From: Haliea sp.
GTDB taxonomy: Bacteria > Pseudomonadota > Gammaproteobacteria > Pseudomonadales > Halieaceae
Direction: 5' to 3'
Assembly (NCBI GenBank): GCA_002862465.1
Contig: PKDD01000176.1
Span: 1 to 36,164 of the forward strand
DNA length: 36,164 nt
The notes below the pieces were generated by a model that saw only the letters and a list, made by a program, of their open reading frames with translations, was not told where the DNA came from and searched no databases. Position 1 is the stretch's first letter, and each line of letters starts with the position of its first letter. Both the position numbers and the translations under genes were made by a program. This document shows, in pieces, positions 1 to 36,164 of this stretch.

Positions 1-1
1 C

Positions 2-445
2 GCATTGGCGGCGGAGCAGGTCGGCGGCTGTCAACAGTTGCTCGACATGACAGTGGCTTATACCAGCGAGCGAGTGCAGTTTAACCGCACCATTGCGAGT
101 TATCAGGCGGTGAAACATAAGGCGGCCGATATGATGCTGAGAGTCGAAGTTGCGCGTTCCGCGATTTATTACGCCGCCTGCGTGGCTCAAGAGGCATTGG
201 AAGGCGGTCCTCTTTCGCTCGAGTTGAGTGAGGCGGCGAGTGTCGCAAAGTCCTATTGCTCCGATGCCTACTTTGCCGTCGCCGGTGATGCACTGCAGTT
301 GTTTGGAGGCGTCGGCTTTACGTGGGAATACGACGTCCACCTATATTTAAAGCGTGCAAAATCCTCGGAGCATTTTCTGGGCAACGGTGTCTTTCACCGC
401 GAGCGTTTGGCTCGGATGCTGCTTGATGAGGGAGAAGAATCGTGA
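2..445 (+). CDS. acyl-CoA dehydrogenase, C-terminal part (5' end outside window)
   Basis: The frame is open from the first bases of the window, so this is the C-terminal ~147 residues of a longer protein. It matches the C-terminal helical domain of acyl-CoA dehydrogenases: a segment reading SERVQFNRTIASYQAVKH (flavin/tetramer-contact helix) and a later FGGVGFTWEYDVHLYLKRAK segment. Family members are FAD enzymes that introduce the alpha-beta double bond into an acyl-CoA in the cytoplasm. The usual MCAD-type catalytic Glu motif (YEGT) is not seen near the C-terminus, where the sequence reads HFLGNGVF. The stop overlaps the GTG start of the next dehydrogenase by 4 bp, so the two are translationally coupled. 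Paired, dissimilar dehydrogenase genes like this typify alpha2beta2 heteromeric enzymes in steroid catabolism; that assignment is inference. Confidence 0.9.
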   Translation, partial: ALAAEQVGGCQQLLDMTVAYTSERVQFNRTIASYQAVKHKAADMMLRVEVARSAIYYAACVAQEALEGGPLSLELSEAASVAKSYCSDAYFAVAGDALQLFGGVGFTWEYDVHLYLKRAKSSEHFLGNGVFHRERLARMLLDEGEES

Positions 446-1644
446 AATTAAGTTTTAGTGCCGAAGACGAGCAATTTCGTCAGGAGATTGCCAATTGGTT
501 GCAGGTCAATCTGACCGGTGAATTCGAGAAGTTGCGCTTTCGCGGTGGGCCCGGAGATGAGCATACGTTTCCCGAGGAACGGAAAGTGTGGGAGCAGAAG
601 CTGGCCGAGGGTGGTTGGACCTGCGTTGGCTGGTCAAAGGAATATGGTGGCCGAGGCTGTTCGATTGAGCAGCAGGTGATCTTTTTTGAAGAATACGCGC
701 GTGCTGGCGCTCCGGGACGCGTCGGACACATTGGTGAGGGTTTGGCTGGTCCTACCGTTATCGCCTTCGGTACCGATGAGCAGAAAAAGAAATACCTGCC
801 CGGCATCGTTGCGGGCACTGAACTGTGGTGTCAGGGTTACTCTGAGCCCAGTGCGGGATCGGACTTGGCTAACGTCAAAACCAAGGCGCGTTTTGATAAA
901 GAGCAGAATAAGTGGATTATTAATGGGCAGAAGGTTTGGACGTCGCTAGCCCATGAGTCTGACTATTGTTTTGTCATCGCTCGGACCGACCTCGATTCAG
1001 TGGCTCACAAAGGTCTAGGCTTTTTCCTGATAAAAATGGATCAGCCCGGTATTGATGTGCGTCCGATAGAGCAAATAACGGGGACCTCAGAATTCAATGA
1101 AGTGTTCTTCGATGAGGCGCACTGTGAGGCAGATGATATTGTCGGCGCGCCTGGTGAAGGGTGGAAAGTGGCTATGGGGCTGCTGGGCTTTGAGCGGGGT
1201 GTGTCAACTCTTGGCCAGCAAATGCAATTTCAAAATGAATTAGATGAGGTTATCCGTGTCGCCAAGCGTAATGGCGCCGCACAGGATCCGGCTATTCGTC
1301 AGCGCATTGCGGAGGCGCACGCAGAGCTTAAAATTATGCGTTATAACTCTATGCGCATCCTGTCTGGTCAAAGTGGCAGCGACGGCGGACTGCAAAAGGA
1401 AGCCCTTATTTACAAATTATTCTGGTCAACTTGGCACCGCGGTCTCGGTGAACTGGCGATGGATGTGCTGGGTCCTGAGTGTGAAATTCTCGAGGACGGC
1501 CCTTATGCATTGAGTCGCCTGCAATCCATGTTTTTGTTTGTGCGCTCCGACACGATTTACGGGGGTACTAACCAGATTCAACGCAATATCATATCCGAGC
1601 GCGGCTTGGGCATGCCCAAAGAGCCCAAAGGTGCGGCTAAGTAA
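442..1644 (+). CDS. acyl-CoA dehydrogenase, second subunit of a likely heteromeric pair
   Basis: A 400-residue, full-length acyl-CoA dehydrogenase. The N-terminal helical domain is followed by the FAD/substrate beta domain (GYSEPSAGSDLANVKTKA at about 132-149, then NGQKVWTSLAH) and the C-terminal helical domain. The usual C-terminal catalytic Glu is absent: the motif reads IYGGTNQIQ instead of YEGTxQIQ. A Glu at about residue 251 in GFERG sits where isovaleryl-CoA-dehydrogenase-type enzymes carry their base, so the subunit may still be active. The GTG start at 442 overlaps the preceding stop. An SDR and a thiolase follow in the same direction, giving a beta-oxidation-like operon. The substrate cannot be read from sequence; a cyclic or steroid-derived CoA ester is inferred from the gene pairing. 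Confidence 0.93.
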   Translation: MKLSFSAEDEQFRQEIANWLQVNLTGEFEKLRFRGGPGDEHTFPEERKVWEQKLAEGGWTCVGWSKEYGGRGCSIEQQVIFFEEYARAGAPGRVGHIGEGLAGPTVIAFGTDEQKKKYLPGIVAGTELWCQGYSEPSAGSDLANVKTKARFDKEQNKWIINGQKVWTSLAHESDYCFVIARTDLDSVAHKGLGFFLIKMDQPGIDVRPIEQITGTSEFNEVFFDEAHCEADDIVGAPGEGWKVAMGLLGFERGVSTLGQQMQFQNELDEVIRVAKRNGAAQDPAIRQRIAEAHAELKIMRYNSMRILSGQSGSDGGLQKEALIYKLFWSTWHRGLGELAMDVLGPECEILEDGPYALSRLQSMFLFVRSDTIYGGTNQIQRNIISERGLGMPKEPKGAAK

Positions 1645-1663
1645 CCGGTTAAAAGGACCCATT

Positions 1664-2455
1664 ATGAATTTGAAATCGCCCGAATATGTACCCGGTCACG
1701 ACCTAATCAAAGGAAAGTCAGTCTTGATAACCGCTGCAGCCGGGGCTGGAATTGGCTTTTCCGCTGCTACTAAGGCTGCAGAGGAGGGTGCTCGCGCCAT
1801 TGTGCTTAGTGATATTCATGAGACTCGATTGGCGACCGCAGTCGATAAGCTGAAGCAAGAGTCTGGTCTCGCTGAAGTCTATGGCAAGGTGGGCAATGTG
1901 GCGCTTGAAGACGACGTGCGTTCGCTGGTGGATTTTGCGGAAGACACTATGGGCGGCGTTGATGTCCTGATCAATAATGCAGGCCTAGGCAGTTCAAAAT
2001 CATTGATAGAGATGGAAGACGATGAGTGGAATCGGGTAATTGATGTGACACTTAACGGCACCATGCGCATGACCCGTTACATGATGAGGGTTATGAAAGC
2101 ACGCGGGCAAGGTGGTGTAATTGTCAATAATGCGTCTGTGCTGGGCTGGCGAGCACAAAAAGAGCAAGCGCACTATGCCGCAGCTAAGGCCGGGGTGATG
2201 GCACTGACCCGCTGCGCTGCGTTAGAGGCTGCTGACTTTAATGTGCGTATCAATGCCGTTGCGCCGTCCATTGTGTTGCATCCGATGTTGCGCAAGTCTG
2301 CCTCGGAAGAATTATTGGCTGAGCTGGAGGCTAAAGAAGCCTACGGGCGTGCCGCGGAGGCTTGGGAAGTCGCCAACGTCATGATGTTTTTGGCGTCGGA
2401 TTATTCGAGCTACATGACGGGCGAGATAGTGCCGGTTTCAAGTCAACGCGGTTAA
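1664..2455 (+). CDS. SDR-family NAD(P)-dependent dehydrogenase
   Basis: A 263-residue short-chain dehydrogenase/reductase. The cofactor loop is ITAAAGAGIGF (about 22-32), with Ala in place of the usual TGxxxGIG Thr-Gly. The NNAG motif is at about 104-107 and the catalytic Ser148, Tyr161 and Lys165 (YAAAK) are all present. I chose the ATG at 1664 over starts further upstream because AAAGGA lies just before it and the family-like N-terminus (PEYVPGHDLIKGK) begins there; longer versions would overlap the dehydrogenase gene. It lies 19 bp after that gene and before a thiolase, so it probably oxidises or reduces a hydroxyacyl intermediate in the same pathway. The N-terminus and AAAGxGIG loop recall actinobacterial IpdF-type SDRs of steroid C/D-ring degradation, but this is from memory only. 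Confidence 0.9.
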   Translation: MNLKSPEYVPGHDLIKGKSVLITAAAGAGIGFSAATKAAEEGARAIVLSDIHETRLATAVDKLKQESGLAEVYGKVGNVALEDDVRSLVDFAEDTMGGVDVLINNAGLGSSKSLIEMEDDEWNRVIDVTLNGTMRMTRYMMRVMKARGQGGVIVNNASVLGWRAQKEQAHYAAAKAGVMALTRCAALEAADFNVRINAVAPSIVLHPMLRKSASEELLAELEAKEAYGRAAEAWEVANVMMFLASDYSSYMTGEIVPVSSQRG

Positions 2456-2512
2456 TTGATGCATCGTTAAGAAATGTAGATGAAGTTGTTATAAAGAATC
2501 AAGAGAGGTGAT

Positions 2513-3715
2513 ATGAGAGAAGCGGTCATAGTGTCTACAGCAAGAACCGGTTTGGCGAAATCATTTCGTGGCGGATTTAACGACACAGAAGCGCCTGCCA
2601 TGGGTGGCCATGTCGTACGCGCGGCGGTTGAGCGAGCCGGGGTTGATCCGTCAGAGGTCGACGATTGTATTTTTGGTGCCGCGGCGCAGCAGGGCACACA
2701 GAGCTACAATATCGGACGCCTTAGCGGTATCGCTGGTGGCCTCCCGGATTCGGTTGCCGGCATGGCAATTGAGCGTCAGTGTTCCTCTGGCCTAATGGCC
2801 ATTGCTACCGCAGCTAAGAGCATTATGTGCGATGAGTATGATATTGCCGTTGCCGGCGGAGTAGAGTCCATATCACTTGTGCAAACTAAGCATAAGAATG
2901 CTTATCGAAACGTGTCACAGGCAGTCAACGCCGCCGATGCTACGGCCTATATGCCAATGTTAGAGACCGCTGAAGTTGTGTCTAAACGCTATAGCATTAG
3001 TCGTGAAGCTCAGGACATCTACGCTTTACAAAGCCAACAGCGCACGGCTGCTGCACAAAATGCAGGCCTGTTTGACGCTGAGATCGTGCCAATGAATACC
3101 ACAATGGCTATGTTCAATAAAGAAACGAGAGAGACCAGCTATCAAGGGGCAGTGGTAGATCGAGATGACTGTAATCGTCCAGCCACTACGCTGGAAAGTC
3201 TCGCGGCCCTAGAACCGGTGTTCAAGGATGGCCAGTGGGTAAAAGAAGGGCAATTTGTTACTGCGGGGAATTCCTCGCAGCTCTCTGACGGTGCTTCCGC
3301 CTGTGTGATGATGGAGGCCAAACTTGCTGCACATAAAGGGCTAGCGCCGCTGGGGATTTACCGTGGTGTTGCAGTGGCCGGGTGTCAATCAGATGAGATG
3401 GGCATTGGCCCGGTGTTTGCGGTCCCTAAACTGCTGCAGCGTCATGGACTTAGCGTCGGTGATATTGATTTATGGGAATTGAACGAAGCATTCGCGTGCC
3501 AAGTGATTTATAGCCGCGATCAATTAGGTATTGATAATGCCAAGCTTAATGTCAATGGAGGTTCTATTTCAATTGGTCACCCGTTTGGTATGAGTGGTGC
3601 GCGGATGGTGGGTCATGCCTTGCTGGAGGGCAAGCGCCGAGGTGCGAAGTATGTTGTTGTCACTATGTGCATTGGCGGTGGCATGGGGGCTGCTGGACTG
3701 TTCGAGGTTGCCTAA
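2513..3715 (+). CDS. acetyl-CoA acyltransferase (thiolase)
   Basis: A 400-residue thiolase of standard length. The nucleophilic Cys90 lies in ERQCSSG, His356 in [16 protein letters not shown], and the acid/base Cys386 in [10 protein letters not shown], so the catalytic set is complete. The enzyme splits a 3-ketoacyl-CoA with CoA, releasing acetyl-CoA or a similar short unit, in the cytoplasm. The start at 2513 has a good ribosome binding site (GAGAGGTGAT). It is the last gene of the run that begins with two acyl-CoA dehydrogenases and an SDR, fitting the final step of a degradative spiral. A specific steroid thiolase role (FadA5/FadA6-like) is possible but not demonstrable here. Confidence 0.93.
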
Positions 3716-3871
3716 TTCGATATTCGCAGCACACTCATGCTCGGTTGTGTTTAGATTTCCTAGCACATACACCGATTCGGATTATGCTACACTAAATCTG
3801 AATCAATCGTCCTTGTTTCGTTGGTTCCGGCGCTAAACTTTTCCACACATTTGCGTGAGATCGAAGGGTTT

Positions 3872-5308
3872 ATGAAAAAACTGGGGGAATTGCTTATAGA
3901 GCAAGGCAAGCTCTCCGAGAGTGATGTCGAGAGAGCCCGACTTGCGAAGTCAAAATTGGGCCACTTATTGGGCCAGGTCCTAGTAAAAATGGGGCTGATT
4001 TCGTATCAAGATGTTGCTGCTTCGCAAAGCCAGCAGCTAGACATTCCTTTATTAAGAGGGATAGATGTTCCGCGGGAATCCATTTATTTGGCAAATGTGT
4101 CGCAAGACTTTCTCTTAAGTAACAATGTCGTGCCGGTGGCGATGACTGATGCGGGCAGCACATTTGCTGCAAACCTACCCCAAGACCAAGGTTTAGTTAA
4201 AGCGCTTGCCAGAGCGTTGGACAGAACCGTATTTATGGCGTTTGGCATTCAGAGCGACATCATCAGGGCACTGCAAAATCATGTGAAAAAAGAGGACGAG
4301 CAGGACGAGGCGATAAATAAAGGCCTTAGTGGCCAGAGCGAAGATGATTGTAGTAAACCTCTGAAAGGTCCAGTGGGACTTGCTTCTGACGCTGTCCCTA
4401 AAGTCTCGGTGCTGCTCTGCTGTTACAATGGGGGAAAATTTTTAGGACAGCAGTTGGAGTCCATTGCTGAGCAAGAAGATGTGCGAGTATCGATTTGTGT
4501 CTCTGACGATGGGTCACAGGATGAAACACTGAGCATACTTCAGGCGTTTCGTGATCGTTGGGACGAGGATCTACTATCAGTATGTCAGGGGCCTAGACGT
4601 GGTCATGCAGACAACTTTTTTTCATTGATTTTCTCCAAAATTGAAGGAGATTATTTCGCCTACGCTGATCAAGATGATATCTGGGCCGCGGATAAATTGT
4701 CACGCGCTGTTGAGGCATTATCCTGTCTCCCGGATGATCGCCCTGCACTCTACTGTTCACGATCCTTACTGATAGACATGCACGGGCATTATATCGGCTT
4801 ATCGCCCTTGTTCTCAAAGCAGCCGAGCTTCGCCAATGCACTGATTCAAAATATCGCTGGTGGGAATACTATGGTGATGAATCTTGCGGCAAGAGACCTC
4901 CTTTCTGCTGTGGGTCCAGTCGAGATCGTAACGCATGATTGGTGGACCTATATTTTGGTGGCGGGATCAGGGGGATTGGTGATCTATGACGAGCGTCCTT
5001 CGATAAGCTATCGTCAGCACAAGGATAACCTAGTCGGGTCATCGAGGACTTGGAGCGTTAGATTCAAGCGATTCTCGTTGGCGCTGCAGGGGCGTAACCG
5101 GATATGGAATACCCAGCACATCGAAGCGCTGCAGCAAAGCCGGTCTTACTTGACCGAAGAGAATCAAAGACTCTTGGATGATTTTCGTGCGGCGAGGGAT
5201 CAGCCGTTCCCTCGCAGATTGCTGCATTTGTGGCGAACGGGGGTGTATGCACAGTCGACGTGGGGTAACCTCGGGTTGATTGTGGCAGCACTCTTGAAGA
5301 AGCTCTAA
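3872..5308 (+). CDS. MshEN-like domain fused to family 2 glycosyltransferase
   Basis: A 478-residue protein if started at ATG 3872. Residues ~3-60 hold two consecutive units of the type II secretion ATPase N-terminal (MshEN/GSPII_E_N) pattern: KLGELLIEQGKLSESDV and LLGQVLVKMGLISYQDV. MshEN is a known cyclic-di-GMP receptor, but both units here deviate from the strict motif (Lys or Leu for the leading Arg, no closing Gln in the first), so binding is uncertain. After an acidic linker (~128-150), a GT2 glycosyltransferase starts near 167, with DDGS at 202-205 and DQDDIW at 256-261. That version is typical of rhamnosyltransferase-like enzymes of O-antigen or exopolysaccharide synthesis. No membrane segment is obvious. 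It stands alone after the thiolase, with a GGDEF-EAL pair about 4.4 kb downstream. Confidence 0.85.
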   Translation: MKKLGELLIEQGKLSESDVERARLAKSKLGHLLGQVLVKMGLISYQDVAASQSQQLDIPLLRGIDVPRESIYLANVSQDFLLSNNVVPVAMTDAGSTFAANLPQDQGLVKALARALDRTVFMAFGIQSDIIRALQNHVKKEDEQDEAINKGLSGQSEDDCSKPLKGPVGLASDAVPKVSVLLCCYNGGKFLGQQLESIAEQEDVRVSICVSDDGSQDETLSILQAFRDRWDEDLLSVCQGPRRGHADNFFSLIFSKIEGDYFAYADQDDIWAADKLSRAVEALSCLPDDRPALYCSRSLLIDMHGHYIGLSPLFSKQPSFANALIQNIAGGNTMVMNLAARDLLSAVGPVEIVTHDWWTYILVAGSGGLVIYDERPSISYRQHKDNLVGSSRTWSVRFKRFSLALQGRNRIWNTQHIEALQQSRSYLTEENQRLLDDFRAARDQPFPRRLLHLWRTGVYAQSTWGNLGLIVAALLKKL

Positions 5309-5397
5309 CGAGGGTGCGCTGTTTCAACAATGGTATGCTCGATAGACATGGCGCTTTACTGGCGACTCGCGATAGCTTCTTTGAAGATTAAAACGCC

Positions 5398-6654
5398 TTG
5401 AGTGCTGCCATCGTCAGTTTTCGCGCTGCGATTTTTAATCGTCGTATGCTGGCCTGTGTGTTTACTGGCCTTGCTTCAGGTATGCCGCTCTATGTGCTGT
5501 TTCAGCTTGTCCCTGCCTGGCTGAGTGATGGGGGCGTGTCTCTGACCGAGATAGGATTATTCTCGCTGATTGGCTTGCCCTACACGCTTAAGTTCCTTTG
5601 GGCACCTTTCTTAGATCGATTCGTCCCGCCTTTTTTAGGCAGACGCAGAGGCTGGATGTTGATAACCCAAGTGTTTCTGCTATTTTCCATTGGCGCCATG
5701 GGTATGTTTAATGCGGAGCAGTCCACCAAGCTAATCGCCGCTCTTGCGCTGGCGGTAGCTTTCTTTAGCGCTAGCCAGGATGTGGTTTTAGATGCTTACA
5801 GGCGTGAAATCCTGTCGGATAATGAGTTGGGTTTAGGCAGTTCAATTCACGTGCAAGCTTATCGGATCTCCAGTCTGGTGCCCGGATCGCTATCGCTAAT
5901 CTTGGCAGATATTCTCCCTTGGTCTAGCGTTTTTTGGATTACTGCTGGCTTTATGTTGGTGGGTATCATGATGAGTTTGGTGGTTTCTGAGCCGAAGTCC
6001 AAGCCACCCCCGGCGATGGGACTGCGGGAGTCGTTGTCCGCCCCCTTTTTCGAATACTTAGGACGCCGGGGTTGGTCGAGCGTAATATTGGTGCTGTGCT
6101 TCATGTTCCTTTATAAGCTTGGAGACAGTATGGCCACAGCGTTAACCATGCCATTTTATCTTGAAATGGGTTTCACTAAGACAGAGATTGGTTTGGTCGC
6201 GAAGAATGCCGCTTTGTGGCCATCAATTGTTGGCGGGTTGGTGGGTGGTCTGATTATGCTGCGAGTAGGCATAAATCGGGCCCTATGGATGTTTGGCGTA
6301 GTTCAGGTGGTCAGTATTCTGGGGTTTGCTTTATTGGCCAGTTCGGAGCCCAAGCTATGGCTGCTGGCATTAGTGATTGCTTTTGAGTATCTCGGTGTCG
6401 GAATGGGCACCGCCGCTTTTACTGCTTTTATCGCCCGGGAAACTAGCAAGACCTACGCCGCAACTCAATTTGCCCTGTTTACGGCGCTTGCAGCAGTGCC
6501 ACGAACATTCGTGAATGGAACTACAGGGCTCATTGTTGAGAACATTGGATGGGTTGACTTTTTTTTACTGTGTACCTGTCTGGCTTTTCCGGGGATGCTG
6601 TTGCTGATCTGGGTGGCGCCTTGGGTAGGCGAAAAATCCGCTGTTCCTGAATAG
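5398..6654 (+). CDS. AmpG-like MFS permease
   Basis: About 418 residues with roughly 12 hydrophobic segments. The first helices carry the AmpG/PAT-family signature: ASGMPLYVLFQLVPAWLSD, then SLTEIGLFSLIGLPYTLKF and FLWAPFLDR, and a SASQDVVLDAYRRE segment in helix 4. AmpG imports anhydro-muropeptides across the inner membrane for cell-wall recycling, and relatives in this family are often annotated AmpG without proof. An in-frame stop at 5389 limits the start to TTG 5398 or ATG 5446. I favour TTG because family members have several residues before helix 1, though no strong ribosome binding site is visible. The start is the least certain part. It is followed by an M48 protease gene on the same strand. 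Confidence 0.85.
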   Translation: MSAAIVSFRAAIFNRRMLACVFTGLASGMPLYVLFQLVPAWLSDGGVSLTEIGLFSLIGLPYTLKFLWAPFLDRFVPPFLGRRRGWMLITQVFLLFSIGAMGMFNAEQSTKLIAALALAVAFFSASQDVVLDAYRREILSDNELGLGSSIHVQAYRISSLVPGSLSLILADILPWSSVFWITAGFMLVGIMMSLVVSEPKSKPPPAMGLRESLSAPFFEYLGRRGWSSVILVLCFMFLYKLGDSMATALTMPFYLEMGFTKTEIGLVAKNAALWPSIVGGLVGGLIMLRVGINRALWMFGVVQVVSILGFALLASSEPKLWLLALVIAFEYLGVGMGTAAFTAFIARETSKTYAATQFALFTALAAVPRTFVNGTTGLIVENIGWVDFFLLCTCLAFPGMLLLIWVAPWVGEKSAVPE

Positions 6655-6772
6655 CGGTAAAGCTACCGCGCTACATATATTGTTCTTCGGTTAATTTTTG
6701 CGAATGCAGTACACTAAGCTATGGTTCTCAATAAATTACTGGTTGCTCACTTTGTTTAATCTGTCGGGGCTG

Positions 6773-8227
6773 ATGATGTTGGTGCGACGCCTCATAGTGG
6801 CAATTGGACTATCATCAATTCTAGTCAATTCTAGCTTCATCAATGCGCAGGAATTTAAATTACCGAGTCTCGGCGAATCTAGCACTAGTCTGTTTTCATC
6901 CGAATTTGAATACCAGTTAGGCCGTGCTTGGTTGCGTGCTTTTCGGGGCCAAGTCCCGACCATAGACGACCCCTTGCTATTTGATTATGTAGAAAATCTT
7001 ATCTATAAGCTCGCCAGTTACTCTAAATTGGAGGACCGGCGCATAGAGCTGGTCATCGTCGACAATCCGACCATGAATGCCTTTGCCGTTCCCGGCGGCG
7101 TCATCGGTATTCACAACGGGCTCCTTCTCTGGGCGCAGACAGAAGACGAATTTGCCACTGTTTTGGCTCATGAAATTGCCCACTTGAGCCAGCGCCACTT
7201 CTCGCGCGGGGTAGAGTACCAGCAAAAAATGCAGCCTTTGACCCTTGCCGCTATGTTGGCAAGTTTTGTGCTGATGGCGACCACTGGTGCAGACGTTGGT
7301 ATGGCGGCGCTGTCGGCAACGCAGGCGGCGGCGCAGGGTTCGGCGCTAAGTTACAGTCGAAGTAATGAGCAGGAAGCTGATCGCGTGGGCATGCAAACGA
7401 TAGTCGATGCAGGGATGGATCCGCATGCAGCACCCGTAATGTTTGAGCGTATGCTGCGCGCGACGCGGTATACAGCCAGCGAACAGACCCCCGAATTTCT
7501 TCGTTCGCATCCCTTATCTGAAAATCGTATCGCCGACACACGCAATCGCGCGAGGAAGTTCCCGAAGAAAGTGCGGCCCCCAAATCTGAATTATCAACTG
7601 ATGCGGGCCCGCGTTATCAATGAGCTTTCCGAAACTCCGGAGCTTGCGGTAGCACGATTTCAAGGCGAGCTGGACGGAACGCCCTTTTCACGTGAGGCTG
7701 CTACGTATGGGCTGGTGATTGCGCTGACCGCCGCCGGGCGCGCTGATGAAGCTGGCTTGAAGCTGAGCTCTGTTTGGTCCACCAATCCTGATCGGCTTGA
7801 ATATATTATTGCTGATGCAGATATTGACATGGCGCTTAATCAGCCAGCTCAGGCTGCAAAGAAATTGGCTCGCAGGTTAGCGGTCTCGCCGGGTAATCAT
7901 CCCTTGACTATGAGCTATGCCAGAGCGCTGATGAAAAATCAGCAGCCGCATATTGCTGCAGAGGTGCTTGCCAAGCAGAGCAGGAGCTGGCCTGATGACC
8001 CTGGCCTTTGGTATCTGCTTGCAGAGGTACAGGGTCTATCCGGCGATATACTAGGATTGCATGAATCTCGAGCGGAGTATTTTATTCTTAGGGGATCTTT
8101 AGATAGCGCTGAAAAACAACTTAACTATGCGTTGAAATTGAGTCAAGGCAATTACTTGGTGTCAGCTAAAGTCAATCAGCGTCTTGCGGATGTCAGGAGA
8201 ATGCAGGAGCGGATGGAGGAATTCTAA
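6773..8227 (+). CDS. M48 family metalloprotease with TPR region (BepA/YfgC-like)
   Basis: Exported zinc metalloprotease of ~484 residues. From ATG 6773 the N-terminus is a clean signal peptide (MMLVRRLIVAIGLSSILVN, cleavage predicted at INA-QEF), so I prefer it to the upstream TTG 6698 or ATG 6704. The M48 motif HEIAH is at about 133-137 and the third zinc ligand is the Glu of NEQEAD near 199. The order FAVPGG, HExxH, SYSRSNEQEAD is that of BepA, the periplasmic protease/chaperone that maintains outer-membrane protein and LptD assembly. The C-terminal ~200 residues are helical and TPR-like (repeated alanine-rich pairs such as NQPAQAAKKLARRL and YARALMKNQQPHIAAEVL). The gene converges on nadA. 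Confidence 0.92.
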   Translation: MMLVRRLIVAIGLSSILVNSSFINAQEFKLPSLGESSTSLFSSEFEYQLGRAWLRAFRGQVPTIDDPLLFDYVENLIYKLASYSKLEDRRIELVIVDNPTMNAFAVPGGVIGIHNGLLLWAQTEDEFATVLAHEIAHLSQRHFSRGVEYQQKMQPLTLAAMLASFVLMATTGADVGMAALSATQAAAQGSALSYSRSNEQEADRVGMQTIVDAGMDPHAAPVMFERMLRATRYTASEQTPEFLRSHPLSENRIADTRNRARKFPKKVRPPNLNYQLMRARVINELSETPELAVARFQGELDGTPFSREAATYGLVIALTAAGRADEAGLKLSSVWSTNPDRLEYIIADADIDMALNQPAQAAKKLARRLAVSPGNHPLTMSYARALMKNQQPHIAAEVLAKQSRSWPDDPGLWYLLAEVQGLSGDILGLHESRAEYFILRGSLDSAEKQLNYALKLSQGNYLVSAKVNQRLADVRRMQERMEEF

Positions 8228-8252
8228 ACACTCCTCGCGGGGTGGATAGGGA

Positions 8253-8274
8253 AAAGGCATCAGGCGTTGCCTTT
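8253..8274 (-). terminator. possible terminator of nadA
   Basis: A 7-bp inverted repeat (AAAGGCA / TGCCTTT) overlaps the nadA stop codon. Read on the minus strand the stem is followed by TTTTCC, a short U-rich tail. It lies between two convergent genes, where a terminator is expected. The tail is weak, so confidence is modest. Confidence 0.4.
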
Positions 8275-9333
8275 GATTGTAACCTGAAGTTCGTTGGCAA
8301 AATCTAGCATGCGGCGCAAAGGAATCATGGCTTGCTCTCCAATAGCCGGTTCTACCTCTATTTCGTTATAGCCCCTGTCGAACACCTGAGCCAGTGCCTC
8401 AAGATCATTCATCGCCATCCATGGGCATTGGGCGCAGCTGCGACAGCTGGCGCCTTCACCGGCCGTGGGTGCGATAATGAATTCTTTGTCGGGTGCCTGC
8501 TGTTGTAGCTTATAAAAAATACCTTGGTCGGTGGCTACAATGAATCGCTTATTCTGCATTTCGCTTGCGGCTCGAATGATCTGGGTGGTAGAACCCACAT
8601 GATCAGCTAGGTGCACAACGGCAGCGGGTGATTCGGGGTGCACCAGTACCGCAGCATCGGGATAGACTCGCTTCAAATCGGCTATACCGCGTGCTTTAAA
8701 TTCCTCATGGACAATGCATGCTCCATCCCACATAAGCATGTCGGCGCCGGTTTGTCGTTTTACGTAATCACCCAAATATCGGTCCGGCGCCCACAGGATT
8801 TTTTCGCCCTGCTCGGTCAGATGTTCCACTACATCAAGCGCTATGCTTGAAGTGACGACCCAGTCAGCTCTTGCCTTTACTGCGGCCGAGGTATTGGCAT
8901 ACACCACAACTTTGCGCTCAGGATTTTGATCACAAAAAGCAGAAAACTCATCGATCGGGCAACCAAGATCTAAAGAGCAGTTAGCCTCTAGTGTTGGCAT
9001 CAGGACGCGCTTTTGCGGTGTCAGAATCTTAGCCGTTTCACCCATAAATTTGACGCCCGCGACCACCAGTGTGCTTGCAGAATGGTCGTGGCCAAAGCGC
9101 GCCATTTCGAGTGAATCCGAAATGCAGCCGCCGCTTTCTTCAGCAAGAGCCTGAATCGCTGGAGACGTATAATAATGCGCCACAATAACTGCGTTCTCCT
9201 CGTGCAATCGGGTTTTTATTTGGTTCTTGAGTAACTGCTCCTGTCCTGGTGAAAGCTGCTTTTGCTCTGCACGATCGAGATGATATTGCACCTGATCCCG
9301 GATGGTTTTCAGTTTTTCGGAGGCAAGACTCAT
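8260..9333 (-). CDS. nadA: quinolinate synthase NadA
   Basis: 357 residues, the usual length. NadA condenses iminoaspartate with dihydroxyacetone phosphate to make quinolinate for NAD synthesis in the cytoplasm and carries an oxygen-sensitive [4Fe-4S] cluster. The three expected cluster cysteines are seen: Cys119 in LEANCSLD, Cys206 in WDGACIVHE and Cys303 in the CRSCAQCPW segment. Other family signatures are [11 protein letters not shown] near 51-61 and HPESPAAV near 232-239. The start ATG has no strong ribosome binding site. The gene stands alone, convergent with the M48 protease; nadB and nadC are not in the window. Confidence 0.97.
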
Positions 9334-9699
9334 AAGTGGCGATTGAAAGCGGATGAAACGAGCGATAAGTCTACCATAAAATTATAAGGCGTTAATTGAT
9401 GATCCTGCGCTAAGGACAACGCTTGGATACAGAAGCGCGTGTATGTGGACTCTAACCTGACGCAGTTACCGTAATAGCGTTGCTGAGTTAAGCCGGTTAT
9501 CGATCCAAATAAAAAAGGTGTTGTCGCTTTGGTAATTTTCAATGAACATTTACTAGAGTTTCAACCAATTATTCCGTATAACCTTATGTTATATATAGAA
9601 TAAAACGACGACTATGAGCTGGTTGTCGTGGTGCAAAAGCGAGCAACCAAAGCGCTGCTAAGTGTCAGTGGACAGTGAATACGTAGTCAGGAATCCCGA
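9334..9699. other. gene-free divergent intergenic region
   Basis: 366 bp between nadA and the first GGDEF-EAL gene. It is AT-rich around 9541-9605 (many TATA-like hexamers, so promoters for either side are likely but none can be picked out). A 7-bp stem (9606-9612 with 9622-9628, one G-U pair) could form a hairpin in the mRNA leader. AGGA at 9689-9692 is the ribosome binding site of the TTG start at 9700. No credible gene is seen. Confidence 0.6.
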
Positions 9700-11406
9700 T
9701 TGGAACAGCACACAGTACTGATCATATCTGAGAACAAGGCTGACCACCTTATTCTGGCCGCCTGCCTAGCGCGCGCTACACCACTGAGATTCGTGCTCGC
9801 GGCTCCAGACGCCATGGAGCGTCCGCTGGAAGCGCTGTTGGATCCTATGATAGATGCGGTGATCATGGGCCATGGGGCTCAAACTGAATATTTGTTACGG
9901 TTGGCAAACAAGAACAATGTCGCAGCCCCACTTATTTTAATGTTGGATGAGTCGGAGCAGACTTTTTTTAGTCAGTTGCGCGAACTAGGCGCTCAAGACT
10001 ATCTCACCCGCGGTCAATTACAGGATACTCTGGTTCACCGCATCCTTGATTACAATATCCAGCTTAAGCAGGCGCGTGAGCAAATTCGACAGTTGTCCAA
10101 CCGCGATACCCTGACTGGCGTGCTGAATCGAGTAGGTTTTCGTGCTCATTTGGAGCGTGCAATGGATCGCTCTAAACGGCATCAGTTCAACACAGCGCTG
10201 CTTTATATCAACATTGATCAATTTACCAACATCAACGACCATTATGGCGAGTCTGATGGCGATGTTATGATCAAGTCGATATCGCAACGTCTGATCAACA
10301 AAATGCGCAGCACTGACAGCATAGCGCGACTGGGCGGTGATGAGTTTGCCATCGTGCTCGAAGATGTAAATTCGACTGCCGACGTCGAACTCATTACCGG
10401 AAAAATGCTTAAATCTATTTCTGCTCCGATGCTTCTCAGTGACCAGCAGGTAGCGGTTGAGGCGAGTATAGGTGTTGCAATTTATCCGAAAGACGGAGGC
10501 GACTTTTCAGATCTGGTGGAACACGCCCGCCGCGCGATGCAGCAGGCTAAGAGTATTGCGGGCGGTCGTTTCGTCTGTTACTCCGAGAACCTTTCCTTTG
10601 ATGTCGAGGGCAATAGTTCACTCACTGCTGAATTGCGCACAGCCGTGCGAAAAAATCAGTTTGAGCTGCATTATCAGCCTCGAATAGACCTTGCCTCTGG
10701 GAATCTGGTGGGACTAGAGGCCCTACTGCGCTGGAATCATCCCGAGCGCGGTCTCCTACTGCCCGGGGATTTTATAGCTGCTTGCGAGGATATGGGGCTC
10801 ATGAAAGCGATCGGCTATCAAGTGATTCAGCATGCTTGCAATGCCCAGATTTGGCTAGAAGAACAGGGTATGAAAAATGTGGATGTTGCAGTGAACATTT
10901 CATTTTCCCAGATTGAGGACGACCCTTTTGTTGAGATTGTCAAAGATATTATCGTACGCAGCGGTGCAAATGGCGCGAAAATTGAGTTCGAATTAACAGA
11001 GTCTACTATTCTACAAAGCTCTGTCGAGATAAAGTCACGTATGAACGAACTGCGCGAGCTTGGGATCTCCTTCTCACTGGATGATTTTGGCACAGGCTTT
11101 TCTCAGCTTAACCACCTTACAGAGTTACCAATTTCTGCGCTGAAGATAGATGCCTGTTTCGTGCGAGACCTTCCTCATAATGAAAACCAAGAAGCGGTCT
11201 GCTGCATGATTATTGAGATGGGGCGTCGACTGGGTCTGGTGGTTGTGGCGGAGGGCGCAGAAACGCATGAGCAAATCCAGTTTCTGCGCGACCATCAATG
11301 CCACCAGGTACAGGGGTTTTATTACAGTCCGGCAATTCCGTTGCAGAATCTACCGCGTTTTGTGCAGGAACACGGTGTGCTGCGTCGCGAACAATTATTG
11401 TCCTGA
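9700..11406 (+). CDS. degenerate receiver - GGDEF - EAL protein (c-di-GMP turnover)
   Basis: 568 residues. Residues ~4-120 look like a response-regulator receiver without its chemistry: the acidic pair after strand 1 reads SEN and the phospho-acceptor Asp is replaced by Gly57 (AVIMGHG). It is therefore probably not phosphorylated. The GGDEF domain has an intact GGDEF at 212-216 and a product-inhibition I-site RxxD at 203-206, exactly five residues upstream. The EAL domain has EAL at 340-342 plus the conserved NISFSQ, ELTES, DDFGTG, LKID, AEGAE and QGF motifs. Both diguanylate cyclase and phosphodiesterase activity are therefore possible on sequence grounds. The TTG start is chosen because AGGA lies 7 nt upstream and an in-frame stop is close by. 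A second GGDEF-EAL gene follows ~240 bp on. Confidence 0.93.
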   Translation: MEQHTVLIISENKADHLILAACLARATPLRFVLAAPDAMERPLEALLDPMIDAVIMGHGAQTEYLLRLANKNNVAAPLILMLDESEQTFFSQLRELGAQDYLTRGQLQDTLVHRILDYNIQLKQAREQIRQLSNRDTLTGVLNRVGFRAHLERAMDRSKRHQFNTALLYINIDQFTNINDHYGESDGDVMIKSISQRLINKMRSTDSIARLGGDEFAIVLEDVNSTADVELITGKMLKSISAPMLLSDQQVAVEASIGVAIYPKDGGDFSDLVEHARRAMQQAKSIAGGRFVCYSENLSFDVEGNSSLTAELRTAVRKNQFELHYQPRIDLASGNLVGLEALLRWNHPERGLLLPGDFIAACEDMGLMKAIGYQVIQHACNAQIWLEEQGMKNVDVAVNISFSQIEDDPFVEIVKDIIVRSGANGAKIEFELTESTILQSSVEIKSRMNELRELGISFSLDDFGTGFSQLNHLTELPISALKIDACFVRDLPHNENQEAVCCMIIEMGRRLGLVVVAEGAETHEQIQFLRDHQCHQVQGFYYSPAIPLQNLPRFVQEHGVLRREQLLS

Positions 11407-11598
11407 GACGATCGGATGGCAGGCAGGTGGTTTGACGACCTCCTCATGATTTTCTGTCCTTCAGAGTGTTTTTTAATTCGCGGGTGCTCCAGAACATATG
11501 CTTTTTAAAGCGGTGCGTCGATCGGAACTTTTTATAGTGGCTGCGTTCACACAAGCATTCACACTAGTAGCGAGACCCTACTAATGATAGCCTATAGT

Positions 11599-11604
11599 TA
11601 TAAT
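11599..11604 (+). promoter_or_regulatory. candidate -10 element (TATAAT) for the second GGDEF-EAL gene
   Basis: A perfect TATAAT lies about 43 bp before the proposed start at 11647. No convincing -35 hexamer is seen 16-18 bp upstream. If used, the transcript would start near 11611 and have a leader of under 40 nt. Sequence resemblance only. Confidence 0.3.
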
Positions 11605-11646
11605 TACAGGGATCAATTCCGCCACCCAATTTAGAGTACAGATCCT

Positions 11647-13437
11647 ATAAGCCATCAAGCTAAAATTCTTGTTGTTGACGATGATCAGAACGTTCGTCTG
11701 CTGACACGCCAGTGTCTGGAAGCAGAGGATATGATGGTCGTTGAAGCTTCTAATGGTCATGAAGCGATAGACATTTTTGTCATTGAAAGACCTGATCTGG
11801 TGTTCATGGATGTAGAGATGCCTGGAATGACGGGTCTTGACGCCTGTCAACGTATCCGAGAGTTGCCTCAGGGTAAAACTATTCCTATTATGATTGTGAC
11901 GGGTTCGGAAGATCGTGAGTCCATAGATAAAGGGTTTGACGCTGGGGCAACTCAGTACAAAACAAAGCCGGTCAACTGGTCATTGTTAGGCCGCGATGTA
12001 CAATACATGCTCCGCGCTAGCTCTGCGTTTAATTCGTTGAAGCGACAGGAGGATCGACTTCGGCACCTCGCTTACTATGACCCCCTTACAAGCCTTCCCA
12101 ATAGACGGAGTTTCAATGAGCAGTTGACTCGTCTGCTGAAGCGTAGTCAACGGCGTGAGACCGTAGCCGCACTGCTTTTTATCGATTTAGATCATTTTAA
12201 GCGGATTAACGATTCGATTGGCCACGCTCGTGGGGATAGTCTGCTGGTGGAAATAGCCAGAAGACTCACGATGGAACTGCGCGAAGAGGATTCGATTAAT
12301 TACTTGTCGGAAAATAGTGCAGCGGATGATAAGGAATCCGCTGCTGCTGAAATTTCTCGATTAGGTGGCGACGAATTCACGGTTGTTTTATCAGATGTGG
12401 ATAATCTGTCTGATATTGAGAAGGTCGCGAAGCGTATTTTGGATTGTCTCTCGCAGCCAATACCTCTGCAGTCACATAACCCTGTGGTGACACCCAGTAT
12501 TGGAATTGCGTTATACCCTCAAGATGGTAAAGATCCAGATATATTGATTCGCAATGCTGATACAGCCATGTATTTTGCCAAGGCAGAAGGCCGAGCTTGC
12601 TACCGATTTTATAATGAGGAGATGAATGCCAAGGCGGTAGAAAAACTAAAAATGGAGGAAGAACTGCGTGACGCGCTGCGTCACTCAGAGCTAGAGCTGC
12701 GCTACCAGCCTCAGGTGAATTCAATAACCGGTGAGGTGGTCAGCATGGAGGCACTTGTCCGCTGGAAGCATCCCAAGCGCGGCATGGTATCGCCAGAAGA
12801 GTTTATTCCGATAGCTGAGAGCACGGGACAAATAATCGAATTGGGTGAGTGGGTAATGGAGGAGGTCGCCAGGAATTGCTTATACTGGGATACGCTCGGC
12901 CTTAGTGCATTCCGTGTTTGTGTCAATATTTCTCCGTTACAGTTTAATCAGGGTAACTTGGCTGATTGGATAGCGGACTTTCTCGCTAAATCTGGTTTGC
13001 CGCCAGAGCGCCTAGAACTCGAGCTTACAGAAAGCGCGATTATGAATGATGCCGAAACTAATATCGCAAAGTTGCGTACATTGAAGTCCCTCGGTATTGA
13101 CCTTGCTGTAGATGACTTTGGTACAGGCTATTCCTCTCTTAGTTATCTAAAGCGTTTTCCGATCGACACACTTAAAATCGACCACAGCTTCGTTAATGAC
13201 TTGAACACACCCGATGGGGCTGCGATTGTTGATGCTATTCTTGGACTCGCGAAAGCACTCAATCTAAGAGTGATTGCAGAGGGCATAGAGAGTGAAAGCC
13301 AATTGGCGTATCTAGTGGGAAAAGGGTGCGACCTATTGCAAGGCTTTTACTTCGCTCGACCGATCTATCCTGAGGATGTGCCCAATATGTTGCAAACGGA
13401 CTTTACTCAACAAATTCAAAAAGTCATGGGCAATTAA
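11647..13437 (+). CDS. receiver - GGDEF - EAL response regulator (c-di-GMP turnover)
   Basis: 596 residues if started at ATA 11647. A complete receiver domain is encoded: KILVVDDDQNVR starts at 11662, the phospho-acceptor is Asp55 (LVFMDVEMPG), and KPVNW is the conserved Lys region. The GGDEF motif is intact at about 240-244. The RxxD (REED) that should sit 5 residues upstream is separated from it by ~24 residues of acidic/Ser-rich insertion. The EAL domain is complete (EAL ~368-370, NISPLQF, ELTES, DDFGTG, LKID, AEGIE, QGF). No ATG, GTG or TTG exists between the in-frame stop at 11632 and the receiver; the first canonical start, ATG 11731, would remove strand 1 and the acidic pocket. ATA 11647 (giving MSHQAKILVVDDD) or ATT 11665 are the options. 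The subtilase gene starts 20 bp after the stop, suggesting cotranscription. Confidence 0.88.
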   Translation: MSHQAKILVVDDDQNVRLLTRQCLEAEDMMVVEASNGHEAIDIFVIERPDLVFMDVEMPGMTGLDACQRIRELPQGKTIPIMIVTGSEDRESIDKGFDAGATQYKTKPVNWSLLGRDVQYMLRASSAFNSLKRQEDRLRHLAYYDPLTSLPNRRSFNEQLTRLLKRSQRRETVAALLFIDLDHFKRINDSIGHARGDSLLVEIARRLTMELREEDSINYLSENSAADDKESAAAEISRLGGDEFTVVLSDVDNLSDIEKVAKRILDCLSQPIPLQSHNPVVTPSIGIALYPQDGKDPDILIRNADTAMYFAKAEGRACYRFYNEEMNAKAVEKLKMEEELRDALRHSELELRYQPQVNSITGEVVSMEALVRWKHPKRGMVSPEEFIPIAESTGQIIELGEWVMEEVARNCLYWDTLGLSAFRVCVNISPLQFNQGNLADWIADFLAKSGLPPERLELELTESAIMNDAETNIAKLRTLKSLGIDLAVDDFGTGYSSLSYLKRFPIDTLKIDHSFVNDLNTPDGAAIVDAILGLAKALNLRVIAEGIESESQLAYLVGKGCDLLQGFYFARPIYPEDVPNMLQTDFTQQIQKVMGN

Positions 13438-13457
13438 TCTCGGACAATTCAGCGCGA

Positions 13458-15470
13458 ATGAAGTTCTTTAAGAACATAATAACAGTTCTGAGCTCTTTGC
13501 TTTTCTGTGCTTCTGTACTGGCTATTGACCCGGATGTTCTGCAGGTAATGTTACAGGGTTCCTCATCGGTTGAGCTCTCGGCACTAGTGGAAGAGAAGGG
13601 GGGGACGGTCACCCACGAGCTCCCCTTAATCAACGCAGTTGGCGCTAAAGTTGACCGTGATCAGCTGCAGCAAATACTGGAATCTTCGCTGGTCACACGC
13701 CACCTTGATGATCTCGCTGCGCCAGAAAAACTGATTGGGGTGCCGGAAGAGGCAGAAGTTTGCAAGGTGCGGGGTCATATCGAACTGGACTTCACGCCAG
13801 ACGGTATAGAGTGGCGCCTTTATAATAAGCTCACCTCGCCTGCCTCAATGTTGAGGCTGGAACTGACTTGGCCTGCCACGCTGGGTCATGTGACCAATAT
13901 TTCTATAGCTAATGCCACCGTTGCGCCAAATCTTTATGATGCGGCGGCGTTAGGTACTTTGGCGATTGATTTTCCCGCCGCTCAAAGGCCGCAATTAAAG
14001 ACGCTAGATACGCTGGCGGTTAGCTTTGAGCGGCCAACATTCGAAGCAGTGCAGTCACTGTTGCGTCAACGCGATTTTACTCTTAAGGCTGTTTTTACAC
14101 AGGGGTGTGCCACTGACCTCGTGCCGGGCTATGAGAGTAATGATGAAGACTTTTATTACAACAGTGCGGCTGGGGTCGATGCGCTGCATCTTCAGGGCAT
14201 TACGGGCAAAGGCATTACCGTGGCGGTGGTGGACTCTGGGTTGTGGGAGCATGACGCACTGGTTAACGACACAACAGGCAGGAATAGGGTGCTAGCCCGA
14301 TACGATGCGCTAACAGATACCCTCAATAGTGAAGTAGTTGACGAGAGTGGTCATGGCACCCATATGTCGAGCATAATCGCGCATAGTGGGAAAACGACAC
14401 GTAGTGGCGGTCCAGCCGGTTCCTATAAAGGGGTGGCGCCTGACGTTAATCTGGTGGCGGTCAAAGTGCTTGACCGGCAGGGACTGGCGCATTTGCTTGA
14501 GATTGTCCGTGCAATCCAGTGGGTCGTCGACAATCGTGAAAAATATGATATTCGTATTCTCAATCTGTCCTTTGCTCAAACGCCCCGTTGGCCTTACTGG
14601 GAGGACCCGGTAAATCAGGCGGTAATGCAGGCTTGGAAGGCCGGTATTACGGTCGTGGCGGCCGCCGGAAATGAGGGCCCCGGAGTGGAGACGATTGGAT
14701 CACCGGGGAATGTTCCCGCTATTATCACGGTAGGGGCGGTCACAGATTCTTGGACGCCCGATAACCGCGATGATGACTATATACCCGACTTCTCATCACG
14801 TGGCCCGACGCCTAGCGGGCATGTAAAACCTGATATTGTATCTTTGGGCGGTCATATGACGGGTCTTATCCGTCCAGAGTCGGCTTTGGCCTTGGAACAG
14901 CCTGAGGACATGCTCCGAACCGGGGAGTTCGTTTCGACGGGTTCCTCGCAGGCCACTGCACTTGTATCGGGGATTGTTGCACTACTCTTGCAATTGGAGC
15001 CGGGCCTCACACCAGATGATGTCAAATGTATGCTAATTACCAGTGCTGAGCCCGCCATAAATAGCGATGGCTTGCTCGCGTACAGTCCGTTTCAGCAGGG
15101 CCACGGTTATGTGACAGCCTCCAGAGCGTTGCTTTTTGGCCGCAATGACTGTGATGGGCGTGGCTTAGGTCTGATGGCGGATACTGAGGATGAGGAGCAC
15201 TCGTATGGGCCGGCTATTATTAAGGCGGATGGCAGTCCCGGTTTGCCCGAGTTTAGGAACAGGGTTTCGCCTGAACCCAGCGAAAAAGGCTTCAGTGAAA
15301 ATCGTCGATGGGGCGTAAAAGATCATATAGAACGGGGCTCCGGGTTGCCTGCAAGCTCGGGGGCCTCAAATGGATTGCCCTTTGATTGGCAAGAGCTTTA
15401 TCTGCAGGAGAAGCGCGTTATCGACAGTCTCGCCCGTAGCGCCTTGCCCGAGCCTGCTTCTTCGCCCTAG
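13458..15470 (+). CDS. exported S8 family (subtilisin-like) serine protease
   Basis: 670 residues with a signal peptide (cleavage likely after SVLA, residue ~22). Residues ~26-85 resemble an I9-type inhibitor propeptide (VEEKGGTVTHELPLINAVGAK). An unrecognised beta-rich stretch of ~130 residues (~95-225) with two cysteines follows. The catalytic domain has Asp259 (VAVVDSG), His299 (DESGHGTHMS), oxyanion Asn405 (AAAGNEGP) and Ser497 (STGSSQATALVSG). The Ser motif departs from the usual GTSMA but keeps the Ser and helix. The last ~110 residues are a Ser/Pro/Glu-rich tail without a known sorting motif. The protein should act in the periplasm or outside the cell. It starts 20 bp behind a c-di-GMP regulator gene and is followed by an exported repeat protein, a possible substrate (inference). 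Confidence 0.92.
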   Translation: MKFFKNIITVLSSLLFCASVLAIDPDVLQVMLQGSSSVELSALVEEKGGTVTHELPLINAVGAKVDRDQLQQILESSLVTRHLDDLAAPEKLIGVPEEAEVCKVRGHIELDFTPDGIEWRLYNKLTSPASMLRLELTWPATLGHVTNISIANATVAPNLYDAAALGTLAIDFPAAQRPQLKTLDTLAVSFERPTFEAVQSLLRQRDFTLKAVFTQGCATDLVPGYESNDEDFYYNSAAGVDALHLQGITGKGITVAVVDSGLWEHDALVNDTTGRNRVLARYDALTDTLNSEVVDESGHGTHMSSIIAHSGKTTRSGGPAGSYKGVAPDVNLVAVKVLDRQGLAHLLEIVRAIQWVVDNREKYDIRILNLSFAQTPRWPYWEDPVNQAVMQAWKAGITVVAAAGNEGPGVETIGSPGNVPAIITVGAVTDSWTPDNRDDDYIPDFSSRGPTPSGHVKPDIVSLGGHMTGLIRPESALALEQPEDMLRTGEFVSTGSSQATALVSGIVALLLQLEPGLTPDDVKCMLITSAEPAINSDGLLAYSPFQQGHGYVTASRALLFGRNDCDGRGLGLMADTEDEEHSYGPAIIKADGSPGLPEFRNRVSPEPSEKGFSENRRWGVKDHIERGSGLPASSGASNGLPFDWQELYLQEKRVIDSLARSALPEPASSP

Positions 15471-15769
15471 CACCCGACGGTTCGCAGTCTCATTAACCCG
15501 ATAGGGTCAACGCCAAGCTGTTCCCAGTGACGCCTACTGAGTAATGTGTCTGTCATTGCTTTGCTTAATTTCACTGCGTTTCATTGTTTTACCAACATGC
15601 TCAAAACATACCCCAAAAAGGGCATATGGATGCCTTCATTTCTTCTGTCTCGAATCGTATAACTACAAAAGCTGATTGAAACTTGGTTTGAATCAGGTCC
15701 CCGATAAGGGGTTGTTTGGAGAATTGACTCCTAAAATCGATTCTGTAATTAGAAAGGCGGGAAGAGATT
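15471..15769. other. intergenic region upstream of the repeat-protein gene
   Basis: 299 bp with no credible gene. TTGACT at 15724-15729 is a good -35-like hexamer, but the best -10-like match (TGTAAT near 15744) is too close, so no promoter is called. CCCC-GATAA-GGGG at 15699-15711 could form a small hairpin. GGCGGGAAGAG just before 15770 is the ribosome binding site. Confidence 0.5.
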
Positions 15770-16351
15770 ATGAACATAAAAACGATTGGATACGCTGGAT
15801 TCGCAAGTATGGCATTGGCATTGCTGGCACCTTCCATAAATGCCGCAGATACTGTGCAGGCAACAGATAAATCAGGCAGTTTAGTGCATCGAGTGAGTCA
15901 CGCTCTAGCTGCCGAAGCACGATACACGGCACCCGTATCATCCTCTGGGAACAAGTGGGCCGTAAAGCCGCTGTCGAACGATAGCAAAGCGATCTGGGCT
16001 GAGTCAGGTAAAGCACAGACCGGTTACAAGTGGGGCGAATCGAATGGTTCAGTGGATCGCAGTCAGCCGATTAGTAATACGTCTGAGCAGGCGGGTAACC
16101 GCTGGGGTCGTCGCAATGTGACTGAGCAGGCGGGTAACCGCTGGGGCCGTCGCAATGTGACCGAGCAGGCGGGTAACCGCTGGGGCCGTCGCAATGTGAC
16201 CGAGCAGGCGGGTAACCGCTGGGGCCGTCGCAATGTGACCGAGCAGGCGGGCAACCGCTGGGGCCGTCGCAATGTGACTGAGCAGGCGGGCAACCGCTGG
16301 GGCCGTCGCAATGTGACTGAGCAGGCGGGTAATCGCTGGGGTCGTCGTTAA
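15770..16351 (+). CDS. small exported protein of tandem 13-residue cationic Trp/Arg repeats
   Basis: 193 residues of unrecognised family. Residues 1-25 are a signal peptide (cleavage predicted at SINA-ADTV). Residues ~26-105 are a low-complexity region with related, degenerate motifs (SGNKWAVK, TGYKWGES). From 16085 the unit EQAGNRWGRRNVT repeats six times in full, plus a seventh copy stopping at WGRR at the C-terminus. Each unit carries three Arg, one Glu and one Trp, so the mature protein is strongly basic. The ribosome binding site (GGGAAGAG) supports ATG 15770. A strong terminator follows 33 bp after the stop, so the gene ends its transcription unit. Function is unknown: options include a secreted matrix or polyanion-binding protein, or a precursor cut at the dibasic Arg-Arg by a protease such as the S8 enzyme upstream. 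Confidence 0.8.
   Translation: MNIKTIGYAGFASMALALLAPSINAADTVQATDKSGSLVHRVSHALAAEARYTAPVSSSGNKWAVKPLSNDSKAIWAESGKAQTGYKWGESNGSVDRSQPISNTSEQAGNRWGRRNVTEQAGNRWGRRNVTEQAGNRWGRRNVTEQAGNRWGRRNVTEQAGNRWGRRNVTEQAGNRWGRRNVTEQAGNRWGRR
16085..16348 (+). repeat. 39-bp in-frame tandem repeat, 6 full copies + 30-bp partial
   Basis: Copies begin at 16085, 16124, 16163, 16202, 16241, 16280 and 16319 (partial). They are contiguous with no spacers, and every difference between copies is synonymous (GGT/GGC, ACT/ACC, AAC/AAT, CGC/CGT). The array lies wholly inside the coding sequence. Open frames on the opposite strand across it are by-products of the 39-bp period. Confidence 0.97.
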
Positions 16352-16383
16352 AGTCGAGGCCATCCCTTTTGTCTCGCTTTAAC

Positions 16384-16417
16384 AAAAATGCTTCCTGCGC
16401 CTGGAAGCATTTTTTTT
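16384..16417 (+). terminator. rho-independent terminator after the repeat-protein gene
   Basis: A stem of at least 8 bp (ATGCTTCC / GGAAGCAT), extended by A-T pairs, closes a 7-nt loop and is followed by an unbroken run of T. It lies 33 bp after the repeat-protein stop. Because of the A-rich 5' side it could also act on the minus strand for the convergent DUF3604 gene. Confidence 0.9.
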
Positions 16418-16599
16418 ATGTCACTGTAACGCTCTCTCCTTGTTCTACAACTTAGCTAACAGCAAGCTCCAGATCTCAGGCACCATTGTTTCCCACGCTA
16501 TACGGGCACGCTCTCAATCACGGCGTAATCGGATTGCTAGCCGCCCCTTGTCGGCGTCATAGGAAAGAACATTGGTGACGCCTGCGGTTTCGTCTGTGT

Positions 16600-18486
16600 T
16601 TAAAAGCCCGTGACAGTATTCAGCGGTTGATACCAGATTGAGGAGGTATAAGCACGCTCCTGAATGGTGTCCGGTTGATCTGCGGCATGATCCATACCTA
16701 AAGCAATCGCATCCAGTAGGGAATGACGAGCGGTAGGAATCTGCAGCACTCTGATGTAGTAAAATGCAGACTGCTCTGGATCAAACTGAGCGTCTGTCCA
16801 CACCGCCGCGAGTTGTGCTGCGCCAATGCGGTTGTCGACTTGTCCGGTTTTCATGTTCACCGTATTACCCACAGCGGGCAGGCTACCGTCAGCGTTTAAT
16901 GGACGTTCATCTGACCAGGCGATATTAAATATTTGTTCATGAGATTGCCCATCGGCATCCAGCCAGCCTTTCACCATTTGAATGCGGTCAAGATTCGCGC
17001 CCTCAGGATCTTTCGTGGCCAAAACAATAAAAGAGGGTGTCTCAGTCTGCTGGAGTTCGCCGCCCATCGGCACGCCGCGCGCGGTGGCAAGCGTGTGCAA
17101 GTCTGCATTTTTAAGATCCGCCTGAGTAAAGTCGGGGCCACCGTAAAATTGCACAGCGATGCGCGGTCCGGTAGTGGCATAGACCTCTCTGCGCTCTAGC
17201 GCATCCATTATATCGGAACGTGTGTTGCTCTCTGCCCATACAGCAGCCATGCCAGATGCCGACATGGCCCAGCCTGAAGATCCGGGGCCGTCCTCGTTAA
17301 AACTCTGCGTTTTGTTTACTGGAATCGAGTCAGTGGCCAACTTGCCATGGAAATTGTCCTCCTCTGCCGACGATAGAGCAGTGTGTGAATCGGTTGAGCC
17401 AATCACTCCTAACATATACGGGTTTTGTCCTAAATTGGCTTCTAGCTCAAGTCCCTGCTTTAACGCTTCTCTGACGAAATCCCCACGCTGAGGATTGTAC
17501 TCAGTCCAGCGGCGCTGTATGTAGTAGGGATATATTTCAAAATCAGCGAATGCATCTTCTGGGGAAAATTTAGAGTGAGTCTCCGAATCGCCTTTTATTT
17601 GCGTGACTTCTGCAATGCGTTCCCATTTACTGCGCAGCGCTATATAGGCTTGGTCGAATGGCTTACCGCGCAAGCTTTCTCTCGAAAACATGTAACCTTT
17701 GGAAATATTTGAGTTGTGAGGAATGGCGGTGAATCGTGCACTCGTTTCTGCACTGGTTTTTTCCAGCCAGCTCCATAGATCTTCCGGATAGGGACTGTCG
17801 TCAAGACCAAAGGGATCATACAGCTGAGCGGTGGGGGCATCGCTATCGGTAATGACCACCCGGTGCAGATTGGCACCGCCAGGTATGGAACTCCACTCCC
17901 AGCCGATCAAAGCGCTGAACTCACCGGGCTCGTTGTATTTATCAGCGGCGTCAGTCACGGTGCGCCAAGTATCCACTTCAATCTGCTTCGGCATGGGTAG
18001 AATACCCAAGTCACTGTTTTCTATACTGCTTTGCTCTGCGTCCTGCAGAGGCGTTAGGTCTGGATCAGGCAGCACGCGGACAAACAGGTCTCGTCCACTG
18101 CCAGTGTCTATTGCGCGATTTAACAGGAAAGCTGCAACCCACGCCTTAATCTTATCAATAGGACCTAGGTTCGACGTGTCCACGCCGTTCCGGTGGATGT
18201 TGCGAATCGCACCGAGAAATTCCGCGTGGTCTGAGACGACAAGAAAGTCCAGCGGCGTGCCTATCTGCACCCGCGCTTTATGATAGGGGTGAATAACCGG
18301 CATGCCGCGGGCATAGCGATACGCAGTCTCTGGGCCTGCGGTAAGGTTATTGTTGGCATAGGCGTCTGAAGAATATGTCGTGTGCAGATGGGTGTCACCC
18401 CAAAGCAGCTTTTTCCCAGTTGCGTGTGTGCTAAGACTTGTAAAGGCGAACGCTACTGTTAATAAAAAAATAACACTGTTATGCAT
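16600..18486 (-). CDS. exported DUF3604 family protein
   Basis: 628 residues from ATG 18486, preceded by a good ribosome binding site (GAGGGG, 7 nt spacing) and beginning with a signal peptide (MHNSVIFLLTVAFAFTSL, cleavage predicted at THA-TG). Longer in-frame starts lack both. DUF3604 signatures are clear: LLWGDTHLHTTYSSDAY near 27-43, LDFLVVSDHAEFLG near 79-92, IGWEWSS, and IGSTDSHTALS. The His/Asp pattern (DTHLH, SDHAE, DSH) resembles PHP-type metal-dependent phosphoesterase sites, so a periplasmic metal-dependent hydrolase is likely, with unknown substrate. DUF3604 proteins are common in marine Proteobacteria and are often annotated only by this name. The gene is monocistronic and convergent with the repeat-protein gene. 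Confidence 0.92.
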   Translation of the reverse strand: MHNSVIFLLTVAFAFTSLSTHATGKKLLWGDTHLHTTYSSDAYANNNLTAGPETAYRYARGMPVIHPYHKARVQIGTPLDFLVVSDHAEFLGAIRNIHRNGVDTSNLGPIDKIKAWVAAFLLNRAIDTGSGRDLFVRVLPDPDLTPLQDAEQSSIENSDLGILPMPKQIEVDTWRTVTDAADKYNEPGEFSALIGWEWSSIPGGANLHRVVITDSDAPTAQLYDPFGLDDSPYPEDLWSWLEKTSAETSARFTAIPHNSNISKGYMFSRESLRGKPFDQAYIALRSKWERIAEVTQIKGDSETHSKFSPEDAFADFEIYPYYIQRRWTEYNPQRGDFVREALKQGLELEANLGQNPYMLGVIGSTDSHTALSSAEEDNFHGKLATDSIPVNKTQSFNEDGPGSSGWAMSASGMAAVWAESNTRSDIMDALERREVYATTGPRIAVQFYGGPDFTQADLKNADLHTLATARGVPMGGELQQTETPSFIVLATKDPEGANLDRIQMVKGWLDADGQSHEQIFNIAWSDERPLNADGSLPAVGNTVNMKTGQVDNRIGAAQLAAVWTDAQFDPEQSAFYYIRVLQIPTARHSLLDAIALGMDHAADQPDTIQERAYTSSIWYQPLNTVTGF

Positions 18487-19337
18487 TAAAAACCCCTCGG
18501 GTGTTCTAGTGTTGTTCATAGAGTATGCGAGGGTAACGTGCAACGTGCAACGAGTACTCGTCTTGCTTCTGATTATGGCTGCTGCCAACGCCAGCGGGTA
18601 TTCACTTCCAAAGCAATAGTCCAGCTAATAATTGTACGGCTGATTATCATCAAAATAAGAATCTTGAGATGTCACAAAGTTGGATCAACCGTGACTGTTT
18701 TGATAACGGTCGCGACGACAACAAAATAAAAGCGTAAATGGATGTTAACCAATATTCTGTTTAGTAATCCCGCGACTTTGGATGCGCAGGGCAGTTTGGC
18801 TGCGCATAACGACACGCTTACTAGGCTGAACTCGATTCAAATTGTTTAAGGTCCGCCCCATGATATAACCAATCGTTATTTTTAATTATAAAGAAATATC
18901 ATGCAGTTATTTCTTCTGCGCTTGGTTTTAATGCCTATACTGAAAATATCGCCAAATTAGAAATTTACAACATCGTAGATGTCTCGAATAGACTTTTTCG
19001 ATGTCTGGGTGCGTCTAGGAACTGACCTGTAGTGCTGCCGTCCCATTAAAAGTCGCTTCGATGGATGTCTCGGAAAATGATTCAGTCAGGCGGAGAGCGC
19101 GTTAGGAGCGGCCTAGCGCGAGGGTATGCCCACTTTTAATACCTCGCAACATTATTATTTTGAACAAATTGCCCGGAACGTTGTCGGAACAAAAACGAGT
19201 GAAGGGGTGTTGCGGGCATCAATCTGCGCGGACACCCCAATACGGATACACCACTGCCCAGTTTCATTCACGGGCACAATAAGGATTGAACTGGGAAGCT
19301 ACGGCACAGTTTTCGGTTCCCTTGCTAGGAGAATGCG
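18487..19337. other. long gene-free region between divergent exported-protein genes
   Basis: About 850 bp with no convincing gene; one open frame (19126-19494) overlaps the following gene in another frame and lacks protein-like composition. Two perfect inverted repeats are present: TGCGCAG / CTGCGCA (18783-18789 with 18800-18806) and AAGAAATA / TATTTCTT (18891-18898 with 18908-18915). The stretch 18860-18960 is AT-rich and may hold promoters. AGGAGA at 19327-19332 is the ribosome binding site of the next gene. Confidence 0.55.
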
Positions 19338-21497
19338 ATGCGTCCCCAAGAGAAGAAGGATTACGACTTTACGGAACCGTTTGGAAAGTTTGAAAGGCAT
19401 GCTGCTATCGGGTCCAGCGGCCATGGCAAAGGAAATGCCGCGCGGCAACTTAAAGTTATTGCGTCACCCGATTGGCGCAGCATCACCGCAATGAGTGTTC
19501 TCGCTGCCGCAATACTGACGGTGTGGGCGGTGCCCTCACAGGGCGCCAACGAAAACCAAGGCGCTGTCTCCGTTGCCGTCGATCTCTTCGACGATTGGGG
19601 ATCTGGAGCCTGCGGCGAGGGGCTGGTGACGAACAATGGCTCAGCCAGCACGCAGTGGGAAGTCAATGTTGATCTGCCCGGATCGGTGACCAGTTATTGG
19701 AATTCTGAGATTAGTCCTTCGGGTAATTCAGACCTCGATGAGAGTGACCTGTCGCAGTCTTGGCGCGTGACTGGGGTGGCGTGGAATAAGATTTTGGCGC
19801 CTGGGGCCTCAACGAATTTTGGTTTTTGCTTCGATCGGGGACAGGCGTCACAGATAACGTCTACCGATGATCCGGACATGCCTATGGCGGGAGGATCGCA
19901 TCCGCATCCGGTCGCAGACAGCGAGTTTATCGATTTGGCGACTTTCGGCCTGTCAAACGGCAGTGATCACACCGGTCATGACGGGCTTGTCGGCGGGAGG
20001 ACCGCTATTACTACGGAGGCGCTGCTGGCCTACAATCATCTGCGCGCGTTTGTTGGACTTGCGCCGGCTACTATTAACGATGTTGGGGCTTGGGCCTTTG
20101 CAAATGGCTTGACCAATAACGCGCAGGCATGGGGTAATGACCAGATGGGCGTTGGCCTGTGGTATGCGATGCAGGGCGCTAAGGTCGGCTGGATGGCCGA
20201 CGATTGGTTTGATCCGCAGGTTGTTGCCGATATCGAACGAACAGCGAGGCTGGGTTCTGCCGCAGACGTGATGGCGATGGTAGCTGCCTATGGTCATGAC
20301 GGTTTTGCGCAGTATCTGAATGATAATGGCCTCGCGCAGACGTTCATCAATACCCTCAAGATGGAACCGCACTATGCTGGGTGGATGCATGATCGCGCGC
20401 ACGGCATGTTGTCGATTGAAAATGTGGCTATTGCTCACGACGTGAATCATCTCACGGTACTCAGCCATGATCAGATGCAGCCGTTTATGAATGATACTTG
20501 GGATTGGCCGCAGTGGCCGGCACTGGAAGTGTCACCTGCTCGCGTGCTGGAATACTTTCAGAGTATGGTCGTGCTCGGTGATCCATTAGGATTTCATCTT
20601 GAGGATTTCGCTGCTCCCGCAACACAAGACAACCCAGCCGTTACACCAACTGCTCCAGAAGATGGTGTCGTCACAGTTCCGGTGCAGCCGGACGCGCCGC
20701 ACTCAGATGGTTCGGAGATGGATATGCCGGGACCGCATCCGCATCCGGTCGGAGAAAATGGGTTTATCGATTTGGGGACCTTTGGCCTGTCAAATGGCAG
20801 TGATCACACCGGTCATGACGGGCTTGTCGGCGGAAGGACCGCTATTACGACGGAGGCGCTGCTGGCCTACAATAACTTACGCGCTTTCGTTGGACTTGCG
20901 CCTGTAAGCCTCGATGAGGTCGGCGCATGGGCGTTTGCAAACAACCTGACTAACAACACGCAGGCCTGGGGCACGGATCAGATGGGCGTTGGCCTTTGGT
21001 ATGCAATGCAGGGCGCCAAAGTAGGATGGATGGCTGATGATGGGTTTGATCCCCAGGTTGTCGCCGATATTGAGCGCACAGCACGGTTGGGCTCTGCCGA
21101 GGATGTGATGGCCATGGCGGTTGCCTATGGCCACGAAGGTTTTGCCACTCACCTCATCGAGAATGGTCACGTCAAGGCGTTCATTAGTACCCTAAAAATG
21201 GAGCCACACTACGGCGGGTGGATGCATGATCGTGCGCATGGTTGGCTGTCGATTGAAGGTGTGGCTATTGCGCATGACGTGAACCATCTCACGGTTCTCA
21301 GTCATGATCAGATGCAGCCATTTATGAATGACACTTGGGATTGGCCGCAGTGGCCAGCGTTGGAAGTATCGCAGGCCCGCGTACTGGAATATTTCCAAAG
21401 CATGGTGGTACTCGGTGATCCACGAGGGGATCATTTGAACGATATCTCCGGTCCGCCATTTGAAAGCCCCGTCGTTCCAATGCCACCGGGGTGCTAA
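19338..21497 (+). CDS. exported CBM2 protein with a duplicated domain of unknown function
   Basis: 719 residues. A long N-region of ~50 residues precedes a hydrophobic core (MSVLAAAILTVWAV, ~52-65) with cleavage predicted at SQGA-NENQ. I keep ATG 19338 because AGGAGA is ideally placed; ATG 19491 at the core has no ribosome binding site. Residues ~75-172 match carbohydrate-binding module family 2: WEVNVDLPG, several Trp, AWNKILAPG and FGFCFD, with Cys92 and Cys164 able to pair. A module of about 240 residues then occurs twice, at ~187-427 and ~466-706, in perfect register (279-residue offset, no gaps). It contains SDHTGHDGLVGGRTAITTEALLAYN, GLWYAMQGAKVGWMADD and AHDVNHLTVLSHDQMQPFMNDTWDWPQWPALE. 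I do not recognise it; its His/Asp-rich motifs could bind metal or form a catalytic site. A polysaccharide-directed extracellular role is inferred from CBM2. Confidence 0.85.
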   Translation: MRPQEKKDYDFTEPFGKFERHAAIGSSGHGKGNAARQLKVIASPDWRSITAMSVLAAAILTVWAVPSQGANENQGAVSVAVDLFDDWGSGACGEGLVTNNGSASTQWEVNVDLPGSVTSYWNSEISPSGNSDLDESDLSQSWRVTGVAWNKILAPGASTNFGFCFDRGQASQITSTDDPDMPMAGGSHPHPVADSEFIDLATFGLSNGSDHTGHDGLVGGRTAITTEALLAYNHLRAFVGLAPATINDVGAWAFANGLTNNAQAWGNDQMGVGLWYAMQGAKVGWMADDWFDPQVVADIERTARLGSAADVMAMVAAYGHDGFAQYLNDNGLAQTFINTLKMEPHYAGWMHDRAHGMLSIENVAIAHDVNHLTVLSHDQMQPFMNDTWDWPQWPALEVSPARVLEYFQSMVVLGDPLGFHLEDFAAPATQDNPAVTPTAPEDGVVTVPVQPDAPHSDGSEMDMPGPHPHPVGENGFIDLGTFGLSNGSDHTGHDGLVGGRTAITTEALLAYNNLRAFVGLAPVSLDEVGAWAFANNLTNNTQAWGTDQMGVGLWYAMQGAKVGWMADDGFDPQVVADIERTARLGSAEDVMAMAVAYGHEGFATHLIENGHVKAFISTLKMEPHYGGWMHDRAHGWLSIEGVAIAHDVNHLTVLSHDQMQPFMNDTWDWPQWPALEVSQARVLEYFQSMVVLGDPRGDHLNDISGPPFESPVVPMPPGC
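19896..21455 (+). repeat. intragenic duplication of a ~720-bp domain (unit offset 837 bp)
   Basis: The two units are about 19896-20618 and 20733-21455, joined by a Pro/acidic linker. Long stretches are identical at the protein level (for example the GSDHTGHDGLVGGRTAITTEALLAYN and AHDVNHLTVLSHDQ segments), while many codons differ. The duplication is therefore not brand new and the sequence has been held by selection. Confidence 0.93.
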
Positions 21498-21910
21498 CAG
21501 CGCCGGATCGGTTTCGGTGCCAAAGAGAACGTGTCGGGTAGACTGCCGACGATGATTCAATCTCTGGCGCTGATGGATTCGCGATCTATTGCTAATATCT
21601 TATACTGGCGGTAGACCGCGTCCCATACTCACCGTTATAGTGGCCCCGGTACAGCGCAGCATGCGAGGACGCCGGAGAGGAGATTGTTGGTGCCAGTAAG
21701 CGGAATCGTCCAGCCACAGCACAATAAGGTGTTGGCATCGATACGGTCGAAGTGGGTAGTGCTTGCCCGCCACCCAGGCTTCCCTGCAGATTTTTGGGTG
21801 TCAAGCACCCCCCTCCAGAGCGACAGATATCGGACTTGGGCTCTTAATCAGGTGCACATTATAGTCCGTTGTGCGGCTCAGTACACAGACTCGCGCGGCG
21901 GTCAGTTGGC
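21498..21910. other. gene-free intergenic region
   Basis: 413 bp between the CBM2 protein and the next exported hypothetical gene; no credible gene or clear terminator is seen. A possible sigma-70 promoter for the downstream gene is TTGGGC (21836-21841), 18 bp, TATAGT (21860-21865). Confidence 0.45.
21836..21865 (+). promoter_or_regulatory. possible sigma-70 promoter
   Basis: TTGGGC and TATAGT hexamers are separated by 18 bp, giving a predicted transcription start near 21872, about 40 bp before the ATG at 21911. The -35 is a poor match, so this is only a candidate. Confidence 0.3.
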
Positions 21911-22636
21911 ATGAGCGGCATCGTGAGGCATGATTCGAGAGGGCTGTCGCGACCACTTATTATAATAGCCGTGTTCTGTGCTTTACTGTGGCAGGGAAAC
22001 GTCTTCGCTGGCACATCAGACTGGATGCCTAAGATAAAAGCTGCGCTGGATAAGCTAGATGCAACAAACCTTGATGAGGACTGGCATTTCAAGATGGAAG
22101 TGCTGGAGGAAGATAAGTTGCAGATTATACGCAGTGATCCTCGGCGCGATACCTATGAAAAAAGACAGCTGCTCAGTGTCAACGGTATAGCACCGGATAG
22201 TCAGCAACTGGATAAATTCTATGATGCAGAAGTGAAACGCATCGACGATATTGATCCGGAAGCATCAGATTATCGGTATATGGTTGATACAGAGACCATA
22301 GACCTGCTCGAGGTCACCGATATGTACACAGTGTTTTCGTTCGTACCCAGATTGAAAATGTTAGAGAATTCTCGCGAGCAATTAAGTGGCACATTGCGGC
22401 TCAATTCGGCAACGCAACAGATCGAAGAGATTGAAATTATCAATACGGGTGAACTGTCTCCAGCATTTTCGGTTACGCTGGATACGTTTCGCCTAGGTTT
22501 GTCGTTTGATGCCGAACAGGGGGAGAATCTTCTGCAGAAACTGGAATCGCATACCGTGGGCAGGATGGGCTTTCTGAAAAGTTTTGATGCGCTTGTGATT
22601 GTCGACTTCAGTGACTATGCACGAGCGCAGCCCTGA
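21911..22636 (+). CDS. exported hypothetical protein
   Basis: 241 residues from ATG 21911, which gives a proper signal peptide (core RPLIIIAVFCALLWQGNVFA, cleavage before GTSDW). A longer GTG- or ATG-led version would place extra residues before it without a better ribosome binding site. The mature part has no transmembrane segment and alternates short polar strands (WHFKMEVLEEDKLQIIRSD, SGTLRLNSATQQIEEIEIIN, FSVTLDTFRLGLSFD). This recalls a beta-rich periplasmic protein, somewhat like LolA-type or outer-membrane-associated lipid-handling proteins, but I cannot place it in a family. It converges on the broken fucosidase gene, 8 bp away. Confidence 0.75.
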   Translation: MSGIVRHDSRGLSRPLIIIAVFCALLWQGNVFAGTSDWMPKIKAALDKLDATNLDEDWHFKMEVLEEDKLQIIRSDPRRDTYEKRQLLSVNGIAPDSQQLDKFYDAEVKRIDDIDPEASDYRYMVDTETIDLLEVTDMYTVFSFVPRLKMLENSREQLSGTLRLNSATQQIEEIEIINTGELSPAFSVTLDTFRLGLSFDAEQGENLLQKLESHTVGRMGFLKSFDALVIVDFSDYARAQP

Positions 22637-22644
22637 GTTATTTC

Positions 22645-23273
22645 TTAACAGACGCAGAACATGCTGGGGTTTATCCTCTGCGGTCGGTTAAAGCGCATTA
22701 CCGCCGCAGGGCTGTTTAGTGATTTATTGAGGGTTAGCGTCAGGCGTCCGTCGCGGTCTTGCGTGTGGATAACCTCTGCTCCTAAAACTTCAATGCTGCT
22801 CGAGTGGATGTCCGGTTGTTCTATAGTAAAACTCTGCTCTACGTTGCCCAAAACAATGGCATACAGCGCCGTGTCACTCTGGATATAGCGTAATTCTCGC
22901 CCCCGCATGTTTCTAAATCGAGTCCAAGGGCGGGTTGTATAGATGGCCTCACCGTTCACTCTCATCCATTTTCCAAGGCCGAGTAGGGCGCACCATCATA
23001 GGTCGTGGCATGATAACGCGCCGTCTCGCTGCCCGGATAATTCATCGCATTGAGATACCACTCCGCGCAGGGCATTGCCTGACGCGGCGAATCATAAAAC
23101 AGGATGTCCTCGAGTTCCCCAGGTTGCAGCGGCGGACCAACAGCGAACGCCGGAACAGAGGCCGGGCCCCAATGAATAAAAATACCGAGTTTCGCATCGT
23201 CAAACCAGTTCGGTATGTCACGTGAGCGCTGCAGCGTATTTTCGGGAACAGAATCGGTGCAGGCGCTGGTCAC
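22645..23273 (-). pseudogene. GH29 alpha-L-fucosidase remnant (internal deletion, frameshift, no start)
   Basis: Two pieces of one GH29 enzyme lie end to end on the minus strand. The 5' piece (23273-22962) encodes the GH29 N-terminus: WFDDAKLGIFIHWGPASVP, then AEWYLNAMNYPG and YHATTYDGAPYS. The 3' piece (22965-22645) begins MRVNGEAIYTTRPW, the conserved segment near the C-terminal end of the catalytic domain. Roughly 300 residues that should lie between, including the KHHDGF segment and the Asp nucleophile region, are missing, and the pieces are in different frames overlapping by 4 bp. Upstream of 23273 the frame still encodes a hydrophobic lipoprotein signal ending in VTSAC, but no ATG, GTG or TTG opens it. 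The product cannot be an active fucosidase. It trails the hydroxylase-family gene on the same strand. Confidence 0.88.
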
Positions 23274-23377
23274 TAGGAAGGCGATGACAAGAATTAGGTG
23301 GTGATTGGCGATAAACCGGGAACTGGACAGCGCATGCTTGATCTTTTTGTGGCGTCCTGAAGTCAGATCAGGACTGC

Positions 23378-24370
23378 TCAGTCGGTAGCCGCATCAGCAC
23401 TTTTGGAATCTGCACTGTGAGCCATGCTCGCTGCTTTAATCTGCTGCCATCGAAATGGTGATAAAATCTGCCCCCACCATGTCATGGGAAATGCGGGTAG
23501 GTCGGCAATTCCGATCTCTTCCGGGGGACTGCGATCGGAGGGCAAAAACCGAGTGCCGAACACCCAATCCCAAATACTGATAGTTTGTCCGTAGTTATGA
23601 TTCGCTTCATAAATTGTTTTAGAATGATGCCACCGATGTAACTCCGCCATACTGAAAAACCAGTTAAGGGGCCCCAGTCGCAGTTGTACATTGGCGTGTT
23701 GGAAAATCCCATGAATGGCCGCTATCATGCCGAAGTAAGCCAGCATTTCTTCGCCGCAGCCAAGTATTACTAGCAACAGGTAGGCTGGTGCGAATGTGAG
23801 TAAAGAATCGATGGGGTGAAAGCGTCCAGCGTTAAGCCAGTAGAGCCGCGGTGCGCTGTGGTGCACAGCATGAAAACGCCATAGTGCTTGCTTCTCATGC
23901 TCCCACCGGTGGACCCAGTAACCCGGCAGTTCGCCGACGATCAGCACCAGCGCGATTTGCGCCAGCAGTGGCCATTCGGTCGGCCACAGGCCTACGCCAA
24001 ATCGATCCGAAAGCCAGCCGCCCATAGCCACTCCAATGGCAATCATTGGCGGTGTAATGACGGCGATTAGAATGCCGATGCCAACGGCGTGACGCGCATC
24101 TACACTGACGTCTGAACGATTTTTATTCCAACTTACATGGTAGGGGTATACATGCTCAAAGAGGGCGACAATCGCGAACGCTGCAAATTGGGGGCCAAGG
24201 ATAGCCACTGCAGGCGCCGTACCGCCGTCCATTAGCCACCATGAACACAGTACCGACAGTCCCATGACAAGCGGAAATATCCCCCACTGAAACATCAGTG
24301 GCGCTTGAGTCGGAGTATGGCCTGCAGTGACATGCGACTCATTCGTCAACGTGGTTTCATTTGACAGCAT
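23378..24370 (-). CDS. sterol desaturase / fatty acid hydroxylase family membrane protein
   Basis: 330 residues with about five hydrophobic segments (~30-50, 55-73, 90-115, 135-150, 200-225). The histidine boxes of this di-iron family are present: HRWEH (~158-162), FHAVHHS (HxxHH, ~169-175) and ELHRWHHSK (~242-250), followed by NHNYGQTISIWDWVFGTRFLP, the usual C-terminal block. Family members insert oxygen or a double bond into fatty acids, sterols or carotenoids at the inner membrane; the bacterial substrate here is unknown. The ATG at 24370 has no strong ribosome binding site. The fucosidase remnant follows directly on the same strand. Confidence 0.9.
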   Translation of the reverse strand: MLSNETTLTNESHVTAGHTPTQAPLMFQWGIFPLVMGLSVLCSWWLMDGGTAPAVAILGPQFAAFAIVALFEHVYPYHVSWNKNRSDVSVDARHAVGIGILIAVITPPMIAIGVAMGGWLSDRFGVGLWPTEWPLLAQIALVLIVGELPGYWVHRWEHEKQALWRFHAVHHSAPRLYWLNAGRFHPIDSLLTFAPAYLLLVILGCGEEMLAYFGMIAAIHGIFQHANVQLRLGPLNWFFSMAELHRWHHSKTIYEANHNYGQTISIWDWVFGTRFLPSDRSPPEEIGIADLPAFPMTWWGQILSPFRWQQIKAASMAHSADSKSADAATD

Positions 24371-24815
24371 AATGTTGACCGTTTATTTGACCCACGTAGT
24401 TTGGGTTATTACGCGACAGCCGTCAATTATTGCATTTCGCCGATATTGGGCTGGGGGTGCGATCCTTTGCCGACAATGAAGTCCACCGGGCTCGGCGCGG
24501 CGCGGCTGCAGACGCTCCAAGGGCCGGTATGAATTGACAGCCGTTGCCCGATTGGGCACCATGCGCCCGCTGAATGGGAGCAATGACCTCAGCGAAGATC
24601 GGTAATCGAAACGGGCTAGCGCGCTATCGCGCTGCAACGCAGCGGACGGGGAGGAAGCGTACTCGGATTTTTTGCCTCGGCTTTATGAATGTTGCGTTAG
24701 GCGCCTTGCACTGCTGTTATAATAGAACCGAGTAGATGGCTTTTTTATTCAGTGCGGACAAAACCGCTGGGTATCAGCAAACGTACAATCAATTCAATAA
24801 TGCGGAGTATATAAA
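24371..24815. other. gene-free divergent intergenic region
   Basis: 445 bp between the hydroxylase-family gene and the cytochrome c gene. The open frame on the minus strand (24383-24637) is Arg/Pro-rich and looks like a GC-rich spurious frame. TATAAT at 24718-24723 is a good -10-like hexamer for the cytochrome gene, though the nearest -35-like TTGCGT is 20 bp away. No gene is called. Confidence 0.5.
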
Positions 24816-25250
24816 GTGACTACCCCAACCATCAACATTATCTTATTTACTGTGTTTGCATTAGGTTTGTCGATCTGGGGCATGCAGCATAATGGCCGAG
24901 AACAAGCTTCTGTCAGCGCCTGTTATGGATCTTGTTATACGGAATGGGAGGAATCCAACGGCGGGGTCGTGGCGATTGCACAGGCGCAGGCAGCTGCGAA
25001 GGCGGAGGCTTCGCCTGCGGAGCTAGGCGAGGGCGCGTACCTTGGGTGTGTTGCTTGTCATGGGCCAAATGGTGGAGGCGGCGTTGGGCCTCAATTGGCT
25101 GGCCAGAGTGCTGATGTTATTTTGGGCAAGCTGCAGCGCTACGGGAAGGGGGAGACCTTGGGTCCACAGAGTGCGTTGATGTGGAGTCAAGCAGCCCAGT
25201 TAAGCGACAACGATATGAACAATATTTCTGCTTATATAGCGACGTTTTAA
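24816..25250 (+). CDS. membrane-anchored class I cytochrome c
   Basis: 144 residues, GTG start with GGAG 8 nt upstream. Residues 5-23 form an uncleaved-looking membrane anchor (INIILFTVFALGLSIWGM). The C-terminal ~75 residues are a class I c-type cytochrome: heme site Cys78-Cys81-His82 (GCVACHG), then GPQLAGQ, and a likely axial Met122 (SALMWSQA). The end (DMNNISAYIATF) is the typical last helix. The domain should sit in the periplasm and carry electrons; the partner is unknown. Between anchor and heme domain lie two extra cysteines, Cys36 and Cys40, in ACYGSCYTEW, and an Ala/Glu-rich linker. The gene stands alone. Confidence 0.88.
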   Translation: MTTPTINIILFTVFALGLSIWGMQHNGREQASVSACYGSCYTEWEESNGGVVAIAQAQAAAKAEASPAELGEGAYLGCVACHGPNGGGGVGPQLAGQSADVILGKLQRYGKGETLGPQSALMWSQAAQLSDNDMNNISAYIATF

Positions 25251-25282
25251 AGACAACAGCTGGCCGTAAACCATCCGCAGAT

Positions 25283-25912
25283 TCATAAAAAAGCCGCCAC
25301 TACGAGGCAAGCGGTGGCCACCAATGTCAGTTGCCGCCGTGTGCGTGCGTAGTAGGGCGGTTGCTTGATGAATAGCTCGTGGCGTTGTTCGATGGCTATC
25401 GTCGCCACCAACAGCACAGCACCGAGTAGAAAAAAACCCGCTGTCGATAGCAGTACCTGACCAAAAAATGCGAGCAGCACGACGCTGTTACTGAGCAACA
25501 GCGTCGTTGGGCTGCGCCGAATCAAGGCCATTCCCCACCACGCACCGACTAAAAAGCAGATAATAGCTAAACTGTAGGTCGATAATGCACTCTCCCAGAA
25601 CGAGTGGTTTTGACTATCAATATACAGTGCCAGCGTTAGGCCAACGAAAGGCAGTAAACCTGCCCGGCCTAGCCACGTCACATAGAGCGCCGTGTTATCG
25701 AGTTTTGATACGGTGTGCTGTGTTGTTGCCGGGCTAATGTGTCCCTCGGGAACGCCATGCTCTGCGTACCATTGTTCCCATTCATAAGGCGTAAGTGTTG
25801 TGGGCACGTCTCCTGACAGTGCCCGCCGCACCGATTTGGCGCCTAGACTATGATCTGTGGACTGTTCCTTTTCGCCGAGGATGCGTCTTATTTTTTCGTG
25901 GTCAACAGCCAT
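25283..25912 (-). CDS. DUF3429 family membrane protein
   Basis: 209 residues. The C-terminal two thirds match DUF3429: ALYVTWLGRAGLLPFVGLTLALYI, YSLAIICFLVGAWWGMAL and then two or three more hydrophobic helices (about five in all). Before that, residues 1-65 are soluble and carry TLTPYEWEQWYAEHGVPEGH, a short motif also known from small gammaproteobacterial proteins. Function is unknown; the protein lies in the inner membrane. It is 84 bp downstream of nei on the same strand and could be cotranscribed. Confidence 0.82.
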   Translation of the reverse strand: MAVDHEKIRRILGEKEQSTDHSLGAKSVRRALSGDVPTTLTPYEWEQWYAEHGVPEGHISPATTQHTVSKLDNTALYVTWLGRAGLLPFVGLTLALYIDSQNHSFWESALSTYSLAIICFLVGAWWGMALIRRSPTTLLLSNSVVLLAFFGQVLLSTAGFFLLGAVLLVATIAIEQRHELFIKQPPYYARTRRQLTLVATACLVVAAFL

Positions 25913-25996
25913 TCAGCACAGTCCGATTATTTCAAAGAAACCGACAATAGTTACGAACACGACGGGAAATTGGATGATAGGTCAGTGCAGCACTCA

Positions 25997-26830
25997 CTAT
26001 TGCGAGCGTTCAACAGGCTGGCAGCTAGGGCAATGGTATAGACGGCGGCTGCCAACTTCATGGCGCTCGATGCTCTCTCCACAGTGGTAACAGGGGTATT
26101 CGGCCCGACCGAAGACATAAAACCGACGCCAGTTACGGCTCAAGCCTTGAGCTTTTAGTGCGTTGGAGAGGCGGGGTGCGAGCGTGATGCCGCTGGTTTC
26201 GTAGCTGCGGCGACTCAACGCTAGGGTGCTGCGCGCCAGTCGGCCTATGTCGCCGCGCGACAGTTCGCTGGGGCGTGATCTTGGATGCAGGCGTGCGTCG
26301 TGCAATATCTCAGAGCGGAGATAGTTGCCATTGCCTGCCAGAAACTTTTGGTCCAAATAGAGCGCAGCAAGTTCCTTGCGAATGAAATCCGGCTCGCGCA
26401 AGCGCTGTGCAATATCACGCCAGGTTAGCGTGCGGTCCATGATATCGGGTCCAATTTTTGCGAGAAAGGGGTGGGACATCAGTTCGGCAGTGGGCCACAC
26501 GCTAATGTCTGATGCGCTATAGAGAATGGCGCTGTGCGTTGACGTTTGCAGCAGCAAACGCATAGATCGGCTCGATTTAGGCAGCTTATGACCGCGAATC
26601 ACTCGCCAAACGCCGTAAAGTTGATTATGAGAGTAAATACTGTAGCCGTGCTCAAAATGCGTCAGTAGTGCTTTGCCACGAGTCTCGATGTTGATAACTT
26701 GGTAGCCGCGGAGTTGCGAGGAATATCGACGCAAACGCGGGATGCCAAATTTTACCGTGTCGATGGTGTTGCCCTCTAGCACGGCGGCAATCCCGTCCGC
26801 CGCACGGCGAATTTCTGGTCCCTCAGGCAT
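25997..26830 (-). CDS. nei: endonuclease VIII (Nei), DNA glycosylase/AP lyase
   Basis: 277 residues, close to E. coli Nei in length and order. The N-terminus MPEGPEIRRAADGIAAVLEG gives the catalytic Pro2 (Schiff base) and Glu3. ETRGKALLTHF and YSHNQLYGVWRV are near-identical to the E. coli segments as I remember them. The H2TH region contains LDQKFLAGNGNYLRSEIL, and the C-terminal zinc finger is YPCYHCGESI and YHCPSCQ with four Cys. Nei removes oxidised pyrimidines and nicks the abasic site in base excision repair. The start ATG at 26830 is fixed by the mature Pro2 requirement. Confidence 0.96.
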   Translation of the reverse strand: MPEGPEIRRAADGIAAVLEGNTIDTVKFGIPRLRRYSSQLRGYQVINIETRGKALLTHFEHGYSIYSHNQLYGVWRVIRGHKLPKSSRSMRLLLQTSTHSAILYSASDISVWPTAELMSHPFLAKIGPDIMDRTLTWRDIAQRLREPDFIRKELAALYLDQKFLAGNGNYLRSEILHDARLHPRSRPSELSRGDIGRLARSTLALSRRSYETSGITLAPRLSNALKAQGLSRNWRRFYVFGRAEYPCYHCGESIERHEVGSRRLYHCPSCQPVERSQ

Positions 26831-26969
26831 GATATGTGTCCCTGTTTGCGTTGGTTTGCCATATTTTTATGAGGCCAGGCATAGTGTCGCCGCCGGCTCT
26901 GCGACGACCCGCGACACGCCGCTTGTCGTTCCCAGTGTCGACAAGGATGCTCAGCAAGAAGCAGTGATG

Positions 26970-26984
26970 TTGCCTAATAGGCAT
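26970..26984. promoter_or_regulatory. operator-like palindrome, copy 1
   Basis: TTGCCTA-A-TAGGCAT: a 6-bp perfect inverted repeat (TGCCTA / TAGGCA) around one base. It lies ~134 bp before the DUF429 gene and 95 bp upstream of a second copy with the same half-site. A repeated half-site in one upstream region suggests a regulator binding site; no regulator is identified. Confidence 0.4.
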
Positions 26985-27064
26985 ACCCACGGCACGATTA
27001 CGGCAGTATTACTATAGAATTCACAAGGAGTATACGGGCAGTAGCAGGGGTGGGATCATCTAGA

Positions 27065-27081
27065 TTGCCTATCCTAGGCAA
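27065..27081. promoter_or_regulatory. operator-like palindrome, copy 2
   Basis: TTGCCTA-TCC-TAGGCAA: a 7-bp perfect inverted repeat with a 3-bp centre, 36 bp before the ATG at 27118, where a repressor site would overlap the transcription start. CGTTTT follows, so a weak terminator is an alternative reading, but the shared half-site with 26970-26984 favours an operator. Confidence 0.45.
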
Positions 27082-27117
27082 CGTTTTACAGGTCAGTCAG
27101 AGTTCAGGCGCAGCAAT

Positions 27118-27933
27118 ATGAAAATATACGGAATTGACTTCACCAGTAGTCCGTCGTCAAGGAAGCCAATCACCTGCCTTGAGTGCACGCTTGTGGGCTC
27201 CTCTCTGTCGGTTGGCGCGCTCTTACGCTGGCCGAGTTTTGAGGGATTTGAGGCGATGCTGCGTCAGCCAGGGCCATGGATTGCTGGAATGGATTTTCCT
27301 TTTGGCCAAGCGAGACGATTTATTGACACTGCAGGCTGGCCTCCCAGCTGGCACGGGTACGTATCCCACGCTGCGGGTCTCGGCAGGCAGGGGTTTGTGG
27401 ACACACTGAATGGCTATCGTGAGGGCAGGGCGGCTGGCGATAAGGAACATCGTCGTGAAACGGACAAATGTGCCGGCTCTATCAGCCCGCAGAAACTGTA
27501 TGGTGTTCCCGTGGCTAAAATGTTTTTTGAGGGGGCGCCCAGGCTGATTGCGGCCCACGTGACTGTTCCAGGGCTTCATCAAGAAGACCCGCAACGGATT
27601 GCCGTGGAGGCTTACCCTGGTGTTCTTGCTCGCTATCTCATTGGCAGGATAAGTTATAAGAATGATGCAAAGCAAAAGCAAACCGCAGCGCTGCTTGCTG
27701 CCAGGCTGCAAATCTTGCAGGCGATGACACAAGGTGCTTTCGAAAGGGATTACGGTCTACAGGTGGGGGCACCAGTGAACCTCGCTGAAGATCCATCAGG
27801 AGACAGCCTTGATGCGCTTTTGTGCGCGGTGCAGGCCGCATGGTCGTGGACGCAGCGAAGCAGGAATTATGGCGCGCCAGAAGGGTCCGATATGCTGGAA
27901 GGGTGGATTGCCGACCCACTATTAAAAAAATAA
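27118..27933 (+). CDS. DUF429 family protein (predicted RNase H-like fold)
   Basis: 271 residues. The N-terminus MKIYGIDFTSSPS gives the first acidic residue of an RNase H-like fold, and GMDFPFGQ (~58-65) and VEAYPGVLARYL (~162-173) are the next conserved blocks. The DSLDALLCAVQAAW segment (~228-241) supplies the last acidic positions. DUF429 proteins are predicted nucleases of unknown substrate. No strong ribosome binding site precedes the ATG. Two matching palindromes upstream suggest dedicated regulation. The gene converges on the nucleoside hydrolase gene. Confidence 0.85.
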   Translation: MKIYGIDFTSSPSSRKPITCLECTLVGSSLSVGALLRWPSFEGFEAMLRQPGPWIAGMDFPFGQARRFIDTAGWPPSWHGYVSHAAGLGRQGFVDTLNGYREGRAAGDKEHRRETDKCAGSISPQKLYGVPVAKMFFEGAPRLIAAHVTVPGLHQEDPQRIAVEAYPGVLARYLIGRISYKNDAKQKQTAALLAARLQILQAMTQGAFERDYGLQVGAPVNLAEDPSGDSLDALLCAVQAAWSWTQRSRNYGAPEGSDMLEGWIADPLLKK

Positions 27934-27984
27934 GAATGGCTGCAATAATCTAACGGCCGCTTGGCAAACTTCTTGCCTCTTAGA

Positions 27985-28965
27985 CTACTCGCCAGCCATC
28001 AGCCCTAACACCCTGTCACGGAATAACTGCGCAAACCTATCCACGTCCACACTTAAGGCAACCTTTGCATTAATCTTAGGACGGTTAAAGATTATGCGCT
28101 GAAACGGTTTATGGTAAGAAACACTCATACCTTGCGCGGGGCCAAACCCCACTTCCATTTCCACATAGGCGTCATCCAGCGTGACTAGGCTATTGTCGAT
28201 AGCCACCGCCATGGCCAGGCTGTCATAAAGGTGCAAGGAGCCAGAGTCGGAGCCGGAGGTCCCTCCCATTATCCGAAACCAGGGCGCCGAGGATGCTTGT
28301 ACAAATTCGCCTAGTGGTGTGCCATGGCTGGCACATTCTTCAACCTGTGAGGGGGATAGATGAGTTTGATGACAGACATCAAGGCCTACCATAGTCAGGT
28401 CGGCGCCCGAACGAAAAACAATGTCTGCAGCGTCCGGGTCCTGCCAGTAATTGAACTCCGCCGCCGGCGATATATTGCCGGCACATTCGGCTGTGCCGCC
28501 CATCATGACAATATTTTTGAGTGCAGGGGCAAACTCGGGGGCCTGTTGCATGGCTGTCGCGACATTAGTGAGCGGTCCGATAGTCACCAATGTAATTTCG
28601 CCGGGGCTCGACAGTACTGTATCGACCAAGAACGAAACCGCATCGGCGTCCGCGCCCTTCGGTTCCACCAGTGGGGTAATTTGTTGGGTTGCATAGCGCT
28701 GCTCAAGAAACGTAATTTGTGTCTTTCTTTGCGCATTCATGGGTCGCAGGCATCCTCGTCGCAACGGCACATCTTGGCGCTCTAATAAGGCGAGAAGGTG
28801 GTGGGCGTTAGCGTAGCCTTTTTCTGCCGGAACATTACCCTGCACGACGGTAATACCCTCGACGGTTACCTCGGGTGAATTGAGCGCCAACATAATGGCA
28901 AAACTATCCTCTGGATCTCCGCCGAGCGTTCCCATAGCTGGATCGGTATCAATGATTATGCGCAT
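27985..28965 (-). CDS. nucleoside hydrolase (IUNH family)
   Basis: 326 residues from ATG 28965, which gives the family N-terminus MRIIIDTDPAMG; an upstream in-frame ATG would add 24 residues with no homology. The metal-binding DTDP is followed by the variant GGDPEDSFA in place of DDAxA, a form found in a known subfamily. Other family blocks are GITVVQGNV, LVTIGPLTNVATAM, NIVMMGG, and AEFNYWQDPDAADIVF. The enzyme hydrolyses the N-glycosidic bond of ribonucleosides to base and ribose in the cytoplasm for salvage; base preference cannot be told. An AAGG lies ~10 nt before the start. No partner gene adjoins. Confidence 0.92.
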   Translation of the reverse strand: MRIIIDTDPAMGTLGGDPEDSFAIMLALNSPEVTVEGITVVQGNVPAEKGYANAHHLLALLERQDVPLRRGCLRPMNAQRKTQITFLEQRYATQQITPLVEPKGADADAVSFLVDTVLSSPGEITLVTIGPLTNVATAMQQAPEFAPALKNIVMMGGTAECAGNISPAAEFNYWQDPDAADIVFRSGADLTMVGLDVCHQTHLSPSQVEECASHGTPLGEFVQASSAPWFRIMGGTSGSDSGSLHLYDSLAMAVAIDNSLVTLDDAYVEMEVGFGPAQGMSVSYHKPFQRIIFNRPKINAKVALSVDVDRFAQLFRDRVLGLMAGE

Positions 28966-29152
28966 TATTGTCTGGCCTTGAGAGCACGCTGCCGAAGCTA
29001 TGATATTAAACGGGGTGTCCCCGCACGCCAACCACAATTTTTAATTAGGCCTTCTCCCATTAAACAAGCCCGCTAGCATTTCGAAACCCTCTATCTACGA
29101 TAAGGATAGACAAACTAGAGGTTCTATACCCTGTTCGACCCTAAACATCGAT

Positions 29153-29974
29153 CTAGCGGCTCCCTAAGAAAGGACCTTGTCGAACAAAATTGCGATTGTC
29201 TAACTGCTCCATAATAAACTGCGCCAATTCACCGGCGCGCACGCGAAAAGCTGGTGGAGTTTTGAGTGAGATTAACGGTGAAGAATCGAATGGCTTAGAA
29301 TCTATCAGCGGGCAACGCACCAACGTCCAGTTAACGTCACTGTCTGCCAGCAGGGCATACTCTGCCTGCTTGTCCTGTAGTGCACTGTGCAGGCCAATTT
29401 GCGCCAGTGTTCTTATCCCCCAACCCAGTAGATTACGGTCATCACCGGGCATCACGACCGCCGCGCCAGATACTGCAATATAGAGAGAAATACCTGCTGC
29501 CGGCATCGCCTCCAGTACATTGCGAGTGACCGTTGTATTGATAAAGCGTGATGCGTCACCATCCGCTTTTACCGGCCCCAATGCACTGACAACAGCATCA
29601 CTACCTTGCAGTAGTTTGCGGATCACGGCGGGATCGCGGGCATCACCTGTGATGATGGTGATACGGCTGCCAAACCGCGCGAGTTTGGCGGGAGTGCGCG
29701 CCAGTGCCCGCACGGTATAACCCCGCTGCAAAGCGGCTTCCACTAGATACCCGCCCACCATTCCGGTAGCGCCTAATAGTGCCACGGTGTGGTGGCGATA
29801 CGATTTCGCGTGGGTAGTGGTAGCTGTCGCGCCTTCCTGTTTTACCTGCGCTGCGCAGGCGAGCATTAGGCTGGCGCACAAGATAGGGACCAGTGTTCGC
29901 AAAGGCCACTGCAGCGATCGCAGCGAAGTCGCCCAGTGTAGGAAACTGCGTGTTACCGTGATTGCTTTTGACAT
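29153..29974 (-). CDS. NAD(P)-binding atypical SDR with export-type N-terminus
   Basis: 273 residues. The main part is an NmrA/biliverdin-reductase-B-like Rossmann domain: VALLGATGMVGGYLVEAAL (GxxGxxG, ~64-82), DAVVSALGP, and ENWTLVRCP-like VNWTLVRCPLID near the end. It belongs to the extended or atypical SDRs, whose roles range from reductase to regulator. The first 63 residues are unusual: a hydrophobic stretch (LRTLVPILCASLMLAC) ends at Cys40 in a weak lipobox, suggesting a lipoprotein or membrane anchor. An internal GTG at 29785 would instead give a normal cytoplasmic protein starting just before the Rossmann motif, but it has no visible ribosome binding site. The gene is isolated. Confidence 0.82.
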   Translation of the reverse strand: MSKAITVTRSFLHWATSLRSLQWPLRTLVPILCASLMLACAAQVKQEGATATTTHAKSYRHHTVALLGATGMVGGYLVEAALQRGYTVRALARTPAKLARFGSRITIITGDARDPAVIRKLLQGSDAVVSALGPVKADGDASRFINTTVTRNVLEAMPAAGISLYIAVSGAAVVMPGDDRNLLGWGIRTLAQIGLHSALQDKQAEYALLADSDVNWTLVRCPLIDSKPFDSSPLISLKTPPAFRVRAGELAQFIMEQLDNRNFVRQGPFLGSR

Positions 29975-30320
29975 TGTTTTAGGCGTGCCCTCTCACTACA
30001 TGGACACTGTAGCAGAAGTCCCTTTTCGTTGGGTGGAATCGTCGCTTTTCCTTAGTCTGCGGTAAGCTGCGATGAGACATAATGCAGCTTTTTGAACTAC
30101 TGCGCGCTGATCAATGTCCGCGCCTGATTGAGCGAATAGTGGGGCTATACATCATGTGGTGGAACTATTATTGTATCGCGGACTCTGAGGAGGAGGTTTT
30201 TCGGCGATGGCTGATGAAGCGATAAAGCCATGCGATTTAAAGGCGGCGATTTGATAGACCTGAGCGTAACACCGGCGCGAGCAGATGTGCCATTAATGAT
30301 AAAATATTGAGTGCGATAAA
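29975..30320. other. divergent intergenic region with one possible small ORF
   Basis: 346 bp between the atypical SDR and the pectinacetylesterase-like gene. It contains the 48-residue frame listed separately at 30082-30228. No clear promoter pair, terminator or RNA gene is seen. Confidence 0.5.
30082..30228 (+). CDS. possible small protein (48 residues)
   Basis: An ATG-led frame whose composition looks protein-like: MQLFELLRADQCPRLIER, a Trp/Tyr-rich centre (IMWWNYYCIAD) and an acidic then basic end (SEEEVFRRWLMKR). There is no strong ribosome binding site (GATGAGAC only), and I know no homologue. It could be a real small protein, a decayed gene fragment or chance. Confidence 0.25.
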
Positions 30321-31520
30321 ATGAAAAATTATGGTATCCCTGTGCAGACTCCAATCACTAATGTAAAAAAGTCCGTTAGCAGATTCCGAGGTGTTTTTAC
30401 CGCAGGGATAGCAATGTTGCTAGGCGCCTGCTCCAGTGGCAGTAATAATGATGACAATGGGGGTTTGCCGCCTAGTCCGCCGCCTGCCGCCGTGCCATTT
30501 CAAGAGCTCATTGATCAAGGGGTCACGCGCTATATGGGCGTGTACTCGCCGAGTACTACGATCGAAGTAGGCAACACGCTCGAACACACGTTTGGCGTTG
30601 GTGACGGACCTTTATGTCTGTACGGTACGCCCTATACAATGGCGACGAGGGACAGCGGTTCCGAAGACCTACTCATTTTTTTGCAGGGGGGGGGCGCTTG
30701 TTGGCCCGGGCTTTTCGCCTGCAATGAATACGCCGGAGATCAACTGCCACTCCCAAGCGGAGGACTTCTTTCTGAGGATGCCTCCGAGAGTCCGCTAGCG
30801 GGGATGAGCGTGGCTTATTTGCCCTACTGTGATGGCGGGTTGCATTCCAGTGATGCGGAATATGACACCAGTGGAGACGGTGATATCGATGTTTATCACA
30901 GAGGTCTACAGAATTTGTCAGCCTCGCTCGATGTTGCTCTGGTCACTTTTCCTGCGCCGAAGCGCGTCATTTTAGCGGGTGTTAGCGGCGGTGGATACGG
31001 TGCTCTGTTTGCCCTGCCACTCGTGAGCCAGGCATATCCGGGCGTGCCAATCGAGGTTATTAACGATTCTGGGATAGGGATCACGAAGCCAGGCGACGCT
31101 GAGTTCAATGATGACAAGGTAGCGTATTGGAATAGTTCGGCCTTTTTCCCCGACAGTGTCGAGGGCGCTATACCGGATGGTCCACCGACGATTTTACTCA
31201 ACTGGCAACTGCAGCAAGATTCCCATATTAGATTAGGTATGTTGAGCTATTTGGAGGATTTTGTTATCGGAACCGCATTTTTAAATATCGGTGGTCCCGC
31301 TTTTGAGAGCATCCTGCGCCCGACGGTGGCGGATGTGCAGGCCGCAAACCCGGACAGGGTGCGTAGTTTTCTCCGTGCGGGTTCCGATCACACCTTTTTG
31401 GGTGGTAGTTTATCCACCAGTGTACAGGGCGTCTCGGTGTTCGAATGGGTCGATGCCATGATTAATGGGCCGACCGAAAACTGGCGATCCGTGGCAGATG
31501 CCCCTACAACCGCTGAATAG
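30321..31520 (+). CDS. pectinacetylesterase-family lipoprotein hydrolase
   Basis: 399 residues with a lipoprotein signal (GIAMLLGACSSGSN, lipobox Cys37) followed by an Asn/Asp/Gly/Pro-rich linker. The alpha/beta-hydrolase fold of the pectinacetylesterase/Notum family is visible: LLIFLQGGGACW (oxyanion region, ~117-128), the nucleophile in VILAGVSGGGYG (Ser212), and a His in AGSDHTFLGG near the C-terminus with an acidic residue beside it. The family removes acetyl or acyl esters from polysaccharide or protein. The product probably sits on the outer membrane. An Asp-rich stretch (SSDAEYDTSGDGDIDVYH) resembles a calcium-binding loop. The ribosome binding site is weak and start choice rests on the signal peptide. 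Confidence 0.85.
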   Translation: MKNYGIPVQTPITNVKKSVSRFRGVFTAGIAMLLGACSSGSNNDDNGGLPPSPPPAAVPFQELIDQGVTRYMGVYSPSTTIEVGNTLEHTFGVGDGPLCLYGTPYTMATRDSGSEDLLIFLQGGGACWPGLFACNEYAGDQLPLPSGGLLSEDASESPLAGMSVAYLPYCDGGLHSSDAEYDTSGDGDIDVYHRGLQNLSASLDVALVTFPAPKRVILAGVSGGGYGALFALPLVSQAYPGVPIEVINDSGIGITKPGDAEFNDDKVAYWNSSAFFPDSVEGAIPDGPPTILLNWQLQQDSHIRLGMLSYLEDFVIGTAFLNIGGPAFESILRPTVADVQAANPDRVRSFLRAGSDHTFLGGSLSTSVQGVSVFEWVDAMINGPTENWRSVADAPTTAE

Positions 31521-31534
31521 CTGGGTGGTCGATG

Positions 31535-31587
31535 CCGGTGCCGTTGGATGCATTGTCGAATCGCACGACACCGGGGACAATTTTTTT
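31535..31587 (+). terminator. possible rho-independent terminator
   Basis: Just after the pectinacetylesterase-like gene, CCGGTGCCGT (31535-31544) can pair with ACGACACCGG (31565-31574, one mismatch). ATTGTC (31552-31557) can alternatively pair with GACAAT (31576-31581), which runs straight into seven T. Either fold puts a stem before a T tract. The large loops lower confidence. Confidence 0.35.
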
Positions 31588-31638
31588 GCTGCCATTTAGG
31601 GTATAGTCTGGTCAAATTTACCTTATAGGACTAGAACG

Positions 31639-32220
31639 ATGGACCCAGCCAATATTAATGATGAAGTGTTCGGCGAACTGAAGAAAAACTGGGCTTGGAT
31701 GTTGTCTTTGGGCATCGTGATGGTGATTCTTGGCGTCATTGGGTTGGGCATGACCGTGTTGTTCAACGAAATTGTCGTAATGTACTTTGGTTTTCTGCTG
31801 TTATTTGGCAGTGGTGTGCAACTGATGCAGGCCTTCCGTGCCGAGGCGTGGAAAGGGCGGATTTGGCACGTATTGATTGCCCTAGTGTATATCGCGGGTG
31901 GCGTTGTTGCGGTCATTGATCCGGTCATCGCAGGAATGACCTTAGCGCTTCTCATTGCGTGGGCTCTCATCGTGATCGGTGCACTGCGTTTGGTGATGGC
32001 ATTTCAAATGCGCGGTGCTAACGGTTGGCTCTGGACGCTGTTAGGCGGTGCTTTAAGTGTCGTGCTCGGTATTATGATTATTAATGAGTGGCCAGAGTCG
32101 GGTTTGTGGGTAATAGGTTTGTTTGTGGCGATAGAGATGCTGTTTGCTGGCTGGTCGCAGATCATGATCGCTTTAGCCGCAAAAAACTATACGGGCAAAG
32201 ACGCCCCTACAGCGTCTTAA
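31639..32220 (+). CDS. HdeD/DUF308 family membrane protein
   Basis: 193 residues with six predicted transmembrane helices (about 20-42, 44-62, 73-91, 95-118, 129-147, 153-175), the layout of HdeD. Family features seen are WAWMLSLGIVMVILGVIGL, FGSGVQLMQAF, YIAGGVVAVIDPVIAGMTLALLIAWALIVIGALRLVMAF and GWLWTLLGGALSVVLGI. In E. coli, HdeD is linked to acid resistance at high cell density; the role in most bacteria is unknown. AGGA lies upstream of the ATG. Confidence 0.9.
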   Translation: MDPANINDEVFGELKKNWAWMLSLGIVMVILGVIGLGMTVLFNEIVVMYFGFLLLFGSGVQLMQAFRAEAWKGRIWHVLIALVYIAGGVVAVIDPVIAGMTLALLIAWALIVIGALRLVMAFQMRGANGWLWTLLGGALSVVLGIMIINEWPESGLWVIGLFVAIEMLFAGWSQIMIALAAKNYTGKDAPTAS

Positions 32221-32237
32221 GGCGAACCGCGCTTACT

Positions 32238-32252
32238 GGCCCGTCTCGGGCC
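32238..32252 (+). other. GC-rich hairpin after the HdeD-family gene
   Basis: GGCCCG-TCT-CGGGCC is a perfect 6-bp stem with a 3-nt loop, 18 bp after the stop. No T tract follows, so it may stabilise the mRNA end or act in rho-dependent termination rather than being an intrinsic terminator. Confidence 0.35.
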
Positions 32253-32349
32253 TCTGCAACTGTGTGGCTAGTTTTCGTTAGAGGCCAGCTTCACAGCCAT
32301 TCTGCAACATCTTCTTTGCGTCGAGCGCTGCACATCGCAGGGAGTACTC

Positions 32350-33051
32350 ATGACTCGTCTTGATCGCTATCTCAGTAAACGCCTCGGTATCAAGCGCAAG
32401 AATGTGCGCCTGCTACTGGCGCAGGGGCGCGTCAGCATTGATGGTGAACGTGCAACAGAGGTAGGACATATTGTTAGTGTATTTGACCGAATTACTGTCG
32501 ATGGAAAAACCTATCAGAACAGGCCCCGTCGTTATCTTATGCTCCATAAGCCTCCTGCTGTCGTCAGCGCGACAATGGATTCTAGGCACGCAACGGTGAT
32601 CGATGCGTTGAATCAGGGCTACCGACACGAGCTGCATATTGTCGGTCGGTTAGATTTTAATTCCACCGGGCTGGTGTTGCTGACCAACGATGGTCGTTGG
32701 TCGCAGAGGATCAGCCAGCCAGTTAGAAAATTACTGAAGCGTTATCGTGTCACAGTAGAAAATCCACTAACGCAAGAGTATGTCAACCAATTCCAGCAGG
32801 GCATGTACTTTGCCTATGAGGATATTGTCACCCGGCCGGCCCAGATGACTATTCTCAGCGATTACGCTGCCGAGGTAGGGTTAGTGGAGGGTCGCTATCA
32901 TCAACTCAAGCGTATGTTTGGTCGGTTCAATAACAAGGTGCTGAGTATTCACCGCGTTGCAGTAGGCCCGCTGCACCTAGACGAGTCGCTACTGTCTGGC
33001 CAAAGTCGCGAACTGACCGCCGCTGAGTTGGCGATGATTGCCAGTTACTAA
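32350..33051 (+). CDS. rsuA: 16S rRNA pseudouridine synthase RsuA
   Basis: 233 residues, matching RsuA length. The N-terminal S4 RNA-binding domain (RLDRYLSKRLGIKRKNVRLLLAQGRVSIDG, in two halves at ~3-33) precedes the catalytic domain. Its Asp lies in VGRLDFNSTGLVLLTNDG (~97-114; Asp102 by position), and EGRYHQLKRMFG (~181-192) is the other family signature. RsuA isomerises U516 of 16S rRNA to pseudouridine during small-subunit assembly. Paralogues such as RluE and RluF share parts of this pattern; the S4 type and length favour RsuA. Confidence 0.9.
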   Translation: MTRLDRYLSKRLGIKRKNVRLLLAQGRVSIDGERATEVGHIVSVFDRITVDGKTYQNRPRRYLMLHKPPAVVSATMDSRHATVIDALNQGYRHELHIVGRLDFNSTGLVLLTNDGRWSQRISQPVRKLLKRYRVTVENPLTQEYVNQFQQGMYFAYEDIVTRPAQMTILSDYAAEVGLVEGRYHQLKRMFGRFNNKVLSIHRVAVGPLHLDESLLSGQSRELTAAELAMIASY

Positions 33052-33215
33052 AGCCACCAGTGGATATGCCGTTGATCAACCGCCGCGTCGCTGTATGTTG
33101 TCCGGATTAACCTCATCATCGCTTTAGCAGGCATAACGCCTGTAACGATTTTATACTTGCAGCGTTTCTCTTCACCGCCACTAAGTTGTTCACATTCCGC
33201 GTGTGGCCTCTTAAT

Positions 33216-34349
33216 CTAACGCCGGCAAAGAAGTTTGGCTCTATTGCCGCTGTGGTTTGAAGCCCAGCATGGCGGGCGTGGCGCACTGCCGCAGTTCTGG
33301 TTGAAAGAATTTGGTTCTCCAGCAAACAAGCCAGCACTGTCTATGGCGTAGGTGCCCGCTATTGCTTGCGGCTGCGCCGCCGGATTCGAGGTGTTGCAGG
33401 CAGTATTATCCGGCGGCAGTGCGACAAAAATATAGTCGATACGACGCGTTACATTAAGTTCGGGGCTTTCAATTGCCTGCAAGTTGGCACGGCGACCAGA
33501 GGTGCACCCGCGACCCGTGGCGGCATTGCACTCAGGTTCGTCGGTGGCTAAATGGCTATCCAGCCAGCCACGATTTATCATGGTCCGATATTCGCTACTA
33601 TCTGGTACTGCGTTGAAATCGCCCGCAACGAGCGCTAGGTTTTGCGGTCCTCGGGTTTGTTCGACATAAAGAACCAGTTGCTTTGCCTGACAGGCACGCA
33701 CAGTATCGCTGGTGTCGCATTCAGTGGGACAGAAATTCCCATCGCAGATGCTGGTGGCAAAATCCGAGCCGGAGGCGAGGTGCGTGTTGTACACGTCTAT
33801 CGCACCGGAGGGATGATCAATGCGAGCGTGCAGTACATGTCGCGCAAAGATTAGTGCGCCTGTGACGTCATTATATAAGGGGCCATACAGTATCCGGGTG
33901 CCGGTCTGTAATACCGGATAACGGCTGAGGATGAGTTCCTCATCTACTTCGGAAATAGCCACCGTCAAAAGGGGCTTATAGACTATCCTATAATTGAACC
34001 CGCAAACCGCTTCTAATTTTGGCAATTGCGCCTCGATGAGCGCTAGGGTTGATTCTACAGGCTGGCCTTGAGCGGTCGGCGCAAAGTCGCTATTAATGAT
34101 TTCTTGCAGTGTGACCAGGTCGGGACATTGCTCTGCCATCAAATAGTCCGCGAGCAGAGCAATACGCTCGCGAACTCGGCATTGTTGTGTGTCAGTCTCT
34201 GGTGAATCGCAATCAAAGCCGTGTAGCACGTTTAGGTTGACCACGGTCACTGACGTGTCGGGTTTCATGTGAGTATGGTCACTATCGCAGCCAGCCAGCG
34301 CGATAGCTGCTGGCAGCAGAATAATGGCTAATTGCGTGCGGACTTTCAT
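33216..34349 (-). CDS. endonuclease/exonuclease/phosphatase-fold lipoprotein
   Basis: 377 residues with a clear lipoprotein signal (IILLPAAIALAGC, Cys21). The metal-dependent EEP fold is seen from its motifs in order: VTVVNLNVLHGFD (~34-46), DLVTLQEI with the metal-binding Glu (~98-105), VYNTHLASG, ALVAGDFNAVPDS and RRIDYIFV. The last His motif reads SNH instead of the usual SDH, so one catalytic-site Asp is Asn. About eight cysteines, several in pairs, suggest disulfides in the periplasm or outside. Family members act on DNA, phosphoinositides or sphingomyelin; the substrate here is unknown. The gene is convergent with rsuA and divergent from the next SDR gene. Confidence 0.88.
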   Translation of the reverse strand: MKVRTQLAIILLPAAIALAGCDSDHTHMKPDTSVTVVNLNVLHGFDCDSPETDTQQCRVRERIALLADYLMAEQCPDLVTLQEIINSDFAPTAQGQPVESTLALIEAQLPKLEAVCGFNYRIVYKPLLTVAISEVDEELILSRYPVLQTGTRILYGPLYNDVTGALIFARHVLHARIDHPSGAIDVYNTHLASGSDFATSICDGNFCPTECDTSDTVRACQAKQLVLYVEQTRGPQNLALVAGDFNAVPDSSEYRTMINRGWLDSHLATDEPECNAATGRGCTSGRRANLQAIESPELNVTRRIDYIFVALPPDNTACNTSNPAAQPQAIAGTYAIDSAGLFAGEPNSFNQNCGSAPRPPCWASNHSGNRAKLLCRR

Positions 34350-34619
34350 CAGATACTGCTGCTCCCAAATCTAAGTGGCGCTCGCCGATCGAAAGTCCGC
34401 TGTGGTCGAGCGGGCCAGCGCTGACGGCAGCCTTTTACTGAATTTGCTCGAAAACTTAGTGCTGCCACCGGCGCCAACAGGACACTATTGATGATAACAT
34501 TACCACCAGCGTGCAATAGTGTGTGGCTCAATAATACCATTACACGATTGGGCGTAGATCTATCATCGGCGCGCTTTTTGGCGAGGTCAGTGCAAAATGC
34601 ATCACAAGAGGACGGTTCT

Positions 34620-35444
34620 TTGAACGATATATTGGGTTATTCAGGCAAAACAGTGGTTATTACTGGCGCGGCTTCAGGTATGGGCCAGGCTGCTGCTCAA
34701 CTGCTGGTAGATTTAGGTGCAAAAGTCATAGCGCTAGATATCGCGCCCGTGACGGTTCCGGTGGCGAGTGCTATTGAGGTCGATATGAAAGATCCGGCCT
34801 CGATAGACGCAGCCGTGCAATCAGTTCCGCCAAAGATTTATGCGCTGTTTAATTGCGCTGGCGTTCCTTGCCCTCCCTTTTCGAATACGGACACGTTGCT
34901 GATTAATTTTGTGGGGCTGCGCTACCTTACCGAAGCACTGCTTCCACGAATCACCGAGGGTGGCGCGATTGCCTCGATCGCGTCAACCGCGGGTATGGCA
35001 TGGAAAGGTAATGTAGAAAATGTGAAGACCTTTTTACAGCTCGACAACAGTTTTGCATCAGCCAATGCGTGGTTTGAGAAAAACCCTGAGGCTTGCGCGG
35101 ACGCCTACGGGTTTTCTAAGCAATCGATCATTGTGTATACAATGATGCAGGCAAAGGCATTGGCTCAAAAGGGCATCCGCATTAATTGTATCGCCCCTTC
35201 GCCAACCGCGAGTGGGTTTATGGATAAGCTCAAAGGCGAGGGGCAAATGCCCGACGAGTTGGTTGATCTGTTTTTGCCGTCAAATGGTCGCTACGCTACT
35301 GGCGCTGAGATGGGAGAGCCTCTGGTACTTCTAAATAGCAAGTTGGCGAGCTTCGTTAGTGGCAATAACATTCCTGTGGATTTTGGCTTCTGCGCTGAAG
35401 TATATATGGGCCAGAGGGACGACCTATTAAACATCTCACAATAA
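34620..35444 (+). CDS. SDR-family dehydrogenase (coniferyl-alcohol / 3-alpha-hydroxysteroid dehydrogenase-like)
   Basis: 274 residues from TTG 34620, chosen because AAGAGGA lies 7 nt upstream and the domain begins at once (LGYSGKTVVITGAASGMGQAAA). The ATG at 34488 would add 44 residues without homology. The cofactor loop TGAASGMG, the NCAG motif, SIASTAG with the catalytic Ser, and YGFSK with Tyr and Lys are all present. The spacing and the block INFVGLRYLTEALLPRI resemble bacterial 3-alpha-hydroxysteroid dehydrogenase/carbonyl reductase and coniferyl-alcohol dehydrogenase rather than FabG. It lies 41 bp before a phosphotransferase-family gene and probably forms an operon with it. Confidence 0.9.
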   Translation: MNDILGYSGKTVVITGAASGMGQAAAQLLVDLGAKVIALDIAPVTVPVASAIEVDMKDPASIDAAVQSVPPKIYALFNCAGVPCPPFSNTDTLLINFVGLRYLTEALLPRITEGGAIASIASTAGMAWKGNVENVKTFLQLDNSFASANAWFEKNPEACADAYGFSKQSIIVYTMMQAKALAQKGIRINCIAPSPTASGFMDKLKGEGQMPDELVDLFLPSNGRYATGAEMGEPLVLLNSKLASFVSGNNIPVDFGFCAEVYMGQRDDLLNISQ

Positions 35445-35485
35445 GTTCTGTGGGCTACGTTGATGCCTGTATGAGCCGGTAAAAA

Positions 35486-36164
35486 ATGACTGAATTCTCG
35501 ACAACTCCTGATGCGCTGAGCGCAGAGCAGCTAACCAAGTATCTGAAAGCCAGTGGCGCTTTGTGCGATGGGCGAGTGGTATCTGCTGAGCAGCAAATTA
35601 TTGGCACAGGCAAGATGGGAGACAACGCACGGTTCACGCTGTGTTATGAGGTAGGCCAAGACGCCGAATACGGCGGTGCGCCGGATACGTTAATCGCTAA
35701 GTTTCCGGCAGCAGACGAACATGCGCGAGCGATGGCGGGTGCCCACGGGGCTTACTATAATGAAGTGATGTTTTATCGCGAGCTTGCGGCGAGCACCGCT
35801 ATGCGGACCCCAAAGATCTATGGCAGCGAACTCAGTGATGATCGCTCGTCTTTTTTGCTTCTGATGGAGGACATGTCGCCCGCAGAGCCGGGGAATAATC
35901 TGCTGGGTGAGTCGCGGGAGCATGCGTCTTTGGCACTTGGCCAAGTTGCTAAACTCGCCGCAGCCTTTTATGGCGACGCCAGTCTGGAACATCGAGATTA
36001 TGTCGTGTCTGCAGCGCGGGATGATGGTGGGGCTTTTGCTCAGTCACTTATGCAGCAATGTTGGTCAGGTTTTGTAGACCGCTTTGGTCACGGCATCACG
36101 CCGCAGTGCATCGCGTTTGGTGAGCATTATGTGGGTAATGTCTGTCACTTTGTGACTCGCTATC
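35486..36164 (+). CDS. phosphotransferase-family (kinase-like fold) protein, 3' end outside window
   Basis: Open from ATG 35486 to the window end (226 codons), so the C-terminal part is missing. The N-lobe resembles the ecdysteroid-kinase/aminoglycoside-phosphotransferase superfamily: a short Gly-rich loop (IIGTGKMGDNARF, ~40-52), a probable ATP-binding Lys in TLIAKFPAAD (~71-80), an acidic residue in YNEVMFYRELA, and the hinge SFLLLMEDMSPA (~119-130). The catalytic loop lies beyond the window. Bacterial members of this group often sit in lipid or steroid degradation clusters and may phosphorylate small hydrophobic alcohols; this is inference. It follows an SDR by 41 bp. Confidence 0.8.
   Translation, partial: MTEFSTTPDALSAEQLTKYLKASGALCDGRVVSAEQQIIGTGKMGDNARFTLCYEVGQDAEYGGAPDTLIAKFPAADEHARAMAGAHGAYYNEVMFYRELAASTAMRTPKIYGSELSDDRSSFLLLMEDMSPAEPGNNLLGESREHASLALGQVAKLAAAFYGDASLEHRDYVVSAARDDGGAFAQSLMQQCWSGFVDRFGHGITPQCIAFGEHYVGNVCHFVTRY

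Follow-up and report, generated by a model that had tools for sequence, protein, structure and literature searches.

Organization of the Trp-repeat locus

The window, that is the whole stretch of 36,164 nt that we analysed, contains at 15770..16351 (+ strand, stop codon included) a gene for a Trp-repeat protein of 193 aa, which is present in the ORF list and has same-genus as well as family-wide relatives. A secreted-looking protein made of 13-residue Trp repeats had been proposed in a sequence-only reading of this DNA; it is real, as judged from the ORF, the start of the protein and Tandem Repeats Finder. By eye, the N-terminus MNIKTIGYAGFASMALALLAPSINA (15770..15844, + strand) resembles a signal peptide, which gives the protein a secreted look, and comparable hydrophobic starts occur in 14 aligned rows. 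It is followed by a leader (15845..16082, + strand) with a VHR[VI][SN]HxLA...Y motif, in which V39, H40, R41, H44, A47, Y52, G60 and W63 are invariant in the alignment of 14 same-genus rows. The GNKW/GYKW motifs reported earlier ahead of the array are present in this leader; by nature they are degenerate units common to relatives. The array itself (16083..16348, + strand) comprises seven cores GNRWGRR with the linker NVTEQA: SEQAGNRWGRR forms the first copy and is followed by six copies of NVTEQAGNRWGRR, all identical. In the whole window Tandem Repeats Finder detected this array and no other (16083-16347, period 39, 6.8 copies, 96% matches), and the stretch has one match within its own genome (G000). 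The stop codon lies immediately 3′ of WGRR, as the sequence-only reading had stated. Three antisense ORFs of 82 to 104 aa cover the array on the minus strand (window 16049-16385); with a repeat length of 39 bp, a multiple of three, these frames stay open.

Upstream of the repeat gene we found an imperfect inverted repeat, TACCCCAAAAAGGGCA (15609..15624, + strand), that is conserved in the spacers, and two promoter-like elements, CTTCAT and TATAAC, spaced by 18 nt (15634..15663, + strand), which were derived from the consensus of 51 aligned spacers (those >240 nt, out of 65). The sequence TRCCCCAANNNGGGYA has a single match in genome G000. The inverted-repeat pattern occurs 12 times in eight genomes compared to three times for a control pattern; 7 of the 12 sites are the promoter of the repeat gene, one per genome in seven of the eight genomes, and in G000 it is the sole site. 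G044 carries no site of this pattern, and a simple sigma-70 scan yielded no site in 15300-16700. Downstream, a hairpin with a T run resembling an intrinsic terminator is located at 16384..16414 (+ strand; 3 such sites found versus 1.4 expected), inside the span ending at 16417 that had been noted before. A search for RNA elements or riboswitches gave no Rfam match at gathering score in 12000-20000.

The repeat gene is preceded on the same strand by a gene for an S8 subtilase of 670 aa (13458..15470; Peptidase_S8, 6.4e-48), a response regulator with GGDEF and EAL domains (11701..13437) and a second GGDEF-EAL protein (9700..11406), the latter two identified by Pfam; a second GGDEF-EAL protein is found in many but not all loci. 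On the other side a DUF3604 gene follows on the minus strand (window 16600-18588), and its like is present in G016 and G017; since it occupies the place where loci outside the genus hold Reg_prop genes, a local rearrangement is suggested. Further downstream (window 19338-21497) lies a 719-aa protein with a CBM_2 domain and, by eye, two similar halves of ~200 aa each. A relative of it in L032 (about 1-1500, minus strand) shows tandem repeats of PVEEPN type, again by eye.

Distribution of the repeat family

The sequence-only reading knew no family with this unit, and the window protein indeed gave nothing above the curated cut-off in Pfam or NCBIfam. When three relatives were compared with Pfam, G053 alone exceeded a cut-off (PF19678, 27.1 versus 26.9, with no single stretch passing), which we take as a repeat artefact. 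In a profile search the family was matched in 67 of 140 genomes of its host family, covering 20 of 28 genera; the host family was judged from named relatives to be Halieaceae. Within the genus, matches were obtained in 16 of 18 genomes: 14 have the gene, in some cases truncated by a contig end, and G016 and G017 contain one-unit remnants, the one in G016 beside a transposase-like frame (by eye) at L017/L033. A scan of named genomes with a GY[KR]WG-type pattern returned 22 loci. The genera are Haliea, Chromatocurvus, Pseudohaliea, Seongchinamella, Parahaliea, Kineobactrum, Sediminihaliea and Pseudohalioglobus, all Halieaceae by taxonomy; the remaining records are two labelled Halieaceae only and one labelled Gammaproteobacteria only. 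A search of 390 genomes of the order gave 16 matches, every one of them in the Halieaceae-type family and none in other families. A viral origin was also considered and rejected: 14 pattern matches in viral contigs led to no confirmed relative.

Anatomy of the unit and selection on its copies

From 184 distinct units we obtained the consensus [GA][YFS][KR]WG[ILV]R[SN]x[AS][DE]Q[AST]. Each unit combines a seven-residue core, most commonly GYKWGIR and in the window GNRWGRR, with a looser linker that has a near-invariant Gln (178 of the 184 distinct units, with Trp as the anchor of the count). For a count of core and linker variation we dropped the first unit of each array and used 13-residue units only, excluding G003, G008 and G011 with their 12-residue units. 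Within a genome the core differs in a fraction of only 0.000-0.007 of unit pairs (49 genomes, 351 units), compared to 0.30-0.67 of pairs between genome consensuses when Trp is left out of the seven positions; within genomes, the linker varies at 0.11-0.23, Gln excepted. The unit is made up of a uniform, species-specific core and a linker.

Copies in the window had been said to differ only at synonymous positions, which holds for the five window units compared (pS 0.129, pN 0), and it had been left undecided whether selection or recent expansion was the cause. Pooled over 55 arrays, first units dropped, between-unit pS is 0.335 and pN 0.030, a ratio of 0.09, although locating the units by Trp favours conservation at that one residue. 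We found pN below pS in 53 of the 55 arrays; the other two show no differences at all. The units of G042 have a pS of 0.925 and yet are alike as protein. Such large synonymous differences at low pN rule out recent expansion as the sole cause of the identical copies: the copies are held by selection.

A conserved leader with a variable number of repeats, proposed earlier as a sign of function, is what the relatives show; among 51 complete proteins the terminal run counts between 3 and 21 units. Draft contigs often stop within the array (L034, L035, L036, L037, L086, L089 and others), and copy numbers from such assemblies are unreliable because the contigs end inside the array. The C-terminal end of the protein is a core (Trp plus two or three residues) in 49 of the 51 complete proteins. 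A dibasic pair after the Trp region, which the sequence-only reading had listed as part of the unit, is no defining trait: it terminates only eight of the 51, all of them in the genus of the window and in G008 restricted to the last unit; elsewhere the ends read WGIR, WGRG, WGRS or WRIN. We therefore rejected a kexin-type dibasic multi-peptide precursor as a trait of the family. A multi-core peptide precursor as such is among the live readings.

AlphaFold2 modelling of the repeat protein (monomer prediction, 20 sequences) gave a mean pLDDT of 43.4, near 30 over the array, with no strand and no fold for the array. Such a result would be expected of a substrate; as a sign of disorder, a failed prediction from 20 sequences is weak.

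A closely linked subtilase partner

The subtilase scores 164 bits against Pfam PF00082 (cut-off 21.8) and has a hydrophobic start; its catalytic triad D259, H299 and S497, assigned by motif, is invariant in 21 rows. In 66 of 67 loci it directly precedes the repeat gene in the same orientation. In the 67th locus, G115, the contig begins inside the repeat gene, and another contig has the subtilase followed by the start of a repeat gene. Both genes are 129 to 387 nt apart in 65 loci; in G071, whose subtilase has a broken frame, the distance is 905 nt. A search with a profile of the subtilase tail yielded matches in 79 of 140 genomes, 74 of them full length and five covering the first half only, and all 67 repeat genomes are among the 74. 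For the seven full-tail genomes outside the 67 we found a short repeat gene in G021, contigs ending 128 to 293 nt past the subtilase in four cases, a leader and a degenerate end with an assembly gap after the subtilase in G079, and a subtilase with no array in G060. Losses within the genus point the same way: G005 and G006 gave no match to the subtilase or the repeat gene, and in G017 the start of the subtilase is joined to the middle of the repeat gene, an arrangement that a single deletion would produce. In G016 a contig end cuts the subtilase after 317 residues, and the repeat remnant lies elsewhere. The partnership of repeat protein and subtilase is well supported.

The subtilase tail contains a motif that resembles the repeat unit, RWGVKDHIER (15306..15335, + strand), of which W, G and Glu are invariant in 39 of 39 tails. 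As the pattern WG..xH[IVL]E it is present in 65 of 66 subtilases that are split from their repeats (the miss is G071), and in 59 of 66 subtilases the site that scores best against the unit is a WG[VIA] site. However, 7 of 373 ORFs taken as background also reached the median score, as did 44 of 1320 shuffled subtilases, and the tail motif does not follow the unit where units have changed to WIIR or WVIR. Given these background matches and the lack of co-change across lineages, the resemblance is suggestive only and we rejected the tail as a copy of the unit. AlphaFold2 modelled the tail with low confidence and at no confident position. The subtilase model does show an N-terminal domain, in which the order of elements (residues 27-83) is that of a subtilase pro-domain. 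PADLOC assigned subtilase and IetS matches to the protease; we read these as generic S8 similarity, and with no match at all for the repeat protein a defence system was discarded.

Repeats fused to the protease in relatives

Aromatic repeats on the protein's own C-terminus were found in 16 subtilase relatives from 15 genomes: the five half-tail genomes of the family and the subtilases that are nearest beyond the family at the cut-offs used. These genes come from searches of the family, the order (2 non-Halieaceae genomes), the class (3) and the phylum (5), and all 10 of the non-Halieaceae subtilase matches have aromatic repeats. The fused repeats are diverse: FVWNDS, YFFNDS (with Phe for Trp), NYWNAG in 56 copies, YIWNMSDADNAG, FIWNLSSPENAG, YLWNNG, YLWFDA, EAFMWD, GGLIWKNSVNVD and NAVIWRLNFETD, in addition to a 17-residue EGVVWNNE unit in two copies and GDPWGGGY in three copies, the latter spaced and not tandem; periods of 6, 12 or 17 residues are represented. 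The tail motif of the split subtilases is absent from all 16 fused ones.

Synonymous changes also prevail in NYWNAG (pS 0.675, pN 0) and YLWNNG (pS 0.563, pN 0), with the restriction that a fixed motif of three residues served to locate the fused units, which left only half of a six-residue unit free to vary. In G352 the units are not alike (pS 0.286, pN 0.310); G054 and G475 are intermediate. The NYWNAG repeats have no basic residue at all; together with the non-basic core ends described above, this means that any cleavage rule differs between lineages.

Fusion in relatives is a classic sign that two separate proteins work together, and from the fused repeats we infer that the window protein is a detached repeat domain of the subtilase. 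The subtilase tree groups nine fused rows (83/90), with the fused G073 outside in an open fork, and because of this position of G073 the tree does not fix the direction of the change between cis and trans. In the fused subtilase of G475 (L211/L240, ORF 2-2404, minus strand) Trp repeats like RYLWDGAKTSEAKLS also precede the catalytic domain, so that arrays are possible at either end. G057 has two fused subtilases (L207, L208) with different repeat tails; in the tree the second clusters with fused subtilases from other families (97/93) and may have been acquired by horizontal transfer.

Reg_prop sensors and GGDEF-EAL genes next to the pair

Upstream of the subtilase-repeat pair, 65 of the 67 loci have a GGDEF-EAL cluster; in the exceptions, G102 and G115, the contig ends. 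Downstream of the repeat gene, a cluster of Reg_prop genes, defined by BLAST with three members checked by Pfam, was found in 46 of 67 loci. Of the loci outside the genus, 42 have sequence beyond the repeat gene and all of these carry a Reg_prop gene there; in the remaining 11 the contig stops no more than 2 nt further on. Within the genus such a gene is present in 4 of 14 loci; four contigs end, and six loci, including the window, are without it. Eight neighbour clusters occur in at least eight genomes: the subtilase, GGDEF-EAL, the repeat protein, Reg_prop and four outer ones. No RiPP modifying enzyme was recognised among the four inner clusters, to which the domain scans apply. The sequence-only reading had mentioned binding of polysaccharide, LPS or DNA and antimicrobial action, to which the neighbouring genes lend no special support.

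The longer sensors combine propeller, Y_Y_Y, histidine kinase, receiver and Hpt domains. An orthologue of this long hybrid kinase was found in 12 of the 18 genomes of the genus, among them G002, whose kinase served as query (54-60% identity), and G000, the genome of the window, where it lies on another contig. The search gave none in G005, G006, G016 and G017, exactly the four that lack an intact pair, nor in two genomes that do have one, G007 (87% complete) and G009 (74% complete). A short type of sensor is kept in G016 and G017 (best match the short sensor of G002, 34% and 33%) and is consequently not tied to the pair. Of the fused genes, 11 of 16 have a Reg_prop neighbour, in G535 on the other strand; eight of these sensors or their loci were confirmed with Pfam and the rest by BLAST. 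Each of the five others is at a contig end on one side and has no Reg_prop gene on the opposite side; one of these five, G054, has the GGDEF-EAL gene.

Covariation of the core with the subtilase

We compared core differences with those of the neighbouring proteins in 29 genomes. They track the catalytic domain of the subtilase with a partial Mantel r of 0.32 given the kinase domain and 0.29 given GGDEF-EAL (p 0.008 and 0.015, respectively, two of 15 partial tests with uncorrected p values). Given the kinase domain, the short sensor (r 0.30), the propeller of the long sensor (0.20) and the N-terminal part of the subtilase (0.19) also reached p<0.05; once the catalytic domain was held constant, no tracking was left for the sensors or the N-terminal part, which argues against a direct contact of core and sensor. 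The tracking of core and subtilase is weak.

A putative route from the array to cyclic-di-GMP

We regard it as an even call that the repeat protein acts as the detached tandem-repeat partner of the neighbouring, secreted-looking subtilase, with the core recognised, the array cut and the outcome sensed and passed on to cyclic-di-GMP. The seven-residue Trp core would be what the subtilase recognises. The enzyme would then cut the array, most likely in the linkers, and release many copies of a short species-specific peptide; alternatively, the array could act as a multivalent regulatory substrate. The outcome might be read by a sensor kinase of the Reg_prop type, which bears a propeller, and a phosphorelay could pass the signal to the REC-GGDEF-EAL regulator that sets cyclic-di-GMP. 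Cores that are uniform within a genome and different between species, the many copies and the end of the array at a core together favour a multi-copy substrate releasing identical peptides. A core of this kind is the pattern expected of a recognition code. With more reserve, as a tentative and somewhat doubtful proposal, we suggest a new extracellular signalling system of Gammaproteobacteria, in which a subtilase array in cis or trans would give rise to species-specific Trp-core peptides acting via Reg_prop kinases on cyclic-di-GMP. The array would there be fused in several lineages and form a separate secreted multi-copy precursor in most of the Halieaceae that have it, an arrangement that we likewise hold to be possible rather than probable.

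Alternatively, the repeats could be a binding or tethering module of the subtilase, attached in cis in some lineages but encoded in trans by most Halieaceae, with sensors that respond to the action of the protease and not to repeat peptides. Binding modules are commonly fused to the C-terminus of proteases, the core Trp is invariant and the linker Gln nearly so, and some Reg_prop sensors sense glycans. We nevertheless consider this unlikely, since a glycan binder gives no account of one core per genome that differs between species. In its more specific form the unit-like tail of the subtilase would dock on the array and the target would be a polysaccharide, the cell surface or another protein. 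The restriction of the tail motif to split subtilases speaks for docking, but the similarity of tail and unit is suggestive only and is not maintained where the unit has changed, and we judge this version unlikely, too.

The strict period, the conserved Trp and Gln, the alike units per genome and the cyclic-di-GMP neighbourhood would also suit a secreted polymer, that is an amyloid-like or solenoid matrix fibre trimmed or degraded by the subtilase under cyclic-di-GMP control. We find this improbable, as the array was modelled with very low pLDDT and no strand, though a monomer prediction is compatible with a fibre, and as one would hardly expect a matrix fibre to have versions with 6-, 12- or 17-residue periods fused to the protease. 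Likewise improbable, finally, is a decoy or inhibitor that competes for the subtilase as a substrate while the sensors read free protease activity: near-obligate one-to-one pairing, tracking of the catalytic domain and possibly self-inhibitory cis versions fit, but a conserved promoter region of its own, the window's terminator-like hairpin and arrays that reach 21 units look like a bulk product, and the subtilase already has its pro-domain-like N-terminal domain.

Comparison with known systems

A literature search at the level of titles and abstracts revealed no description of a pairing of subtilase and repeat protein, and none of the literature matches listed (the best 10 of 168 in one search) concerned a Reg_prop system with a dedicated secreted repeat protein and subtilase. 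To our knowledge, dedicated secreted proteases that process peptide signals are a familiar theme of Gram-positive bacteria and eukaryotes, with few examples from Gram-negative bacteria.

Lysostaphin has a pro-region of 13-residue tandem repeats, to which we obtained a weak profile match (PDB 6rk4, E 0.00076) and, in one relative, a match to Pfam PF25533 (E 6.5e-7) with 29.8 bits compared to a cut-off of 60. However, its repeats precede the enzyme in the same chain, and the matches look driven by the period and miss the curated cut-off. Cyanobactin precursors resemble the present case in that several short cores are encoded with a dedicated subtilisin-family protease (PatA/PatG) in the same locus. 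The protease of the window, in contrast, scores 49.6 bits against the PatA/PatG model TIGR03895 with its cut-off of 421.05, and the conserved neighbours across the loci are sensor kinases and GGDEF-EAL proteins; we therefore rejected a RiPP of cyanobactin type. The yeast alpha-factor precursor, which we compare here by description only, is likewise secreted with tandem identical signal peptides and processed by a subtilase, Kex2; the dibasic sites used there differ from the predominantly non-dibasic ends of the present family.

What the locus shows is a repeat domain that occurs in cis and in trans with its enzyme and whose copies are under strong purifying selection. The sensors scanned from these loci carry the domains of Reg_prop/Y_Y_Y hybrid sensor kinases and diguanylate cyclases, which are known systems. 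Reg_prop sensors are widespread and their ligands mostly unknown; a conserved, secreted-looking partner encoded beside them would make the question of their ligand directly testable.
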